In this document: piece by piece, positions 1 through 64,000 of the stretch
Layout of the letters: each line of letters starts with the position of its first letter
Position numbering within the stretch: position 1 is the first letter of the stretch
Source: Collinsella sp. An7
GTDB taxonomy: Bacteria > Actinomycetota > Coriobacteriia > Coriobacteriales > Coriobacteriaceae
Length of the DNA: 64,000 nucleotides
Assembly (NCBI RefSeq): GCF_002159335.1
Contig: NZ_NFHP01000001.1
Span: 62,001 to 126,000 of the forward strand
Direction of reading: 5' to 3'
Program-made: the position numbers and the translations under genes
Notes under the pieces: model-generated
Told to the model about the DNA's origin: nothing
Databases searched by the model: none
What the model saw: the letters and a program-made list of their open reading frames with translations, nothing else

Positions 1-2
1 AG

Positions 3-1481
3 CAGCACTACCAGACGTTCTTTGAGCGCTTCGCCCCGTTTGGCGTGGAGGTTGAGGTGCTCAGCCGCTTTCGCACGCCGGCCCAGCAGAAGCGCGCCCT
101 GGCGGCGTTTGCCGAGGGCAAGGTCGACGTACTGGTGGGCACGCACCGTCTGCTCTCGGCCGACGTCAACCCCGCAAAGCTCGGCCTCGTGATCATCGAC
201 GAGGAGCAGCGCTTCGGCGTGCAGCACAAAGAGCAGCTCAAGAACCTGCGCGAGCAGATCGACGTGCTCACGCTCTCGGCCACGCCCATTCCGCGCACCA
301 TGCAGATGGCGATCAGCGGCGTGCGCGACATGAGCCTCATCACCACGCCGCCCACGGGGCGCCGCCCGGTGATTGTGCACGTGGGGGAGTACGACCCCGA
401 CGTGGTGAGCGCCGCCATCCGTCTCGAGCTCTCGCGCGGCGGGCAGGTCTATTACGTGTCCAACCGTGTTAAGACCATCGACGACGCCGTGGACCGTGTG
501 CACGAGGTGGCGCCCGAGGCGCGCGTGGGCGTGGCGCACGGCAAGATGAGCGCGCGCGAGGTCGAGGATGTGATGATCGAGTTCGCTACGGGCAAGATCG
601 ACGTGCTCGTGGCCACCACGATCATCGAGAGCGGCATCGACAACCCGCACACCAACACGCTCATCATCGAGGACTCGCAGCGGCTGGGCCTGGCGCAGCT
701 CTACCAGCTCAAGGGCCGTGTAGGGCGCTCGGCTACGCAGGCGTACGCGTACTTTATGTTCCCCGGCGAGATTCCGCTCACGCCCGAGGCCACCGAGCGC
801 CTGACCGCGCTCGCGGAGTTTCAGGACCTGGGGAGCGGCATGCGCATCGCCATGCGCGACCTCGAGATCCGCGGCGCCGGCTCGCTCGTGGGCGCCGAGC
901 AGCATGGCAACCTCTCGAGCGTGGGCTTTGACCTCTTTACCCAGATGCTGGGGCAGGCCGTGGCCGAGGCGCGCGGCGAGGGCGGCGAGGTCGAGCAGGC
1001 GACGGTTGCCATCAACCTGCCGGCCGACTTCTTCTTGGACGAGGAGTACGTGCCCGCTGTCGACAAGCGCGTGCTGGTGTACCGCAAGGTTGCGGCGGCG
1101 GAGACCTTGGCAGAGGTCGATGCGGCTGAGGCGGCCTGCGAGGAGGAGTTCGGCGCGCTGCCGCTCGCGGCCAAGAACCTGTTCGACCGCGCGCGCCTGC
1201 GCATCCGGGCGGACCGTCTGGGGATGGAGAGCATCTCGCTTGCGGCGGGGCGCCTCACGTTCCAGGGCGTCGACGTGCCCAAGACAGTGGCGTTCGACCT
1301 CAAGAGCCGTCTCTCGGCCGTCAATTTCCCCAAGAGCCGCAAGCTCTCGGTGCCCTACAAGGCAGGTGCCGGGTCAGGTACCGGTGTGGGCCGCGGGCTC
1401 GATGCCAACGACCCCGCGGGCCCCGTGGCGGCGGCGCTCAAGGTGCTCGAGCAACTCGGACCGAGTGGGGATGACGACTGA
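3..1481 (+). CDS. mfd: Transcription-repair coupling factor Mfd (C-terminal part, 5' truncated by window)
   Basis: Mfd is the ATP-driven translocase that pushes stalled RNA polymerase off damaged DNA and hands the site to UvrA for nucleotide excision repair. The frame is already open at base 3, so the UvrB-like and polymerase-binding modules lie outside the window; 492 residues are visible. Superfamily 2 helicase motifs are clear: the DEEQ box in VIIDEEQRFG near residue 65, SATPIPRT near residue 90, and QLKGRVGRS near residue 235. The remaining C-terminal part matches the TRCF domain. The gene ends without an obvious intrinsic terminator and is followed after about 90 bp by a small membrane-protein gene. 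Identification is firm; only the missing N-terminus limits it. Confidence 0.95.
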   Translation, partial: QHYQTFFERFAPFGVEVEVLSRFRTPAQQKRALAAFAEGKVDVLVGTHRLLSADVNPAKLGLVIIDEEQRFGVQHKEQLKNLREQIDVLTLSATPIPRTMQMAISGVRDMSLITTPPTGRRPVIVHVGEYDPDVVSAAIRLELSRGGQVYYVSNRVKTIDDAVDRVHEVAPEARVGVAHGKMSAREVEDVMIEFATGKIDVLVATTIIESGIDNPHTNTLIIEDSQRLGLAQLYQLKGRVGRSATQAYAYFMFPGEIPLTPEATERLTALAEFQDLGSGMRIAMRDLEIRGAGSLVGAEQHGNLSSVGFDLFTQMLGQAVAEARGEGGEVEQATVAINLPADFFLDEEYVPAVDKRVLVYRKVAAAETLAEVDAAEAACEEEFGALPLAAKNLFDRARLRIRADRLGMESISLAAGRLTFQGVDVPKTVAFDLKSRLSAVNFPKSRKLSVPYKAGAGSGTGVGRGLDANDPAGPVAAALKVLEQLGPSGDDD

Positions 1482-1567
1482 TTGTCATTTCGACGCGCTG
1501 AATAACCGCGCATTGGATGGATACATAGAAATAGCGATGCGTGTCTACGGATATGAGGGGGTCGGAG

Positions 1568-1918
1568 ATGCCCGGAGTATTTGTCTGTGCGGCTATCGCG
1601 GTGCTTTGCCTAGCGCTGGCGATCGTGCTGCTTACCGGACGGGGCGCCTTTCTGGTGGCGGGGTACAATATGGCGACTCCCGAGGAGCGCGCTCTGTACG
1701 ATGAGAGGAGGCTCAGCCGCTCGGTGGGTTGCCTCATGGTCTTCTGTGCTGTTTTCGCAACCGTAATGGCACTGGCGTGCTGGTGCGCGCAGGAGGGTCT
1801 GATGACGAGGGGCGCCGTGACGACCATGGGGACGGTGGGCGCACTTTTGCTCGTTTCTGTCATTGGCGGCGTGGTCTGGTATGCCAATACGCGCTGCTTC
1901 CGCAGACCCAAGCGCTGA
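1568..1918 (+). CDS. DUF3784-like small membrane protein
   Basis: A 116-residue protein with three hydrophobic segments (about residues 3-21, 56-76 and 88-106), resembling DUF3784 proteins of Firmicutes and Actinobacteria, whose function is unknown. The segment RGAFLVAGYNMATPEER after the first helix is typical of that family. The start was set at the ATG at 1568 because a GAGGGGG Shine-Dalgarno sequence lies six bases upstream; a GTG at 1541 would add nine residues but has no such site. It is the last plus-strand gene before the convergent toxin-antitoxin pair. The family call rests on the GYN-x-PEER pattern and length. Confidence 0.7.
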   Translation: MPGVFVCAAIAVLCLALAIVLLTGRGAFLVAGYNMATPEERALYDERRLSRSVGCLMVFCAVFATVMALACWCAQEGLMTRGAVTTMGTVGALLLVSVIGGVVWYANTRCFRRPKR

Positions 1919-1925
1919 GCGGACC

Positions 1926-2237
1926 TCAGCAGCTCGGCAGCGAGCGGTGGTCGAACACGCCCACCATGCGGATCACGTGGCGGCGTTCGCGCTTGAAGTA
2001 GACGACGAGTACGTCGTCATCGTGGATGTGGAACTCGAAATGGTTCCCATCGGCGAACGGCTGGCGCGCGAGCACGTGCTCGTCCCAGCCGGTCTCTTCG
2101 ATGTGGCCCTTTTCCTGCAGTTCGAGGATCGCTTCGCGGATCGTCTTGATGATGGCGAGATAGTCACGCCGGGGATATTTGTCCCTAAACGGGCGCACCG
2201 TTTCCCAAAAGGCGTTCGTCGCCTTGACCTGCCACAT
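1926..2237 (-). CDS. RelE/YafQ-type toxin of a type II toxin-antitoxin system
   Basis: A 103-residue basic protein with the RelE/ParE fold pattern: an N-terminal strand and helix pair, then strands ending in DVLVVYFKRERRHVIRMVG and a C-terminal histidine (VFDHRS) in the place where YafQ-type toxins carry a functional His. Such toxins are ribosome-dependent mRNA endoribonucleases that are inhibited by the neighbouring antitoxin. Its start codon overlaps the antitoxin stop (TGATG on the minus strand), so the two are translationally coupled. Toxin class is inferred from size, partner and the C-terminal strand pattern; a ParE-like gyrase poison is less likely given the conserved His. Confidence 0.85.
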   Translation of the reverse strand: MWQVKATNAFWETVRPFRDKYPRRDYLAIIKTIREAILELQEKGHIEETGWDEHVLARQPFADGNHFEFHIHDDDVLVVYFKRERRHVIRMVGVFDHRSLPSC

Positions 2238-2551
2238 CAGATCGCCACCTCGCTGGCGTCGACGCCCAGCATCTCGAGGACATCATCGGGCATCGTCGTC
2301 GCATCGAACGCGTCGTCGGGGATGAGCCCGTACTCCTTGGCCTCCTCGCGGAGCATGGCGAGATGGACCTCGTCGGAGAATCGCTGGCCCGTCGGTCCGA
2401 GGAACAGCCCGTCGAAGGGGCTGATGCCGGTGTTGGCGACCTGCGTCACCATGACGCGCATCGCCATCGCCGAGGTCAGGCCGCTGCGGGCGAACACCTT
2501 GTCGGCGCGCGCCTTCACATCGTCATCAATGGTGGTCTGCAGGAGAGCCAT
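2237..2551 (-). CDS. RelB/DinJ-family antitoxin
   Basis: A 104-residue protein beginning MALLQTTIDDDVKARADKVF, a typical RelB/DinJ ribbon-helix-helix start: a short DNA-binding strand, then two helices with the GLTSAMAMRVMVTQVA segment. The acidic C-terminus (about residues 60-104) would wrap the toxin. An excellent AAGGAGG ribosome-binding site lies six bases upstream. It is the first gene of the pair, as expected for an autoregulated antitoxin, and a dyad around its -10 box is the probable operator. Confidence 0.88.
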   Translation of the reverse strand: MALLQTTIDDDVKARADKVFARSGLTSAMAMRVMVTQVANTGISPFDGLFLGPTGQRFSDEVHLAMLREEAKEYGLIPDDAFDATTMPDDVLEMLGVDASEVAI

Positions 2552-2569
2552 GAGAACCTCCTTCTATGG

Positions 2570-2603
2570 GAATGCCATGCAAACCCATTATACCCATGCA
2601 TTC
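2570..2603 (-). promoter_or_regulatory. Promoter -10 box inside an inverted repeat, upstream of the relBE-like pair
   Basis: On the minus strand a consensus TATAAT (2587-2592) lies between two arms, GAATGCCATG (2570-2579) and CATGCATTC (2595-2603), that are inverted copies apart from a one-base insertion. RelB-type antitoxins repress their own operon by binding such dyads, so this is the likely operator. No good -35 box is visible. Confidence 0.65.
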
Positions 2604-2637
2604 AAACGGAATGACGCTCCCGAGGCGCTTGCTCCTT

Positions 2638-2670
2638 TTGCTATAGTTGCTACGCTTGCTATAGTTGCTA
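2638..2670. repeat. Two direct 15-bp repeats upstream of the acetyltransferase gene
   Basis: TTGCTATAGTTGCTA occurs at 2638-2652 and exactly again at 2656-2670. The second copy runs into TATAAG (2669-2674); with TTGCTA at 2647-2652 as -35 and a 16-bp spacer this could be the promoter of the gene starting at 2709. The repeats could also be a regulator site. This is AT-rich compared with everything around it. Confidence 0.5.
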
Positions 2671-2708
2671 TAAGCAGGTAGATGCCCAGATGGCGGGAGG
2701 ATGGAGTG

Positions 2709-3371
2709 ATGGCGGACGTGATGGGGGACACGGAGCAGCGGGCGGTGCCGACGAGTGGGCTGCGCATCCGCGTAGCGACGCTTGCGGACGCGGCTCGCTG
2801 CCATGAGATCTATGTACCCTACGTGCGCGACACGGCAGTGACCTTCGAGTACGAGCCCCCGACGTTCGACGAGTTTCGCGCCCGCATGGCAAAGACCCTT
2901 GAGCGCTACCCCTATCTTGTTGCCGAAAAGACGGATACCGGCGCGCACGACGCTAGCGCCCGCATCGTCGGCTACATGTACGTGAGCCCCTTTAAGGCGC
3001 GTCCCGCCTACGACTGGGCGGTCGAGACCTCCATCTACGTCGACCGCGCGTGCCGCCGCGGCGGCGTGGGCCGTGCACTGCATGATGCGATGGAGCGCTG
3101 CCTTGCCGCGCAGGGCATCCTCAACATGGAGGCCTGCATCGCCACGACCGACGTGGAGGACGAACACCTCACCAACGACAGCTGGCGCTTTCACGAGCGC
3201 ATGGGCTACCGTCTAGTGGGCGAGTTTAGGCAGTGCGGCTTTAAATACGGCCGCTGGTGGAACATGATCTGGATGGAACGGCACATCGGGGAGCATCGCA
3301 GCGACCAGCCGCCCATCACTCCGTTCCCGCAGGTGCGCGACCAAGTGCGTGAGCGTTACGGCATCGGATAG
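2709..3371 (+). CDS. GNAT acetyltransferase, phosphinothricin acetyltransferase-like
   Basis: A 220-residue GNAT-fold enzyme that would transfer an acetyl group from acetyl-CoA to an amine. The acetyl-CoA binding loop is RRGGVGRA (residues 116-123), preceded by the strand ETSIYVDRA. The layout RVATLADAARCHEIYVPYV at the start and the NDSWRFHERMGY motif near residue 165 resemble the Pat/Bar (phosphinothricin or methionine-sulfoximine acetyltransferase) branch, but the substrate cannot be read from sequence. The ATG at 2709 has GGGAGG eight bases upstream and is preferred over an ATG at 2682. Three separate GNAT genes occur in this window. Confidence 0.85.
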   Translation: MADVMGDTEQRAVPTSGLRIRVATLADAARCHEIYVPYVRDTAVTFEYEPPTFDEFRARMAKTLERYPYLVAEKTDTGAHDASARIVGYMYVSPFKARPAYDWAVETSIYVDRACRRGGVGRALHDAMERCLAAQGILNMEACIATTDVEDEHLTNDSWRFHERMGYRLVGEFRQCGFKYGRWWNMIWMERHIGEHRSDQPPITPFPQVRDQVRERYGIG

Positions 3372-3399
3372 AACCGGGAGCCTCCGCCTCAGCCGGCAT

Positions 3400-3457
3400 G
3401 TGACAACGGGGACAGGTTGATTTGTCACGTGACAATCCAACCTGTCCCCCTTGTCAC
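3400..3457. repeat. 58-bp near-perfect palindrome, family A copy 1
   Basis: Two arms meet at a central CACGTG and each contains the block GGGGACAGGTTG or its complement. A second 58-bp copy with the same layout but partly different arm sequence lies at 47906-47963. It sits between the acetyltransferase and recQ; a TATAAT at 3470-3475 just after it is the probable -10 box of recQ. Confidence 0.85.
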
Positions 3458-3501
3458 GCGGGGGCGGCGTATAATCCTCGCTACTACGAAGGGGGTGGGC
3501 G

Positions 3502-5568
3502 ATGGCTCAGATGGCAGACGCTCGGACGGCACTCGAGCAATACTTTGGCTACCGGTCGTTCCGGCCCGGCCAGGAGCGGCTCGTCGAGGCCATCCTCGCC
3601 GGTCGCGACGCGCTCGGCGTTATGCCCACCGGTGCCGGCAAGTCCATCTGCTACCAGGTGCCCTCACTCGTGCTCCCCGGCCTCACCCTCGTGGTGAGCC
3701 CGCTCGTCTCGCTCATGGGCGACCAGGTCCGCGCCCTCAAGGCCGCGGGCGCGCGCCCGAGCTATCTCAACTCAACCCTCACCGTGCCGCAGCAGAACAC
3801 CGTGCTCAAGCGTGCGCGCGAGGGCTGGTACCAGATCATGTACGTGGCGCCCGAGCGTCTGGCCGACGAGCGCTTCTTGGCGTTTGCGCAGGCCTTGGCC
3901 GCGCCCGGCGGGCTCGGCATCCCGCTCGTGGCGGTGGACGAGGCACACTGCGTGAGCCAGTGGGGGCAGGACTTTCGCCCCTCGTACCTCGAGATTGCGC
4001 GGTTTATCGATGCGCTTCCCTCGCGCCCCGTCGTGGCGGCCTTTACCGCCACCGCCACCGAGCGCGTGCGTACCGACATTGTCCAGATGCTGGGCCTCCG
4101 CCGTCCCGAGACCGTGGTGACCGGCTTTGACCGGCAGAACCTCTACTTTGGCGTGGAGGAGATGGGCGACAAGGCCAAGGCCGCGTGGATTCGCGATTAC
4201 GCCTGCGCGCACCCGCGCGAGAGCGGCATCATCTACTGCTCGACGCGCAAGGCCGTGGACGCGCTCGCCTTTGAGCTCGGCCGCGAGCTTGCACCGCACG
4301 GTATCCAGGTGGGGCGCTACCACGCGGGCATGTCGGCCGACGAGCGCACCTGGAACCAGGCGGCGTTTATCGACGACACCGTGCCCGTAATCGTGGCGAC
4401 CAACGCCTTTGGCATGGGCATCGACAAGCCCAATGTACGCTACGTCATCCACCACAACGTGCCCGAGAGCATCGAGGCCTACTACCAGGAGGCGGGCCGC
4501 GCCGGCCGCGATGGCGATCCGGCGAGTTGCTACCTTCTGTGGAACGGCAACGATTTTAGGCTGCGGCGCTATCTCATCGACCAGACGCACGACGAGGCGG
4601 AGGCAGACCCCGAGGCGGCCGAGCGCGCGCGGCAGAACCGCTACCGGCTGCTCCAGGCGATGGAGGGCTACTGCGAGACCACAGGCTGCCTGCGCGCCTA
4701 CATCCTCCGTTACTTTGGCGATGAGGGGGCGCTCGGCGTGGAGGCGCCCGGCGGAGCAGTTGCGGACGCGGCCGGCACGGCCGGTGCGGATGGCGTAGGC
4801 GGCGTGGTCTCGGCGGCGGGCGAGGCCGCCGCTCCCTCGGCGATCCCATCCGTCGCGCACCCGGCCGGCTGCGGTAACTGCTCCAACTGCACCACGAGCT
4901 ACGAGGCCGAGGACGTTACCCCGCTCGCGCGCGAGGCCGTGCTGCTGGTACGGGCGACGGGCGGGCGCTTTGGCCGCGCGCTCGTGGCCGATGTGCTCCA
5001 TGGCGCCAACACTGAGCGCATCCGCCAGTACCGGCTCGATGAGGCGCCGGGCTACGGCAGCCTGCGCGACGAGCCCACCGCTCGCATCAAGGACGTGCTG
5101 AGCCAGCTCGTCGGTCGCGGCTACCTCGTGCAATCGCAGGGGCAGTTCCCCACGCTCGGGCTCGGCCCGCGTGCGGCGGAGGTTCTGGCCGAGACGCCGG
5201 AGCGGCCCTTCTGCTTTACCATCAAGCGCCGTGCCGCGGCCCGTCGCTCGCCGGCGCGCTCGCGGCGCGCGGTCGATCTGCTCCGCGCCGAGGCGGCCAC
5301 TGACAGCCGTCCGCGCGTGGGCGACGATGCCGAGCTCTTTGAGCGGCTGCGCGGCGTTCGGCGCGAGCTTGCCCTCGAGCGCGAGTGGGCGCCCTATATG
5401 GTTGCGAGCGACAAGGCCCTACGCGGCATGTGCCGCCGCCGACCCACTACGCGCGAGGAGCTGCTCGAGGTGCCGGGCATCGGCGAGAAGAAGGCCGAGG
5501 ATTTTGGCGACGTCTTCTTGGCCGAGATCGCCCGTTTTGAGGAGGAGCACGCAGGCTCGGATGGCTAG
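3502..5568 (+). CDS. recQ: ATP-dependent DNA helicase RecQ
   Basis: RecQ unwinds DNA 3' to 5' in recombinational repair and stalled-fork processing. In 688 residues the order is: Walker A MPTGAGKS (41-48), DEAH box (146-149) followed by CVSQWGQDFRP, helicase C-terminal domain with YYQEAGRAGRDG, RQC zinc-binding and winged-helix region, and an HRDC domain at about 605-685 (ending in the helix-hairpin motif EVPGIGEKKAEDFG). An alanine/glycine-rich stretch of about 45 residues (roughly 409-455) is inserted between the first zinc-region cysteines and the CGNCSNC pair. The ATG at 3502 follows AAGGGGGTG. It stands alone, with its promoter just downstream of a palindrome. Confidence 0.96.
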   Translation: MAQMADARTALEQYFGYRSFRPGQERLVEAILAGRDALGVMPTGAGKSICYQVPSLVLPGLTLVVSPLVSLMGDQVRALKAAGARPSYLNSTLTVPQQNTVLKRAREGWYQIMYVAPERLADERFLAFAQALAAPGGLGIPLVAVDEAHCVSQWGQDFRPSYLEIARFIDALPSRPVVAAFTATATERVRTDIVQMLGLRRPETVVTGFDRQNLYFGVEEMGDKAKAAWIRDYACAHPRESGIIYCSTRKAVDALAFELGRELAPHGIQVGRYHAGMSADERTWNQAAFIDDTVPVIVATNAFGMGIDKPNVRYVIHHNVPESIEAYYQEAGRAGRDGDPASCYLLWNGNDFRLRRYLIDQTHDEAEADPEAAERARQNRYRLLQAMEGYCETTGCLRAYILRYFGDEGALGVEAPGGAVADAAGTAGADGVGGVVSAAGEAAAPSAIPSVAHPAGCGNCSNCTTSYEAEDVTPLAREAVLLVRATGGRFGRALVADVLHGANTERIRQYRLDEAPGYGSLRDEPTARIKDVLSQLVGRGYLVQSQGQFPTLGLGPRAAEVLAETPERPFCFTIKRRAAARRSPARSRRAVDLLRAEAATDSRPRVGDDAELFERLRGVRRELALEREWAPYMVASDKALRGMCRRRPTTREELLEVPGIGEKKAEDFGDVFLAEIARFEEEHAGSDG

Positions 5569-5728
5569 TGGGTTGGCGGGTGGAGTGCCGCGCCCCGCAC
5601 GCCGCACGCCGCGACTCGGCATGCCCGCCACGGGGTAGTATCTCCACCAACTGTGGCGTGGCCGCGTGCCAGGCCGCCGTCAATATGCCGTATCACTGCC
5701 AACGCGCTGCGCAGGGGGAGGCCCGCAC

Positions 5729-6886
5729 ATGGCAAACATCATCGACTACCTGGGCTACGAGCTCGCAAGTTTTGACGACCGGCCGCTCAACCCTCTCGAC
5801 GCGGCCATCCTCACCCAGGCGTGCATGATCGTTGGCGAGGGGGTCGTTCCCGCTCCGCCGCGCACCCCCGCCGCGCTCACGCGCCTGCGCACGCTCGTGG
5901 CGCCCAAGACCCTGCGCACCGCGCGCTTTGACGAGCTCGCCCGCACCGAGCGCTTTGACACCATGTTCACCGGCTTTGTGCCCGGCGACCTCAAAGCGCT
6001 CCTCTTTGCGCTGGTGGCGAGCCCGCGTTTTCGCGACCTCGGCCTCTGCGGCTACCGCGCCGTGTTTGACGAGGGCTCGCACACGCAGTTCTCGGCCACG
6101 ACCTACCTGTGGCGCGACCGCTGGGCCTTTGTGGCGTTTCGCGGTACCGACACCTCCATCACCGGTTGGCGCGAGAACTTTGATATGACCTACAAGCCCG
6201 CCGTCCGCGCGCAGCGCCTTGCGGCGAGCTATCTCGAGACTATGGCCGCACATCTGCCGTGCCCGCTCTATGTGGGCGGTCACTCCAAGGGCGGCAACCT
6301 GGCACTCTTTGCCGCACTTACGGTGAGCCCGCGGGTGCAGGGGCGCATCCAGCACGTGTGGGCGCTCGACGCTCCGGGCTTTAAGCTGGGGCGCTTTACC
6401 GCGGCGGACTACGAGCCGCTCGCGGGGCGCATCACGCGGATCGTGCCGCAAGACTCCATCGTGGGGATGCTCCTTGAGCACGAGGGCGGCGAGCGCACGG
6501 TAACGAGTTGGGCGCAGGGAATCGACCAGCACGCGGTGTTCTCGTGGGAGGTGGCCGACGATGACTTTGTGGGGCGCGACCGGCCAAATGACTCCTCGCT
6601 CGCGCTGCGGGCGATCGCCCTGGAGTGGCTCGGTAGCATGGACGACGCGCGCCGCGAGCAGGTGGTCGATGCGCTCTTTGCTGCCATTGCCGCGAGCGGG
6701 GCGCGGAGTGCGGTGGACGTGCTGAGCGGTGGGCCCGACATGGGACGCGCGGCGATGGATGCCGTGCGTGCGCTCGACCCGTCCGACCGCGAGGTCCTCA
6801 TGCAGGAGCTCGGCAATCTGGCGGGCATTGCGGCACGCCGTGTGGGGCAGGACATGGCTCAGGCGCTCTTTGGCTGGATGGGGTAG
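5729..6886 (+). CDS. DUF2974 (Mbeg1-like) putative lipase/hydrolase
   Basis: A 385-residue alpha/beta-hydrolase-like protein. The nucleophile elbow GGHSKGGNLALFAA places the catalytic serine at about residue 186, and the preceding strand carries WAFVAFRGTDTSITGWREN, typical of lipase-3/DUF2974 proteins. No signal peptide or membrane segment is seen, so it should be cytoplasmic. The natural substrate is unknown. The ATG at 5729 has GGGGGAG eight bases upstream; an earlier ATG at 5666 lacks such a site. It ends about 65 bp from the convergent ABC-F gene. Confidence 0.82.
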   Translation: MANIIDYLGYELASFDDRPLNPLDAAILTQACMIVGEGVVPAPPRTPAALTRLRTLVAPKTLRTARFDELARTERFDTMFTGFVPGDLKALLFALVASPRFRDLGLCGYRAVFDEGSHTQFSATTYLWRDRWAFVAFRGTDTSITGWRENFDMTYKPAVRAQRLAASYLETMAAHLPCPLYVGGHSKGGNLALFAALTVSPRVQGRIQHVWALDAPGFKLGRFTAADYEPLAGRITRIVPQDSIVGMLLEHEGGERTVTSWAQGIDQHAVFSWEVADDDFVGRDRPNDSSLALRAIALEWLGSMDDARREQVVDALFAAIAASGARSAVDVLSGGPDMGRAAMDAVRALDPSDREVLMQELGNLAGIAARRVGQDMAQALFGWMG

Positions 6887-6951
6887 GCGGCTACCCGGCG
6901 GAGAGCTACGGCCTATCGGATGGTCGCGGCCCATTGGCTCGCCCACCGCCG

Positions 6952-8427
6952 CTACACCTCGCGCACCCGCCCGTCGCGGACTTCCCAGGTGCGGTTTGTG
7001 CATGCTGCGAGAAAGGCGCGGTCGTGGCTGACGAGCACGAGCGCCCCGGGGTAGGCCGCGAGCGCGCGCTCGAGCGCCTGGGTTGAGTGCAGGTCGAGGT
7101 GGTTGGTCGGCTCGTCCATAACGATGAGTACCGGCTGGTCCAGCAGCCCGCGGGCGAGCATGAGCTTGCGGAGCTCGCCGGGGCTCGTGCGTGCGCCGAC
7201 GAGGATGTGGTCGGGGTCGGAATTGAGCTGCGCCACGGTGGAGAGCACCCGCCCGCGCTCCGCCTTGCCGAGCTCGCGAATCTGCGTGAGCACCGCAGCG
7301 CGCTCCTCGGCGCTCGGCTCTTGGGGAATGTCGAGCAAGCGCAGGTCGGGGGCGATGAGCGTGCGCAGGTGGTTGAGGAGGGTCGTCTTGCCAGCGCCGT
7401 TGGGCCCCACGATGGCCACATGGTCGGTGTTGTCCACGTAGAGCTCGGGCATCTCGAGCGTGCCCGGCCCGCAGGGGATGCGTCCCTCCGGTAGGTGCAC
7501 GAGGGTCTTGCGCGGGCTCGGCTGAGCGTTGAGCCAGAGGCCGCCGTCGTAGCGTTTGGCCACGTGCGCTGCGGCGAGTCGCTCGCGCGCTGCGGCAAGA
7601 CGTGCGTCCATTTGCGCCGAGGCCCGCCCGGCCGAGCCGTCCTTGCCGGTAAAGATGGCCAGGTTGATTTTGCCTTTGGCGTCGTGGTCCTTGGGATCGA
7701 GGTGTCGCTTGCTGCGCCGCGCCTGGGCGCGTGCCGCCTCGTGGGCGCGGCGGTCCTTCTCGGCTGCAAGCCGCGCAAGGTCCTCCTTGGCGGCCTCGCG
7801 CTCGCGGCGCGCCGTCTCGCGCTCAAGCTCCGCCTGGCCGTGCGCGGCGGTGTAGCCGCCCGGCCGCACCACAAGGCCGCCGTGCTCAAACGAGATGCAG
7901 CGGCTCACGAGCGCGTCGAGCAGCTCGCGGTCGTGGCTCACGAGGATGCCGATCCCGCGGAACCGCCCGAGCGCGGCGGCGAGCTCGGCGCGGGCGTCCA
8001 CGTCGAGGTGGTTGGTGGGCTCGTCGGCCACGAGCACGTCGGGCCGGCGCCAGAGCGCCACGGCAATCTGCAGCTTTTTGCGCTCACCGCACGAGAGCTC
8101 GTCAAAGCGCCAGGGCATGTCATCCTCGAGGGCAAAGATATGCCGGAGCTCGCGGGCCTCGCGTTCATAGTCGACGGCAAAGTCAAAGAGCTCCTCGGGC
8201 GGGTCGTCGACCTCTTGCGTGCAGAGGACCGCCACGAGCCCGCGCGTGACCGAGCCCGCGTCGGGGGCAAGAAGCCCACAGGCAATGCGCGCGAGCGTGG
8301 ACTTGCCGCAGCCGTTATCGCCCAAAAGGCCGGTCCAGCCCTGCGGGAACGTGATGAAGATGTTGCTGAGGATGGGGGAGGGGGCGGCAGGGTAGGTGTA
8401 GCTCACCCCAGAGAGCGCAAGTTGCAT
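6952..8427 (-). CDS. ABC-F family ATPase (tandem ATP-binding cassettes)
   Basis: A 491-residue protein with two ATP-binding cassettes and no membrane part, the ABC-F layout. Cassette 1 has Walker A GDNGCGKST (about 36-44), signature SCGERKK and ADEPTNHLD. Cassette 2 has GPNGAGKTT (about 338-346), signature SPGELRK and MDEPTNHLD. Between them lies a long Arg/Ala/Glu-rich helical linker. ABC-F proteins act on the ribosome, either as translation factors (Uup, EttA) or as antibiotic-resistance factors that displace drugs; the divergent first signature and a long leader make the resistance type plausible but not shown. AAGGAGA lies six bases before the ATG. Confidence 0.88.
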   Translation of the reverse strand: MQLALSGVSYTYPAAPSPILSNIFITFPQGWTGLLGDNGCGKSTLARIACGLLAPDAGSVTRGLVAVLCTQEVDDPPEELFDFAVDYEREARELRHIFALEDDMPWRFDELSCGERKKLQIAVALWRRPDVLVADEPTNHLDVDARAELAAALGRFRGIGILVSHDRELLDALVSRCISFEHGGLVVRPGGYTAAHGQAELERETARREREAAKEDLARLAAEKDRRAHEAARAQARRSKRHLDPKDHDAKGKINLAIFTGKDGSAGRASAQMDARLAAARERLAAAHVAKRYDGGLWLNAQPSPRKTLVHLPEGRIPCGPGTLEMPELYVDNTDHVAIVGPNGAGKTTLLNHLRTLIAPDLRLLDIPQEPSAEERAAVLTQIRELGKAERGRVLSTVAQLNSDPDHILVGARTSPGELRKLMLARGLLDQPVLIVMDEPTNHLDLHSTQALERALAAYPGALVLVSHDRAFLAACTNRTWEVRDGRVREV

Positions 8428-8666
8428 AAGACGTCTCCTTGCGGACCCGTACCGTGGCGGTGGGCCCTGGTAGCGGGCGCTCGGGCTTGCGTGGTGGGTC
8501 CGTGTCGCGATGCGGCGACGGGCCGGTCAAGCCGAGAGGCCCCGGGGAACCAACTGAGATGTCTAGCGAATGCGCACGTGCTCCTGCCTTTCCGCCGATC
8601 CGATGGCGCCGCCACACGCACTGCGGGGCACACGCCCCACTCGGTCGGCGCGGCCAGTGTAGCACA
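8428..8666 (-). promoter_or_regulatory. Long leader and -10 box of the ABC-F gene
   Basis: On the minus strand TACACT (8656-8661), preceded by TGC, looks like an extended -10 box. It would give a leader of about 220 bases before the ATG at 8427. The leader is rich in potential GGGCC/GGCCC pairings. Resistance-type ABC-F genes in other bacteria are often controlled by leader attenuation, but I see no convincing leader peptide or terminator here. Confidence 0.35.
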
Positions 8667-8704
8667 ATGATTCATTTGGGGACGGGGTTATTATGAGTCA
8701 TTGC
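8667..8704. repeat. Short element with inverted ends and GGGGACGGGGT core, family H copy 1
   Basis: AATGATTCAT and ATGAGTCATT form inverted ends around TTGGGGACGGGGTTATT. The 20 bases GATTCATTTGGGGACGGGGT are found again after pflB at 33604-33623. It lies upstream of the ABC-F -10 box. Confidence 0.6.
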
Positions 8705-8939
8705 GCGGGCAGGCGGGGCGGGACGCTCGGCTCATCGTCCGCCGCGTCACCGCGCCCCCTTGCCCCAACGCCTCCATGCGTCCAGTCCCCGCTTCTGCCT
8801 TACACTCTCCTAACACGTCTCTTTCAGCCGGCTGAACTCGGGCGCGTACCATCTGGTGAGCTATCACGCATGATGCGCGCGGACTCGCGACCCGCCGACC
8901 GGGCGGCCGCTCCGCGCATGACGTTGGGGAGGTACCCAG
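8705..8939 (+). promoter_or_regulatory. Upstream region of pstB with possible PHO-box repeats
   Basis: No gene is visible in this stretch. TTACAC (8800-8805) and TAACAC (8811-8816) are 11 bp apart, the spacing of the direct repeats bound by PhoB/PhoP regulators. Because pstB follows and a PhoB-like regulator lies just downstream, this is a candidate phosphate-regulated site; the match is short. Confidence 0.3.
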
Positions 8940-9794
8940 GTGGATACGGCTGAGCAAGGTTGGTCGCAGGCGATCGAGGCGGCGCAGACGCGCGAGATGG
9001 GCGCTCCCGTGCCGGTTGCGGACGCGGCCTCGGAGTCCGAGCACGCGGTGCGCATGTCCGTTGAGCACCTCAACCTCTATTACGGCGACTTCCACGCCCT
9101 CAAGGACGTCTCCATCGACATCCGCGATCGTCAGATCACGTCGTTCATCGGCCCCTCGGGCTGCGGCAAGTCCACGCTCCTGCGGACGCTCAACCGCATG
9201 AACGACCTCGTCAAGGGCTGCCGCATCGAGGGCACCATCAAGCTCGACGGCGAGGACATCTACCGCGATTACAACGTCACCAGCCTGCGCCAGCAGGTGG
9301 GCATGGTGTTTCAGCGGCCCAACCCCTTCCCCATGAGCATCTACGACAACGTTGCCTACGGCCCGCGCGGCATGGGCATCAAGAGCCGCTCCGAGCTGGA
9401 CGGCATCGTGGAGGAGAGCCTGCGCCGTGCCGCGCTCTGGGACGAGGTCAAAGACAAGCTCAAGAGCTCGGGCCTCGGCCTTTCCGGCGGCCAGCAGCAG
9501 CGCCTCTGCATCGCTCGCGCCATCGCCGTCAAGCCGCAGGTGCTGCTCATGGACGAGCCCACGTCGGCGCTCGACCCCATCTCTACGCAGATGGTCGAGC
9601 AGCTGGCGCTCGAGCTCAAGGAGCACTATACCCTCGTGGTGGTGACCCACAACATGCAGCAGGCTTCGCGCATCTCCGACTCGGTGGCGTTCTTCCTGCT
9701 TGGCGAGCTGGTGGAGCACGCGCCCACCGCGCAGCTCTTTGCCACGCCGCAGGATCAGCGGACGGCCGACTACCTAACCGGCCGCTTTGGCTGA
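8940..9794 (+). CDS. pstB: Phosphate ABC transporter ATP-binding protein PstB
   Basis: PstB is the ATPase of the high-affinity phosphate importer PstSCAB. The protein (284 residues) has a 40-residue N-terminal extension, then [18 protein letters not shown], Walker [10 protein letters not shown], the PstB-specific Q-loop stretch [18 protein letters not shown], signature LSGGQQQRL and Walker [13 protein letters not shown]. The GTG at 8940 has GGGGAGG seven bases upstream. The membrane parts pstC/pstA, pstS and phoU are not in this window, so pstB is detached from its usual operon here; the PhoB/PhoR-like pair that follows fits a phosphate-response locus. Identification is very secure. Confidence 0.95.
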
Positions 9795-9796
9795 TT

Positions 9797-9902
9797 CCCG
9801 GTTTCCCAGGCACGCCATCTTGCCGCTTAAGCCTTCGGGCATGGCGCAAAGGCTTATCCCAAAGGCTTTCGGGGCAAGCTGGCGCACTTGGGGAAACCCG
9901 GG
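9797..9902. repeat. Long imperfect stem-loop after pstB, family C copy 1
   Basis: Begins two bases after the pstB stop. Outer arms CCCGGTTTCCCA and TGGGGAAACCCGGG pair with small indels; inner conserved blocks are CACGCCATCTTGCCGCTTAA and GGGGCAAGCTGGCGCAC. The inner blocks recur at 25042-25121, where the outer arms are different. There is no T-tract, so a classic terminator is doubtful. Confidence 0.8.
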
Positions 9903-10105
9903 CTGGCTTCCCTAGGCACCGCACCTTCGCCCTCGATCGTCGGTCGCGGCGTGTGGGGCGCGTTCCCTCGGGTTTCGGACGCGATAAATCCGGAGCGTCG
10001 CCGTTGCTACGTTAGAAGGAGGGCCCGCGGGCGGTGTATGATGGGGGTTGCGAGACTGACGGTACCTGCGGTTTGAGCACGGTTTGAGCAAGGAGCACCT
10101 TCGCC

Positions 10106-10792
10106 ATGATCTATTACGTTGAGGACGACGACAACATCCGCGGCCTTACGCTCTACGCCCTGCACCAGCAGGGGATCGAGGCCGAGGGCTTTGCCTCCGA
10201 CAGCGAGTTCAAAGCCGCCGTGGCGCGTCGCGTGCCCGACGCGATCCTCCTCGACATCATGCTGCCCGACACGGACGGCCTCGAGATCCTGCGTCGGCTC
10301 CGCGCCGACCAAGAGACCGCCACGGTGCCCATCATGATGCTCACGGCCAAAGATACCGAGCTCGACAAGGTCGTGGCGCTCGACGGCGGTGCCGACGACT
10401 ACCTCACCAAGCCCTTCAGCCTTATGGAGCTCACGAGCCGCTGCCGGGCGCTCCTGCGCCGCGGCGGCATGACCAAGAAGGTCTCCGACGAGCTCTCGTC
10501 GGGCGGGATTGTCCTCTCGCCGAGCCACCGCGAGGTGCGCGTGGACGGCGAGGAGGTCAAGCTGACGCTCCGCGAGTTCGACCTGCTCGAGTACCTCATG
10601 CGCAAGCCGGGCGTGGTCTTTAGCCGCGAGGCGCTCCTCCAGAGCGTCTGGGGCTGGGACTTCGACGGCGGCTCGCGCACCGTGGACGTGCACGTGCAGA
10701 CGCTGCGCCAAAAGCTCGGCGATCACGCGAGCTGCATCGAGACGGTACGCGGCGTGGGTTACCGCTTTGCCGACCGCGATCGCTCCGAGTAA
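10106..10792 (+). CDS. OmpR/PhoB-family response regulator
   Basis: A 228-residue two-component response regulator. The receiver domain (1-120) has the acidic pocket EDDDN near the start, the phosphoacceptor aspartate in AILLDIMLPDTDGL, and the conserved lysine in YLTKPFS. Residues about 130-228 are a winged-helix DNA-binding domain (LTLREFDLLEYLMRKPG, RTVDVHVQTLRQKLGD). The pairing with the kinase that follows 18 bp downstream and the position after pstB suggest phosphate control (PhoB/PhoP role), but this is inferred from context. AAGGAG lies ten bases before the ATG. Confidence 0.92.
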   Translation: MIYYVEDDDNIRGLTLYALHQQGIEAEGFASDSEFKAAVARRVPDAILLDIMLPDTDGLEILRRLRADQETATVPIMMLTAKDTELDKVVALDGGADDYLTKPFSLMELTSRCRALLRRGGMTKKVSDELSSGGIVLSPSHREVRVDGEEVKLTLREFDLLEYLMRKPGVVFSREALLQSVWGWDFDGGSRTVDVHVQTLRQKLGDHASCIETVRGVGYRFADRDRSE

Positions 10793-10810
10793 GCGCCGCG
10801 CGGAGGCAGC

Positions 10811-12253
10811 ATGAGCCCCTGGGGATCCAAGCACACGCTCTCGCGCCGGGTGTTCGGCACGGTCTTCGTGGTCGCCTTTGCGGCGATCGCGGTCTTCACC
10901 GTGGTGGGCTCGGCGTTTCTGCAGTCTAACCTCGCGCAGGTCACCCGCACCGAGCTGCACGACGAGGCCGAGATCGTGGCCGCGGCGCTCGACAGCACCG
11001 TCAACGACATCGCGGTGCTCGAGCGCGTCGACATCCAGAACACGCGTCTCACGCTCATCGCCGAGAACGGCACCGTTATCTACGACAACCAGGAGCCGGC
11101 AGGCTCCATGGAGAACCACAACACCCGCCCGGAGGTCGTCGCCGCGCGCAGCACGGGCCACGGCTCGGACGAGCGCGCCTCGTCCACGCTCGGCGAGGTT
11201 ATGCTCTACGAGGCAGTGCTGCTTGCCAACGGGCAGGTCATCCGCATCGCGCAGGCGCAGGCGGGGCTCCTCACCATCTTGATTTCGTTTGTGGGGCCGC
11301 TCTTGGTGATCGCGGCTGTGGTGATCGTGGTGTCGTTCTTTGCCGCGCGCCGCGAGTCGCGCGCCATCATCGCACCGCTGCTCGACGTGGACCTCGACCA
11401 CCCCAAGCGCAACATGGACAACGCCTATTCCGAGATGGTGCCCATGCTTGAGCGCATCGAGAGCCAGCGCCAGGAGCTCAAGCGGCAGGTGAAGGTCCTT
11501 GCCGACAACGACCGCATGCGCCGCGAGTTCACCGCAAACATCACCCACGAGCTCAAGACGCCGCTCACGGCCATCTCGGGGTACGCGGAGCTTATCTCGT
11601 CGGGCATGGCGACTGACGAGGCCGATGTCAAGGACTTCGGCGCGCGCATCTACCGCGAGGCGGGGCGGCTGACGGCGCTCGTGAACGACATCCTCACCCT
11701 CTCCAACCTCGACGAGGCCGAGCGCTCTGAGTCCAACGACGCGGCGAGCGTGCTGGGCTCCACGGAGCCGGTGGACCTGCCGCGCATGCTCGAGACCGTT
11801 GAGCAGCGCCTCGAGCCGGTGGCGCATAAGGCCGACGTGGCGCTCTTTTTGGACGCGCACCCCTCGATGGTGATCGGCGTGCCGCGCCTTTTGGACGAGC
11901 TCGCCTACAACCTGGCGTCGAATGCGATCCGCTACAATCGGCCCGGCGGCTCGGTGGTGCTGACCTGCGGGATCATGAAGGACGGCCGCCCCTTTATCCG
12001 CGTGGAGGACACGGGGATCGGCATCGCTCCCGAGGAGCAGCAGAAGATCTTTGAGCGCTTCTATCGCGTGGATAAGAGCCGCTCCAAGGCCCGCGGCGGC
12101 ACGGGGCTCGGGCTCGCCATTGTCAAGCACGCGGCGGCCTTTCACCGTGCGACGATCGAGCTCGAGAGCGAGCCCGACTGCGGCACGCGCATCACGGTGA
12201 CCTTCCCGGTGCAGGTCTTTCCCGACGCCCCCCTCGCCGCGCAGAGCGCGTGA
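10811..12253 (+). CDS. Membrane sensor histidine kinase, PhoR-like
   Basis: A 480-residue kinase with two transmembrane helices (about 13-37 and 150-178) enclosing an extracytoplasmic sensor region of roughly 110 residues, then a membrane-proximal linker, the phosphoacceptor box NITHELKTPLTAISGYAEL, and a HATPase domain with LASNAIRYNRPGG, VEDTGIGI and GGTGLGLAIVKHA. It would phosphorylate the regulator encoded immediately upstream. The absence of a PAS domain and the short sensor loop leave the signal unknown; phosphate limitation is suggested by pstB upstream. Confidence 0.92.
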   Translation: MSPWGSKHTLSRRVFGTVFVVAFAAIAVFTVVGSAFLQSNLAQVTRTELHDEAEIVAAALDSTVNDIAVLERVDIQNTRLTLIAENGTVIYDNQEPAGSMENHNTRPEVVAARSTGHGSDERASSTLGEVMLYEAVLLANGQVIRIAQAQAGLLTILISFVGPLLVIAAVVIVVSFFAARRESRAIIAPLLDVDLDHPKRNMDNAYSEMVPMLERIESQRQELKRQVKVLADNDRMRREFTANITHELKTPLTAISGYAELISSGMATDEADVKDFGARIYREAGRLTALVNDILTLSNLDEAERSESNDAASVLGSTEPVDLPRMLETVEQRLEPVAHKADVALFLDAHPSMVIGVPRLLDELAYNLASNAIRYNRPGGSVVLTCGIMKDGRPFIRVEDTGIGIAPEEQQKIFERFYRVDKSRSKARGGTGLGLAIVKHAAAFHRATIELESEPDCGTRITVTFPVQVFPDAPLAAQSA

Positions 12254-12337
12254 GGGGCACGCTCGGGGGCGCTGCCGGCCGGGGGCGTCGCGATGCGGCG
12301 CGGTGTCCGGGAGGGCGCGGTTAGGAGAGACGGGGAT

Positions 12338-12832
12338 ATGGGAGACATCCAGATTGTGCGCGGCGCGCGCACGGACGCATACGCGGTGCGGCGCGCGGTG
12401 TTTATGGAAGAGCAAGGCTATGAGCGGGAGTTCGATGCGCTCGACGACGACCCGCGCTGCGTCCATCTTGCCGCCTACGAGGACGGTGCGCTCGCCGGAT
12501 GCGCGCGGGCCTATCCGGCTGCAGCCGCGCGCGAGCTCGCGCCGGAGAGCCCGCTTCCGCCGGCGTCGGTGCCGGGCGTCGCCGCGCCGGGCGATACGGT
12601 GTATCTGCTCGGACGGGTCGCCGTGCTGCCGGCCTTCCGGGGGCGCGGCGTCGCGCGCCCGCTTGTGGACGCCTGCGATGGCATCGCCCGCGCCGCGGGT
12701 GCCCGCGCCATGATGCTCCACGCTCAGGAGCGGGCCTGCGGCCTCTATGCGGCCTGCGGCTATGCGGCCGTCACGCCGCTCGACTATGAGGACGAGGGCC
12801 AGCCCCACCGCTGGATGGCTAAGCGCCTCTGA
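12338..12832 (+). CDS. GNAT family acetyltransferase
   Basis: A 164-residue GNAT protein. Strand 4 and the acetyl-CoA loop read YLLGRVAVLPAFRGRGVARP (about residues 88-107). The start resembles the ElaA/YjcF-like subgroup (RRAVFMEEQGYEREFDALDD), which acts on unknown small-molecule amines. The ATG at 12338 has AGGAGA nine bases upstream; the ATG at 12293 has no such site. It follows the two-component genes by 84 bp on the same strand and could be read with them, but there is no functional link I can see. Confidence 0.82.
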   Translation: MGDIQIVRGARTDAYAVRRAVFMEEQGYEREFDALDDDPRCVHLAAYEDGALAGCARAYPAAAARELAPESPLPPASVPGVAAPGDTVYLLGRVAVLPAFRGRGVARPLVDACDGIARAAGARAMMLHAQERACGLYAACGYAAVTPLDYEDEGQPHRWMAKRL

Positions 12833-13126
12833 TCGGATGGCCTGCTCGCGCCATAGGGGCGAGGCGTCCAACAGGCTCAACGGCCGGCGTCGCTCGCGCA
12901 CGGTGCCGGCCATGGCTGCGCGCACGGCGACCGCGGCGCGGTGGGGTCGGGGCCCGCGCCGCCGCGTCTCGACCGCACCGGTGCGCTCCCGCTGTGGCCG
13001 CGCGCTTGCGCATGTGTGAAATAATCTAAGTCTCTATCACTCAGGTTTTATGAGTCCGATTCTGGGTACTATGGTGCTCGGAATCTATCGCAAGGCGGGC
13101 GCGAGCCCGCACGGGAAGGACGGCAC
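12833..13126. other. Intergenic region upstream of htpG
   Basis: About 290 bp without a gene. The first 190 bp are GC-rich and featureless. The last 120 bp become AT-richer (GTGTGAAATAATC near 13015) and should hold the htpG promoter, but I find no CIRCE or HAIR heat-shock operator and no clear -35/-10 pair. Confidence 0.4.
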
Positions 13127-15157
13127 ATGCGTAAGTTCAAAACAGAGAGCAAAAAGCTCCTCGACCTCATGATCAACTCGATCTACACCAACAAGGAGAT
13201 CTTCCTCCGCGAGCTCATCTCCAACGCGTCGGACGCCGTCGACAAACTCAACTTTATGAGCCTGACCGACGACAACATGCACGTCGACCAGAAAGACCTT
13301 GCCATCCGCGTCTCGTTTGACAAGGACGCGCGCACCATCACCGTCTCGGACAACGGTATTGGCATGACGGCCGAGGAGCTCGAGCGCAACCTCGGCACCA
13401 TCGCGCACTCCGGCTCCGAGGAGTTCAAGGCCGAGAACGCCGACAGCCAGGGCGACGCCATCGACATCATCGGCCAGTTTGGCGTGGGCTTTTACTCTGC
13501 CTTTATGGTGGCCAAGCGCGTGCGCGTGGTGAGCCGCGCCTACGGCTCCGACGAGGCCAACGTCTGGGAGTCCGACGGCCTCGAGGGCTACACCATCGAG
13601 CCGGGTGAGCGCGCCGACCACGGTACCGACGTGATCTTGACGCTTCGCGACGACGAGCCGGGTCACGACGGTGAGCCGGGTGAGAACTACAGCCACTACC
13701 TCAGCGAGTGGGCGCTCAAGGACCTCATCCGCCGCTACAGCAACTACGTGCGCTATCCCATCCAGATGATGGTCACCAAGAGCCGCCAGAAGCCCAAGCC
13801 CGAGGACGCGGGCGACGACTACAAGCCCGAGTACGAGGACTACGAGGAGCTCGAGACCATCAACTCCATGACACCGATCTGGAAGAAGCGCCAAAGCGAC
13901 GTGGAGCAGTCGGACTACAACGAGTTCTACAAGAGCACCTTCCACGATTTTGAGGACCCGGCGCGCACGATCAGCTTCCACGCCGAGGGCGCGCTCGAGT
14001 ACGACGCGCTGCTGTTTATTCCGGCTCGCGCGCCGTTTGATCTCTACAGCAAGGACTACGAGAAGGGCCTTGCGCTCTACAGCTCCAACGTCATGATCAT
14101 GGAGAAGTGCGCCGACCTGCTGCCCGACTACTACAACTTTGTGCGCGGCGTGGTTGACTCGGCCGACGTGTCGCTCAACATCTCGCGCGAGACCCTGCAG
14201 CACGACCGCCAGCTGCACGCCATCGCGCGCCGCGTGGAGAAGCGGATCACCTCCGAGCTCGAGAGCATGCGCGACGACGACCGCGAGGCCTACGAGAAGT
14301 TCTTTGAGAACTTTGGCCGCGGCCTTAAGTACGGTATCTACGCGAGCTACGGCGCCAAGGCCTCTGGGCTGGCCGACCTCTTGCTCTTCTGGAGCGCCAA
14401 GGAGCAGAAGATGGTGACGCTGCGTGAGTACGTTGAGGCCATGCCCGAGGGCCAGAAGGCCATCTACTACGCAGCGGGCGATGATCGCGACCGTCTGGCC
14501 AAGATGCCCGTCGTGACGGGTGTGCTCGGTCGCGGCTTTGACGTGCTGCTCTGCACACAGGATGTGGACGAGTTTACCTTCCAGGCCATGCGCGAGTACG
14601 TGGCGCGCGACTGCCCGAAGGTCTACGAGGACGACGCCGCCCGCGAGGCAGCCGAGAAGGCGGTGGCCGACGGCGCCGAGCCCGAGACCGAGGACCGTCA
14701 CCTGGAGCTCAAGAACGTGGCGACCGGCGACCTCGACCTTGCCTCCGAGGACGAGAAGAAGGAGGCCGAGGAGACCACCAAGGAGCACGGCGACCTCTTT
14801 GACGCCATGAAGGAGGCGCTCGGCGACCACGTGGAGAAGGTGGCGGTTTCGGCGCGGCTCGGCGAGGGCGATACGCCGGCGTGCATCACTACCGAGGGGC
14901 CGCTTTCGCTTGAGATGGAGAAGGTGCTCAAGCGCGGGCCCGAGGGCGAGGTCGAGGGCATGCCTAAGGCCGTTCGCGTGCTCGAGCTCAACGGCAAGAG
15001 CCCGGTGTTTGCCAAGCTCGTGGCTGCGCAGGAGGCCGGCGACGCCGACAAGGTCAAGCTCTATGCGGGGCTGCTCTACGACCAGGCGCTGCTGGTTGAG
15101 GGCTTGCTACCGGAGGATCCGGTGGCCTTCGCAAAGAACGTCTGCGAGCTGATGTAG
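13127..15157 (+). CDS. htpG: Molecular chaperone HtpG (bacterial Hsp90)
   Basis: HtpG is the ATP-dependent Hsp90 chaperone of the cytoplasm. The 676 residues include the GHKL ATPase domain at the N-terminus: LRELISNASDAVDKL, DNGIGM and GQFGVGFYSAFMVA. The middle domain carries the catalytic-loop arginine region ISRETLQHDRQL, and the C-terminal dimerization domain follows. Between middle and C-terminal domains lies a charged Glu/Lys-rich stretch (about residues 510-555), and the protein is some 50 residues longer than E. coli HtpG. AAGGA lies about seven bases before the ATG. A long palindrome begins a few bases after the stop. Confidence 0.96.
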   Translation: MRKFKTESKKLLDLMINSIYTNKEIFLRELISNASDAVDKLNFMSLTDDNMHVDQKDLAIRVSFDKDARTITVSDNGIGMTAEELERNLGTIAHSGSEEFKAENADSQGDAIDIIGQFGVGFYSAFMVAKRVRVVSRAYGSDEANVWESDGLEGYTIEPGERADHGTDVILTLRDDEPGHDGEPGENYSHYLSEWALKDLIRRYSNYVRYPIQMMVTKSRQKPKPEDAGDDYKPEYEDYEELETINSMTPIWKKRQSDVEQSDYNEFYKSTFHDFEDPARTISFHAEGALEYDALLFIPARAPFDLYSKDYEKGLALYSSNVMIMEKCADLLPDYYNFVRGVVDSADVSLNISRETLQHDRQLHAIARRVEKRITSELESMRDDDREAYEKFFENFGRGLKYGIYASYGAKASGLADLLLFWSAKEQKMVTLREYVEAMPEGQKAIYYAAGDDRDRLAKMPVVTGVLGRGFDVLLCTQDVDEFTFQAMREYVARDCPKVYEDDAAREAAEKAVADGAEPETEDRHLELKNVATGDLDLASEDEKKEAEETTKEHGDLFDAMKEALGDHVEKVAVSARLGEGDTPACITTEGPLSLEMEKVLKRGPEGEVEGMPKAVRVLELNGKSPVFAKLVAAQEAGDADKVKLYAGLLYDQALLVEGLLPEDPVAFAKNVCELM

Positions 15158-15165
15158 CCCGCTCC

Positions 15166-15295
15166 GGTCGGACCGAGACGCGGAAGGCCCGGGGTTCCCT
15201 TCGGACGTGGTCCTCGCGCACATCGCGCTTTGCGCGTCGTGCGCTGTGGGAAACGTCCTGCGGGAACCCCGGGCCTTCCGCGTCTCGGCCCGACC
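15166..15295. repeat. Long palindrome after htpG, family D copy 1
   Basis: Two 34-base arms (15166-15199 and 15262-15295) are complementary with a single mismatch. The 62-base centre starts TTCGGACGTGGTCCTCGC and resembles the centres of the elements at 48870 and 49138. Starts nine bases after the htpG stop. Confidence 0.85.
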
Positions 15296-15674
15296 TGGTA
15301 CATAGCCCGCAGGGGACGTGTGGGTGGTCAATAGGTTGAGGCTTTTTGCTGAGCGCATGTTGGGCTTGCTTGATGCGCCCCCTCAAGAGCGGAGTAGGGA
15401 CGCGGGTCACACGCTTGTAGGGAGTTTGTTGACAGAGTGTCCATAGATTCATCACAGTTGCGGGGCTTTTGCTAAATGCTCCACCCGCACCTGTGTCTCA
15501 ATGGTTATTAAAAGAGCTGGTAAATGGCATAAAAAGGCATCTTTAACAGGGTGTAAGAAAGTCTTCATTCGGTCATAAGTTTTGCGTGAGGTTACTCGGC
15601 CATACTGTTATCAGCGCACCGGAATCGCAGCACCGGGGCGCGTGTGGTACCGGCGGACAACCAAGGAGGCCGCA
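15296..15674. other. Region upstream of the 73-residue gene
   Basis: About 380 bp without a recognisable gene. It is AT-richer than its surroundings from 15440 on. TTGACA at 15430-15435 could be a -35 box but has no good -10 at the right distance; several AT-rich runs (15505-15545) could also hold the promoter. The length suggests a long leader or a regulatory region for the downstream small gene. Confidence 0.3.
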
Positions 15675-15896
15675 ATGCATAGCTCCCAACATGCAGCATC
15701 GGTGCGGTCACTGCGTGGCAGCGACGCCTACACCGAGAACCTCTCCTTCCCCCCAACACAGAGACTCGGTCTCCTTGGTTCCTCCGCGTTGGCACCGCAG
15801 CGTTCGCGCGATCAGGTGGTGAACCTCAGGCGCTCGAGCCGCGCATTGCTCGATATGCTCAACGTTCAGCCTCTCGCGCACGCGGCGATGCTGTAA
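15675..15896 (+). CDS. Small protein of 73 residues, unknown function
   Basis: I do not recognise the family. A perfect AAGGAGG site precedes the ATG, and a strong intrinsic terminator follows the stop by 27 bases, so this is very likely a real monocistronic gene. The product has no hydrophobic segment and is rich in Ser, Arg and Leu: an N-terminal half with SLRGSDAYTENLSFPP, and a C-terminal amphipathic part SRDQVVNLRRSSRALLDMLN. The last part could be a helix that binds RNA, membrane or a protein partner. It is flanked by repeat elements on both sides. Confidence 0.65.
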   Translation: MHSSQHAASVRSLRGSDAYTENLSFPPTQRLGLLGSSALAPQRSRDQVVNLRRSSRALLDMLNVQPLAHAAML

Positions 15897-15923
15897 CTCC
15901 CCAATTTGCACTCCTCTTCAGCG

Positions 15924-15965
15924 ACTCGCGAAAACCGGCCCCTGCGCCGGTTTTCGCGAGTTTTG
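15924..15965 (+). terminator. Intrinsic terminator after the 73-residue gene
   Basis: ACTCGCGAAAACCGGC pairs with GCCGGTTTTCGCGAGT around a short loop and is followed by TTTTG. The A-rich 5' side means it could also act on minus-strand transcripts. Confidence 0.9.
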
Positions 15966-16038
15966 TGCGGGTTACCCCGATGCGGCCGTGTGCGGGCGGC
16001 CGGCGAGCGACCGCGATGATCGGCACGGGGGCACGCGC

Positions 16039-16274
16039 TGGCCAAAATCCAGAGAAATCAACGATTCGTCCCGCGCTCGGAGCTCAACGCCGCGGGCGTT
16101 CCTGCGGGTTTGAGCGTGCCGTGGCCAAAACCTCGAGAAATCAACGATTGCGCAAACGGCGTATCGTTGATTTCTCGAGATTTTGGCCAAGCTGATGACA
16201 AACCCGATGGAACGGTCTGCTCCGCTGGGTCTTGCCGGGAGGCGAATCGTTGATTTCTCCGGATTTTGACCAGC
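16039..16274. repeat. Four nested copies of a 30-bp motif (two forward, two inverted)
   Basis: The motif TGGCCAAAATC-(two variable)-GAGAAATCAACGATT occurs forward at 16039-16068 and 16122-16150, and inverted at 16161-16189 and 16243-16274. The inner pair forms a hairpin with about 25 paired bases and a 15-base loop; the outer pair can pair around it. No gene is visible inside. It lies between the small-protein terminator and an acetyltransferase gene. Confidence 0.85.
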
Positions 16275-16385
16275 CGAGCGAGAAAGCTGGCAATTTTTGG
16301 GCAGAGTAGGGGAGTCCGGGCGGCTGTCCGCCTGGAGCGGCGCTATTGCTACCATGGGCCAAATCCTATGTTGAGAGGAGATGCG

Positions 16386-16820
16386 ATGGTCGTTGAGGCG
16401 GCAACGGCGGCAGACGCGGAGCGCGTGTGGGGGCTCGTGTGCATCCTGGAGGATACCGAGCTCGACCACGATGCCTGCCAGCGGATTTTTGCCGAGCAGC
16501 TGGCGAGCCCGGCGTGGTGCTGCCTGGTGGCGCGCGAGGAGCCGGGGGCTCCGGCCGTGGGTGTTATCAACATGCGGTTTGAGGAGCAGCTCCACCACGC
16601 GGAGCGCGTCGCGGCGATTCTGGAGCTCGTTGTCGATCCGGCCGTGCGGTCGGGCGGCGTGGGGCATGCGCTCTTTGCGGCGGGTTGCGAGGCGGCCCGC
16701 GCTGCCGGATGCGTGCAGATCGAGCTCGAGACGGGTGGCTGGCGCGAGGGCGCGCACCGCTTCTACGAGCGCGAGGGCATGATCTTCGATCATCGCTACT
16801 ACACGATGAAGCTCTCCTAG
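16386..16820 (+). CDS. GNAT family acetyltransferase
   Basis: A 144-residue GNAT enzyme, compact and complete: strand 4 ILELVVDPAVRSGGVGHALF contains the acetyl-CoA loop RSGGVGHA, followed by the helix GCEAARAAGC and the C-terminal motif HRFYEREGM. This last motif is typical of GNATs acting on small molecules or free amino groups; the substrate is unknown. AGGAG lies five to six bases before the ATG at 16386, which I prefer over the open frame extending upstream to 16266. It stands alone between repeat elements. Confidence 0.85.
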   Translation: MVVEAATAADAERVWGLVCILEDTELDHDACQRIFAEQLASPAWCCLVAREEPGAPAVGVINMRFEEQLHHAERVAAILELVVDPAVRSGGVGHALFAAGCEAARAAGCVQIELETGGWREGAHRFYEREGMIFDHRYYTMKLS

Positions 16821-16974
16821 TTTGGCGGTCCGAGCAATGAGTGGCAGCATTGTCCGTTTGAGCATATAGATTGGGCAGGTGGGGCTTCGGGTGACCGGGG
16901 CCCTTGCCGTGCCGGGCGAGCGCGTGGAACGCAGGCGCGGGAATGCGCCATCGAGCAGCCGTTGGCGTCGCCTG

Positions 16975-17123
16975 GTCAACTCGGGACGGAAAACCGTGTA
17001 AGAAACGGGACCGCCTGAGTAGGTGTTCTGATTCGCAAAAGAAAAGCCCAGGTCAGAGCATTGGCTGTATTGCGCCTACTCGGTGGGCGACGCATCATAC
17101 ACAGTTTTCCGGCCTGAGTTGAC
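16975..17123. repeat. 149-bp element with 26-bp terminal inverted repeats
   Basis: Ends GTCAACTCGGGACGGAAAAC... (16975-17000) and its complement (17098-17123) match with about four differences; a second inner pair, TGAGTAGG (17016-17023) and CCTACTCG (17075-17082), gives a nested stem. The interior has no open frame. It sits downstream of the convergent ends of the acetyltransferase and MutT-Vsr genes. Only one copy is seen here. Confidence 0.75.
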
Positions 17124-17152
17124 AACGACCCGGATCGGAGTTGCGCTGTCTG

Positions 17153-18286
17153 CTACCAGGCGGTTCGGATCTGGCCGAGCACGCGCTCCATTGTCGCGTC
17201 GATCTTGTCGCGCTTGAGCTCGCATTCCCAGATGATGATGACCGTCCAGCCGGCATCCTCGAGCGCCGCCACAGCCGCGCGGTCGCGCTCGACGTTACGG
17301 CGGAACTTCGCCTCCCAAAACTCGGTGTTGCGCTTGGGAACGCTCGGGTGGCAGTGCGGGCAGCGATGCCAGAAGCACCCGTTGATAAAGAGCGCGATCT
17401 TGCGCCCGGGGAAGGCGATGTCGGGCCGGCCGGGCGCCTTGGCCCACTGTAGGCGGTAGCCGGTGTATCCGGCGGCGCGTAGGTGCTGACGCACCAGAAG
17501 CTCGGGCTTGGTGTTGGCACGCTTGTTGCCCTGCATGGACTTGCGGATGGCAGCCCGGCGACGCACGAGTTCGACTTCGGCCTCGGAGAGGCCGGAGGTA
17601 TCGACACCGTCGAGCAGATTGGGTTTGACGCGCTTGGCGCGGCGCGTGCCGGAGCGCTTCTTGGTGGACTTGGCGGTGCGCTTTTTGGCGCGCGGTGCGG
17701 ATGAGGTGTTAGGGGAGGGCTCCTGGTCGGTGCCGGGGCCGCTGGTCGAGTCACCGGTGTCGGCGGCGGATGCAGTGTTGAGCGCGGCGTCGAGCGCTAC
17801 GGGGCCGGCGCCGTTGCCGGTTGGCTCCTCGCCGGTGGAGGCTGTTTTGGGCGCGGCGTCCCCGTCGCTTGGGTCTTGCGCACCGTCCTGCCCGCTGGCC
17901 ATAGCGGCAAGCGCGGCAACGAGCCCCTCGTCGGCGGGCATCCAGGTGAGGCTCGGCAGGTCTGCGAGCGCAACCCAACGCAGGTCGAGCTGACGGTCGG
18001 AGCGGGTGGGCTCACCTGCGGCGATGTGGCAGAAGAAGCACTCCATCGAAAGGTGGAAGTCAGGGTAGTCGTACTCAACGGTGTAGCAGGCGCTCGGATG
18101 GTCAACCTCTACGCCGAGCTCTTCGGCAAGCTCGCGACGGCAGGCATCTTCGGGCGACTCGCCGCGCTCGACCTTGCCGCCCGGGAACTCCCAGAGGCCG
18201 CGCATCTGCCCGTAGCCGCGCTGGACGGCGAGCACCTCGCTGTTGCCGCGGCGGATGATGCCCGCAGCCACATGGACGACCTTCAT
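17153..18286 (-). CDS. Fusion protein: NUDIX (MutT-like) hydrolase + Vsr mismatch endonuclease
   Basis: A 377-residue two-domain protein. Residues 1-135 are a MutT-like NUDIX hydrolase with a complete Nudix box at 37-59 (G-x5-E-x7-REL-x-EE-x-G-V), the type that cleans oxidised dGTP or similar nucleotides from the pool. Residues about 135-215 are a low-complexity Ala/Ser/Thr/Lys linker. Residues about 225-377 are a very-short-patch-repair endonuclease: RPDIAFPGRKIALFINGCFW with the metal-binding Asp near 289, HRCPHCHP, NTEFWEAK-x5-NVERD and GWTVIIIWECELK. Vsr nicks 5' of T in T:G mismatches. No cytosine methyltransferase is nearby. SD AGGAGG is six bases before the ATG at 18286; TATCAT (18349-18354, minus strand) may be the -10 box. 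Confidence 0.88.
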   Translation of the reverse strand: MKVVHVAAGIIRRGNSEVLAVQRGYGQMRGLWEFPGGKVERGESPEDACRRELAEELGVEVDHPSACYTVEYDYPDFHLSMECFFCHIAAGEPTRSDRQLDLRWVALADLPSLTWMPADEGLVAALAAMASGQDGAQDPSDGDAAPKTASTGEEPTGNGAGPVALDAALNTASAADTGDSTSGPGTDQEPSPNTSSAPRAKKRTAKSTKKRSGTRRAKRVKPNLLDGVDTSGLSEAEVELVRRRAAIRKSMQGNKRANTKPELLVRQHLRAAGYTGYRLQWAKAPGRPDIAFPGRKIALFINGCFWHRCPHCHPSVPKRNTEFWEAKFRRNVERDRAAVAALEDAGWTVIIIWECELKRDKIDATMERVLGQIRTAW

Positions 18287-18623
18287 GCGCACCTCCTTGC
18301 GTTTTTGTTGTTTAAGCGCCCCGTTGCCATGACGACAGGGGCCCGACCATGATAGCCGAGTTTACGGGTGTTGATCGGTTGGCAGGGTCGAGGGCTGCGG
18401 CTGCTGGCGTGCCCGCGGCTTGCACTGGCTCGCCCGCTGCCGCCCGCGTTCCGCATTTGGAGGGCGCCTGTCCCCGCGGGCCGGTATCATAGAGAGAAAA
18501 AGACGGCCGCTCGTGTGTCGTGCCGCTCGGGCACCCCGCGCCCGCGTTCGCCGCCGCGACCCGCAGCCGCCCGTACGGCGTCACACCCCGGCGCCTGCAT
18601 CCCGTTGCGAGAAAGGCTCTGCC
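18287..18623. promoter_or_regulatory. Divergent intergenic region between the MutT-Vsr gene and the TPR gene
   Basis: About 340 bp. Two TATCAT hexamers could be -10 boxes, one for each direction: minus strand at 18349-18354 and plus strand at 18485-18490. Neither has a convincing -35 box. The rest is GC-rich with no further structure that I recognise. Confidence 0.35.
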
Positions 18624-21413
18624 ATGCCTGCTCAAGAGATGAAGCTTCCCCTGCTCTGCCAGGTTATCCACCTCAACGCGTTGCCGCAGCAGCCCGAGGG
18701 CTCGCGCTACATCGTCGCCTGGGGTGGCGGCATCCGCGAGCCGGAGGGCGGGCTCGGCTACGTCTTTGACATGTCGGGCAAGCGTACCGGCCGGCCCATC
18801 GCGTGGCTGCAAGACGGCGGGTTTGTCCATGCGGTCGACGGAATTATCTCGCTGGTGCCCGATGCCGAACCCGCGATCGGCCTTGCGCGTTGGCGCAACA
18901 AGGCCGACTCGGGGCGCATCACCGTGCGGCTCTCGGACGAAAACGTGCGCCAGGCGGCTGAGTACCATCAGCACGGCTCAGCCGGCTACTCGTTTGTGGA
19001 GCCGATCTGCGACCTCGGGCGCGCCTACACCGCGGCGCGTGTGCCCTTCCGCGAGCTGCTGGCCATCTCGTTCCTCGCGTTCTCCTACCTGCCGACCCTC
19101 GCCGGCAGCACCGATACGCTCGGCCGCACCATGGACGACGCGCTTACCGTATTCACGCAGCTTCCGCCGGCAGACGCCGTTGACGCGCTCATTGCCGAGG
19201 TGGTGAGCGGCGCGCGTACCTCGGGTTTTGAGCGCTACGCGGCGCTTATTTTGGCCGACGCCGACCCGGCGGCCTTCCGGGCGGTTGCCGCCCGCAACGA
19301 GGTCAGTCTCCGCCGGCTCGGCTCGACGGGGCTCTTTTGGCTGGCGTGCGACCTGTCGGCCCTCAACGGCGAGGAGTTCGACACGCTCATGGGCATGGAG
19401 GCGGCGCTCAACCGGCTGGCGCTCATGGCGCGCCGCGCCCGCGAGAACGATTCCAACGCTCTCGGCGCCTCGACGATGGCCTATTGCGCAGACGAGGACT
19501 GGCGGACGCTCCGCTCCATCACCAATCAGACGGCGCCGCTGCTCAAGGGGGCCGCGTATGGGGAAAACTCGCTGCGGACGCTCTATGGAGTGGCGGGTGC
19601 GCGTGGCGGCGAGTGGGACCTGCGCACGCGCTTTGCCGGAATTCTGGAGCGGCTTGCGCTGCCGTATCGGCTTGCGTACCGCTTTGCGGTGAACGCCGCA
19701 GCGGGTGAGATTACGGTGGCCGCCAAGGTGCCGGCGGCGCAGACGATGCCGCGCTGGGCGCGCGGTGCTGCCGGCGCGGGTGCGAAGGTGGTGGCTGCTG
19801 GCAGTGCCGCGGCGGGCGCGGGCGCGGCTGCGGCAGGCGAGTCGACCCCGCACGACGCGCTCGCCAAGCTTGCGGCAGCCGAGGGCCTTGCCCCCTGCGG
19901 CGACCATGCCGAGGTGGCCGCGAGCGCCTATGCCCTGCGCCTGGTGGCGGCGCTCGCCGCGGCGGGCTTTGGCTCGGGCGCGGGGGTGGCGCGCGTGCGC
20001 GTGCGCCTCTGCACCGACCGCGCGTTCAAGCAGCCCGTGCTTGCTGCAGAGATCGACCGCACGGCCTACATCATGTCGATCTACGACGCCGTCCGTAAGG
20101 GCACGTTCTCCGAGCCGCGCCTCACGTGGGGCGCGACCGGTTTAGCTGAGCTTCTGCAGCCGGGCAAGCTCTTCTACCGGTTAGGCGAGCGCCTGGGCTT
20201 GGAGCCGATTGACGGAGTGGGGGAGCTTACCAACCCGGCGCTTTCTGCGGCACCCGGAGAGGCCTCGCCCGAGCTCCTGGAGCTCGTGCAGTCTTCCTTT
20301 GACCCCGATCCGGCGCGCACGCAGTCCCTCTGGCTCGACGAGCGGCGCCTTACCCCAGAGCTTGCTGAGCTTCTGCATGCCGACGAGGTCCGCGAGCTTG
20401 ACGTTTACCACCTGGGCGAGGACCCGTACAAGGAGCGTCTGGCCGAGGCCATCAAGCTCTCCGAGCCGCAGCCGCGTGAGGCGGCCCAGCAGCTCGCCGA
20501 TCTGCTTGAGGTCATGAACCTGGTGGATGAGGTCAGCGGCGACTGCCCTGCGGCCGAGGTGGAGGCTGCTGCGGAAGGGGAGGTTGCCACGGAGCCGGCG
20601 CCTGCCGCAGAGCCTGGGGCCGATGCCGCGACTGGGGTGTCTGACGCAAGTGTCGCCGCCCCCGACCCGGCCGTCGCCACAACTGGCGAGCCCGCCGCGG
20701 CCGGCACACCCGCTGCCCCAGCGGCTCCGCGCCGCCTCTACTGCTCGAGCGGCATGGCCCGCCTCGCCATGAGTCTCGACGACCCCAACCCGCAGGCGCG
20801 CTACCGCTACGTTAACGACACGCGCTACGACACGCTGCTCGCCCTCGCGCGGCTCTGCATCGACAACCACGATGCCGCCCACGGGCTCGCCTATGCCGAG
20901 CAGGCCATCGACCTCGGACCCACGTCGCCGCGCGCCTACATCGTGGCAGCGACGGCCTGCGCTGATCTAGGCAACCTCGAGCGCGCGGCCAGCCTCCTCA
21001 AAGATGCCCTGCGCTACGACCTCGAGCCGCTCTCGTACACCTACACCTACTATCGGCTCGCCTTTGTGCTCTGGCGCGCCGGCGACCCGCGCGTCGGACT
21101 CGTCTGCTACGAGCGGGCGATGGCCAACCCGCGACTGCGTCAGGTTGCAAAGCAAGAGATGGACGAGCTCATGGCCGAGGCGCACATCGAGCACCCCTTT
21201 GACGCCGATGACGCGGTTGCCGTGCTCGCGGCGACGGACATCCCGATCGCCCCGACCGACGAGATGCTCGGCCTCGTGGCGCGCGCAATGATCGCCGCCG
21301 CCGACGCGGGCTTTATCAACCTGGCCTACGCCTACAGCCGCACGCTCCTCGATACCGTGCAGAGCGACGTGTTCTCGTCCGCCGCGGCCTCGCTCGCCCC
21401 CTGGGCCGAGTAG
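18624..21413 (+). CDS. Large TPR-containing protein of unknown function
   Basis: A 929-residue soluble protein that I do not recognise as a named family. The N-terminal 370 residues have no known motif; landmarks are RYIVAWGGGIREPEGG near residue 33 and a long helical region after 150. Two low-complexity Ala/Gly-rich linkers (about 372-408 and 645-705) split the protein into three blocks. The C-terminal block (about 725-870) has TPR-like helical hairpins, such as AHGLAYAEQAIDLGPTSPRA and NLERAASLLKDAL, a typical protein-binding scaffold. No signal peptide or transmembrane helix is seen. GAAAGG lies before the ATG at 18624. It is monocistronic and divergent from the MutT-Vsr gene. Confidence 0.75.
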   Translation: MPAQEMKLPLLCQVIHLNALPQQPEGSRYIVAWGGGIREPEGGLGYVFDMSGKRTGRPIAWLQDGGFVHAVDGIISLVPDAEPAIGLARWRNKADSGRITVRLSDENVRQAAEYHQHGSAGYSFVEPICDLGRAYTAARVPFRELLAISFLAFSYLPTLAGSTDTLGRTMDDALTVFTQLPPADAVDALIAEVVSGARTSGFERYAALILADADPAAFRAVAARNEVSLRRLGSTGLFWLACDLSALNGEEFDTLMGMEAALNRLALMARRARENDSNALGASTMAYCADEDWRTLRSITNQTAPLLKGAAYGENSLRTLYGVAGARGGEWDLRTRFAGILERLALPYRLAYRFAVNAAAGEITVAAKVPAAQTMPRWARGAAGAGAKVVAAGSAAAGAGAAAAGESTPHDALAKLAAAEGLAPCGDHAEVAASAYALRLVAALAAAGFGSGAGVARVRVRLCTDRAFKQPVLAAEIDRTAYIMSIYDAVRKGTFSEPRLTWGATGLAELLQPGKLFYRLGERLGLEPIDGVGELTNPALSAAPGEASPELLELVQSSFDPDPARTQSLWLDERRLTPELAELLHADEVRELDVYHLGEDPYKERLAEAIKLSEPQPREAAQQLADLLEVMNLVDEVSGDCPAAEVEAAAEGEVATEPAPAAEPGADAATGVSDASVAAPDPAVATTGEPAAAGTPAAPAAPRRLYCSSGMARLAMSLDDPNPQARYRYVNDTRYDTLLALARLCIDNHDAAHGLAYAEQAIDLGPTSPRAYIVAATACADLGNLERAASLLKDALRYDLEPLSYTYTYYRLAFVLWRAGDPRVGLVCYERAMANPRLRQVAKQEMDELMAEAHIEHPFDADDAVAVLAATDIPIAPTDEMLGLVARAMIAAADAGFINLAYAYSRTLLDTVQSDVFSSAAASLAPWAE

Positions 21414-21573
21414 CCGCATATGGCGTGTGCCAGACAACTGCACATGTTCCGAATGGTGCGCGGGTCTCGGATGGCCCGCGCCCGGTCTGTCCGTCGCGGG
21501 TCCGGCGTGACGACGCGTCCGGCGGACCCTCCGCAGGCTCGTGCAACCCGCCCAAACCGCAGCTTAAGCCTCT

Positions 21574-21611
21574 CGTAAGGCTACCTTACAGAACTGCAAG
21601 CTAGCTGTAAG
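21574..21611. promoter_or_regulatory. Two overlapping inverted repeats upstream of the 65-residue gene
   Basis: GTAAGG-CTA-CCTTAC (21575-21589) is immediately followed by a wider pair, CTTACAG (21585-21591) and CTGTAAG (21605-21611), sharing the CTTAC half-site. Three TAAG/CTTA half-sites in 40 bp, about 60 bp before a small membrane-protein gene and the exporter genes, look like operator sites. Confidence 0.4.
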
Positions 21612-21669
21612 CCAAATCGATGGATGCGCCCGATGCCACCTGCGAAGATACTCGCAGGAGGTGTTTTTC

Positions 21670-21867
21670 ATGGCTACCAGTAACCCGAGTACCATGTACG
21701 CAATGACCAAGCGCAACCCCTATGACCCCGAGCCCGCCGACGAGCAGCGCCCGCGCAACCGCATCGTACGCGCCGGCATGTCGGTGGCCGAGATGGTCAT
21801 GTGGCTCGTTATCATGGCGGCCCTCGCCATCGGCATGCTCGTGATGCTCTGGAACGTATCGAAGTAG
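21670..21867 (+). CDS. Small single-helix membrane protein (65 residues)
   Basis: I do not recognise the family. A charged, proline-containing N-terminal 35 residues is followed by one hydrophobic helix (about 39-62, AEMVMWLVIMAALAIGMLVM), giving a likely N-in or C-in single-pass protein. AGGAGG lies eight bases before the ATG. It precedes the BceA-like ATPase by 112 bp on the same strand with no terminator seen, so it may be co-transcribed with the exporter and modulate it; this is inference. Confidence 0.65.
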   Translation: MATSNPSTMYAMTKRNPYDPEPADEQRPRNRIVRAGMSVAEMVMWLVIMAALAIGMLVMLWNVSK

Positions 21868-21979
21868 ACGGGCGCGCACCCGGGAGCCGCCTCCGCCGGC
21901 ACCGCCCCTCGACTCCGCTCTGCCCCTTCGCTCCCGTCCGTTCCCTGCTCCTAACCGCCCCTCAAGAAAGGACTCCCTC

Positions 21980-22849
21980 ATGCCTCTCTCCCACACCCCG
22001 GCGCACGCCGCCCCCTCCCAAACCTCGAGCCCGGCACGGGCCACTTCAGGCAAGCTCCCCCAAACCCCTGCATCTGGAGGGGCCGTGCCGGTGCTCGAGG
22101 TGCGTCATATCGAGAAGGTCTACGGCAGCCGCCAAAACGTTACCCGCGCGCTCAACGATGTCTCGTTTGCCGTTAACCAGGGCGAGTTTGTGGGCATCAT
22201 GGGCGCGTCGGGCTCCGGCAAGTCGACGCTTCTCAACTGCGTCTCTACCATCGACGCCGTCACCTCGGGCGAGGTGCTCGTGGGCGGCGTCGACGTCACC
22301 CGCATGAAGACCGCCAAGCTCACGCGCTTCCGCCGCGAGCAGCTCGGCTTTATCTTCCAAGACTCCAACCTGCTCGACACGCTCACCGCGCGCGAAAACA
22401 TCGCTCTGCCGCTCACCATCAGCCGCGTGCCGGCCAAGGAGGTCCTGCGCCGTGTGGACGAGGTGGCCGGGCGCCTCGGCATTCGCGAGAACCTCGACAA
22501 GTACCCCTACCAGATGTCCGGCGGCCAGCAGCAGCGCGTCGCCGCGGCCCGCGCCCTCGTAACCGACCCGACCATCATCATGGCCGACGAGCCCACGGGC
22601 GCTCTCGACTCCAAGAACGCGCGCCTGCTGCTCGAGAGCTTCGAGGCCATGAACGAGCGCCTCTCGGCCACCGTGCTCATGGTCACGCACGACAGCTTTG
22701 CCGCGAGCTACACGCACCGGGTGCTCTTTATCCGCGACGGGCGGATCTTTACCGAGCTCCGCCGCGGCGCCGCCTCGCGCCAGGAGTTCTTTGAGCGCAT
22801 CATGCAGGTCGTGGCGATGATGGGCGGTGAGGGCTCCGATGCTCTGTAA
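21980..22849 (+). CDS. ABC transporter ATP-binding protein, BceA-like
   Basis: A 289-residue ATPase. After a 37-residue variable leader come [13 protein letters not shown], Walker [11 protein letters not shown]-loop [20 protein letters not shown], signature MSGGQQQRV and Walker [14 protein letters not shown]. The '[13 protein letters not shown]' stretch and the D-loop are those of BceA/YxdL/LolD-type ATPases that partner FtsX-like permeases. In Firmicutes such pairs detect and expel cell-wall-active peptides. It overlaps the permease gene by 11 bases, so the two are translationally coupled. No BceRS-type two-component pair is next to it. Confidence 0.9.
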
Positions 22850-25028
22850 GATCGCATGGGGCAACGTCCGCCGAGCCGGGCGCGACTACCTCGTCTATCT
22901 GCTCACCCTCACGCTTGCCGTGACCGTCTTCTACGCCTTTAACACCATCTCGATCCAGGTTGACCTCGCGGGCGTGGCGGCCGAGAACGCGGGCGTGGGC
23001 GACCTCCTCGGCGGCATCATCTCCGGGCTCACCGTCTTTCTGGCGTTTGTGATGGGCTTTCTCATGGTGTACGCCAACAACTTTATCATGAAGCGCCGCA
23101 AGAAGGAGTTCGGCCTCTACCAGGTGCTCGGCATGAGCCGCGGGCAGGTTGCACGCATCATGGCGCTCGAGACGCTCATCGTTTCGGGCGGGGCGCTCGT
23201 GCTGGGGGTGCTCCTCGGCATTGCGCTCTCGCAGCTCATGGTGTTCTTTACCGCGTCGCTCTTTAAGACGCAGATTGCCGACTTCCATTTCTTCTTCTCG
23301 GTGGGCGCCTTTATGACCACCGTGGGTTGCCTGGTGGCGATCTTTTTGGTGACGCTTGTCTTTAACCTGCGCGTGGTGGCGCGTGCCCGCGTGATCGACC
23401 TTATGAGCGCGGGCCGGCAAAACGAGGTCGTGCACACGCGCAATCCCTGGGTCTCGGCCGCGGTCTTTGCGGTGGGGCTCGCCATGATCGTGGTGGCCTA
23501 CGTGCGGCTGCTGAGCGACGGCCTGCCCTACGACGGCTCACCCGAGGGCATGACGGCCTTCCTCATTACCACGGCCACGGTTGTGGTGGGCACGATCCTC
23601 TTCTTCTTTGGGCTCTCGGGCTTTTTGCTCAAGGCGCTCCAGAGCGCGCACGGCCTCTATTGGCGCGGCCTCAACATGGTTACGCTGCGGCAGCTCGCCG
23701 CTAAGGTCAACACTGTGTCGTTCTCTATGGCCATGATCTCGATGATCCTCTTTTTGGCGATCACCGCCGTTACCACGGGCATGTCGCTTGCGAGCGTTAT
23801 GAACGAGTCGGTGGAGCGCGGTACGCCGGTGGATTACACCGCAACGCTGATCTACTTCTCGCCGCAGTCGGTGGACGAGATGAACGCCGATGCCGCGTCG
23901 TGGGACGAGCCGGTGCGCTACGCCGCGGCCGACGGTCCGGTTGATGTGATGAAGGCGTTTGAGGCGGATACGTTTATGGAGGGCGAGCGCGAGGGAGAGC
24001 ACTTTGACCTGGCGAGCATTGCGGGCGACTACCTGCAGGTTGACTGCTACGAGTCCACCCCGCGCGGCGCCACAAAGCCGCTCATCGCGCTCGATGAGCT
24101 CTGCCGCCGGGTTGACCTGCCGCTTCCCAAGGGCGTGGACGACAGCAGCGCCGCGTCAATGGGCCTTTTGGTGATGAGCGCGAGCAGCTACAACGCGTAC
24201 CTGGCGTTTCGCGGCATGCCGCAGGTCGATTTTGGTTCGGACGGCTACACCGTTCTCTCCGACATGGGCGAGGCGGTGAACAAGGTCTACAACGCCGTGC
24301 TGGGCGAGGGACTGGAGCTTGAGCTGGGCGGGTGCACGCTGCGCCCGGTGCAGGACCGCGTCAACGAGGACGCTAGCACCTTTGCCAACTCCATGATGGG
24401 CATGAACTCCGGCATCGTGGTGATCCCCGACGACCTGCTCGCCACGCTCGACCTGCCGCCGTACAACAGCTACCTTCTGGTCGATTACGCCGACGGCGTG
24501 AGCGTGGCCGAGGGCGATGACTACGTGGCCGAGCCGCGCCTCTACGGCGACATCACCAATGCTGCGGGCGAGGTTGTTGCCGGGCACGGCGTGGAGGCGA
24601 CGCGCACCTCGACCTACGAGAGCGTTGACTCCATGAACGGACTCATCTCGTATCTGGCCATCTACATCGGCTTCGTGCTCGTGGTGGCGTGCGCGGCGAT
24701 CCTCACCATCCAGCAGCTTTCGGGCGTGGCCGACGCCGGGCGCAACTACCGGATCCTAGCCGAGCTCGGTACCTCCAAGCGCGAGATTTCCCATTCGGTA
24801 CTGGTGCAGCAGTCGATCTTCTTCGTGTTCCCGCTGGCTGTGGGCATTGCGCACTCGTGCGTGGCGCTTTCGGTGATCATTGAGCTCGTGACGCTCTTTG
24901 GCGGTATGTCCATTGGCGGCACGGTGGGCTTTACGGCGCTGATCTTTGTGGTTGCCTATGGCGGGTACTTCTTGGTGACCTACCTGATGAGTCGAGGGAT
25001 GGTGGCCGAATTCGTCCGCACCCGCTGA
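22839..25028 (+). CDS. FtsX-like ABC permease, BceB-like
   Basis: A 729-residue integral membrane permease. It starts [20 protein letters not shown], the typical BceB N-terminus, with the first helix at about 18-38. Three more helices follow by residue 180, then further helices, a large extracytoplasmic domain between about residues 325 and 600, and the closing FtsX helices. That topology (about ten helices, one big outside domain between helices 7 and 8) is the BceB/YxdM layout used for peptide-antibiotic sensing or transport. GGTGAGGG precedes the ATG at 22839. A long stem-loop starts on the stop codon. The substrate is unknown. Confidence 0.9.
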   Translation: MLCKIAWGNVRRAGRDYLVYLLTLTLAVTVFYAFNTISIQVDLAGVAAENAGVGDLLGGIISGLTVFLAFVMGFLMVYANNFIMKRRKKEFGLYQVLGMSRGQVARIMALETLIVSGGALVLGVLLGIALSQLMVFFTASLFKTQIADFHFFFSVGAFMTTVGCLVAIFLVTLVFNLRVVARARVIDLMSAGRQNEVVHTRNPWVSAAVFAVGLAMIVVAYVRLLSDGLPYDGSPEGMTAFLITTATVVVGTILFFFGLSGFLLKALQSAHGLYWRGLNMVTLRQLAAKVNTVSFSMAMISMILFLAITAVTTGMSLASVMNESVERGTPVDYTATLIYFSPQSVDEMNADAASWDEPVRYAAADGPVDVMKAFEADTFMEGEREGEHFDLASIAGDYLQVDCYESTPRGATKPLIALDELCRRVDLPLPKGVDDSSAASMGLLVMSASSYNAYLAFRGMPQVDFGSDGYTVLSDMGEAVNKVYNAVLGEGLELELGGCTLRPVQDRVNEDASTFANSMMGMNSGIVVIPDDLLATLDLPPYNSYLLVDYADGVSVAEGDDYVAEPRLYGDITNAAGEVVAGHGVEATRTSTYESVDSMNGLISYLAIYIGFVLVVACAAILTIQQLSGVADAGRNYRILAELGTSKREISHSVLVQQSIFFVFPLAVGIAHSCVALSVIIELVTLFGGMSIGGTVGFTALIFVVAYGGYFLVTYLMSRGMVAEFVRTR

Positions 25029-25135
25029 CCCGGGCTCCTGTGGCACGCCATCTTGCCGCTCAATCGTCGGCCGCCGCGCGCGAGGCGTGCTCCCTCCTCT
25101 TTCGCGGCAACCTGGCGCACCACAGAAGCCCGGGT
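25028..25135. repeat. Long stem-loop after the BceB-like gene, family C copy 2
   Basis: Arms at 25028-25059 and 25104-25135 (32 bases each) pair with a few mismatches. The outer 16 bases (ACCCGGGCTCCTGTGG) differ from the pstB copy, while the inner CACGCCATCTTGCCGCT and GGCAACCTGGCGCAC are shared with it. Confidence 0.8.
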
Positions 25136-25320
25136 CCAGTCCGGCGGGGCGCTGCGGCTCGGCGGTTGCTTGCGTACCTTAAGTACGCGGCGCTCCTCCT
25201 TCGGCCCGACCTGCGGCACCTGGGACGTCCGGGCCCGGGCGGGAGGGCGCCGCAGAAGCCCGGGCCGGCGCTCCGAGCCCAACGCGAGTCAAAACGACTC
25301 CGTCCCAGAATGAGTCATAG
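25136..25320. other. Further GC-rich palindromic sequence
   Basis: Continues from the stem-loop with more self-complementary blocks: CCCGGG, GCGCTGCGGC against GCGCCGCAG, and a local GCGTACCTTAAGTACGC hairpin at 25173-25189. No coding potential is seen. It looks like a mosaic of palindromic repeats. Confidence 0.5.
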
Positions 25321-25339
25321 TCCTCTGCGGTCCCATTTC

Positions 25340-25428
25340 TTCTAGTAGAACGAATCAGACATATTTGGGCCTCAAATCGTTCGAATCCTTCTATTAGAAA
25401 GAATTTCCATCCACTTAGTAGAAAGAAT
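25340..25428. repeat. Three copies of TTCTAnTAGAA-n-GAAT
   Basis: The 11-bp palindrome TTCTAnTAGAA followed by nGAAT occurs at 25340-25355 and 25389-25404, with a degenerate third copy (ACTTAGTAGAA-AGAAT) at 25413-25428. The array ends about 40 bp before the YxeA-like gene, a natural place for an operator. Similar copies at 45294-45373 lie between convergent genes, which argues for a repeat element. Confidence 0.65.
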
Positions 25429-25466
25429 TCCCCGCATCAATCTGGCATCGATCGAAAGGAGTCCTC

Positions 25467-25901
25467 ATGAAACGCATGTTGAAGGTTCTGATTGCCCTGG
25501 CGGTCATCGGTGTTGCCGCCGGTGCGGCGTGGTGGGGCTACGGACAGGTTTTTGGCTCGGGCGATGTTTGGTACGCGCAGGTGGACGGCGAGCGGCTCTC
25601 GGCCGCGGGCGAGAATAACAACGGCTTTGACTATCACTACGACCTGCCGGCTGCAAACGCTGCGGGAAAGACCGAGACGCTCGGCTTTGACACGAGCCGC
25701 GAGTTGCGCGACGGGGCCTACCTGCAGCTCAAGACGCTTGCGCTGCGCGGAGTGGTGAGCTGGGAGGAGGTCGCGTGGGACAAAATTCCCGCTGCGGCCC
25801 AGGAACGGCTCGATCCGCCGGCGGACAAGCCCGCCGCGGGTGACGCTCTGTCCGATACCCCTGCAGCTACAGGTCCAGGGGGTGAGGCGGATGCCGCATA
25901 G
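25467..25901 (+). CDS. YxeA-like (DUF1093) secreted or membrane-anchored protein
   Basis: A 144-residue protein with an N-terminal hydrophobic segment (residues 5-26) after a KRM start, likely a signal anchor, then a small beta-rich domain containing WYAQVDGERLSAAG, FDYHYDLPAANAAGKTETL and a run ending in VSWEEVAWDKIPAAAQERL. This is the YxeA pattern. In Bacillus subtilis yxeA sits behind the BceAB-type yxdLM exporter genes, so the same neighbourhood here supports the call. The last 25 residues are a Pro/Ala/Asp-rich tail. AAAGGAGT precedes the ATG. Its function is unknown in general. Confidence 0.78.
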   Translation: MKRMLKVLIALAVIGVAAGAAWWGYGQVFGSGDVWYAQVDGERLSAAGENNNGFDYHYDLPAANAAGKTETLGFDTSRELRDGAYLQLKTLALRGVVSWEEVAWDKIPAAAQERLDPPADKPAAGDALSDTPAATGPGGEADAA

Positions 25902-26013
25902 CGTCTCGTTGCACGGGGTTCTTGCGAGCATCACCGGCTTCTGGCTCCCGCTCATCGGATGGCTCGTTGCCATCGCCGTGGTGTGGCTTGTTGCGCGCCT
26001 CTTTCGGCGGTGA
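25891..26013 (+). CDS. Very small single-helix membrane protein (40 residues)
   Basis: An ATG at 25891, inside the last codons of the YxeA-like gene and preceded by GGGGGTGAGG, opens a 40-codon frame: a short polar start, one hydrophobic helix (about 13-35, GFWLPLIGWLVAIAVVWLVA) and an Arg-Arg end, which predicts the C-terminus inside. The 11-base overlap and good ribosome-binding site argue for translational coupling. It is too short for family assignment; it is a candidate small regulatory subunit. Confidence 0.6.
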   Translation: MPHSVSLHGVLASITGFWLPLIGWLVAIAVVWLVARLFRR

Positions 26014-26045
26014 GTGGGGCGCAAGAGGGCTTCAGCGGCCGTTCT

Positions 26046-26209
26046 AGAAAATTCGACCCCCGATGTGAGTGTATGTTTTGAACGTCGCGAGTAGCACTGC
26101 ACTTGAGTAAAGCATTCAACTGGGCAGATGATGGCGAATTGCCCGTGTTTTCGGCGGTCTACTCGGACTTTCCAAAAGATACACTCACATCGGGGGTCGA
26201 GTTGTTTTT
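26046..26209. repeat. 164-bp terminal-inverted-repeat element, family B copy 1
   Basis: Ends contain TCGACCCCCGATGTGAGTGT and its complement, extended to about 35 bp in all. The roughly 90-bp interior has no gene. A second 164-bp copy is at 36403-36566, and its interior aligns with this one when reversed (shared GAGTAGCACT, TAAAGC and GTCTACT). Confidence 0.9.
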
Positions 26210-26311
26210 AGGCGTCGCGCAACCCCGTCAGTTTCTCCTGCGAGGGGGCGATCAGGCTCCCGTGGCCAGCGAGCAAAGGCTGGTCGCAGGCGGCTGGGGG
26301 CAACTCCGCTG

Positions 26312-27979
26312 CTAGAGCATCAACCGCACGGTGGCGCAGGTCCGGCGGAAGATGAGCTGGCCTGCCAGCACCCCGACGGCGCCCAGCGCGAGGTTCCAGG
26401 CGAGCCCCGCTGCCGCGCCCGCGGCGGCGGAGAGACCAAAGCCGATGAGCGCGCCCAAGGCCGTAAGCACGAGCCCCACGATAACCACCAGTGTGATGGG
26501 GAAGCCTCGCTTGACAACCTCGGCCGGCGAGGTCCAGCTGTAGTTGGGGCGGCGCGCGTCGAGGCTAAGGCCGATGTTAACCGTGGAATAGAACGCGCCA
26601 AAGCCCGTGACCAGCACGCTTGCCGCTCCGAGCGCGTCGACCTGCCCCGTGGCCAAGAGCACGAGGGCGCTCACCGCAAGCGACCCCGCCACGGGCAGCG
26701 CGTTGGCGGCAAGCTTGGCGCCGAGCACGGTGCGCACGGGGAGCGGCGCGGTTGCCATGAGCCAGGCACTCCGCCCCTCCATCGAGACGGAGCAGGCCGC
26801 GCTCGGGCTCATAATCGCGCAGAACACAAACGCCCACGGCAGCAGGTTGGTCACAATCCCGCTTACGGCGTCGTAGGTCTCGGACGTTAGGTTCACGCCG
26901 TCGATGGCACCGGAGAGCACAAACTCGCGCACGCCCACCACGCTGAGCGCCACCGCCATAACAATCATGAGCAGGTATCCAAAAAGGCAGTTAAAGGCAT
27001 ACGACGGCACGCCGAGGAGTGTGCGGTACTCTTTGACCACGAGCGCGCGGAAGGGCGTTGAGCTGCGCCCGCTTTGGCTGCGGAGGTGCTCGGCCGAGAG
27101 GTCGCCCCGCCCCGCCCCGGCGCTGAGCGCCCCGTTGATAGCGAGGTAGCAGCGCTGCACGATCTCTACGGCAAGCGCCGTTACAGCGAGCGCGCTCAGC
27201 GCAAAGAGGGCAAACGGCACCGCATCGCCGGTGGCGGTGGCGCGCGACAGCCACGCAGCGGGCGGCCACCCGGCCGACAGCGCGTTGCTTGCGGTGGAAA
27301 GCGCGCCCTCAACCTGTGACATCGTCTGCTCGTGACCGTTGGCGTTGGCAGCGAACGAGAACGCGTACATCCCCACGAAGAGAGCTGCGAAAGCAACAAG
27401 CGAGATAACGATGTAGGCGAGGTTGGCGTGGCGAAAGCGCGACGAGGCGGCGGAGAGGCAGAAGGCGAGAAAGATCGCAATGCTCGTGGGGATGGCCGGC
27501 GCAAGCACGAGGCCCGCCGCGGCGCAGAGGATGGTCCAGGGGCTCGCGGTGACGAGCACGAGGTAGACGGCCCACAGCGGCAGGGCAAAGGCAGCGCCGG
27601 TTACGATGGCGCTGCCAAAGAGTGCCACGAGCCGCGAGGCCACCACGGTGCGCCGCGGGATGGGGAGCGCCATCACGAGGTCAAAGTCCACGAGGCCAAA
27701 GAGCGTGCCGTTGGCCTTCATAAAGGTAAAGACCACGCCGGCAAGCGAGCTCACGAGTACGGCAAACGCGGGGATGGCGTTAGCAAGCCCCATGCTCACG
27801 AGCATGATGCCAAGAAGTCCCATATAGGCCACGGCGAGGAGCGCGAGCACGGCAAACGCCAGCACAAGAAGCACCATGCGGCCAGCGGTGCGCTTGTGGG
27901 CCGCGTCGCGGCCAGCGGGGGAGAGGGCGTGCAGGAGGCTCCGAACCTGGACGCCGAGGAGGAGAAAGAACGCGCGCAT
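26312..27979 (-). CDS. ABC-2 type exporter permease (large, 555 residues)
   Basis: A hydrophobic protein with about twelve predicted helices in two halves, resembling the large ABC-2/'PutativeABC exporter' permeases of Gram-positive bacteria. The first half has LVLAFAVLALLAVAYMGLLG near residue 40; the central soluble loop carries FRALVVKEYRTLLGVPSYAF. It is downstream of its ATPase with a 12-bp gap, and AAGGTG lies seven bases before the chosen ATG (27979); a GTG at 27988 is an alternative. The transported substrate is unknown. Confidence 0.85.
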   Translation of the reverse strand: MRAFFLLLGVQVRSLLHALSPAGRDAAHKRTAGRMVLLVLAFAVLALLAVAYMGLLGIMLVSMGLANAIPAFAVLVSSLAGVVFTFMKANGTLFGLVDFDLVMALPIPRRTVVASRLVALFGSAIVTGAAFALPLWAVYLVLVTASPWTILCAAAGLVLAPAIPTSIAIFLAFCLSAASSRFRHANLAYIVISLVAFAALFVGMYAFSFAANANGHEQTMSQVEGALSTASNALSAGWPPAAWLSRATATGDAVPFALFALSALAVTALAVEIVQRCYLAINGALSAGAGRGDLSAEHLRSQSGRSSTPFRALVVKEYRTLLGVPSYAFNCLFGYLLMIVMAVALSVVGVREFVLSGAIDGVNLTSETYDAVSGIVTNLLPWAFVFCAIMSPSAACSVSMEGRSAWLMATAPLPVRTVLGAKLAANALPVAGSLAVSALVLLATGQVDALGAASVLVTGFGAFYSTVNIGLSLDARRPNYSWTSPAEVVKRGFPITLVVIVGLVLTALGALIGFGLSAAAGAAAGLAWNLALGAVGVLAGQLIFRRTCATVRLML

Positions 27980-27991
27980 ACACGTCACCTT

Positions 27992-28837
27992 CTAGGCCTG
28001 GCTGCGCGTGCGGAGCGCGCTGTCGGCGTGGGGTGTGGGCGATACCTCGGGCGCCGCGGCGCCGGCAGCGGGCGCTGCGGGAGCGTCGGCGCCTGCGGGG
28101 ACCTCGGCCAGCTCGAGAAAGACGTCCTCGAGCGAGTCGTCGCCGCGGACCTCGTCGGTGGTGCCGGCGGCAACGAGCTCGCCCCGGCGGATGATGGCGA
28201 CCTTGTTGCAGAGGCGCTCGACCACCTCGAGCACGTGCGACGAGAAAAAGACCGCGCCGCCGCGCTCGGCAAGCTCGTGCAGGATCTGCTTGAGCTCGTG
28301 CGAGGCGAGCGGGTCGAGCCCCACAAAGGGCTCGTCGAGCACGAGCAGCCGAGGCTCGTGCACAAGCGCCCCGATGAGCACGAGCTTTTGGCGCATGCCG
28401 TGGGAGTAGCTGCTCACAGGGTCGCCGAGCGCGGCGGTGAGGTCGAGCCGCTCGGCGAGCTCGGTGATGCGGCGGCTGCGCACATCGGCCGGCACCTCAA
28501 AGACATCGGCGATGAAGGTGAGGTACTGGAGTCCGGTCATAAAGTCGTAGACATCGGGGTTATCGGGCACGTAGGCGCAAAGGCGCTTGGCCGCGACGGG
28601 GTCGGCCGAAACGTCGACGCCGCAGATGCGGATGCTGCCGGCGTCGATGGTCTGAACGCCCACGATGGAGCGGATGAGCGTGGTCTTGCCGGCGCCGTTG
28701 TGGCCGATAAAGCCGTAGATGTCGCCCGGCTCGACGGTGAGGGAGAGGTCGCGCACGGCAATCTTCTTGCCGTAACGCTTCTGGTAGTGGCTGACCTCGA
28801 GCACCGGGGTGCGGCCGGGGAGGTTACTGTTGGGCAT
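27992..28837 (-). CDS. ABC-2 exporter ATP-binding protein
   Basis: A 281-residue ATPase of the drug/lantibiotic (CcmA, DrrA-like) class: Walker A GHNGAGKTT, a Q-loop region ending in PDNPDVYDFMTGLQYL, signature YSHGMRQKL, Walker B LLVLDEPFVGLDP and switch histidine in FFSSHVLE. The C-terminus has a 35-residue Ala/Pro-rich tail. It pairs with the permease that starts 12 bp further on. CAAGGAG lies seven bases before the ATG. No transcription factor is adjacent, so regulation is unclear. Confidence 0.9.
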   Translation of the reverse strand: MPNSNLPGRTPVLEVSHYQKRYGKKIAVRDLSLTVEPGDIYGFIGHNGAGKTTLIRSIVGVQTIDAGSIRICGVDVSADPVAAKRLCAYVPDNPDVYDFMTGLQYLTFIADVFEVPADVRSRRITELAERLDLTAALGDPVSSYSHGMRQKLVLIGALVHEPRLLVLDEPFVGLDPLASHELKQILHELAERGGAVFFSSHVLEVVERLCNKVAIIRRGELVAAGTTDEVRGDDSLEDVFLELAEVPAGADAPAAPAAGAAAPEVSPTPHADSALRTRSQA

Positions 28838-28923
28838 GGTTGCTCCTTGAGATTTGTGGCGGCGATTGTGGCCCGGTTTGGGCTCGATGTCGCGCCGCCG
28901 CGGCGGGCGCTTGCAGATGTTGG

Positions 28924-29051
28924 CCGATTGTCCGTATCAAATTTGCGCATGGCCGAGTAGACCGCCCTTGCGGCTTGGCGCGACCTGCGGTTTTTACCGG
29001 TGACTAATTCACAGCTATTCGGCGGACCGGGAATATGGTACGGACAATCGG
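28924..29051. repeat. 128-bp element with imperfect terminal inverted repeats
   Basis: CCGATTGTCCGTA (28924-28936, read with the flanking C) is repeated inverted as TACGGACAATCGG at 29039-29051; weaker pairing continues inward for about 25 more bases (GCCGAGTAG against CTATTCGGC). It fills the gap between an ABC gene promoter and the 3' end of the ribbon-helix-helix gene. A single copy is seen in the window. Confidence 0.65.
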
Positions 29052-29085
29052 TGGTTTTTGTTTTTGAGAGTAGGAGGGTGAGAGA

Positions 29086-29280
29086 CTACGCGTCGTCCTG
29101 TTCCTGCGGTGGACCCTGGTTGCCATCGCCTTTCTTGGGCAGGCGCCCGGCACGCTTGAGCGCGTCGCGTAAGATCCACTCCACCTGACCGTTGGCACTG
29201 CGCATCTCGTCATCGGCCCAGCGCTGGACGGCGGCCCAGATGTCGGGGTCGATGCGGAGCGGATATTGTTTGCGTGCCAT
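29086..29280 (-). CDS. Arc-like ribbon-helix-helix DNA-binding protein (64 residues)
   Basis: The core MARKQYPLRIDPDIWAAVQR, then ADDEMRSANGQVEWILRDAL, is a ribbon-helix-helix fold: one strand (QYPLRI) that reads DNA and two helices that dimerize, as in Arc and CopG. The C-terminal 15 residues are polar and disordered. CAGGTG lies seven bases before the ATG at 29280; an upstream ATG at 29304 would add eight residues. It is the last gene after the SPFH and YbjQ genes on the same strand and may be their autoregulator, which is inference from context. Confidence 0.8.
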   Translation of the reverse strand: MARKQYPLRIDPDIWAAVQRWADDEMRSANGQVEWILRDALKRAGRLPKKGDGNQGPPQEQDDA

Positions 29281-29373
29281 GGCGGTCACCTGCTTGGGGG
29301 TCATTTGGGGGTGGAGCGGGGGCGGCGCCGCGCGGGAAGACGGTGCCAAGCACCAGACCCCGCGCGCTGCTGC

Positions 29374-29691
29374 CTACCGACGACGAACGCGCACGGCCGT
29401 GCCCGAGGCGACCGTCATGATCATGCCCTCAAAGGTCTCGTACCCCAGCGAGGCGCCCACCACGGCGTTGGCTCCAAGCGCCTCGGCGCGCTGCTGCATC
29501 TCGTCGAGCACCACCTGGCGGGCCCGCTGCATCTCCTCCTCGTAGCCGGCGGAGCGGCCGCCAAACATGTTGCGGAGCCCGGCGCCCATATCGCGGAACA
29601 TGTTGATGCCCATAACAGCCTCGCCGGCAACAACGCCCAGGTACTCGGTGATCTCGTAGTTATCGATGGTGGAGGTGGTGGTAACGATCAT
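29374..29691 (-). CDS. YbjQ/UPF0145 family protein
   Basis: A 105-residue protein that starts [20 protein letters not shown] and contains [20 protein letters not shown] and [16 protein letters not shown], the diagnostic pattern of UPF0145/YbjQ, a small alpha/beta protein known as a pentamer and of unknown biochemical role, sometimes suggested to bind metal. AAAGGAT is six bases before the ATG. The gene lies 153 bp downstream of the SPFH gene on the same strand; the Gly/Ala-rich pentamer and an SPFH membrane scaffold could work together, though this is not shown. Confidence 0.9.
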
Positions 29692-29844
29692 GGTGATCCT
29701 TTCAGAGGGGAGGGGTGCGTGCGTAGGGCGCGGGCGCGGGCGGTGCGGTCTGCGGATGGCGTGGGCGGCGCGGCCAAATCGGTCGGCCCGCCCCACGTGG
29801 CGTCCGCACCCGCTCCGCTGCCCGCGCCCGTCCGCGCTCAGCCG

Positions 29845-30876
29845 CTAGTACAGCGACCCGGCGTTGACGATGGGGTGCGCCTCGGACTCGCCGCAGAGCA
29901 CCACCATGAGGTTCGAGGCCATCTGGGCTTTGCGCTCCTCGTCGAGCTCGATCTTGCCGTGCTGCCCCAGCTCGTCCACGGCCATCTCGACCATGGTCAC
30001 GGCGCCCTCAACGATCTTCTTGCGCGCGGCGATCACGGCTTCAGCCTGCTGGCGGCGGAGCATCGCCTGGGCGATTTCGGGCGCGTAGGCGAGGTGCGTG
30101 AGGCGCGCGTCGTCCACCGCCACGCCGGCGGGCGCCAGGCGCTGGGTGAGCTCGTGCTTGAGCGCGGTCGAGACCTCCTCGATGTTGGAGCGCAGGGTGA
30201 TGGAGTCCATGAAGTCCGAGCTGTCCTCGGCGTGGTCGTAGGCGTAGATGCTCGCCACGTGGCGAAGCGCCGTCTCGGCCTGCGTGGCCACAAACTGCTC
30301 GTAGTTGTCCACGTCAAAGAGGGCCTTGGCGGTGTCCTTAACGTGCCAGACCACCACGTTGGCGATCTCGATGGGGTTGCCCATCTTGTCGTTGACCTTG
30401 AGGATCTCGCCGTTGAGCGTGCGGGCGCGGACCGAGATCTTGGTGGAGAGGGCAGACGTAGCCTTGGTTGCGGTCTCGATTTGCTTGCCCAGCGAGAGGC
30501 CGCTCTTGCTGATAACCTCTGCCGTGGCGTTTTCAGTGGCGCTGCTCGAACCCATGCTGCGGCTGTAGAAGGGGTTCGCCCAGCGGAAGCCCTCGTCGCG
30601 AACAGTACCCTTGTAGTCGCCGAAGAGGATACAGACGCGTGCCTGACCCGGCTGCAGTGTGAAGAAGCCGGAGACGAGGATGCACCAGGCGATGAAGAGG
30701 ACGACGCTTACGATGACCATGATGACCGGGAGCGTGGCGGATTCGCCCGAGTCGTCCGTGGCAATGGCGATGCCGATTCCGCCGGCAAACAGGGCGATGA
30801 CGACCACGAGGCCGATGATGCTCACCGCGAGCATGCCCCAGCCGGACGCAGCCTTGATCTTCTTCTCGGCACTCAT
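29845..30876 (-). CDS. SPFH/Band 7 domain membrane protein
   Basis: A 343-residue flotillin-like protein. Two N-terminal helices (about 15-38 and 48-70) are followed by the Band 7 domain: [20 protein letters not shown], then [27 protein letters not shown] and [19 protein letters not shown]. The C-terminal helical part includes [20 protein letters not shown], which normally drives oligomer ring formation. SPFH proteins organise membrane microdomains or cage proteases. GAAAGGA precedes the ATG. It is the first gene of a three-gene same-strand set with YbjQ and a ribbon-helix-helix protein. Confidence 0.92.
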
Positions 30877-31021
30877 GAGAGTTCCTTTCTCGCTATCGGT
30901 CGCGCGATGCGACCCGTGCCGTCTGGGCGGCAGATCGGTCCGCCCAGACGGCGCTACCCCTGATGTGGTGGCGGGGGGGGGTGCTCCCCGAGCGGGCGCC
31001 CTCGTGGCGCGCGTTGATCGC

Positions 31022-31050
31022 ATTGTGATATCACATTGAGGTCATGTCAA
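31022..31050 (-). promoter_or_regulatory. Promoter with palindromic operator for the SPFH gene set
   Basis: Minus strand: TTGACA (31045-31050), 17-bp spacer, CACAAT (31022-31027). The 12-bp perfect palindrome TGTGATATCACA (31024-31035) overlaps the -10 box, so a bound repressor would block polymerase. The ribbon-helix-helix protein of the same gene set is a candidate. Confidence 0.6.
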
Positions 31051-31480
31051 CGACCGTTCACCGATTGTGCGGCGATGTCGGCAGGCGGCATCCAACCGCC
31101 GGCAGACGGCGCAGGGGCTCGCGTTGCTAGCTGTGGCGCATGATGCTCGCGGCGATATGCGCCGCGAGGAACGACGCAGCTTATCGGAGCAGCGAAACGT
31201 AGCAATAGCGGTCGTCACGCGGCGCGGCGGTTAGCCTTCTCCAACTTGTGCGCTTCGCTTGAAGCGCGGTTTTTCGGCCGTGCGGCCCCGTGTGCCCGCG
31301 GGGTCGTATGGTATGCTTGCGCCCTAGTCAAACATTCCCGGTGAGCTGCGAAAATTGTGGGTATGTCAACACTTTTCCGCACCGGCCCCGTGCCGGCGCC
31401 GTGCCCTTCCTCGCTTCTTGCCGGGACGACCGCCCCGGCAGCCTTGCACCTGCCCGGGCACAAGGAGCGTGGTTTAGCAC
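31051..31480. promoter_or_regulatory. Upstream region of pflB
   Basis: About 430 bp without a gene. Possible -10 hexamers TATGGT (31307-31312) and TATGCT (31312-31317) lie about 165 bp before pflB and would give a long leader. A hairpin GCGCTTC-GCTT-GAAGCGC followed by GGTTTTTC (31250-31273) resembles an intrinsic terminator upstream of it. Several CG-rich dyads (e.g. 31151-31170) are also present. No FNR, ArcA or Rex site is recognised with confidence. Confidence 0.4.
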
Positions 31481-33589
31481 ATGGCAGATGCGATGCAGGA
31501 AGCCTGGGAGGGCTTTGAGCCCGGCACGTGGACCGACGAGGTCGACGTGCGCGACTTCATCCAGCGCAACTACACCCCCTACGAAGGCGACGAGTCGTTC
31601 CTCGCCGGCCCCACCGAGCGTACGCGCGAGCTGTGGGCGACGGTCATGGACCTCTTTGCGCAGGAGCGCGCGCAGGGCGGCGTGCTCGACATGGACACCA
31701 AGACCGTGACGGGCATCGTGGCCCACCCGGCAGGCTACATCGACCCCGCGCACCCCGAGCGCGAGACCATCGTCGGCCTCCAGACCGACAAGCCGCTCAA
31801 GCGCGCGCTGCACGTCAACGGCGGTATCCGCATCTCGGTGCAGGCCGCGGCGCAGCACGGCTACCAGATCGACCCCGACGTTGTCGAGACCTACACCTAT
31901 CGCCGCAAGACCCATAACGCCGGCGTCTTCGACGTCTATACGCCCGAGATGCGCGCCTGCCGCTCGTCGCACATCATCACGGGCCTCCCCGACGGCTACG
32001 GCCGCGGCCGCATCATCGGCGATTACCGCCGCGTGGCGCTCTACGGTGTCGACTACCTCATCAAGGACAAGGAGGCCCAGAAGGCCTCGACCCCCGTCGT
32101 CATGACGGAGGAGAACATCCGCGACCGCGAGGAGCTCACCGAGCAGATCCGTGCGCTCGGCCAGCTCAAGATGATGGCCGACTTCTACGGCTTCGACATC
32201 TCCGGCCCGGCGACGAACGTCCAAGAGGCCATCCAGTGGATGTACTTCGCCTACCTCGCCTCCGTGAAGGACCAGAACGGCGCCGCCATGTCCATGGGCC
32301 GCACCTCGACCTTCATCGACATCTACGCCGAGCGCGACCTCGCCCGCGGCACGTTTACCGAGGAGCAGATCCAGGAGTTCGTCGACCACTTCATCATGAA
32401 GCTCCGCATGGTCAAGTTCGCCCGTACGCCCGAGTACCAGAACCTGTTCTCCGGCGACCCGCAGTGGGTGACCGAGTCCATCGGCGGCATGGGCGTGGAC
32501 GGCCGCACGCTCGTCACCAAGACGGCGTTCCGCTACCTGCACACGCTTGAGAACATGGGCACGAGCCCCGAGCCCAACCTGACGGTGCTCTGGTCGACCA
32601 ACCTGCCCCAGAAGTTCAAGGAGTTCTGCGCCAAGGCCTCGATCGCGAGCTCGTCTATCCAGTACGAGAACGACGACGTCATGCGGGTCTATCACGGTGA
32701 TGACTACGCCATCGCCTGCTGCGTCTCCTCCATGCGCGTGGGTAAGGAGATGCAGTTCTTCGGTGCCCGCGCCAACCTCGCCAAGTGCCTGCTCTACGCG
32801 CTCAACGGCGGTGTGGACGAGATCACCAAGAAGCAGGTGGGCCCGGCGTACCGTCCCGTAGTGGGCGACACGCTCGATTACGATGACGTAATGGCCAAGT
32901 TCCGCGACATGATGCGCTGGCTCGCCGGCGTGTACGTCAACGCGCTCAACATCATCCACTACATGCACGACAAGTATTGCTACGAGGCCATTCAGATGGC
33001 GCTGCACGACAAGCACGTCAAGCGCTGGTTCGCCACGGGCATCGCCGGCCTGTCGGTGGTTGCCGACTCGCTCAGCGCGATCAAGTACGCCAAGGTCCAC
33101 CCCGTGCGCGACGAGAACGGCGTGATCGTGGACTTTGAGATCGAGGGCGAGTTCCCCAAGTACGGCAACGACGACGATCGCGTGGACACCATCGCGCACG
33201 ACATCGTGCACGAGTTCATGGAGTTCATCCGTATGAACGATACGTACCGCAACTCGATCCCCACCACGTCGGTGCTCACCATCACCTCCAACGTCGTGTA
33301 CGGCAAGAACACCGGCGCCACGCCGGACGGCCGCAAGAAGGGCGTGCCGTTCGCCCCGGGCGCGAACCCCATGCACCAGCGCGACACGCACGGCGCCATC
33401 GCGAGCCTGAGCTCTGTGTCCAAGCTGCCCTTCCGCGACGCGCAGGACGGTATCTCCAACACGTTCTCCATCATCCCGGGCGCGCTCGGCAAGGAGGACG
33501 AGGTGTTCTTCGGCGACCTCGACCTCGACAGCCTCGACTTCTCGACGGCGGAGTTCTCGGTCGACGCACCGGAGTGCGCCGACTGCTAG
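31481..33589 (+). CDS. pflB: Pyruvate formate-lyase catalytic polypeptide lacking the glycyl-radical domain
   Basis: Formate C-acetyltransferase converts pyruvate and CoA to acetyl-CoA and formate in anaerobic fermentation. This 702-residue protein matches PFL throughout: the N-terminal [20 protein letters not shown], the catalytic cysteine pair in [14 protein letters not shown] (about residues 412-413), and [20 protein letters not shown] near 610. It stops in the linker after [14 protein letters not shown], exactly before the region that in E. coli PflB (760 residues) carries the radical glycine. That domain is encoded separately at 33739. The enzyme should therefore need GrcA plus the activase PflA to work. 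The frame is intact; the stop is not a frameshift scar because the next gene has its own signals. Confidence 0.95.
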
Positions 33590-33591
33590 GT

Positions 33592-33660
33592 GATTCATTT
33601 GGGGATTCATTTGGGGACGGGGTCGAAATATGGCATCGCAGTTGTCGCTTCGACCCCGGC
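33592..33660. repeat. Tandem GATTCATTTGGG plus GGGTCGAA hairpin between pflB and grcA
   Basis: GATTCATTTGGG is repeated in tandem (33592-33603, 33604-33615) and runs into GGGGACGGGGTCGAA, which pairs with TTCGACCCC at 33649-33657. It shares 20 bases with 8669-8688. The hairpin has no T-tract but may reduce read-through from pflB into grcA. Confidence 0.65.
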
Positions 33661-33691
33661 CCAGATGCCGCAACTAGGCGGTTGCCAAAAA

Positions 33692-33700
33692 TGCTATGAT
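33692..33700 (+). promoter_or_regulatory. Extended -10 promoter for grcA
   Basis: TGCTATGAT is a TGn extended -10 motif followed by a hexamer with five consensus bases. It lies about 40 bp upstream of grcA, after the hairpin, so grcA probably has its own promoter in addition to read-through from pflB. Confidence 0.55.
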
Positions 33701-33738
33701 TGCGCTAACAGATAGCGCGCCTTCCGAAAGGAGTTCCC

Positions 33739-33990
33739 ATGCAGGTCAAGGATGTACCCCAGGCCCAGGCCGATAACCTCGTGCAGATGCTCGACGCGTA
33801 TGCCGAGAAGGGCGGCCACCACCTCAACGTCAACGTGTTCAATCGCGACACGCTGCTCGATGCGCAGGCGCACCCCGAGAAGTACCCGCAGCTCACCATT
33901 CGCGTGTCGGGCTACGCGGTCAACTTCCACAACCTCACGAAGGAGCAGCAGGACGAGGTCATCAGCCGTACGTTCCACCAGGCGATGTAG
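33739..33990 (+). CDS. grcA: Stand-alone glycyl-radical domain (GrcA/YfiD-like)
   Basis: An 83-residue protein equal to the C-terminal domain of [20 protein letters not shown], then [19 protein letters not shown], with the radical-bearing glycine at residue 58. In E. coli YfiD/GrcA such a free domain can replace an oxygen-cleaved C-terminus of intact PflB. Here the neighbouring PflB has no such domain at all, so GrcA is probably an essential subunit and not a spare part. GAAAGGAGT precedes the ATG. Two terminators follow. It is 149 bp downstream of pflB with its own predicted promoter. Confidence 0.93.
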
Positions 33991-34080
33991 CCTGTAGGTG
34001 TATGGATGCGCAGTCGGCAGGTCTTGGGGCTTGCCGGCTGTTAGGCGCGGCCGGCCGGCGGTGAGCCGACGGCAGCGTGC

Positions 34081-34116
34081 AGGCCGGCGGTGCGAGAGCT
34101 CCGCCGGCCTTTCTTG
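34081..34116 (+). terminator. Intrinsic terminator after grcA
   Basis: AGGCCGGCGG pairs with CCGCCGGCCT, followed by TTCTTG. It is 90 bp after the grcA stop. Confidence 0.7.
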
Positions 34117-34118
34117 TG

Positions 34119-34161
34119 CAAAAACCGGCGGGGTGGTGCGCCTCGCCGGTTTTGCGTTTGG
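34119..34161. terminator. Second, bidirectional terminator between grcA and the ketopantoate reductase-like gene
   Basis: CAAAAACCGGCG and CGCCGGTTTTGCG form a stem with A-rich 5' and T-rich 3' sides. It can serve both grcA (plus) and the convergent gene ending at 34248 (minus). Confidence 0.7.
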
Positions 34162-34247
34162 TGCGGTTACGCTGCGCCTGGTCTGGGGTTGTCGGGTGAT
34201 GCATCGCCTCCCCGGCTCATCGACCAGCCGAACGGCGGGCTACCGGG

Positions 34248-35162
34248 CTACCAGCTCTCCTCAATCTCGCGAATGCGCTGGTAGAGCCATTCATTTTGCG
34301 GTACGAGAATACCGTGGCGGCGGGCGAGGCGGCAGATGGTGCCCGAGAACTCCTCGACCTCGGTGCGCCGCTGCGCGATGCGGTCCTGCGCCATCGACGG
34401 CATGCCCGCCGGGTCGAGGCTCGCGATCAGCTCGGCCATCTCGGTGAGGTCGGCCTCGCCCATGTTCACGCCCTCGGCCCGGCCCACGGCGAGGGTCTCG
34501 CGCATCGCGGCGATAAAGCTCCGGTTCTGCTCACTCGCCGGCTCGCTCGCGCTGCCGTACGTGCCGCCATAGACCATGCAGGTCTGGTTGATCCCAACGT
34601 TGAGCATGAGCTTGACCCACATGCGATGCCGGATGTCGGGCTCAACCACGTGCGCAATCCCCGCGCGCTCGTAAAAGTTAGCGATTGCGTCGCACACGCC
34701 GGGGAGCGTGCCTTCCGCCGCGCCAAAGCGAATTTCGCCCGTGTGGGTAAAGGTGAGCTCCCCGTTAAGAAAGACCGCGTCCATGCCCTGCGCGATGCCG
34801 AGCACCACGCGCTCCCAGCCGTAGCGCTGGGCGATGCGCTCTTCGCTCGTGATGCCGTTGAGGAGCGAGGCGATGCAGGTGTTGGGCCCCACGAGCGGCG
34901 CCATGCTCTCGATCGCCGCGTCGAGCCCGCCGGCCTTGACGGCCAAGATCACGAGATCGACCGGTTTGGCCTCGCTCATGGGGACGGTGCGGATCTGGCA
35001 CAGCTCGCCGTTGACGAGCACCTCCTCGCCCGCGTGGCGGCGGAAGCGCTCGTCGTCCATCGCAAACTCCACGGCGTCGGGGCCGATGTTCTGGGCGATG
35101 AGGCTCCCGTACATGAGCCCCACGGCCCCTTTGCCCACGATGGCGGCGCGCTCGATCTGCAT
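34248..35162 (-). CDS. 2-dehydropantoate 2-reductase-like oxidoreductase (ApbA/PanE family)
   Basis: A 304-residue NADPH-dependent reductase. The N-terminal Rossmann fold has AIVGKGAVGLMYGSLIAQ and LVILAVKAGGLDAAI; the C-terminal helical domain has DIRHRMWVKLMLNVGINQTC with the conserved Lys and Asn, and EVEEFSGTICRLARRHGI at the end. PanE makes pantoate for coenzyme A, but many ApbA-family members act on other 2-keto acids. AAGGAG is six bases before the ATG. It follows the cyclase-family gene on the same strand after a strong hairpin, so the two may be separate units. Confidence 0.82.
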   Translation of the reverse strand: MQIERAAIVGKGAVGLMYGSLIAQNIGPDAVEFAMDDERFRRHAGEEVLVNGELCQIRTVPMSEAKPVDLVILAVKAGGLDAAIESMAPLVGPNTCIASLLNGITSEERIAQRYGWERVVLGIAQGMDAVFLNGELTFTHTGEIRFGAAEGTLPGVCDAIANFYERAGIAHVVEPDIRHRMWVKLMLNVGINQTCMVYGGTYGSASEPASEQNRSFIAAMRETLAVGRAEGVNMGEADLTEMAELIASLDPAGMPSMAQDRIAQRRTEVEEFSGTICRLARRHGILVPQNEWLYQRIREIEESW

Positions 35163-35219
35163 GCGAATCTCCTTTTCTGTGGTGGTTCCGCGGGCTTAGC
35201 GGGTCCGCGGGTCGTGCGG

Positions 35220-35259
35220 AGTGGCCCGGCGCGCCCGTTTGGGGCGGCGCCGGGCCACT
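35220..35259 (-). terminator. GC-rich hairpin after the cyclase-family gene
   Basis: AGTGGCCCGGCGC pairs with GCGCCGGGCCACT around a 14-base loop. It lies between the cyclase-family stop and the next gene on the same strand; the T-tract is weak. Confidence 0.5.
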
Positions 35260-35285
35260 CTTGTCGTTTCTAGCTCCGGTCTACC

Positions 35286-36197
35286 TTAGTCCTCGACTGG
35301 GCAGATGGCAAAGCATCGCGCAGGATACCCCACGCCGTCGCGGAGCTTGGGGAAGGCGCACACAATGAGCGCGCCGGTCTCGGGCACCTCGTCCAGGTGG
35401 TCCATGACTTCAATCTGAAAACGGTCCTGCGCCAGAATGTACTGCTCGGCGGGGTAGGGGTAAAAGCCTGCGCGCGTGGTGACGCGAGCCGGGTCGGTAT
35501 CGGCCGGCTCGTGCCCGATGGCGCCGATGTTGCGCTCCTCCACGAGCCACTTGATGGCCTCGAGATCCCAGCCGGGATAGTGCGGCTGACCAGCGGGATC
35601 TTTGTTCTCGAGGTCGGCCTTGTGCGACCAGTCGGAGCGGAAGGCCACAAACGCGCCCTCGGGGATGCACCCGTGCTTGGCCTCCCATGCGGTGAGATCG
35701 TCGACGGTGAGAACGTAGTCGGGATCGGCGGCGCATTCCTCGTGCAGGTCAATCACGCAGAGCGGCATGACAAGCTCGAGAGGCTCGATAGCGTCGAGCG
35801 CGCGGCCGTTGCTCCAGAAGTGCCGCGGCGCGTCCACGTGCGTGCCGTACTGCGAGGCGACGGAATACTCGTAGCATCGCATGGGTGCCATCATGTTTTC
35901 GGGTGTGCCGGGCAGGTAGTCAAAGAGGAGCTTGCTGGCAAACGGCCTAAAGCCAAACCAGTGCGGGGTCTCGGCGGAAAGCGTGTGGGTGAGGTCGACC
36001 CAGCGGTAGCGTGGGCTCTTGAGCTCGGCGACGAGGGACCAGAGGCCGGTGCCGGCGGCAGTGGGAGAGGTGAGCGACGGCGCGGTGGCGGCCGCCGGAG
36101 CTGCGGTGGTGGCGGCGACGGGCGTGGTGGCGCCGCGACGGCCGGCGGTGCGCTGGCGAGCAGAGGCGGTGCGAGTGGGCGTGGCAGTGGTGGTCAT
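35286..36197 (-). CDS. Cyclase family protein (kynurenine formamidase-like metal hydrolase)
   Basis: A 303-residue protein. After a 50-residue Ala/Thr/Arg-rich, probably disordered N-terminus, the cyclase domain runs from about residue 60. It has WVDLTHTLSAETPHWFG and the metal-binding motif SQYGTHVDAPRHFW (H-x-G-T-H-x-D-x-P-x-H type), plus VAFRSDWSHKA. Relatives hydrolyse N-formylkynurenine, isatin or other cyclic amides; the substrate cannot be told. AAGGGA lies before the ATG at 36197. The gene is on the opposite strand to pflB/pflA and seems unrelated to them. Confidence 0.82.
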   Translation of the reverse strand: MTTTATPTRTASARQRTAGRRGATTPVAATTAAPAAATAPSLTSPTAAGTGLWSLVAELKSPRYRWVDLTHTLSAETPHWFGFRPFASKLLFDYLPGTPENMMAPMRCYEYSVASQYGTHVDAPRHFWSNGRALDAIEPLELVMPLCVIDLHEECAADPDYVLTVDDLTAWEAKHGCIPEGAFVAFRSDWSHKADLENKDPAGQPHYPGWDLEAIKWLVEERNIGAIGHEPADTDPARVTTRAGFYPYPAEQYILAQDRFQIEVMDHLDEVPETGALIVCAFPKLRDGVGYPARCFAICPVED

Positions 36198-36402
36198 GGT
36201 CGGTCCCTTCTCTGGGGTTTTGATGGCCCCATCGTAGAAAGACTTTGTGTCCGGCCCTTTTCGGCCATGTTGCGCCTTGAATGGAAACTGAGCCGTAAAG
36301 GGCTGGATACGGCTGCGAAACCCCGGCGACACAATCGTTTGGGCCGGAGCGGGTGTGCGAATGGGGCGCTTGAGGCGCCTTGGGGCAGCCCACTCTGTGC
36401 AG

Positions 36403-36566
36403 AAATCAACTCGACCCCCGATGTGAGTGTATCTTTTGGCAGCTCCAAGTAGACAGCCCGTTCGGCGTCAAAAATCCTCTTGTTCTCGCAGGAAAGCGCT
36501 TTATGTAACTAAAGTGCTACTCGTCCTTCCCAAAAGATGCACTCACATCGGGGGTCGAGTTTTTTG
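36403..36566. repeat. 164-bp terminal-inverted-repeat element, family B copy 2
   Basis: Inverted ends of about 37 bp, starting AAATCAACTCGACCCCCG on the left and mirrored on the right, with one mismatch in the core. Same length as the copy at 26046-26209, but its interior is in the opposite orientation. Located between the divergent cyclase-family and pflA genes. Confidence 0.9.
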
Positions 36567-36724
36567 GGGACGCGCGGTGGCGCGGCGTAAAGGCTCCTCG
36601 GAGGCGGAAGCGCCCCGTGCGTGACGACGCGTTGTCGCGGGGCCCGCGCGCGGCTATCTTCGGCCCGTTCCGCGCATGGGCTACAATGCTGGAACGGGCA
36701 TGTGCGCCCGCGAAAGGGGTGGCT

Positions 36725-37525
36725 ATGGCTCGGATTGAACTCACACCGCAGGACGGCGCCCAGCCAACGCGCTTTGCCCTCGGCCGCATCCATTCGGTGG
36801 AGACGATGGGCACGGTTGATGGGCCGGGTATCCGTTTCGTTGTCTTTGTGCAGGGCTGCCCCATGCGCTGTCTCTACTGCCACAACCCCGATACCTGGGC
36901 CACTGGCGAGGGTGCGGGTTCCGAGGTAACCGTTGAGCGCCTGGTGGACGAGTTTGAGAGCAACCGGCAGTTCTACCGCAACGGCGGCGTGACCGTGTCG
37001 GGCGGCGAGCCGCTGCTCCAGGCTGATTTTGTGGCCGACCTCTTTGCCGAGTTGCACGCCCGGCCGCGCGGACGGGTGCACACCTGCCTCGATACTTGTG
37101 GCTACGCCTTCGACCCGGCGCATCCCGAGCGCACGGCGCGCCTGCTCGACGAATGCGACCTGGTGCTGCTCGACATCAAGCACGCTGACCCCGAGGGGCA
37201 CCGCGCGCTTACGGGCCGCGACCCTGCGCGCATTCTGGCGTTTGGCGACGAGCTCGCCCGCCGCGGTACGCCGGTGGTCATCCGCCATGTGATCGTGCCG
37301 GGTTACACCGACACGCCCGAGGAGTGCGAGGCGCTCGGCAGGCTCATCGCCCCGTGGCGTAACGTCGCCGGGCTCGAGATGCTGCCCTACCATACGCTCG
37401 GCGTGGTCAAGTACGAGCAGATGGGGCTGGACTATCCGCTCGCCGGCGTGCCCGAGATGGACAAGGCGCGCATCCCGGAGCTGCGTGCAGCGGTGCTCCG
37501 CGGTATCCGTGCCGGCCGGAGCTAG
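36725..37525 (+). CDS. pflA: Pyruvate formate-lyase activating enzyme (radical SAM)
   Basis: PflA uses S-adenosylmethionine and a 4Fe-4S cluster to place the glycyl radical on PFL, here presumably on GrcA. The 266-residue protein has the cluster motif QGCPMRCLYCHNPDTW with cysteines 45, 49 and 52, the GGEPL motif in TVSGGEPLLQADFVA, and HTCLDTCGYAF. The ATG at 36725 follows AAAGGGG. It is on the same strand as pflB and grcA but about 2.7 kb from grcA, with two minus-strand genes and a repeat element in between, so it must have its own promoter. Confidence 0.94.
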   Translation: MARIELTPQDGAQPTRFALGRIHSVETMGTVDGPGIRFVVFVQGCPMRCLYCHNPDTWATGEGAGSEVTVERLVDEFESNRQFYRNGGVTVSGGEPLLQADFVADLFAELHARPRGRVHTCLDTCGYAFDPAHPERTARLLDECDLVLLDIKHADPEGHRALTGRDPARILAFGDELARRGTPVVIRHVIVPGYTDTPEECEALGRLIAPWRNVAGLEMLPYHTLGVVKYEQMGLDYPLAGVPEMDKARIPELRAAVLRGIRAGRS

Positions 37526-37537
37526 AGGCACCGCCCC

Positions 37538-37726
37538 GGTTGCCACACTTTGTCGCGTAAACCCGTCGTGAGACCACCTAAGATGACGAACTGCGGCAGC
37601 CGCGGGGTCCCCGGTTGCGCGGCTGCCGCATTTTGTTACGCAAGGCGGCCCGACAAGGGTCTTACGCAACGATCTGCGGCAACTGTGAACAGCGCTGCTG
37701 CGGTTGCCGCAAAATGTCACCCAAGG
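37538..37726. repeat. Three 25-bp direct repeats with interleaved hairpins after pflA
   Basis: The motif GGyTGCCrCA-nnn-TGTyrC-n-yAA occurs at 37538-37562, 37621-37645 and 37702-37726 (spacing 83 and 81 bp). Hairpins TGCGGCAGCC/GGCTGCCGCA (37592-37630) and TGCGGCAAC/GTTGCCGCA (37675-37711) lie between; the first is followed by TTTTGTT and could terminate pflA. Confidence 0.75.
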
Positions 37727-37729
37727 CCG

Positions 37730-38917
37730 TCAAGCTGCCCGCGCCTCCACGCCGCGCCGGGCGGCTCCCACAGCCAAACCCGCGGCAGCAAGGGCGGCGG
37801 CAAAGAGCAGCACAACGCCTGTATTCGCCGCGACCTCGCTCACCAGCGCGGCGTCGATCTCCGTCGCTCGCGCGAGCGCCTGCATGGCATCGACCGCCCA
37901 GTAGCCCGGCGTAAACTGCGCAACGGCGCGCACCGTGGGATCAAAGTGGTCGATAGAGATCCACGTGCCGCCCAAAAACGTCAGCACCATGGCCGAGATG
38001 TTGCCGATAGCGTGGATAAGCTCGTGCCGCACGCCGAGCTGCCAAACGAGAAACCCAAATGCGGTGCCCAGAAGCATAAGGGCAAACAAGATAACGAGCA
38101 TAAGCCCAATAAACGTTGGCGCCGTCTGGGAGAGCTCCCCATGGTAGAGCGCGAGTCCCACGCCGGCGTTGATGGCCCACACGGCAACACCGCACAGCAA
38201 GATGGCCATGACGATCTGCAAGCTGTGCGAGCTCGCCGCAACGGGCGAGGCGCCGATGCGGCGGCGCACGTCGTCCTGACGCAGGGAGTTGAGCCCCGTG
38301 CCCACGATTACGCACACGCCGCCAAAGAGTGCGTAGAGGGCAAACTGGCAATACACGAGGTAGCCGGTCGGAATGCCCGTCGTATCCGTTTTGATGGGGA
38401 CGACGGTAGCGTTCTCGGTGCTTGCCTCGTCTGTCATCGCAACCGCTTCCGCCTCGGAAAAGCCCGCCGCGGTGAGCGCGTAGAGCTCCTGCGCGTAGGC
38501 GCAGACGCGTCTGTTGACGAGCGAGCCTTGGGCGCTCATGTAGCTCACGATACACTCGAGCCCTGGGGCGTCTGCACCTGTGCGGGCGGTCTCCGCCAGC
38601 TCTCGCCCATAGCCCTCGGGGATAACGAGCACGTAGGAGGCAAAACAATTGGCCGCGGCCTCCTGGAGGGCAAAGGTGGAGTCCTCCACCTCCACGAGCT
38701 CGCAGGTGCGTGCCAGCTCGGCGGCAATCGCCCGCGAAAGGGTGCTCCCGTCGCGGTCTATCACCGCTGCCGTTGGCCGGACGGGTTCGTAAGAGCCTCC
38801 CGAGCCGCCAACGCTCACGCCCATGAGCGCGCCGGAGATCGAGAACACAACGACGTAGATAACAAACAGGGCCCAATGCTCACGGACGAGCCGGTAGGCG
38901 ATCCTAACAATAGGCAT
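37730..38917 (-). CDS. ABC-2 type transporter permease, second subunit
   Basis: A 395-residue membrane protein of the ABC-2/YhgE class: one N-terminal helix (residues 12-33), an extracytoplasmic domain of about 170 residues, then five helices in the C-terminal half (for example IVMAILLCGVAVWAINAGV and LMLVILFALMLLGTAFGFLV). AGGAGG is seven bases before the ATG. It overlaps the preceding permease gene by 14 bases; the order ATPase, permease, permease indicates one exporter with a heterodimeric membrane part. Confidence 0.88.
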   Translation of the reverse strand: MPIVRIAYRLVREHWALFVIYVVVFSISGALMGVSVGGSGGSYEPVRPTAAVIDRDGSTLSRAIAAELARTCELVEVEDSTFALQEAAANCFASYVLVIPEGYGRELAETARTGADAPGLECIVSYMSAQGSLVNRRVCAYAQELYALTAAGFSEAEAVAMTDEASTENATVVPIKTDTTGIPTGYLVYCQFALYALFGGVCVIVGTGLNSLRQDDVRRRIGASPVAASSHSLQIVMAILLCGVAVWAINAGVGLALYHGELSQTAPTFIGLMLVILFALMLLGTAFGFLVWQLGVRHELIHAIGNISAMVLTFLGGTWISIDHFDPTVRAVAQFTPGYWAVDAMQALARATEIDAALVSEVAANTGVVLLFAAALAAAGLAVGAARRGVEARAA

Positions 38918-40304
38918 GGCGCTGCCTCCTCATAAAAAGTGCCGCACCCGCACCGAGCGCAAGGGCGATTCCCGCCAGTGTGGCGACGGAAGCTGCAAAG
39001 GGCTCGAGCGAGTCGTAGTAGGTGAGGGCAAAGAGCGATTCGGTGGCCTGAACAGCGGGGTTGATGCTTTGCAGCACGGGAAAATGTTGCGTGAGGAAGT
39101 TGCCAAAGACGATGGCCGGCTCGCCAAAGAGTCCCGCGGGGAGCGACAGCACGAGCGTGGCGATGGTGATGAGCGCGTCCTTGACGTTGGGGTTTGCACC
39201 GGGGAGCGCTCCGATAAAGGCGCCGAGCGCGCACGAGACGAGTGCGCACACTGCGCAGGCAAGCGGCGCGAGCCAGATGCGCCCGCCAAACGAAACCCCG
39301 GCGACGAGCCAAAGGTAGCCGACGGCAACGAGCATGCTCGCCCACGCGATGATCCAGCTTGCGGCAAGCGCGGCACCGAGCTGGCGCGCGGGTGGCAGCG
39401 CGCTCGCCTGGCGCCGCGTGCCGGCGGGGGTGACGGCAATGCGCGTGCGGTCGATGAGAATCTGCGCGATGTTTGAGCACATGATGCATGAGTAGCCCAG
39501 CAGCGCGTAGTAGAACCGGCTCATCTGCTGCGGCGGCTCGCGCAGCACGGAAAGCTCGGTTGTTTGAGCGTTGCTGCCGGTAAGGAGGGTGCTGAGCGTT
39601 GCGAGTGAGTTGGGATTGGCGAGGGCCGGGTCGCGCTCGGCCGCGGCGGTAAGCGTGCCCGAGACGGCAAGCGACTGGTCGATGATGGCCTGGACGATGG
39701 TCTGATTGGTGGTTCCGGCGTTGACGGGCGAGACGTGGAGCGTAGGCGCGCCGGCATCGTCGACGGTGATAAAGCCGCAGATGTCGTCGGCGAGGGTGGC
39801 GCGCTGCGCGTCCGCTTCGGTGTGGTAGACGGTGATGTCGAGGGCGACGGACACGGCGGCGTCGGATTCGGGGTTTGCGGTGTCGCTGTTATCGGGCTCG
39901 GGGCTCGCAGTGTCGCCGTTCGCGCTGTTGCCGTTGGCGGCGTCTGCGCTCGCGTCCTTAGCGGTTGCCACATCGCTGGCAGGAGCATCGTCCTCCGAGT
40001 TGGGGTTTGTGTTGGCGGCCGGCTCGTCTTCAACCTGCGTCTCGTCAGCCGTTCCGCCGAGAGCTTCAAGTGTGGCACGCAACGCCCCGGCCTGCTCCCA
40101 ACCCTCGCTCTCGACCACGCCAACGGCTATGCGGTGCGCGCCAAGCTCCGACCCCACGCTCGAGAACATGCCAAGCTCCGACCCCACGCTCGAGAACATG
40201 GTCATAAAGATGGTCGCCATGATGATGGGGAAGGCAAACGCCCAGATAACAATCCCGGTATTGCGCATCATCATGCGCATGTCGTACCAGACCTGCATAA
40301 GCAC
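38904..40304 (-). CDS. ABC-2 type transporter permease, first subunit
   Basis: A 466-residue membrane protein with the same topology as its partner: one N-terminal helix (about residues 20-40), a large outside domain and five C-terminal helices. The outside domain carries an Asp/Asn/Ala/Ser-rich, probably disordered stretch (about residues 85-145). Just after the first helix the ten residues MFSSVGSELG are repeated exactly, from a 30-bp tandem duplication at 40141-40200. The start is uncertain: GTG at 40304 is eight bases from GGGAGG; an ATG at 40298 and a GTG at 40311-40313 are alternatives. The ATPase stop overlaps the ribosome-binding site. Confidence 0.85.
   Translation of the reverse strand: MLMQVWYDMRMMMRNTGIVIWAFAFPIIMATIFMTMFSSVGSELGMFSSVGSELGAHRIAVGVVESEGWEQAGALRATLEALGGTADETQVEDEPAANTNPNSEDDAPASDVATAKDASADAANGNSANGDTASPEPDNSDTANPESDAAVSVALDITVYHTEADAQRATLADDICGFITVDDAGAPTLHVSPVNAGTTNQTIVQAIIDQSLAVSGTLTAAAERDPALANPNSLATLSTLLTGSNAQTTELSVLREPPQQMSRFYYALLGYSCIMCSNIAQILIDRTRIAVTPAGTRRQASALPPARQLGAALAASWIIAWASMLVAVGYLWLVAGVSFGGRIWLAPLACAVCALVSCALGAFIGALPGANPNVKDALITIATLVLSLPAGLFGEPAIVFGNFLTQHFPVLQSINPAVQATESLFALTYYDSLEPFAASVATLAGIALALGAGAALFMRRQRHAYC
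40141..40200. repeat. Exact 30-bp tandem duplication inside the permease gene
   Basis: Bases 40141-40170 and 40171-40200 are identical. The repeat is in frame and doubles ten residues (MFSSVGSELG). Confidence 0.95.
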
Positions 40305-40309
40305 GCCGC

Positions 40310-41314
40310 TCACCTCCCGGAGCGCACGGAGGGGTCACCAACGCGTGCGGAGGTACCAGTGTCTGCGCCACTGCCATCGCCGTCGCGCAGGTCGCTCCCG
40401 GTTATGGCGAGGAAGACGTCGTTGAGGGTCGGCGGCTCGGAGAACACCCGCACGGGCACAATGCCGTCCGCGGCAAGCACCTCGAGCACCTCAGTCAGAC
40501 CGTTGCCGCCGTGCCTGCAGGCCACGTGCAGCTCACGCCCGCGGTGGCTCGCACTTAGCACGCAGGGTAGGTAGCGCAGCGCCTCGAGCGTGCGTGCGGG
40601 CACCTCCTCGACCTCGAGGGTGATTTTCTCGCCCACGTCGATCATGCCCTTGAGCTCGCTCACCGTACCCTCGGCAACGGCGCGCCCGCGGTCCATGATC
40701 ATCACGCGGCTGCAGATCTGCTCGACCTCCTCCATGTAATGGCTTGTATAGACCACAGTCGCTCCCGCGTCTACCAGGCGCAGGATGTTCTGGAGGATGG
40801 CGTTTCTGCTCTGCGGGTCGACGGCGACGGTGGGCTCGTCAAAGAAGATAAGTTCTGGCCGGTGGGCAATGCCGCAGGCGATGTTGAGGCGCCTAAGCAG
40901 CCCGCCCGAGAGCTTGCGCGGCCGGAAGCCGCGGAAATCCTCGAGGCCCACAAAGGCGATCGCCTCGTTGACGAGCCGGCGGCGCTCGGCGCGGTTAGAG
41001 ATATAGAGCGAGCAGAAGGCGTCGATGTTCTCGGCAACGGTGAGCTCGTCAAACACGGCGACCTGCTGCGGCACGATGCCGATGCGGCGCTTGAGGTCGT
41101 AGCGGTTGGGTGCCATGGGCTCGCCAAAGAGCTCGATGGAGCCCTTGTCGTAGGCAAGGAGCGACAGCATGCAGTTGATGGCCGTGGTTTTGCCGCAACC
41201 GTTGGGGCCGAGCAGGCCAAAGATCTCTCCCTGTTCAACCGTGAGGTCAAAGTGGTCGAGGGCGGTGAGCTCGCCATAGCGCTTAACGAGGTTGCGGACG
41301 GAGACGATTGCCAT
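40310..41314 (-). CDS. ABC-2 exporter ATP-binding protein, DrrA-like
   Basis: A 334-residue ATPase: Walker A GPNGCGKTT, Q-loop GIVPQQVAVFDELTVAENI, signature LSGGLLRRL, Walker B LIFFDEPTVAVDPQ and switch histidine in VVYTSHYMEE. The C-terminal 110 residues form the DUF4162-like extension typical of drug exporters. AAGGAGG lies five bases before the ATG. It opens the three-gene exporter operon and is divergent from a two-component system, which suggests the exporter is induced by a cell-envelope or drug signal. Confidence 0.92.
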   Translation of the reverse strand: MAIVSVRNLVKRYGELTALDHFDLTVEQGEIFGLLGPNGCGKTTAINCMLSLLAYDKGSIELFGEPMAPNRYDLKRRIGIVPQQVAVFDELTVAENIDAFCSLYISNRAERRRLVNEAIAFVGLEDFRGFRPRKLSGGLLRRLNIACGIAHRPELIFFDEPTVAVDPQSRNAILQNILRLVDAGATVVYTSHYMEEVEQICSRVMIMDRGRAVAEGTVSELKGMIDVGEKITLEVEEVPARTLEALRYLPCVLSASHRGRELHVACRHGGNGLTEVLEVLAADGIVPVRVFSEPPTLNDVFLAITGSDLRDGDGSGADTGTSARVGDPSVRSGR

Positions 41315-41600
41315 GGCCCCTCCTTGGAACGTGGCGGATGGTCGGCCGATAGTGCCAGTATGCGGGGCGCGCGGGCCGGGCGGAAGTGCCAAATGTCACA
41401 ACGTTCGGGGCGAGGGCGGGAGTGCTCGCGCCGCGTGCGGCGAGTGCGCGCGACGGGGCCGGTCGGGCGCGGCGCATGCGGCGGGGTCGCTCAGGTGCGG
41501 CGTGCACGCCACCATGACAAATGTCATGACTTGCGTTCCGCGTGCCGCCGCCCGCCCGGCCCACGCTGTTCGCTGCGCTGCCATACGTTAGACTGGCACC
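41315..41600. promoter_or_regulatory. Divergent control region with two related dyads
   Basis: Perfect dyad CATGACA-AA-TGTCATG (41513-41528) lies on the kinase side, and the related GTGCCA-AA-TGTCAC (41386-41399) on the exporter side. Both share the core CAAATGTCA. They are good candidates for the site bound by the LuxR-type regulator encoded at 42809. TAGACT (41589-41594) lies just six bases before the kinase ATG. Confidence 0.6.
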
Positions 41601-42806
41601 ATGGAACGACTGGTAGACAAAACGGTGCTCTTGGCCTGCGCGGCAGCGGCTGCCATGGCGCTTGCCGCAACGCCCGCGCGGCCGACGGTCGCCGCGCTTG
41701 CTGCCGTGGCAGCTCTGAGCTTGGCGGCGGAGGCGGTAACCTCGCTGCGCCGCAGCGCCTTGTGGCAAACCGTGCTCGTCGGGGCGCTTTCGTTCGCCGC
41801 TGCGGTGTTCACTGAGGGCGTGTGGGCTCTGCCGCTCGCCACGTACGATGCCGCTCGCGCGCCGTGGCGCATCGTCGTGCTGTTCCCGATAGCCGCGTGG
41901 CTGCGCGCCTCGGCTGCCTTTGCGATGCCGCCTGCCACCTCGGCACTTATCGCGGCGCTCATGGCGCTCGCCGCCCTCATGTCGCTCCGCGCCGCGCGCT
42001 CGCTCGAGGCGCGGGCGCGCAACCATGCCGAGCGCGATGCCCTTGCCGAGCGTTCGCAAGCTCTCGAGGCTGCTCATCGCGACCTTGCCGCACGCCGTGA
42101 GCTCGAGCTTCGTCTAGCCGTGCTGGAGGAGCGCTCGCGGATCGCACGCGAGATTCACGACAACGTGGGGCACCTGCTCACCCGGGCCGTGCTTCAGACG
42201 CGGGCTTACCAGGTGGTCCATGCGGACGACGCCGCAACCTCCGAGGAGTTTGCGGCGGTGGAGGCCAGCGTGTCCGCGGCGCTCGATTCGGTGCGCACGA
42301 GCGTCCACGATCTTCATCGTGACACGCTTGACGTGGGCGTGCAGGTAGAGCGTATCGCGCAGGAGAGCACGCTCGACGTCTCGTGCGAGGTCGAGGCGGT
42401 CGTTGCTCCGCCCGAGGTTGCCGCGTGTCTGACGGCTATCGTGCGCGAGGCGCTTTCCAATGCGGCGCGCCATGGCAACGCAACGGCGGCCCGTATTCGT
42501 CTGAGTGAGCAGCCCGGCTTTTGGCAGCTTGTGGTTACCGATAACGGTGCCACCGTCTCGGGCGCTTCTGGGGACGCGGCGGCAAGCGCGGAGAAGGGCT
42601 CGTTCGTCGGGCGACGGGGCGGGCGGCGTCGCGGCGCCAACGCCGATGCTCGGGAAGGCGAGGGGGTGCCGAGCGGGGGTCTCGGCCTGATCTCGATGGC
42701 CGAGCGGGTCCGGGCACTCAACGGAACGTTTCGAGCTGGGTTTGACGATGCGGCTGGCGGATGGCGTGTGCTTGCGAGCATCCCCAAGCCTGCGGGCGGG
42801 AGGTAG
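41601..42806 (+). CDS. NarL/LiaS-type sensor histidine kinase
   Basis: A 401-residue kinase. Four to five N-terminal hydrophobic segments (residues 8-130) form the membrane part with almost no extracytoplasmic loop, the 'intramembrane-sensing' type. Then comes a helical linker, the HisKA_3 box ERSRIAREIHDNVGHLLTRA and the HATPase region (IVREALSNAARHGNA, SGGLGLISMAERV). The insertion RRGGRRRGANADAREG before the last box is low complexity. No Shine-Dalgarno sequence precedes the ATG and a -10-like TAGACT ends six bases upstream, so the transcript may be leaderless. The response regulator follows after two bases. Confidence 0.9.
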   Translation: MERLVDKTVLLACAAAAAMALAATPARPTVAALAAVAALSLAAEAVTSLRRSALWQTVLVGALSFAAAVFTEGVWALPLATYDAARAPWRIVVLFPIAAWLRASAAFAMPPATSALIAALMALAALMSLRAARSLEARARNHAERDALAERSQALEAAHRDLAARRELELRLAVLEERSRIAREIHDNVGHLLTRAVLQTRAYQVVHADDAATSEEFAAVEASVSAALDSVRTSVHDLHRDTLDVGVQVERIAQESTLDVSCEVEAVVAPPEVAACLTAIVREALSNAARHGNATAARIRLSEQPGFWQLVVTDNGATVSGASGDAAASAEKGSFVGRRGGRRRGANADAREGEGVPSGGLGLISMAERVRALNGTFRAGFDDAAGGWRVLASIPKPAGGR

Positions 42807-42808
42807 CC

Positions 42809-43483
42809 ATGCGCGTGGCGATCGTGGACGACGACGGCCTGATCTGCAACTCGCTCGAGATTATCCTGAGCGCGCAGGACGATATCGAGGTTGTGGGATC
42901 GGTACAGGGCGGGCACGCTGCGGTTGCGCTTTATTGCGAGCAGCGGCCGGACGTGATGCTTATGGACATCCAGATGCCCGATCTGAGCGGCCTCGATGCC
43001 GCGCGTCGCATTCTCGACGACGACCCGACGGCGCGCATCGTCTTTTTGACCACGTTTTCGGACGACGAGTACATCGTTCGCGCGCTCGCGCTCGGCGCGC
43101 GCGGCTACCTCATCAAGCAGGACGTTGCGACGATAGCTCCTGCCTTGCGTGCGGTGATGGGCGGGCAGAGCGTACTCGAGGGCGAGGTGCTCGCCCGCGT
43201 GGCGGTGTTCGGGGCGCGTCGCGTCGGCGGGTCCGCGGCGACGAGCGACGGGAGCGCGGCTGGAGACGATGACCCCTTCTCCGCCCTTACCGACCGCGAG
43301 CGCGAGGTGGTGCGCGGCATCGCGGCGGGGCTCGACAACAAAGAGATCGCGGCTGCGGCCTACATGGGCGAGGGGACGGTACGCAACCATATCAGCTCGA
43401 TCCTCTCCAAGCTCAACCTCAAAAACCGCACGCAGATTGCCATTGCCTACTGGCGGCGGCGAAGCGTTGGCGCCGAGGGCTAG
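42809..43483 (+). CDS. NarL/LuxR-family response regulator
   Basis: A 224-residue regulator: receiver domain with VDDDGL, phosphoacceptor Asp in VMLMDIQMPDLSGLD and Lys in YLIKQDV; then a short flexible linker and a LuxR-type helix-turn-helix (LTDREREVVRGIAAGLDNKE, then GTVRNHISSILSKLNLKNRT). GGGAGG lies before the ATG at 42809, which overlaps closely with the kinase stop. It is expected to control the divergent exporter operon through the TGACA-type dyads upstream. Confidence 0.93.
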   Translation: MRVAIVDDDGLICNSLEIILSAQDDIEVVGSVQGGHAAVALYCEQRPDVMLMDIQMPDLSGLDAARRILDDDPTARIVFLTTFSDDEYIVRALALGARGYLIKQDVATIAPALRAVMGGQSVLEGEVLARVAVFGARRVGGSAATSDGSAAGDDDPFSALTDREREVVRGIAAGLDNKEIAAAAYMGEGTVRNHISSILSKLNLKNRTQIAIAYWRRRSVGAEG

Positions 43484-43777
43484 GAGGCGCGGGGCGCGGT
43501 ACGCCGCGCAGCGTGCCGCCGGGGCGACAGGGAATGACTCACTCGGACACGCGCAAGCGATGCCACGCCCCAACACTCCAAATCGCAATGCAGGCCGCTC
43601 GACCGGCTAGAGAAACCGCAGGCAACAATGAGCAACAGGCTGGCCACCTCAACACTTCTCAAATTTGGACTGCAGAATCGACTCGAGTTGTCATGAACGC
43701 CCGGAGAAGCGTCTGGGGCCGGCCCGCGCGGTGCGTTTTTTGGTATCGTTGGGCGAGATGCAACCGAGGAGGTCCCC
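43484..43777. other. Intergenic region upstream of the MTA/SAH nucleosidase gene
   Basis: About 290 bp. The middle (43600-43700) is AT-richer and has no open frame with a ribosome-binding site. TATCGT near 43743 might be the -10 box for the next gene. I see no repeat or hairpin that stands out. Confidence 0.35.
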
Positions 43778-44605
43778 ATGACGCCAACCATCGCCATCAT
43801 CGGCGCGCTCGAGAAGGAAGTTCGCCAGATTTACGCCGAGGTCGAGCACGGCACCGTTACCGAGGAGGTCGGCCTTAAGATCGTCGGCGGCAGCTACCAG
43901 GGCTTTAACCTTGTGGCCACCACGGCGGGCATGGGCACGGTCAACGTTGCCGCGGCAACGCAGCACCTCATCAGCGTCTATGGGGCCAACGCCGTGATTT
44001 TTTCCGGCATCGCGGGCGGGCTCAATCCGGCGCTTCACATCGGCGACATCGTGGTGGGCGCGCGCCTGCGTTACCTCGACACCGACACGCCGCTCATTGC
44101 CGAGTCGGCACCGGGGCTCGAGGAGTTTACCTCGACCGATTACCTTGTTGAGGTTGCCGAGGAGACGCTGACCTCGTGGGGCTTTATCAACGCTGGCCTT
44201 GCCGATGACGAGACCGCGCTTGCCGCCGCGCGCGAGGCCGCCGCGAGCTCGCCCTTCCAGCGCTTCCGCCGTGAGGGGGAGTCTGCCGAACCGGCGCGCT
44301 ATCTTGTAGGGACCATCGCCACCGGCGACCGCTTTGTGACGGGTGCGGAGATGCGCGCCGCTGCCCTCGAGGCCACCCACGCCGACTGCGTGGAGATGGA
44401 GGGTGCTGCCGTGGCGCACATCGCCGCCAAGAACGGCGTGGACTGCCTGGTGCTGCGTGCCATCAGCGACAACTGCGACGAGGCCTACGACGCCCTCAGC
44501 GCGCGTGAGTTCGACCTCGACGAGTACGCCCGCACGGCAAGCTCGCTCACGCTCGCCATCGTGCGGCGCGTGGCGGCGCGCCTCGGCCTCAAGCGCGAGA
44601 TGTAG
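43778..44605 (+). CDS. 5'-methylthioadenosine/S-adenosylhomocysteine nucleosidase
   Basis: MTA/SAH nucleosidase removes adenine from methylthioadenosine and S-adenosylhomocysteine, by-products of SAM use. The 275-residue protein starts TIAIIGALEKEV, has the phosphorylase-fold motifs TTAGMGTVNVAAATQ, VIFSGIAGGLNP and DIVVGARLRYLD, the substrate glutamate in VEMEGAAVAHIA and the catalytic aspartate in LRAISDNCDE. It is about 40 residues longer than E. coli Pfs because of an extra helical stretch in the middle (about 135-170). GAGGAGG precedes the ATG. It is followed after nine bases by engB, so the two are likely one transcript. Confidence 0.92.
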   Translation: MTPTIAIIGALEKEVRQIYAEVEHGTVTEEVGLKIVGGSYQGFNLVATTAGMGTVNVAAATQHLISVYGANAVIFSGIAGGLNPALHIGDIVVGARLRYLDTDTPLIAESAPGLEEFTSTDYLVEVAEETLTSWGFINAGLADDETALAAAREAAASSPFQRFRREGESAEPARYLVGTIATGDRFVTGAEMRAAALEATHADCVEMEGAAVAHIAAKNGVDCLVLRAISDNCDEAYDALSAREFDLDEYARTASSLTLAIVRRVAARLGLKREM

Positions 44606-44614
44606 GGGGAGGCC

Positions 44615-45205
44615 ATGGCAGACACGATCAACTACCAGCTCGCCCACTTTGTGGCGAGCTACGGCGCGGTCTCGCAGATTCCGCCGTCGACCTGCCCCGA
44701 GGTCAGCTTTGTGGGGCGCTCCAACGTGGGCAAGTCGTCCATCATGAACAAGCTCTTTGGGCGCAAGGGCCTCGTCAAGGTGTCGAGCACGCCGGGCAAG
44801 ACCGCCAACATCAACTTTTTTGAGGCGGACGGCGTGCACTTTATCGACCTGCCGGGCTACGGGTTCGCCCGCCGCTCCAAGGCCGAGCGCGAGCGCTGGG
44901 CGCGGCTCATCGGCGACTTTTTTGAGAGCGAGCGCAGCTTTAACCTCGTGGTCTCGCTCGTGGACATCCGCCACGACCCGAGCGCGCTCGACCACCAGAT
45001 GATCGAGTACCTCCAGGAGGGCGGTTTTACCTTTGTGGTGGCGCTCACCAAGGCCGACAAGCTCAGCCGCGGCAAGCGCGCACAGCAGGCGGCGGCCATC
45101 AAGCGGCAGCTCAACGTGCCGGCCGAGGACATCATCGTTACGTCTGCCGAGGACGGCACGGGTATCGCCGACCTCAAGGGCGTCATCGTCGAGCGCTGCC
45201 TGTAG
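44615..45205 (+). CDS. engB: Ribosome biogenesis GTPase EngB (YsxC/YihA)
   Basis: EngB is an essential GTPase for late 50S subunit assembly. The 196 residues contain G1 GRSNVGKSS (about 32-40), the switch STPGKTANINFF, G3 DLPGYGFA, G4 ALTKADK and G5-like VTSAEDGTGI. Length and motif spacing are normal for the family. GGGGGAGG lies before the ATG. The gene is last in its transcript; a CAGCTGCA-TGT-TGCAGCTG hairpin follows at 45262-45280. Confidence 0.96.
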   Translation: MADTINYQLAHFVASYGAVSQIPPSTCPEVSFVGRSNVGKSSIMNKLFGRKGLVKVSSTPGKTANINFFEADGVHFIDLPGYGFARRSKAERERWARLIGDFFESERSFNLVVSLVDIRHDPSALDHQMIEYLQEGGFTFVVALTKADKLSRGKRAQQAAAIKRQLNVPAEDIIVTSAEDGTGIADLKGVIVERCL

Positions 45206-45261
45206 GGCTGCCGGCGGGCGCGATGGGCGGCGGCCGGGCGGGTCCGTGGCCCTGTCGGCGT

Positions 45262-45280
45262 CAGCTGCATGTTGCAGCTG
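45262..45280. other. Small perfect hairpin after engB
   Basis: CAGCTGCA and TGCAGCTG flank a three-base loop. No T-tract follows; it may be part of a terminator or a repeat. Confidence 0.4.
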
Positions 45281-45293
45281 GCTGCCCCGCACT

Positions 45294-45373
45294 GTCGGAT
45301 TCTATCTACTAGAAGGAATAGGTCACTTTTGGACGAGATCATGACCGAAAGATTCTACTAGAAGGAATCCGAC
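45294..45373. repeat. Two TTCTAnTAGAA-nGAAT motifs inside outer inverted repeats
   Basis: CTACTAGAAGGAAT occurs at about 45306-45319 and TTCTACTAGAAGGAAT at 45354-45369. The whole is bounded by GTCGGATTC (45294-45302) and GAATCCGAC (45365-45373). It lies between the convergent ends of engB and ygiQ. Related to the array at 25340-25428. Confidence 0.65.
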
Positions 45374-45505
45374 GGCCACGAGAAGGAGCTCGACAACCGC
45401 GCAGAGGCCGCTGGGGCGAGGCGCGCTACGCCGGTCGGAGCCATGGCCGAACGCTTCTTGTAGACATCGCTAGCGCGCGGTGGGGCGCGATGCGCCAAAG
45501 GGCTG

Positions 45506-47722
45506 TTAGCCGCGGTGGCCGCCGCGGTTGGCCTCGCGGCCTTGGCCTGCTCGGTTGCGACCGGCTGCGTAGGCACCGCGTTTACCGGAGCCGCTGCCAC
45601 CCGCGTTGCCGCGCTTGCCACCGTTGCGGTTGCGGCCCTGCGCATTGTTGCCGCTGCGCCCGCCGCCCTTGCCGGATGCCGCGCCACCGCTCGAGCCGCG
45701 CCCCGACCCTGCGGTCGCGCCGCGTCCACCGCCCACGCCGCCGGCGTGCTTGCCGCTCTTGACCCCATGCGGGCGCACCGGCCGGATAAGGCATTTGGGC
45801 CCGTAGCCAATCAGGTCCGTGCGGCCCGCACGCTCGAGCGCCTCGCGCACCAGGTCGTAGTTCTCGGGCTTGCGGTACTGAATGAGCGCGCGCTGTAGCG
45901 CCTTTTCGTGCGGCGACCTCGGCACATAGACGGGCTTCATGGTGCGCGGGTCCACGCCCGTGTAGTACATGGCGGTCGACATGGTCGACGGCGTGGGGTA
46001 GAAGTCCTGCACCTGCTCGGGCATGTAGCCCATGTCGCGTACGTACTCGGCAAGCTCCACTGCCTCTTTGAGGGTGGAGCCGGGGTGGCTCGACATAAGG
46101 TAGGGCACGAGGTACTGCTTCTTGCCGAACTCCCGATTGACCTCTCGGTACTTGGCCACAAAGCGGTCGTACACCGCGCGGCTCGGTTTGCCCATCACGC
46201 TGAGCACCGCGTCCGAGACGTGCTCGGGGGCCACCTTGAGCTGGCCCGACACGTGGTGCGCGCAGAGCTCGCGGATAAACGTGTCGTCCGGGTCGGCGAG
46301 GGCGTAGTCAAACCGGATGCCGCTCCGCACAAAGACCTTCTTTACGCCCGGCAGCTCGCGGAGCTCGCGCAAGAGGGCGACGTAGTCGGCGTGGCTCACC
46401 TTCATGCTGCGGCAGACCTTGGGCCAGAGACAGCGTTTGCGCAGGCAAGCGCCGTGTTCGAGCTGGCGCGCGCATGCGGGCGCGCGGAAGTTGGCCGTGG
46501 GGCCGCCCACGTCGTTGATGTAGCCCTTAAAGTCGGGCTCCGCGGTGATCTTGCGCGCCTCGGCGAGCAGCGACTCGTGGCTGCGTGCCTGCACGATGCG
46601 CCCCTGGTGAAAGGTCAGCGCGCAGAACGAGCATTCGCCAAAGCACCCGCGGTTTGAGATGAGCGACATCTTGACCTCGGCGAGGGCGGGCACGCCGCCG
46701 GCCGGTTCGTAATCGGGGTGGTAGGTGCGCGTGTAGGGGAGGTCGTAGGCCTGGTCAAACTCCTCGGTGGTCAGCGGGCGCGCAGGCGGGTTCTGCACCA
46801 CGTAGACGCCGTGCGGGTAGGGCTCCACCAGGCGCCCGCCGCGGATGGGGTCCATGTTCTCGTACTGGATGTTAAAGCTCCGCGCGTAGGCGAGCCGGTC
46901 GGCCTCGAGTTCGTCCCAGCTGGGCAGGAGCGTGTAGTCGTAGACCTCGTCGAGCGAGCGGGTGCGATAGACCGTGCCGTTAATGTAGGTGAGCTGCTCC
47001 ACGGGGAGCCCGGCGGCCAGACTGTCGGCGATCTCTACGATGGAGCGCTCGCCCATGCCGTAGGAGATGAGGTCGGCGCCCGAGTCGAGCAGGATCGAGC
47101 GCTTGAGCTTGTCCGACCAGTAGTCGTAGTGGGCAAGGCGGCGGAGCGACGCCTCGATACCGCCGAGGATGATGGGCGTTTCTTTGTAGGTGCGACGGAT
47201 GAGATTGCCATAGACTACAGCGGCGTGGTCGGGGCGGTGTCCGGCCTCCCCGCCGGGGGTGTAGGCGTCGGTGCGGCGGCGGTGCTTGCTCACGCTGTAG
47301 TGGTTCACCATGGAGTCCATGTTGCCGGCCGAGACGAGAAAGGCGAGGCGCGGCTCGCCGAGCACCGTGACGCTTGCGGGGTCGCGCCAGTCGGGCTGGG
47401 CGATGACGCCCACGCGGTAGCCGTGCGCCTCGAGAAGCCGCACGATGATGGCCGTGCCAAAGCTGGGATGGTCCACGTAGGCATCGCCCGAGACGTAGAC
47501 AAAGTCGCACTGCTCCCAGTCGCGCTCCTGCATGTCGGCGCGGGTGGTCGGGGGAAAGTCCGCCCGGGTAAAGCCGAGCGCCGTGGGCCCGGTGGGGTCG
47601 AGCTTGGGGCGGGCGGGGGTGTTGCCGGGCTTGGCGCCGCCGGCGGGGCGGGTTGAGTTGGATTTGCCGCCAGAACGCTCGGACTTGGACTTATGCGGGG
47701 TGGTGCGGTTGTGGTGCGACAT
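45506..47722 (-). CDS. YgiQ family radical SAM protein
   Basis: A 738-residue protein of the YgiQ/UPF0313 family, radical SAM enzymes of unknown function. An N-terminal region starts with a short basic, disordered segment, then LDPTGPTALGFTRADFPPTT and the family motif CDFVYVSGDAYVDHPSFG. The radical SAM cluster motif is CFGECSFCAL (near residue 365); an additional CARQLEHGACLRKRCLWPKVC cysteine cluster follows and may bind iron-sulfur. The last 70 residues are Gly/Arg/Ser/Asn-rich, resembling an RGG-type RNA-binding tail. GGGAG precedes the ATG at 47722. Confidence 0.92.
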   Translation of the reverse strand: MSHHNRTTPHKSKSERSGGKSNSTRPAGGAKPGNTPARPKLDPTGPTALGFTRADFPPTTRADMQERDWEQCDFVYVSGDAYVDHPSFGTAIIVRLLEAHGYRVGVIAQPDWRDPASVTVLGEPRLAFLVSAGNMDSMVNHYSVSKHRRRTDAYTPGGEAGHRPDHAAVVYGNLIRRTYKETPIILGGIEASLRRLAHYDYWSDKLKRSILLDSGADLISYGMGERSIVEIADSLAAGLPVEQLTYINGTVYRTRSLDEVYDYTLLPSWDELEADRLAYARSFNIQYENMDPIRGGRLVEPYPHGVYVVQNPPARPLTTEEFDQAYDLPYTRTYHPDYEPAGGVPALAEVKMSLISNRGCFGECSFCALTFHQGRIVQARSHESLLAEARKITAEPDFKGYINDVGGPTANFRAPACARQLEHGACLRKRCLWPKVCRSMKVSHADYVALLRELRELPGVKKVFVRSGIRFDYALADPDDTFIRELCAHHVSGQLKVAPEHVSDAVLSVMGKPSRAVYDRFVAKYREVNREFGKKQYLVPYLMSSHPGSTLKEAVELAEYVRDMGYMPEQVQDFYPTPSTMSTAMYYTGVDPRTMKPVYVPRSPHEKALQRALIQYRKPENYDLVREALERAGRTDLIGYGPKCLIRPVRPHGVKSGKHAGGVGGGRGATAGSGRGSSGGAASGKGGGRSGNNAQGRNRNGGKRGNAGGSGSGKRGAYAAGRNRAGQGREANRGGHRG

Positions 47723-47825
47723 GGGTGCGGCTCCCGGTTCGGTCGAAGGTGCCCTCATCCTAGCATGTCGGGCTGCGACCAAGCGGTTTTGCCGCTCAGG
47801 CGCGTGAGGCGTACGCTAAAAACGT

Positions 47826-47883
47826 CGTTCACTCACCTGTTGTGCACTTTTTGCCGCGATTCCGCCGTTTAGCTGAGTGAACG
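47826..47883. repeat. Inverted repeat CGTTCACTCA / TGAGTGAACG
   Basis: Ten-base perfect arms (47826-47835 and 47874-47883) flank a 38-base centre, also 58 bp overall. It lies upstream of ygiQ and next to the family A palindrome; it could be an operator for ygiQ or another palindromic element. Confidence 0.5.
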
Positions 47884-47905
47884 GAAAAATCGCCCTCCCG
47901 GCCAT

Positions 47906-47963
47906 GTGACCGTGGGGACAGGTTATTTTGCCACGTGACAAAATAACCTGTCCCCACGGTCAC
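47906..47963. repeat. 58-bp near-perfect palindrome, family A copy 2
   Basis: Arms of 29 bases meeting at CACGTG, with one mismatch. Contains GTGGGGACAGGTTATTTTG and its complement. Same length and layout as the copy at 3400-3457. It ends two bases before the thrB stop codon. Confidence 0.9.
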
Positions 47964-47964
47964 G

Positions 47965-48846
47965 CTAGAGGTATTCAATCTGGGCGCCCTCGGTATCACA
48001 GGTGAGGATGTGCGTCTCGCAAGACGGGAACTGCTCGCGCAGGCGTACCTGCAAGAACTTGGCCACGATGGTGTCGTCGGTCACGGCCATGAGGGTCGAG
48101 CCCGAGCCCGAGATCCAGAGCGTCTTGGCCCCGCCGGCAAGGCAGGTGGTGCGGATGGCATCGTAGTCGGGGATGAGCTCGCGACGGTACGGCTCCTGCA
48201 GGCGGTCGTCGTTGGCAGCGGCGATGAGGTCGAGGTTGCCCGTCTCGAGCCCGCGGGTGAGCCCGGCGATGCGTCCCATTTGCCACACCGCCGTGGAGAG
48301 CGGCACCTCCTGTGGCACGACCTTGCGCGCCTCGGACGTATGCACCTCGTAGGGCGGGATGACGGTAATGAAGCGCAGACGGGGCGACACGTCGTAGCGC
48401 AGGCAGCGCGGCAGCTCGCCTTCGGGGGTGAAGGAGCAGACCGCCGCGCCCAAGATGGCTGGGGCAACGTTATCGGGGTGCCCCTCCAGCGCGGTGGCGA
48501 GCGCGACAAGCTCCTCGCGGGTGATGGTGTGGCCGGTGAGCGCGGCGGCCCCCATGATGCCAGCAACCACTAGGGTAGAGCTCGAGCCGAGGCCGCGTGC
48601 GACGGGCACCTCGGTCTGGATATCGATCGAGACGGGGAAGCTCTCCTCGCCCCACGCCCGGAGCGCGTATACAAAGGCCTGGTAGACCATGTTATCGGCG
48701 TTGCGGAACTCCTCAGGGCAGCCGGTGATGGTGAGTGTATCGGCGCGGTCCATCTGAATCTGCGCATAGAGCGAGACCGCCATGCCCAGCGTGTCGTAGC
48801 CGATACCGAGGTTCGCGCTGGTAGCGGGAACAGTGATGCGAATCAT
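47965..48846 (-). CDS. thrB: Homoserine kinase
   Basis: Homoserine kinase phosphorylates L-homoserine for threonine synthesis. The 293-residue GHMP kinase starts RITVPATSANLGIGYDTLG, contains the ATP-binding motif PVARGLGSSSTLVVAG (P-x3-GLGSS) and the C-terminal motif WISGSGSTLMAV. Length is normal. AAAGGA lies before the ATG. It is downstream of thrC on the same strand but separated by two long palindromes and a terminator-like element of 430 bp, so co-transcription with thrC is uncertain. Confidence 0.95.
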   Translation of the reverse strand: MIRITVPATSANLGIGYDTLGMAVSLYAQIQMDRADTLTITGCPEEFRNADNMVYQAFVYALRAWGEESFPVSIDIQTEVPVARGLGSSSTLVVAGIMGAAALTGHTITREELVALATALEGHPDNVAPAILGAAVCSFTPEGELPRCLRYDVSPRLRFITVIPPYEVHTSEARKVVPQEVPLSTAVWQMGRIAGLTRGLETGNLDLIAAANDDRLQEPYRRELIPDYDAIRTTCLAGGAKTLWISGSGSTLMAVTDDTIVAKFLQVRLREQFPSCETHILTCDTEGAQIEYL

Positions 48847-48869
48847 GCTCTAGGTCCTTTCTCCTCATC

Positions 48870-48983
48870 GGGCCGGGCGCATGGCTTGCTCGGCACTTCG
48901 GACAGTCCTGGGCTCGCGCGAAGGCGCCACAGGCGCCTTCGGCTCGTGCAGAACTCGTGCCGAGCAAACCATGCGTCCGGCCC
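48870..48983. repeat. Long palindrome upstream of thrB, family D copy 2
   Basis: 27-base arms (48870-48896 and 48957-48983) pair fully if two G-U type pairs are allowed. The 60-base centre, reversed, aligns closely with that of the next element at 49138, including AGGACTGTCCGAA and AGGCGCC-n-GTGGCGCCT. Confidence 0.88.
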
Positions 48984-49021
48984 TACGGCAACATACTCGA
49001 CACGCGTGAACCCCGTATCTT

Positions 49022-49090
49022 AAAAAAAGAAAAGATGTTGCACTGTTACCTGTTGCAGGTGCGGCAACCCTGCAACATCTTTCTCTTTTC
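49022..49090 (-). terminator. Terminator or attenuator between thrC and thrB
   Basis: On the minus strand AAAGATGTTGCA pairs with TGCAACATCTTT followed by TCTTTTTTTA, a good intrinsic terminator for thrC. An alternative inner stem (TGTTGCAGG with CCTGCAACA) uses the same left arm and would exclude the terminator, so switching is conceivable. The plus strand is also T-rich on its 3' side. Confidence 0.65.
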
Positions 49091-49137
49091 TCAGCCAGCG
49101 GCGACAAGGCTCATCGGGGAATCCGTACTCCGTGCAC

Positions 49138-49259
49138 GCGTCGCGCCGACCCCGCCTTCGTCCGCCGCGAGTTCCGCAGCGAACGGGAGGCGCCAGTGGC
49201 GCCTCCCGCCGAGCGAGGACTGTCCGAAGCGCCGGATGAAGGCGGGGCCGGCGCGACGC
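49138..49259. repeat. Long palindrome after thrC, family D copy 3
   Basis: 27-base arms (49138-49164 and 49233-49259) pair except for two wobble positions. The arms differ from those of the copies at 15166, 48870 and 53487, while the centre is conserved. It starts 16 bases after the thrC stop. Confidence 0.88.
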
Positions 49260-49274
49260 TCAACAGCCCATGAG

Positions 49275-50828
49275 CTACAGCTTCTCGCAAGCCTCCTCGA
49301 CGAAGCTCCCCATGCTCTCGATGTCCACGGTTGTCGCATGGCGCACCGTTGCCGTCTCGAGCGCCGTGAGCTGCGCCGGGGCGGTCGTGCCGGTGGCCTC
49401 CTCCAGCGTGCGCAGGCAGTCGAAGTCGTCGGCCGGCACCTCAAGGCCAATCGCCTCGGCCACCGCGCGCGGGAACTTGTAGGGGCTCGCCGTGGAGAGC
49501 AGCACGCGCGCCGCGGCGCCCTCGGCAGGCGCAAGCTCCTCGAGCACGTGGTAGCCGCAGGCGGTGTGCGGGTCGATGAGGTAGCCGTGGTCGCGCCAGC
49601 AGTCGGCAATAGCCTCGGCAACCTGGTCCTCGTCCGCCCAGCCGCAGGCAAAGACCTCGCGGATGCGTCCGAGCAGCTCGGGACCCACCTCAAAGTGGCC
49701 GGTCTCGGCAAGGTCGGCCATAAGGCGCGCTATGAGCTCGCAGTCGCCACCCGAGAGGTAGTAGAGCATGCGCTCGAGGTTTGACGAGATGAGGATGTCC
49801 ATGCTCGGCGAGGTGGTGGTAAAGAACGGTCGGTTGCGGTCGTACACGCCCGTGGTGAGGAAGTCGTAGAGCACGTTGTTCTTGTCGCTCGCCACCACGA
49901 GGCGCGCCACGGGGAGTCCCAGGAGCTTGGCGTAGTAGCCGGCGAGCACGTCGCCGAAGTTGCCGGTGGGCACGCAGAACTCAACCGCCTCGCCGGCCTC
50001 GATGGCGCCGGCGCGCAGAAGCTGGGCATACGCGGCAAAGTAGTAGACGACCTGCGGCACGAGGCGTCCGACGTTGATGGAGTTGGCGCTGCTGAGCACA
50101 ATGCCCTGCGCGGCCAGGCGCTCGGCGAGCTCGCGGTCGGCAAAGATGCTCTTGACGGCGCTTTGCGCGTCGTCAAAGTTTCCGCGCACGGCCGCCACGC
50201 TCACGTTGGAGCCCTCTTGCGTGGTCATCTGGAGCTCCTGCACGCGGCTCACTTTGCCCTCGGGGTAGAAGACGGTGATGCCCGTGCCCGGGGCGTCGGC
50301 AAAGCCGGCGAGGGCCGCCTTGCCCGTATCGCCCGAGGTGGCCGTGACGATCATGATGCGCTCGGTCGGGACGTCCTTCGAGCCCGTGGCAGCGCCCGCG
50401 CCCGCACCGCTTGTCCGCGCCATAAGGCGCGGCAGCATCTGGAGCGCGACGTCCTTAAAGGCGCTCGTCGGCCCGTGGAAGAGCTCCAGCACGTAGCAGC
50501 CCGCGAGCGACCCGGCGTCCTCGGCCCCCGCGCCCCCGCGCTCCCTAAGCGCCACAAGCGGCGTGACCTCGTCGCTCGCAAAGGTGCCGCTATAGGCCTC
50601 GTCCACGCAGGCGGCGATCTCGTCGGGCGTGTAATCAGGTAGTAACAAACCGAGCACCGCACGGGCAATCTGGGCGTACGACATCTCGGCAAGGCCCGTT
50701 ACGTCGAGTTTTTCTGCGCCCAGCGCGTCCGAGACAAAGAGCCCCCCGTCTGGCGCAAGCCCCTGACGGATGGCTGCCTTTGCCGAGCACGCCTGCGCGC
50801 GCGAACGTGTGCTATGGTACAAACTCAT
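49275..50828 (-). CDS. thrC: Threonine synthase
   Basis: Threonine synthase is the pyridoxal-phosphate enzyme that turns O-phosphohomoserine into threonine. The 517-residue protein begins like class II threonine synthases (YHSTRS, QGLAPDGGLFVSD) and carries the cofactor lysine in FHGPTSAFKDVALQ (Lys125), then SGDTGKAALAGF, a phosphate-binding type loop, and VPTGNFGDVLAGYYAKLLGL. AAGGAG lies eight bases before the ATG. It is divergent from lysC, with only 114 bp between, so the two promoters share this space. No leader peptide or T-box is visible in it. Confidence 0.95.
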   Translation of the reverse strand: MSLYHSTRSRAQACSAKAAIRQGLAPDGGLFVSDALGAEKLDVTGLAEMSYAQIARAVLGLLLPDYTPDEIAACVDEAYSGTFASDEVTPLVALRERGGAGAEDAGSLAGCYVLELFHGPTSAFKDVALQMLPRLMARTSGAGAGAATGSKDVPTERIMIVTATSGDTGKAALAGFADAPGTGITVFYPEGKVSRVQELQMTTQEGSNVSVAAVRGNFDDAQSAVKSIFADRELAERLAAQGIVLSSANSINVGRLVPQVVYYFAAYAQLLRAGAIEAGEAVEFCVPTGNFGDVLAGYYAKLLGLPVARLVVASDKNNVLYDFLTTGVYDRNRPFFTTTSPSMDILISSNLERMLYYLSGGDCELIARLMADLAETGHFEVGPELLGRIREVFACGWADEDQVAEAIADCWRDHGYLIDPHTACGYHVLEELAPAEGAAARVLLSTASPYKFPRAVAEAIGLEVPADDFDCLRTLEEATGTTAPAQLTALETATVRHATTVDIESMGSFVEEACEKL

Positions 50829-50942
50829 ATCGGTAGCTCCTTAAATGCCCGGCCGGCGGCATCGGCGACGGTACGTTGGGCCCATGGTATCAGAGCCTCC
50901 GCAGCAGCACGTGTCGCGCCCGGGAAAGGTAACCGCTTCGTC

Positions 50943-52325
50943 ATGATAAAGATCGCAAAGTTCGGCGGCTCATCGGTGGCCGATGCCGACCACTTCCGCA
51001 AGATCCGCTTCATCGTGGAGGCCGACCCCGCCCGCCGCTTTATCGTGGTGTCGGCGTGCGGCCGCCGCTTTTCGGGAGATGCCAAGGTCACCGACCTGCT
51101 CTACCTCGTGGCCGCCCACGTGCGCTACCGCGTTTCGTGTGACGACCTGCTCGCCGATATCGGCCAGCGCTACTTCGATATCGCCGACGAGCTCGGCCTC
51201 AGCTACCCCATCCGCGAGGAGTTTGCCGCGTTTGCCGAGAAGGCCAAGGCGGGCCTCTTCTCTACTGCCGAGCTGGTGAGCCGCGGCGAGTACTTTACCG
51301 CCCAGCTTATGGCCGAGTGGCTGGGGCTGCCCTTCCTCGATGCGGCCGACGTGGTGGCCTTCCATCACGATGGCACGCTCTCCATGCGCCGCACCCACGA
51401 GCTCATCCAGGAGCGTGGGATCCCGGGCGGCTTTGTGATGCCCGGCTTCTACGGCGCCACGCGCGAGGGGCAGGTCAAGCTGCTCGATCGCGGCGGCGGC
51501 GACATCTCGGGCTCCATCCTCGCCAAGTGCCTCGACGCCGACCTCTACGAAAACTGGACGGACGTCTCGGGTTTTCTCTCGGCCGACCCGCACATCGTGG
51601 AGAACCCGCAGCCCATCAGCCGCATCACCTACGCCGAGCTGCGCGAGCTTTCGTACATGGGCGCGAGCGTGCTGCACGAGGAGGCGGTCTTCCCCGTTAT
51701 GGAGGCCGGGATTCCCATCGCCGTGCGCAACACCAACCGCCCCGAGGACGCGGGCACCATCATCTCCGACCGCGAGGACTACGTGGAGGATGAGCCCATC
51801 ATCACGGGCATCACGGGCAAGCGCAACTTCGTGGCCGTGCACGTCCAGAAGGACCACATGTCCAACGAGGTGGGCATCGTGCGGCGGGTGCTCTCGGTCT
51901 TCGAGCGCTACCGCGTGTCGGTGGAGCACATCCCCTCGGGCATCGACTCGTTTGCCGTGGTGGTGCAGGGGGCGGACGTCAAAGACGCCATCTGGTCGAT
52001 CGTGGCCGACATCAAGAGCGAGGTCAACGTCGACAGCATCAAGGTCGTGGACGACCTGGCGCTCATCTCTACGGTGGGCCGCAACATGATCGGTCGGCCG
52101 GGCATCTCGGGCCAGCTCTTTGCGGCGCTCGGCAGCGAGGGCATCTCGATCCGCATGATCGCCCAGGGCTCGGACGAGATCAACATCATCGTGGGCGTGC
52201 GCGACGTGGACTTTGAGCGGGCCATCCGCGCGATCTACCGGGCGTTCTCTGACGGTGACCACCTACTGGAGCTCAAGGACCTCAAGAAGGCCGAGGAGGA
52301 CGCGCGCCCGCGCGTGGAGGAGTAG
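50943..52325 (+). CDS. lysC: Aspartate kinase
   Basis: Aspartate kinase catalyses the first step towards lysine, methionine and threonine. The 460-residue monofunctional enzyme starts IKIAKFGGSSVADADHFRKI, has the substrate region PGFYGATREGQVKLLDRGGG and SYMGASVLHEEAV, and two ACT regulatory domains at about 305-460 (DHMSNEVGIVRRVLSVFER, then ISIRMIAQGSDEINIIVGV), so feedback inhibition by lysine or threonine is expected. The start at 50943 is chosen by homology; the ribosome-binding site is weak and distant (AAAGG, 13 bases). asd follows after 122 bp. Confidence 0.94.
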   Translation: MIKIAKFGGSSVADADHFRKIRFIVEADPARRFIVVSACGRRFSGDAKVTDLLYLVAAHVRYRVSCDDLLADIGQRYFDIADELGLSYPIREEFAAFAEKAKAGLFSTAELVSRGEYFTAQLMAEWLGLPFLDAADVVAFHHDGTLSMRRTHELIQERGIPGGFVMPGFYGATREGQVKLLDRGGGDISGSILAKCLDADLYENWTDVSGFLSADPHIVENPQPISRITYAELRELSYMGASVLHEEAVFPVMEAGIPIAVRNTNRPEDAGTIISDREDYVEDEPIITGITGKRNFVAVHVQKDHMSNEVGIVRRVLSVFERYRVSVEHIPSGIDSFAVVVQGADVKDAIWSIVADIKSEVNVDSIKVVDDLALISTVGRNMIGRPGISGQLFAALGSEGISIRMIAQGSDEINIIVGVRDVDFERAIRAIYRAFSDGDHLLELKDLKKAEEDARPRVEE

Positions 52326-52447
52326 CGCACCCGGCGTCGAGCCGAGGCGCTGGCAAGGGTGCGCAGGTGGGGGAGCGGCTGCTGCGCGCAGGCCCCGCCA
52401 ACAAGTGCGAACGCGGGCCCGGCGCCCGCCGATGGGAGGTACGTGCC

Positions 52448-53473
52448 ATGAAGGAGTACACGGTTGCCATCTTGGGCGCGACGGGCGCGGTCGGCACGCA
52501 GATGATTCAGTGCCTCGAGGAGCAGGAGTTCCCGGTCGGACGGCTCAAGCTCTTGGCGAGCGCGCGCTCGGCCGGCAAGACCATGACCTTCCGGGGCGAG
52601 GAGCTGGTGATTGAGGAGGCCACGCCCGAGGCGTTTGCCGGCTGCGACATCGTGCTCGGCGCGGCCGACGACGCCGTTGCCAAGCGCCTGCTGCCGACGG
52701 CCGTTGAGGCCGGGGCCGTTGTGGTCGACAACTCTCACGCCTTCCGCATGGATCCCGAGGTGCCGCTCGTCATCCCCGAGATCAACGCGTCCGACGTTGC
52801 GTGGCACCACGGCATCATCGCCAACCCCAACTGCGCGACCATCATCGCGCTTGTGCCTACCTGGCCGCTGCATCAGCTGGCGGGCGTGCGTCGCATGATC
52901 GTCTCTACCTATCAGGCCGCTTCGGGCGCCGGCGCTCCGGGCATGGCCGAGCTCGAGCAGCAAATCGAGGCGCTCGGCCGCGGCGAGGCGATCCCTGAGC
53001 CGCGGGCGTTTGCCGCGCAGCTCGTGAGCAACCTTATCCCGCAGATTGGCGGCTTTGACGACGAGGGCTACACCTCCGAGGAGATGAAGCTTCAAAACGA
53101 GGGTCGCAAGATCATGCACCTGCCCGAGCTCGCCGTGTGCTGCACCTGCGTGCGCGTGCCGGTGCTGCGCTCGCACTCCGAGAGCGTGACCCTTGAGTTT
53201 AGGCGGCCCATCTCGGTGGAGGAGGCCCGTGCGGCACTTGCGGCGGCCCCGGGCGTGCGCCTGGTGGACGACCGTACGGCAGAGAGCGCGCACGACCGCT
53301 ACCCCATGCCGATCGACACTTCCGACCAGGACCTCATCTGGGTCGGCCGCGTGCGCCGCGACATTTCCAACCCCGATACGGCCAGCGGCATCACCTTCTG
53401 GTGCTGCGGCGACCAGATTCGCAAGGGCGCGGCGACCAACGCCGTCCAAATCGCAAAGTTGCTCACTGAGTAG
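52448..53473 (+). CDS. asd: Aspartate-semialdehyde dehydrogenase
   Basis: Reduces aspartyl phosphate to aspartate semialdehyde, the step after LysC. In 341 residues: NADP-binding GATGAVG (10-16), the active-site cysteine in ANPNCATII (Cys129) and the substrate-binding KIMHLPELAVCCTCVRVPVL block near 220. The bacterial class has NCST at the active site, here NCAT. GGGAGG lies eight bases before the ATG at 52448. Homoserine dehydrogenase, which would link this to thrB/thrC, is not in the window. Confidence 0.95.
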   Translation: MKEYTVAILGATGAVGTQMIQCLEEQEFPVGRLKLLASARSAGKTMTFRGEELVIEEATPEAFAGCDIVLGAADDAVAKRLLPTAVEAGAVVVDNSHAFRMDPEVPLVIPEINASDVAWHHGIIANPNCATIIALVPTWPLHQLAGVRRMIVSTYQAASGAGAPGMAELEQQIEALGRGEAIPEPRAFAAQLVSNLIPQIGGFDDEGYTSEEMKLQNEGRKIMHLPELAVCCTCVRVPVLRSHSESVTLEFRRPISVEEARAALAAAPGVRLVDDRTAESAHDRYPMPIDTSDQDLIWVGRVRRDISNPDTASGITFWCCGDQIRKGAATNAVQIAKLLTE

Positions 53474-53486
53474 GTTTGCTCCCGGC

Positions 53487-53594
53487 GGACCGGCATGGGT
53501 CGGGCCCCGGTCTTCCCCAAGGACGCTCGGCGCCTTCGGCTCGCTGTGCGACTCGCGTCCACGGGGAAGACCGGGGCCCGACCCATGCCGGTCC
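53487..53594. repeat. Long perfect palindrome after asd, family D copy 4
   Basis: 32-base arms (53487-53518 and 53563-53594) are perfectly complementary. The 44-base centre has GGCGCCTTCGGCTCG and GACTCG in common with the centre at 48897-48956. Starts 14 bases after the asd stop. Confidence 0.9.
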
Positions 53595-53746
53595 TGCGCT
53601 CACCTGCTCGTTCGCGTGGGGAAAGGTAGAGAGTCTTCCTTGCCTGGGGGTTGGGAGTTGTGGGGGCGTGGTACAAAGAGAAGTAGGTATTCGGGCGCGA
53701 CGCAGCGCGGGCTGTGCACCTCGCCGTGCGGACGAAAGGATGGCAC

Positions 53747-54667
53747 ATGAGAACGCAGGAAATCGGGCAGTCGGGGCTTGAGGCGTCGCGCGTGGCGCTC
53801 GGCGTGATGCGCTTTGCGGGCATGCCGCAGCCGGCTGCCACCGCATCGGTTGCCGCAGCGCTCGAGGCGGGCATCTCCTTCTTTGACACGGCGGACATCT
53901 ACGGCGGCGGCGAAAGCACCCGCGTGCTCGGCGCGGCCCTCGGCGAGCTCGGCGTAGCGCGTGAGGAGGTCGTCCTCCAGACTAAGGCGGGCATCGTGCC
54001 AGGGGCGCGCTACGACTTCTCGCGCGCGCACCTCGAGGCTGCCCTCGATGCGGAGCTCGAGCGCCTCCAGACCGACTACGTGGACTTCTTCCTGCTGCAC
54101 CGCCCCGACCCGCTCCTCGATATCGACGAGCTTGCCGAGACCCTCGGTGGCATGCTCGAGTCGGGCAAGGTCCGCCACCTCGGCGTGAGCAACATGAACC
54201 CTTGGCAGATCGACCTTGTGCAGGCAACGATCGACGCTCCGCTCGAGGTCAACCAGCTGCAGTTTGGTCTCGGCCACACACAGCTCATCAGCAGTGGGCT
54301 GCACGTCAACATGGCTGACGACACCGCCGCCGAGCGCGGAACGGGCTGCATCGAGTGCGCGCGCCTCTACGGTATGACGATCCAGGCTTGGAGTCCCTAC
54401 CAGTTTGGCACCTTTGCCGGGTGCTTTATCGGCCATACGGACTTCCCCGAGCTCAACGCGGCGCTCGATGAGGTGGCCGCCGAGCACGGCACCACGCCTA
54501 CTGCGGTGGCAACGGCGTGGATCTTGCGACATCCCGCCCAGATGCAGGTCATCTGCGGCTCCACCTCGCCCGAGCACATCCGCGAGTCGGCCGCCGGTGC
54601 CGACATCGAGCTCACGCGCGAGCAGTGGTGGAAGCTCTATCAGGCAGCGGGCAACGACCTTCCCTAA
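53747..54667 (+). CDS. Aldo/keto reductase
   Basis: A 306-residue NADPH-dependent carbonyl reductase of the AKR TIM-barrel family. Visible are FFDTADIYGGGESTRVLG with the catalytic Asp and Tyr, VVLQTKAGI with the catalytic Lys, VDFFLLHRPDPLLD with the histidine, and LGVSNMNPWQID, then QAWSPY. The C-terminal ICGSTSPEHIRESA binds the cofactor phosphate. It looks like the YdhF-type AKR group; the substrate is unknown. GAAAGGA lies before the ATG at 53747. It converges with the FtsX permease gene over a shared terminator. Confidence 0.93.
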   Translation: MRTQEIGQSGLEASRVALGVMRFAGMPQPAATASVAAALEAGISFFDTADIYGGGESTRVLGAALGELGVAREEVVLQTKAGIVPGARYDFSRAHLEAALDAELERLQTDYVDFFLLHRPDPLLDIDELAETLGGMLESGKVRHLGVSNMNPWQIDLVQATIDAPLEVNQLQFGLGHTQLISSGLHVNMADDTAAERGTGCIECARLYGMTIQAWSPYQFGTFAGCFIGHTDFPELNAALDEVAAEHGTTPTAVATAWILRHPAQMQVICGSTSPEHIRESAAGADIELTREQWWKLYQAAGNDLP

Positions 54668-54681
54668 CCTGAGAATACGGG

Positions 54682-54716
54682 AACGGGCGCGCTTCTCATC
54701 GAGGGGGGCGCCCGTT
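54682..54716. terminator. Hairpin shared by convergent AKR and permease genes
   Basis: AACGGGCG (54682-54689) pairs with CGCCCGTT (54709-54716), which overlaps the permease stop codon. T-tracts are weak on both sides. Confidence 0.5.
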
Positions 54717-57700
54717 ACTCGGCGCTCTTGAGCGCGCCCACCATGTCCACGCGGTCGAGCATGCGGTTGCAGATCATGCTCACCGCAATGGCAAACACCG
54801 TGCTAAACGCCGCCGCCAGGGCATAGCACCACGGGTCTACGATCACGTCAAAATAGATCGACGGCATCTTGAGGATGTAGGTGAAGCTCTCGGAGAGCGC
54901 CCAGCCCGCGGGCAGACCCACGATGATCCCCAGAAGGGTCAGCACGAAGGTCTCCTTGTTGATGTAGGTGCGCACCTCGCGCTTGCGGAAGCCGAGTACC
55001 TTGATGGTGGCGATTTCGCGCTCGCGCTCGCCGATGTTGACTGTCGAAAGCGTAAAGAGCACCACGAAGGCGAGCCCCGCGGCCAGCCCGATCACCACGT
55101 AAACCACCACGTTGATGAGCGTGAAGCTCTGCTCGAACTGCTCGTGCATCTTGGCCACGCTCGTGATGGAGAGCCACTCCTCCTCGGCGTCGAGCGTGTC
55201 GGCAAAGGCGGCCTGCTCGTCGCGCGAGCCGGTAAGGTGCGCAAAGAAGCCGTTGAGCTCGAGCGGGCCAAAGAGCTTTTCGTAGACGTCCTCGGTCATG
55301 TAAACGGCGTTGCCGAGGTAGTTGCGCGTGATGGCGGCAATCTTGGTCTCGGCCTTGTCGAGCGCGCTCGTGGTGAGCTCGGCCTCGTCGCCCGCACTGA
55401 GCCCGAGCACCGTCGCCGCGTTGTTGGTGATGACCACGCCCGCGTCATCAAGGCTGATCGGCTTGCCGTCGAGCTCCTGCAGCGAGACGTAGTCGTCGAT
55501 GGAGGCGCCCGCGGGAATCACGTAGAGCTGCATGCTCTCCTTGGCGCCGTTGTGCTCCACGGTGATGTTGTCCACGCCGATGGACTCGATGTTCGTTACC
55601 TCGTTCGAGCCTTCGAGCCGCTCGAGGCAGGTCTGGTAGTCGTCTGGGGTGGTGGCGGCCAAAAGGTCGTAGCGGTAGATCTGCTCGTACTGTCGCGGCG
55701 CCAGCGACTCAACGGTGTTCTTGATCGAGAAGCCGCAGATAAGGAGCGCCGTGCACCCCATGATGCCAAAAATCGTCATGGCGAGGCGCTTCTTGTAGCG
55801 AAAGAGGTTGCGCGCGGTGACCTTGTTGAGGAAGCTCATCCGCCGCCACAGGGGCCCGATGTGCTCGAGGAAGATGCGCGAGCCGGCGCGCGGCGCCTTG
55901 GGGCGCATGAGGGTGGCCGGGGTCTCGCGGAGGTCTGCCCGGCAGCTCAAGAAGGTTGAGCCGCCAATGCCCACCACAAAGGCCAGGATGCCGAGCGCTG
56001 CGTAGAACGCGTTGAAGTGCAGGCTAAAGAGCGGCAGCAGGTACATGGCCTGGAAGATATAGAAGAGGATGAAGGGGATGACCACAAAGCCTGCGATGTC
56101 GCCGATGATCCCGCCGATGAGGGCGGCCGAGACGGCGTAGACGAGGTATTTGGAGAGGATGCGTGCCTTGGAGTAGCCGAGCGCTTTGTAGAGGCCGATG
56201 AGCCCGCGCTCCTCGTCCACCATGCGGGTGGCGGTGGTGAGGCTCACGAGGATGGCCACGACAAAGAAGATGACGGGGATGATCTGGGCGATGGTCTCGA
56301 TGGACGAGGCGTCGGAGTCGACGCTCGAGAAGCTGCCGAGGCCCGAGCGGTCCTGCACGTACCAGGTGGCGAGGTCCACGTCGGCAACCTGCTGGCGCGC
56401 GTCGGCGATCTGGTTGGCGGCGTTCTGGCGCTCCTCGGCGAGCGTGGCGCGGCCGTCATCGATCTGGGCCTGGCCGTCGGCGATCTGGGCGAGGCCGTCC
56501 TCGAGCGTGGCGCGCGCCTCGGCAAGCTGGGCGAGGGTGTCGGCGCGGCGCTGGTTGAGCTCGGCCTGGCCCTGGGCGAGCTCCGTCTGGCCGGCGGCGA
56601 TGGTGGCCGCGTTGGCGTCGAGGAGTTCGCGGGCGGCCACGAGCTGGTCGTAGGAGTCCCAGAGCTTCTGCCAGCCGGCGTCGATCGCGGTCTGCTGCTT
56701 GGCAAACTCCTGCTCGGCAGCCTGCGTGGCCAGCTCGATGCCCGCGGTGAGCTGGGGGAGGGCGGCCTCTGCCTGGGCAAGACCCGAAGCAGCTTGGATG
56801 CGACTGCTGGCGAGGAAGGTGGCGTTCTGCTCGTACTCGGGGCTGGCCAGGTTGGCGAGGTTTTCGGTGAGGCTGGCAAGACCCCTGTTGAGGCTGGCGA
56901 TTCCATCGAGGGCGTTGTTCAGCTGTTCGAGGCCGGATGCGGCGGTGTCGCTCAACTGTTGCATGTCTGCCTGCTTGACCTGCAACTGGTTAAGCTCTTC
57001 AGTGCGCTTGTCGCGTTCAGCCTCAAGATCGGCGCGGTCGGGGTCGTCCTCGGCGAGGCCGTCGAGCTTGGCGTTGATGTCGTCGAGCTCGCCCTGTGTG
57101 ACGGAGATGTTTGCAGCAAGTTCTTGGAGCTGCTGGTCGAGGGCCGCGATGCTGGATTGAGTCTCCTCGATCTTGGCGGCAAGAACCTGTTGCTGTCCGT
57201 CGAGTGCCTCGGTAATCTTCGGGGCGGCCTGCTCTACAACGGTGTTCGCATTGTTGACCGCCTGGGCAAAGTTCTGCACTGCCTGATTGACGGCGTCCGC
57301 ATCGGTGGCGTCAACATTTTTAACGGCGTCCCAAGTGGTGCTTATGCTTGCGGCGGCGTTGCGGAGTTGCGCGGCAAGCGCTGCGAGCATGGCGGACGCG
57401 TCGGCGTTTTCGTCGGCGCTTGAGCCGGTATCGGCATCGCCGCTGCCCTCACTCTCACCGCCGGCTGCCTCTCCCGATCCTGCCGCCCCAAACTGCCCCA
57501 GCCCGTCGGCAAGCTGCGTGAGCCCGTCCGTCAGCTGCGCGACTCCGGCGTCCAGCTCGTCAATCTGCCCCGGCAGCGTGTCTACCACCGCCTGGGCCTC
57601 GTCGCGCTGCGCCTCGAGGCTCGCAATCGTGGTGTTGTAGAACTCATCCCGTGCGGCGTCGAGCGCTGCCTGGCCGTCGCGCAACTGCTGCTCCGCGTCC

Positions 57701-58854
57701 GGCAGGGCGGCGTTGTAGGCGGTAACGCCCGCCTCCAGGTCGGCGCGGCCCTGCTCGAGTTGGGCCAGCCCCTCGGCGAGGCTCGTGCGGTTGGTGTCGA
57801 TCACGGCCTGCGCGCTGTCGAGCTGCGCAAGCGCATCGGACTCCTGCCGGTCGAGTTCGCGCTGGCCGTCGAGCGCCTCGGCCAGGCTCTCGTCAAGCGT
57901 CGTCTGCGCATCATCGAGCTCGCGCGCGGCGTCGGCGAGCTGCCGCTCGGCATCGGCCTCGTTCTCGGCAATGCTCTCGAGCGCCTCGTCCTGAATCTCC
58001 TGCGTACGGGCGCGCTCGCGCTGCGGAGCAAGGTCCTCCACACGCTCCTGCACCTCGGCCACGCGCGCCTCGTACTCGGCGGAGTAGGCGCCCAGCCCCT
58101 CGGTGCCCGAGACGCTCAGGTAGGCGATGGTGTAGGTTGCGGGGTCCACGACCTCGCTCTCGTCCACAAAGAAGGTGTAGTCGGTCGAGGTCGCCGCGCG
58201 GAAGGCCACCGGCCCCTCGGGCTGCGTGATGTTGGTGGGGTCTATGACGGTACCCACGATGGTGTACGTGCCGCCCTCGATGACAGGGTCGCCCTCGTCT
58301 GCGTCGGCGGCATCGCCCTCGGTCCCGGTGTCGGCGTCGTCGGCCGCAACCTCGTCGCCCAGGTCGGCCAAACCGGTCGGGTCCTCCTGTGGGGTGCTTT
58401 CAAACGAGAGCGTGTCGCCGATCTTCTTGCCCGATTCGTGCAGGTAGTTCTCGGTGACCGCTACCTCGCCGGCAGCCTTGGGAAGGCGTCCCTCCACCAC
58501 ATACGGCTCGTTGAGCTCGCTTGTGCCCGTGAGCGCCTTGACCGTTACCGTGGCGCGCGAGCCGTCCACGCGGGTGTAGGTGTCTTGCTGGTAGCCGCCC
58601 TCAACGCACGCCACGCCGTCCACCGTGCTCAGCTCGTCGAGGTCTGCCTGCGAAAGGCCGTAGGTCGACTGCACGCAGATGTCGTAGAGGCGCTGACGGG
58701 TATAGAGGGCGCTCGCCGCCTCGCGCAGGTCGATGCAGGCCATTGAGAGGCCGGTCAGCATCGTGGCGCCGAGCGCCGTGATGGCCACCAGCGAGATAAA
58801 ACGCTTCTTGGAGTGGCCAATCGTGCGGATGATGTCTTTGGTAAACGCCTTCAT
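54715..58854 (-). CDS. Giant FtsX-type ABC permease with extracytoplasmic coiled coil (1379 residues)
   Basis: A single-chain permease: one N-terminal helix (about 18-40), a MacB-like outside domain (40-260) with an acidic Asp/Glu/Ala stretch near 165-190, then about 560 residues (265-825) of heptad-like coiled coil rich in Gln, Ala, Leu, Asp and Glu, broken by a Gly/Ser-rich piece near 465-495. Then come the FtsX helices in two blocks (about 855-1010 and 1180-1379) around a second outside domain. The C-terminal REREIATIKVLGFRKREVRTY motif is the FtsX coupling region. Such proteins resemble the YhgE/'FtsX with SMC-like coil' exporters of Gram-positives. It overlaps no neighbour; the ATPase precedes it by 12 bp. 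Confidence 0.88.
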   Translation of the reverse strand: MKAFTKDIIRTIGHSKKRFISLVAITALGATMLTGLSMACIDLREAASALYTRQRLYDICVQSTYGLSQADLDELSTVDGVACVEGGYQQDTYTRVDGSRATVTVKALTGTSELNEPYVVEGRLPKAAGEVAVTENYLHESGKKIGDTLSFESTPQEDPTGLADLGDEVAADDADTGTEGDAADADEGDPVIEGGTYTIVGTVIDPTNITQPEGPVAFRAATSTDYTFFVDESEVVDPATYTIAYLSVSGTEGLGAYSAEYEARVAEVQERVEDLAPQRERARTQEIQDEALESIAENEADAERQLADAARELDDAQTTLDESLAEALDGQRELDRQESDALAQLDSAQAVIDTNRTSLAEGLAQLEQGRADLEAGVTAYNAALPDAEQQLRDGQAALDAARDEFYNTTIASLEAQRDEAQAVVDTLPGQIDELDAGVAQLTDGLTQLADGLGQFGAAGSGEAAGGESEGSGDADTGSSADENADASAMLAALAAQLRNAAASISTTWDAVKNVDATDADAVNQAVQNFAQAVNNANTVVEQAAPKITEALDGQQQVLAAKIEETQSSIAALDQQLQELAANISVTQGELDDINAKLDGLAEDDPDRADLEAERDKRTEELNQLQVKQADMQQLSDTAASGLEQLNNALDGIASLNRGLASLTENLANLASPEYEQNATFLASSRIQAASGLAQAEAALPQLTAGIELATQAAEQEFAKQQTAIDAGWQKLWDSYDQLVAARELLDANAATIAAGQTELAQGQAELNQRRADTLAQLAEARATLEDGLAQIADGQAQIDDGRATLAEERQNAANQIADARQQVADVDLATWYVQDRSGLGSFSSVDSDASSIETIAQIIPVIFFVVAILVSLTTATRMVDEERGLIGLYKALGYSKARILSKYLVYAVSAALIGGIIGDIAGFVVIPFILFYIFQAMYLLPLFSLHFNAFYAALGILAFVVGIGGSTFLSCRADLRETPATLMRPKAPRAGSRIFLEHIGPLWRRMSFLNKVTARNLFRYKKRLAMTIFGIMGCTALLICGFSIKNTVESLAPRQYEQIYRYDLLAATTPDDYQTCLERLEGSNEVTNIESIGVDNITVEHNGAKESMQLYVIPAGASIDDYVSLQELDGKPISLDDAGVVITNNAATVLGLSAGDEAELTTSALDKAETKIAAITRNYLGNAVYMTEDVYEKLFGPLELNGFFAHLTGSRDEQAAFADTLDAEEEWLSITSVAKMHEQFEQSFTLINVVVYVVIGLAAGLAFVVLFTLSTVNIGEREREIATIKVLGFRKREVRTYINKETFVLTLLGIIVGLPAGWALSESFTYILKMPSIYFDVIVDPWCYALAAAFSTVFAIAVSMICNRMLDRVDMVGALKSAE

Positions 58855-58866
58855 GGGAGCCTCGCG

Positions 58867-59568
58867 CTACCACTCGATGTTGGCGATGGGGGTGGGGGCG
58901 GGGTTGAGGCTCATCTCCGTCACCTTGCCGCTCTTAAAGCGGATGAGGCGGTCGGCCATGGGGGCGAGCGCCGAGTTGTGCGTGATGATGATGACCGTGA
59001 TGCCGTCGCGCCGGCAGGTGTCTTGCAAGAGCTGGAGGATTTGCTTGCCCGTTTGGTAGTCGAGCGCGCCGGTGGGCTCGTCGCAGAGCAGGAGCTTGGG
59101 GTTCTTGGCGATGGCGCGCGCGATGGAGACGCGCTGCTGCTCGCCGCCCGAGAGCTGCGCGGGGAAGTTCCCCAGGCGCCCGCTCAGGCCCACCTTGGCG
59201 AGCGTCTCGGCGGCGTCGAGCGCGCCGGGGCAGATCTGGCTTGCGAGCTCGACGTTCTCGAGCGCGGTGAGGTTGGGCACGAGGTTATAGAACTGAAAGA
59301 CAAAGCCCACGTCGGTGCGGCGGTACTCCACGAGCTCGGACTCGCTCGCGTGCGAGATGTCGCGGCCGTCCACCGTGACAGCGCCCGAGGTGAGGGTGTC
59401 CATGCCGCCCAAGATGTTGAGCGCGGTGGTCTTGCCCGCGCCCGATGCGCCGAGGATGACGGCAAGCTCGCCGCGCTCCACCTCAAAGCTTGCGCCGTCG
59501 AGGGCGTGGATGAGGGTCTCACCGGAACCGTATGCCTTGATGACGTTTTGGAACTCGATATATGCCAT
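58867..59568 (-). CDS. ABC ATPase partner of the FtsX permease (MacB/LolD type)
   Basis: A 233-residue ATPase: [20 protein letters not shown], Walker [11 protein letters not shown]-loop [20 protein letters not shown], signature LSGGEQQRV and Walker [16 protein letters not shown], ending in [20 protein letters not shown]. This is the LolD/MacB/FtsE-like group that drives FtsX permeases by mechanotransmission. The start at 59568 follows GCGAGGTT with a long spacer. The divergent TetR gene and the operator half-sites in between suggest TetR represses this operon. Confidence 0.92.
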
Positions 59569-59613
59569 AGCGCGCAACCTCGCCGGAAGAAGCCGAACAT
59601 GCACCGTCGATTA

Positions 59614-59697
59614 CTCGACATCGTGTTGTCTACCCAGTATAGTTGGGCGCAAGACGGGTTGCGATGCGCACTCGACACCGCCGCACCAATTGTCGAG
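59614..59697. promoter_or_regulatory. Divergent promoters and candidate TetR operator
   Basis: Plus strand: TCGACA (59615-59620), 17-bp spacer, TATAGT (59638-59643), a near-consensus promoter for tetR. Minus strand: TATACT (59636-59641) could serve the ABC operon. The half-site CTCGACA occurs at 59614-59620 (overlapping the -35) and 59671-59677, with the inverted TGTCGAG at 59691-59697. Confidence 0.6.
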
Positions 59698-59766
59698 CGA
59701 TGGGCGCGCGGCCCTGCTTGCGAGGGGCGCTGTACAGGCCCGTCGACGATCTTTTGGGGAGCCGGT

Positions 59767-60324
59767 ATGAACAAGCAGCCGAAGGTCACCGAGCAGACGC
59801 GCGCAAACCTCACGGAGGCGTTTTGGACGCTCTACCTCGAGAAACCCATCGAGAAGATCACCGTGCGCGAGATCACTGAGCGCGCTGGGTACAACCGCGC
59901 CACGTTCTACCTCTATTACCGTGATGTCTACGATCTGTTTGCCCAGCTCGAGGAGGGGGTGCTCGCGCAGGTGCGCGCTTTGGTGGACGAGCGCCTGCTT
60001 GCGGGCGAGACGCTCGACTTCTCGGAGCACATGGGGCTCATCATCGACCTTGCGCAGCGTTTTGACGGCTATATGCCGCGCCTCATGACGGGCGACCCCT
60101 CGTTTGGCGATAGGTTGAAAGACATCATCGCGCCCCTGCTCGACCGCTTTATCCTGCTCGATCAGGGTTTGGCGGAGGACGAGCGAGCCATCATGCGCGA
60201 ATTCTACCTGTCCGGCCTACTTGCCGCCATCACCACATGGATGGCAACGGACCCCCGCATGCCCATCGATCGGCTGATTGCGCTCGTTGTTGGAGCCTTG
60301 GCGCCGGGCACTGCCGTGGGCTGA
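59767..60324 (+). CDS. TetR family transcriptional regulator
   Basis: A 185-residue regulator: helix-turn-helix at about 12-58 (PIEKITVREITERAGYNRATF, here split as the recognition helix RAGYNRATFYLYYRDVYDLF), then a ligand-binding helical domain with a C-terminal TetR_C-like pattern (LSGLLAAITTWMATDPRMPI). The recognition helix and 'FYLYYRD' are those of the DhaS/TetR_C_33 group. The ATG at 59767 has only a GGGGAGCCG-like site. It is divergent from the FtsX exporter operon and is the likely repressor of it; the ligand is unknown. Confidence 0.9.
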   Translation: MNKQPKVTEQTRANLTEAFWTLYLEKPIEKITVREITERAGYNRATFYLYYRDVYDLFAQLEEGVLAQVRALVDERLLAGETLDFSEHMGLIIDLAQRFDGYMPRLMTGDPSFGDRLKDIIAPLLDRFILLDQGLAEDERAIMREFYLSGLLAAITTWMATDPRMPIDRLIALVVGALAPGTAVG

Positions 60325-60407
60325 GCCGCTTGCTGCGGCTAGCTCGGTGCGCGCCGAGCGCCAGGGGAACGCTGGTCAGCGTATTCCGCACCTAGTGGGC
60401 ACCCGCG

Positions 60408-60779
60408 CTACTTAAAGCGCTTCTCGTTCTCGAGCATCTTGCCGTAGTTTTCTATCTTGTAGTTGAGGCGGTCGAGCCCGGCCTGCATCTCGGCGATGCG
60501 TGCCTCGGCAAGGTCGCGTTGTTCCTCGAGGATGGCCTTTCGCTCGGCAACGGTGTCCTCGCCCTGGTCGAGCAGGCGCATATAGGCCTGGAGCGCCTCG
60601 ATGGAGACGTTGGCGCCACGCATGCACTTGATGAACTCGATGCGCCCGCAGTCGGCCTCGGAGTAGTCGCGCACGCCGCTGGCGTTGCGGCGGATGCGGG
60701 GCAAGAGGCCGATGCGCTCGTAATAGCGCAGGGTATCGGGGGTGATTTGGTACGTCTCGGCAACTTCGGCAATGCGCAT
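60408..60779 (-). CDS. MerR family transcriptional regulator
   Basis: A 123-residue regulator: winged helix MRIAEVAETYQITPDTLRYY with ERIGLLPRIRRNASGVRDYS, then a dimerization coiled coil (about 75-118). A cysteine lies in the hinge region (FIKCMRG), at the position where AdhR-type MerR proteins sense aldehydes; there is no C-terminal metal-binding loop. This fits the AdhR/carbonyl-stress group, and the aldo/keto reductase a few genes away is a possible target, but this is inference. AAAGGA precedes the ATG. Autoregulation is suggested by its promoter. Confidence 0.9.
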   Translation of the reverse strand: MRIAEVAETYQITPDTLRYYERIGLLPRIRRNASGVRDYSEADCGRIEFIKCMRGANVSIEALQAYMRLLDQGEDTVAERKAILEEQRDLAEARIAEMQAGLDRLNYKIENYGKMLENEKRFK

Positions 60780-60807
60780 GGCGGTCCTTTCGCAGCGTCT
60801 TTACTAA

Positions 60808-60838
60808 GGTATACCGCCTAGAGCGCGCTCTAAGTCAA
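60808..60838 (-). promoter_or_regulatory. MerR-type promoter with 19-bp spacer and dyad
   Basis: Minus strand: TTGACT (-35, 60833-60838), 19-bp spacer, TATACC (-10, 60808-60813). The spacer holds the palindrome TAGAGCGCGCTCTA. Overlong 19-bp spacers with a central dyad are the hallmark of promoters twisted open by MerR activators. Confidence 0.85.
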
Positions 60839-60913
60839 CGGGAGGCCCGGGGAAGGTCCGAACTGCCCAGAAAAGGTCGGCAATTTGGAGAAAAGACGGC
60901 CGCCCGGCGTGCC

Positions 60914-61073
60914 CAAAACCCCGCGAGGCGGGGCGGGATGGGCCTTTATGCCATCTCCGCTCCGCCTTGCGGTGGGTTTTGCGCTCCGAGTGGTTGCCCG
61001 AGCCGGGCGCTACCTTGGGCAACGCCCGGCTCGGGCATACCGCATCTGTCGCCTCGCCCCGGGGCGAGGCGAC
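60914..61073. repeat. Three stacked hairpins between merR and pfkA
   Basis: Stem 1: about 27 bases at 60914-60940 (CAAAACCCCGCGAGGCGG...) against 60951-60981. Stem 2: GCCCGAGCCGGGCG (60996-61009) against CGCCCGGCTCGGGC (61023-61036). Stem 3: the 26-bp perfect palindrome GTCGCCTCGCCCC/GGGGCGAGGCGAC (61048-61073). They lie downstream of pfkA on its strand. Confidence 0.8.
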
Positions 61074-61107
61074 CGCTGACCGGTGTTTTCCAAGGTCAGG
61101 GCAACGC

Positions 61108-62187
61108 CTATTCGTCGCCGAAGCTGATGCCGAGTGCCTTTGCCTCGCGTACCAGGTCGCTCTTGGGGTCGACGTACTTGAGCTTGCCGGCGACCTCCTC
61201 GAGCGGCACGCGGCGCATCTTGCCGTTGACCTGCGCGACCATAAAGCCAAACTGCCCGTCGAGGCAGCCGAGTGCGCCCTCGACGCCGCACTGCGTGGCA
61301 AAGACGCGGTCCTGAGCGTCGGGTGCGCCGCCGCGCTGGGTGTGCCCGGGGATGGCCACGCGGGTCTCGCGGCCGGTCTTCTCCTCGATCTCCTTGGCGA
61401 TGTCGTACACGATCGAGGGGCTCGTGCGCTCCGCGACCTTCTTCTTGTATTCCTTCTTAGAGAGCTTGGCGTCCTTCTTGGAGATGGCGCCCTCAGCCAC
61501 GGCGATGATGGTAAAGCGGCTGCCGGTCTGCATGCGCTTCTCGATGGTGGCGATGACGTTCTTCATGTCGTAGGGAATCTCGGGGATGAGGATCACGTCG
61601 GCGCCGCCGGCTACGCCCGCATACAGCGGAATCCAGCCGACCTTGTGACCCATGATCTCGATCACAAAAACGCGTCCGTGGCTCGAGGCGGTGGTGTGGA
61701 TGTCGTCGATGCACTTGGTGGCGATGTCCACGGCGCTCGTAAAGCCAAAGGTCATGTCGGTGCCCCAGGTGTCGTTGTCGATGGTCTTGGGCAGCGCGAT
61801 GACGTTGAGCCCCTCCTGCGAGAGGCGGTTGGCGGTCTTGGTGGAGCCGTTGCCGCCGAGCATAAAGAGGCAGTCGAGCTCGAGGGTCTGGTAGGTCTTG
61901 ATCATGGCCGGGACCTTCTCCACGCCGTCGGCCTCGGGTATGTCGAGGCGCTTGAAGGGCGTGCGGCTCGTGCCGAGGATGGTGCCGCCGCGGGTGAGGA
62001 TGCCGCTAAAGTCGTGTGCGGCCATGCGGCGGTAGCGGCCGTAGATGAGGCCCTGGTAGCCGTTCTCAAAGCCGTAGATCTCCACGGGCTCCGGGCTCCG
62101 GTTGATGAGGGTCTTGACGATGCCGCGCATGGTGGCGTTGAGCGCCTGGCAGTCGCCGCCGCTCGTGAGCAGGCCGATTCTGAGCAT
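61108..62187 (-). CDS. pfkA: 6-phosphofructokinase
   Basis: Phosphofructokinase phosphorylates fructose-6-phosphate, the committed step of glycolysis. The 359-residue protein starts LRIGLLTSGGDCQALNATMR, and has LGGNGSTKTANRL (111-123), ALPKTIDNDTWGTDMTFGF (131-149) and a PGHTQRGG substrate block near 300. The lysine in PKTIDND replaces the glycine of ordinary ATP-PFKs (PGTIDND) and marks the group III/PPi-related lineage, whereas GGNGS keeps the glycine that fits ATP and not pyrophosphate. ATP dependence is therefore likely but should be tested. AAAGGAG is six bases before the ATG at 62187. It is divergent from rph. Confidence 0.93.
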   Translation of the reverse strand: MLRIGLLTSGGDCQALNATMRGIVKTLINRSPEPVEIYGFENGYQGLIYGRYRRMAAHDFSGILTRGGTILGTSRTPFKRLDIPEADGVEKVPAMIKTYQTLELDCLFMLGGNGSTKTANRLSQEGLNVIALPKTIDNDTWGTDMTFGFTSAVDIATKCIDDIHTTASSHGRVFVIEIMGHKVGWIPLYAGVAGGADVILIPEIPYDMKNVIATIEKRMQTGSRFTIIAVAEGAISKKDAKLSKKEYKKKVAERTSPSIVYDIAKEIEEKTGRETRVAIPGHTQRGGAPDAQDRVFATQCGVEGALGCLDGQFGFMVAQVNGKMRRVPLEEVAGKLKYVDPKSDLVREAKALGISFGDE

Positions 62188-62566
62188 GATGACTCCTTTG
62201 GGACGGGCACCTTGAGGGCGCAAGGCCGTAACGGCCAAAGTATAGTCCTCATGCTTGGGGGCGGTGCCGCGCAAGCGGTGGGCGGCCAAAAGAGGCGGCA
62301 GATTGGTTGGGGATGTTACAGTTTTGGTGCTTCGGCGCGGGCCGTGACGCTTTGGGCTCGCGAACAGCTCACCCTGCGGGCTCCACCGTCCCGCGTCGCC
62401 CGCGCCGCCACCGGTCCGGCCGTCCCGCGTCCACGGCCGGTCCGCCTCGCACCCGCGTCGTCCTGTGGGCTCACCTGGTCTCATGCCGCCGCCAAACCCT
62501 CTTGCTATACTGGTGCGCTGATCACGGGCGCCAGCTCCGCGCGGCGCCGCATCTGAGGAGGAACCC
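62188..62566. promoter_or_regulatory. Divergent promoter region of pfkA and rph
   Basis: For rph (plus): TGCTATACT (62503-62511), an extended -10. For pfkA (minus): TATACT (62239-62244) gives a leader of about 45 bases. Good -35 boxes are not visible. The 260 bp between the two hexamers are very GC-rich with no recognised structure. Confidence 0.55.
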
Positions 62567-63307
62567 ATGGACATCATCCCCGTCAACCGCGCCGGCGGCC
62601 GTGCCGCCATCGAGATGCGCCCCGTCAAGCTCACACGCGAGGTGCTCAAGAACGCACTCGGCTCGTGCTACGTTGAGTTTGGTGACACCAAGGTGCTCTG
62701 CGCCGCGACCATTGAGGAGGGGCTGCCCGCGTGGCGGCGCGCGAGCCGTCAGGGCTGGGTCACCGCCGAGTATGCGATGCTCCCCGCCTCGACGGGCCGC
62801 CGCACCAAGCGCGAGACCGGCCAGCGCAAGGGCCGCTCGATGGAGATCGAGCGCCTCATCGGCCGGAGCCTGCGCACCGTCACCAACATGCGCCTGCTCG
62901 GCGAGTTTACCGTCACCGTGGACTGCGATGTTATCCAGGCCGACGGCGGCACCCGCACCGCGAGCATCACCGGCGCCTGGGTGGCGCTCCACGACGCGCT
63001 CATGACCTGGGTCGAGGCGGGCAAGATCGCGCGCCTGCCGCTGACCGGGCAGGTCGCGGCCGTGTCGATGGGCGTGGTGGACGGCGCCGAGCTGCTCGAC
63101 CTCGACTACCGCGAGGATAGCCACGCCGAGGTGGACATGAACCTCGTTGCCACCGACACCGGCGAGATTGTAGAGATCCAGGGCACGGGCGAGCAGACGC
63201 CCTTTAGCCGTGAGCGTCTGGGCCGGCTCCTCGATCTGGGCGATGCTGGCATCCGCAAACTCATCGCCCTGCAGAACGAGGTCACGGCCTTCCGCGACGA
63301 GGAATAG
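62567..63307 (+). CDS. rph: Ribonuclease PH
   Basis: RNase PH is a phosphorolytic 3'-5' exoribonuclease that matures tRNA ends. The 246 residues contain MRPVKLTREVLKNALGSCYV, VLCAATIEEGLPAW, WVTAEYAMLPASTGRR and the phosphate-binding RSLRTVTNMRLLGEFTVTVD, TASITGAWVALHDA and the C-terminal EIQGTGEQTPFSRE. Length and motif order are typical. GAGGAGG lies six bases before the ATG. No rdgB (HAM1) gene follows, unlike in many genomes; a stem-loop comes 47 bp after the stop. Confidence 0.96.
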   Translation: MDIIPVNRAGGRAAIEMRPVKLTREVLKNALGSCYVEFGDTKVLCAATIEEGLPAWRRASRQGWVTAEYAMLPASTGRRTKRETGQRKGRSMEIERLIGRSLRTVTNMRLLGEFTVTVDCDVIQADGGTRTASITGAWVALHDALMTWVEAGKIARLPLTGQVAAVSMGVVDGAELLDLDYREDSHAEVDMNLVATDTGEIVEIQGTGEQTPFSRERLGRLLDLGDAGIRKLIALQNEVTAFRDEE

Positions 63308-63354
63308 CTTCGGCTGCGTGGCACCGCGCCCCATAACACCCGTACACAAGCAAC

Positions 63355-63393
63355 GCCCCGACCTGCGCAGCTCGGTACTGCATAGGTCGGGGC
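63355..63393. terminator. Stem-loop between rph and the MupG-like gene
   Basis: GCCCCGACCT and AGGTCGGGGC flank a second small stem (GCAG/CTGC). It is placed to end both convergent transcripts, although T-tracts are weak. A further GCGGGCC/GGCCCGC hairpin lies at about 63449-63477. Confidence 0.55.
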
Positions 63394-63486
63394 GATTGCG
63401 TGCGTGGCGGGGCACTGCCAGGCTTCCGCTCCCGTCACAAAGATCGGTGCGGGCCGGACGCCTGCGGGCCCGCACCGGCGTGCGGC

Positions 63487-64000
63487 CTACTCCGTCACAA
63501 ATCCAAACGGGTTTTCCGGGCGCACGTAGTCGATGAGGAAGAGCTCCTCGGCCGGCACGCGGCCCACGAGGTTGCGGGTGCCGTCGTTGGGCATATCGCG
63601 CTTGGCCACGTGCAGCTCGCCGCGGTAGTGCGCCATGTTGTCGTTCACCACAAGCACGTCGCCCCTGTGGAAGGTGTCGGTGCCGGCGTCGCGTGCGGGG
63701 ACGGACTTGTCGCGGTAGATAAAGCGCGGCATGCTCGAGCGCAGCAGGTAGGCCGAGCAATCGGGGCGCTCGGTGTGGGAGAGGGCGACGATCTGGCGCT
63801 CCTCCTCGGTCACGCCGTCGGCAAAGTCGATGCGCATGGTGGTGCGCGTCAGGTCAACGGCGGCCATCGCGGCGAGCTCCTCCTCGCTCGCGTAGGCGTT
63901 GCCGATGATGATGTCGTCCACGAGCCCGGTGCCAATAAGGTGGCGAACCTGCAGGTCGATGGGGCGACGACGGTCGTCCTCGCAGGTGGGCAGGCCCGCA
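63487..64000 (-). CDS. MupG/DUF871 family protein (3' part, truncated by window)
   Basis: The visible C-terminal 170 residues match DUF871/MupG: PTCEDDRRRPIDLQVRHLIG with TGLVDDIIIGNAYASEEELA closes the TIM barrel, and the C-terminal cyclophilin-like domain ends in MPNDGTRNLVGRVPAEELF, a clear family signature. MupG hydrolyses 6-phospho-N-acetylmuramidase substrates in peptidoglycan recycling (known for Staphylococcus aureus). The frame is open to base 63999, so the start is beyond the window. The partner genes (murQ, a muramyl PTS) cannot be seen. It converges with rph. Confidence 0.82.
   Translation of the reverse strand, partial: AGLPTCEDDRRRPIDLQVRHLIGTGLVDDIIIGNAYASEEELAAMAAVDLTRTTMRIDFADGVTEEERQIVALSHTERPDCSAYLLRSSMPRFIYRDKSVPARDAGTDTFHRGDVLVVNDNMAHYRGELHVAKRDMPNDGTRNLVGRVPAEELFLIDYVRPENPFGFVTE

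Follow-up and report, generated by a model that had tools for sequence, protein, structure and literature searches.

A conserved Nudix-Vsr fusion protein of Coriobacteriaceae, a candidate two-headed mutation-avoidance enzyme

Results

The window analyzed here is a stretch of 64,000 nucleotides from Collinsella sp. An7. On its minus strand, a single open frame extends from an ATG at position 18286 to a stop codon ending at 17153 (17153..18286) and, according to the list of open reading frames and their translation, encodes a Nudix-Vsr fusion protein of 377 amino acids plus stop. A Shine-Dalgarno sequence, AGGAGG (18292..18297, minus strand), is located 5 bases ahead of this ATG. The gene is flanked by genes for a GNAT acetyltransferase and for a protein that weakly matches TPR; since both of these are on the opposite strand, the fusion gene stands alone.

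Both domains of the translated product were recognized by Pfam (NUDIX, E 2e-20; Vsr, E 1e-17). The N-terminal MutT-type Nudix domain (residues 1-128; 17903..18286, minus strand) was delineated by Pfam/NCBIfam, AlphaFold and Foldseek, and contains the Nudix box GKVERGESPEDACRRELAEELGV (18110..18178, minus strand), which fits the consensus GX5EX7REUXEEXGU exactly; the final G of this consensus is often replaced in relatives. The C-terminal Vsr mismatch endonuclease domain (residues 243-372; 17171..17560, minus strand) was assigned by TIGR00632 and by alignment with E. coli Vsr. It has a putative zinc site of four Cys residues and scores 117.9 bits, above the curated cut-off of 97.85 for NCBIfam TIGR00632. 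In the AlphaFold model, two confident domains, with pLDDT mostly >90 in the Nudix block, are separated by a linker (residues 129-242; 17561..17902, minus strand) that is predicted to be disordered, with pLDDT <50 at residues 135-208, and that is variable as judged by domain spacing in relatives. Across 39 non-redundant fusions, 8 to 116 residues separate the domains, the window protein having the longest spacing, and in many relatives only 8-16 residues lie between the Nudix and Vsr domains. The low-complexity linker is no part of the design of the protein: it is longest here and nearly absent in other genomes.

A preliminary description of this DNA had placed a complete Nudix box and a complete Vsr domain in one frame, and both were seen by Pfam/NCBIfam and by residue alignment. 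It had also named an internal start as an observation that would speak against a fusion. No in-frame start with a Shine-Dalgarno sequence was found inside the gene and, because the domains of many relatives are in addition so closely spaced, an arrangement of two separate genes was ruled out. An artefact of assembly or annotation was ruled out by the 61 genomes that have the same architecture. The presence of Nudix and Vsr in one chain is thus confirmed as a genuine fusion.

Alignment with the E. coli K-12 proteins showed that the Nudix residues G-x5-E-x7-RELxEE are present, as are the Vsr residues E25, D51, H69 and D97 together with the wedge M14/F67/W68; the position of E. coli Vsr H64 is occupied by Asn in the window protein. 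Mutated catalytic residues in relatives had been named as a second observation of the refuting kind; the residues examined, i.e., E52, E55 and E56 of the Nudix domain and positions E25, D51, H69 and D97 of Vsr, proved to be invariant in the 39 non-redundant fusions. Purifying selection acts on both domains, the median dN/dS in this set being about 0.21 for the Nudix domain and 0.15 for Vsr. These residues bear on an explanation in which the Nudix domain has no catalytic role and acts instead as a sensor or base reader, directing the nickase towards damaged DNA. MutY provides a precedent for such a reader, and Pfam NUDIX_4, which includes the C-terminal domain of MutY, also matches the fusion (68.9 bits). 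However, a reader would have no need of the metal-binding Nudix glutamates, which are retained in 39/39 fusions, and we regard this explanation as very improbable.

Profile searches detected Vsr in 66 of the 67 genomes of the GTDB family Coriobacteriaceae, always in single copy. As counted from translated loci and profile matches spanning both domains, Nudix and Vsr share one frame in 61 of these 67 species (genomes), and one more was read only in part. Vsr stands alone in all four genomes of one genus, and the sole species without it (G031) has lost the gene. The fusion is conserved in five genera with both heads intact and is carried by nearly all Collinsella and Enorma species; named carriers are Collinsella aerofaciens, C. 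stercoris, C. intestinalis, C. tanakaei, Enorma massiliensis and Candidatus Limicola. The domain order that was to be sought across Coriobacteriia therefore holds in one family but not across the class: among 398 class genomes, no fusion was found outside Coriobacteriaceae except in one Atopobiaceae genome, and none was found outside the family among 396 genomes of the phylum or in phages. A candidate fusion from a different class (G564) turned out to be Vsr only. A phage or plasmid origin was ruled out, the sole full-length match in the plasmid collection being a 900-kb Collinsella record.

Many species have the gene at a common locus, with an ABC transporter pair and htpG as its neighbors, which argues for mainly vertical inheritance. 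In a tree of Vsr, the fused proteins form essentially one group, with the Atopobiaceae fusion apart; the placement of one further row (L147) inside the fused group was dismissed as a long-branch artefact. The fusion is old within Coriobacteriaceae, real and conserved. In the Atopobiaceae genome (G323), the fusion gene lies downstream of the neighbors of that genus's native stand-alone vsr, its Nudix part is Collinsella-like, and its Vsr part clusters with the Vsr proteins of Atopobiaceae. The simplest reading of these sequence relationships would be that the fusion gene was transferred and then recombined with the resident vsr. In the wider class the Nudix and Vsr activities are assigned to separate genes, so that the fusion is not needed for either activity.

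Characterized Vsr enzymes are linked to 5-methylcytosine, and an association with a C5 methyltransferase is typical of the family, although it does not define it. On this background, and with C5 methyltransferases present in 46 of the 67 Coriobacteriaceae genomes, the protein might be the usual very-short-patch repair enzyme that accompanies cytosine methyltransferases, with a Nudix domain joined to it by accident and without a joint role. The genome distribution speaks against this. All 20 high-quality Coriobacteriaceae genomes that have no C5 methyltransferase keep Vsr (17 of the 20 are from genera that have the fusion), and conversely G031, without Vsr, does have a C5 methyltransferase. No C5 methyltransferase adjoins the fusion gene, as had already been noted from the window, and the search for dcm-like genes in the rest of the genome yielded a single C5 methylase, on another contig (C14:188417) beside a predicted type II restriction enzyme, i.e., in a separate type II restriction-modification locus. 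Because of these observations, a Dcm-type partnership cannot explain the retention of Vsr, and the Vsr studied here is not tied to a cytosine methyltransferase. Considering also that the fusion has been conserved across five genera, an accidental joining to a very-short-patch repair enzyme appears quite unlikely. The CCWGG/CTAGG signature of a Dcm-type system showed no deviation in the window. The tetranucleotide CTAG is present at 0.38 of expected in the window (1-64000), the lowest value of all tetranucleotides; low CTAG is common in bacteria and is not specific.

Three Nudix hydrolases serve as references for the substrate of the Nudix head: MutT, in which N119 holds 8-oxoG, MutT2, a (5-methyl-)dCTP hydrolase, and NudG, a 5-methyl-dCTP/CTP hydrolase. 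The head scores below the cut-off with both the MutT profile (TIGR00586; 92.1 bits, cut-off 97.9) and the NudG profile (PRK10546; 62.9 bits, cut-off 156). When the fusions are aligned with the E. coli proteins, 38 of the 39 carry Asp where MutT has N119, a feature shared with NudG. The best Foldseek match is Mycobacterium smegmatis MutT2, including its complex with 5-methyl-dCTP, with Bartonella MutT and others close behind. Since the fold is closest to MutT2, a role linked to cytosine is no less likely than one in 8-oxo-dGTP removal; the fold comparison and the pocket residue are suggestive only, and a cytosine-derived substrate may be proposed from them. In one divergent fusion (G058), the base-pocket Asp of nearly all other fusions is replaced by Asn, as in MutT.

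The window genome contains two Nudix genes, the fusion and one with NudE, an ADP-compound hydrolase, as its best profile; the Nudix part of the fusion is the only MutT-like protein of this genome. In some Collinsella (L149, L150 and L151), the fusion is accompanied by a stand-alone Nudix protein that is of its type and has the WLPAD pocket, so the fused head is not the sole such Nudix everywhere. The PADLOC candidate PDC-S07 also matches the Nudix part; since E. coli MutT and NudG match it too, this is uninformative, and a role in anti-phage defense was rejected. Elsewhere in the genome (contig C16, L146:1021-2169), there is a gene for a MutY-like glycosylase of the HhH-GPD type that lacks both the iron-sulfur cluster and the Nudix C-domain; it has LETNV in place of the catalytic LDGNV of MutY, and from its sequence the activity seems doubtful.

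A role against oxidized guanine had been suggested for the fusion in the preliminary description. In such a GO-type protector, the Nudix head would clear 8-oxo-dGTP as MutT does, and Vsr would nick T:G or an oxidation-derived mismatch. It would fit that the profile scores favor MutT over NudG (both below cut-off) and that no other MutT-like gene is present in the genome, and the degenerate appearance of the MutY-like protein might raise the need for protection. This role is nevertheless the less supported one, given the Asp at the N119 position and MutT2, solved with 5-methyl-dCTP, as the closest fold; moreover, Vsr families are known for T:G and not for 8-oxoG pairs. We consider a GO-type protector possible, if somewhat unlikely.

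Coriobacteriia have been described as having neither NucS nor MutS-MutL, and it was proposed that species without either pathway may have further, unknown mismatch-repair pathways (PMC5290159); the present analysis extends the former observation to more genomes for MutS and NucS. In profile searches, on which these absences are based and in which positive controls worked, MutS above cut-off was found in none of the 67 family genomes and none of the 248 class genomes, and for NucS the 248 class genomes gave merely short or barely significant fragments, none of them convincing. Vsr is present in 165 of the 248 (161 of the 221 high-quality ones), that is, not in all. As MutS and NucS were not found in the class genomes, Vsr is the only recognized mismatch endonuclease left.

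A Vsr enzyme from gonococci cuts T:G in all contexts (PMC6116569). Within two families, Vsr-positive genomes have a higher G+C than Vsr-negative ones (0.674 vs 0.558, p 0.002; 0.628 vs 0.504, p 0.006), in a coarse and small comparison in which no sample exceeds 15 kb, the genomes are not phylogenetically independent, and genome reduction acts as a confounding factor. Sampled G+C was 0.615 and 0.649 for Vsr-positive Collinsella vs 0.478 for G031 (L160). Higher G+C is the direction towards which repair of T:G to C:G would push. At its broadest, the interpretation would be that in Coriobacteriia, a class lacking MutS-MutL and NucS, Vsr is no longer bound to 5-methylcytosine and serves as a general repair nuclease for T:G (or replication errors), a third kind of prokaryotic mismatch repair that in Coriobacteriaceae was physically joined to dNTP-pool sanitation within a single protein. 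We judge this broad form to be unlikely.

Discussion

The architecture of the Nudix-Vsr fusion, its conservation, its catalytic residues and its distribution among genomes are established here. We infer from them the activities and substrates of the two heads and any advantage of their union in a single chain, and the reading that we favor, with somewhat better than even confidence, is that of a two-headed housekeeping enzyme of mutation avoidance, in which Nudix clears aberrant dNTPs of the cytosine type and Vsr nicks T:G without a methylase or MutS. The MutT/MutT2/NudG-type head would hydrolyze aberrant dNTPs prior to their entry into DNA, the most likely substrates being 5-methyl-dCTP, 5-hydroxy-dCTP and dCTP; 8-oxo-dGTP is the principal alternative. 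The Vsr head would bind T:G with its M/F/W residues wedged into the helix and nick 5' of the T, after which re-synthesis by a polymerase would restore C:G. Neither a dedicated cytosine methyltransferase nor MutS would be required for this, in hosts devoid of a MutS or NucS pathway. Enzymes that remove 5-methyl-dCTP from the nucleotide pool are known, the likely source of this nucleotide being degraded methylated DNA (PMC10742078). For this reason, one protein that bars 5-methylcytosine from DNA and also repairs its deamination product makes a coherent reading, in which the two heads may share a role.

No report of a Nudix-Vsr fusion was found in the literature searched, and the protein is a new architecture built from two known enzymes. 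It ties the cleaning of the nucleotide pool and the repair of DNA to one protein, and as a conserved, single-copy Vsr that is independent of a methylase it is a concrete candidate for mismatch repair in culturable gut bacteria. The fusion matters because a whole class lacks the usual mismatch-repair proteins, and what makes it most interesting is the access it offers to the question of how that class copes without known mismatch repair.

Several known systems can be compared with the fusion. NucS/EndoMS, of the non-canonical mismatch repair of Actinobacteria, resembles it in role, by analogy, in that a lineage devoid of MutS-MutL has a mismatch endonuclease (PMC5290159), but belongs to a protein family different from Vsr and has no convincing representative in Coriobacteriia. 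E. coli MutT, the 8-oxo-dGTP diphosphatase, aligns with the fusion over the whole domain (E 6e-20); unlike MutT, the fusion has Asp instead of Asn119 and scores below the MutT equivalog cut-off. E. coli NudG/Orf135 shares with the fusion the Nudix catalytic residues and the Asp at the position of MutT N119, whereas it is a stand-alone protein and its profile scores the fusion lower than the MutT profile does. Mycobacterial MutT2 is likewise a stand-alone protein; it has 34-35% identity to the fusion and a TM-score of 0.88 over the Nudix domain, and the fold comparison suggests a likeness in substrate. Finally, relative to E. coli Vsr (V.EcoKDcm; TIGR00632/PF03852), the fusion has a Nudix domain attached, no dcm partner gene, Asn in place of H64 and a host without MutS, whereas E25, D51, H69, D97, M14, F67, W68 and the zinc-site cysteines are common to both.
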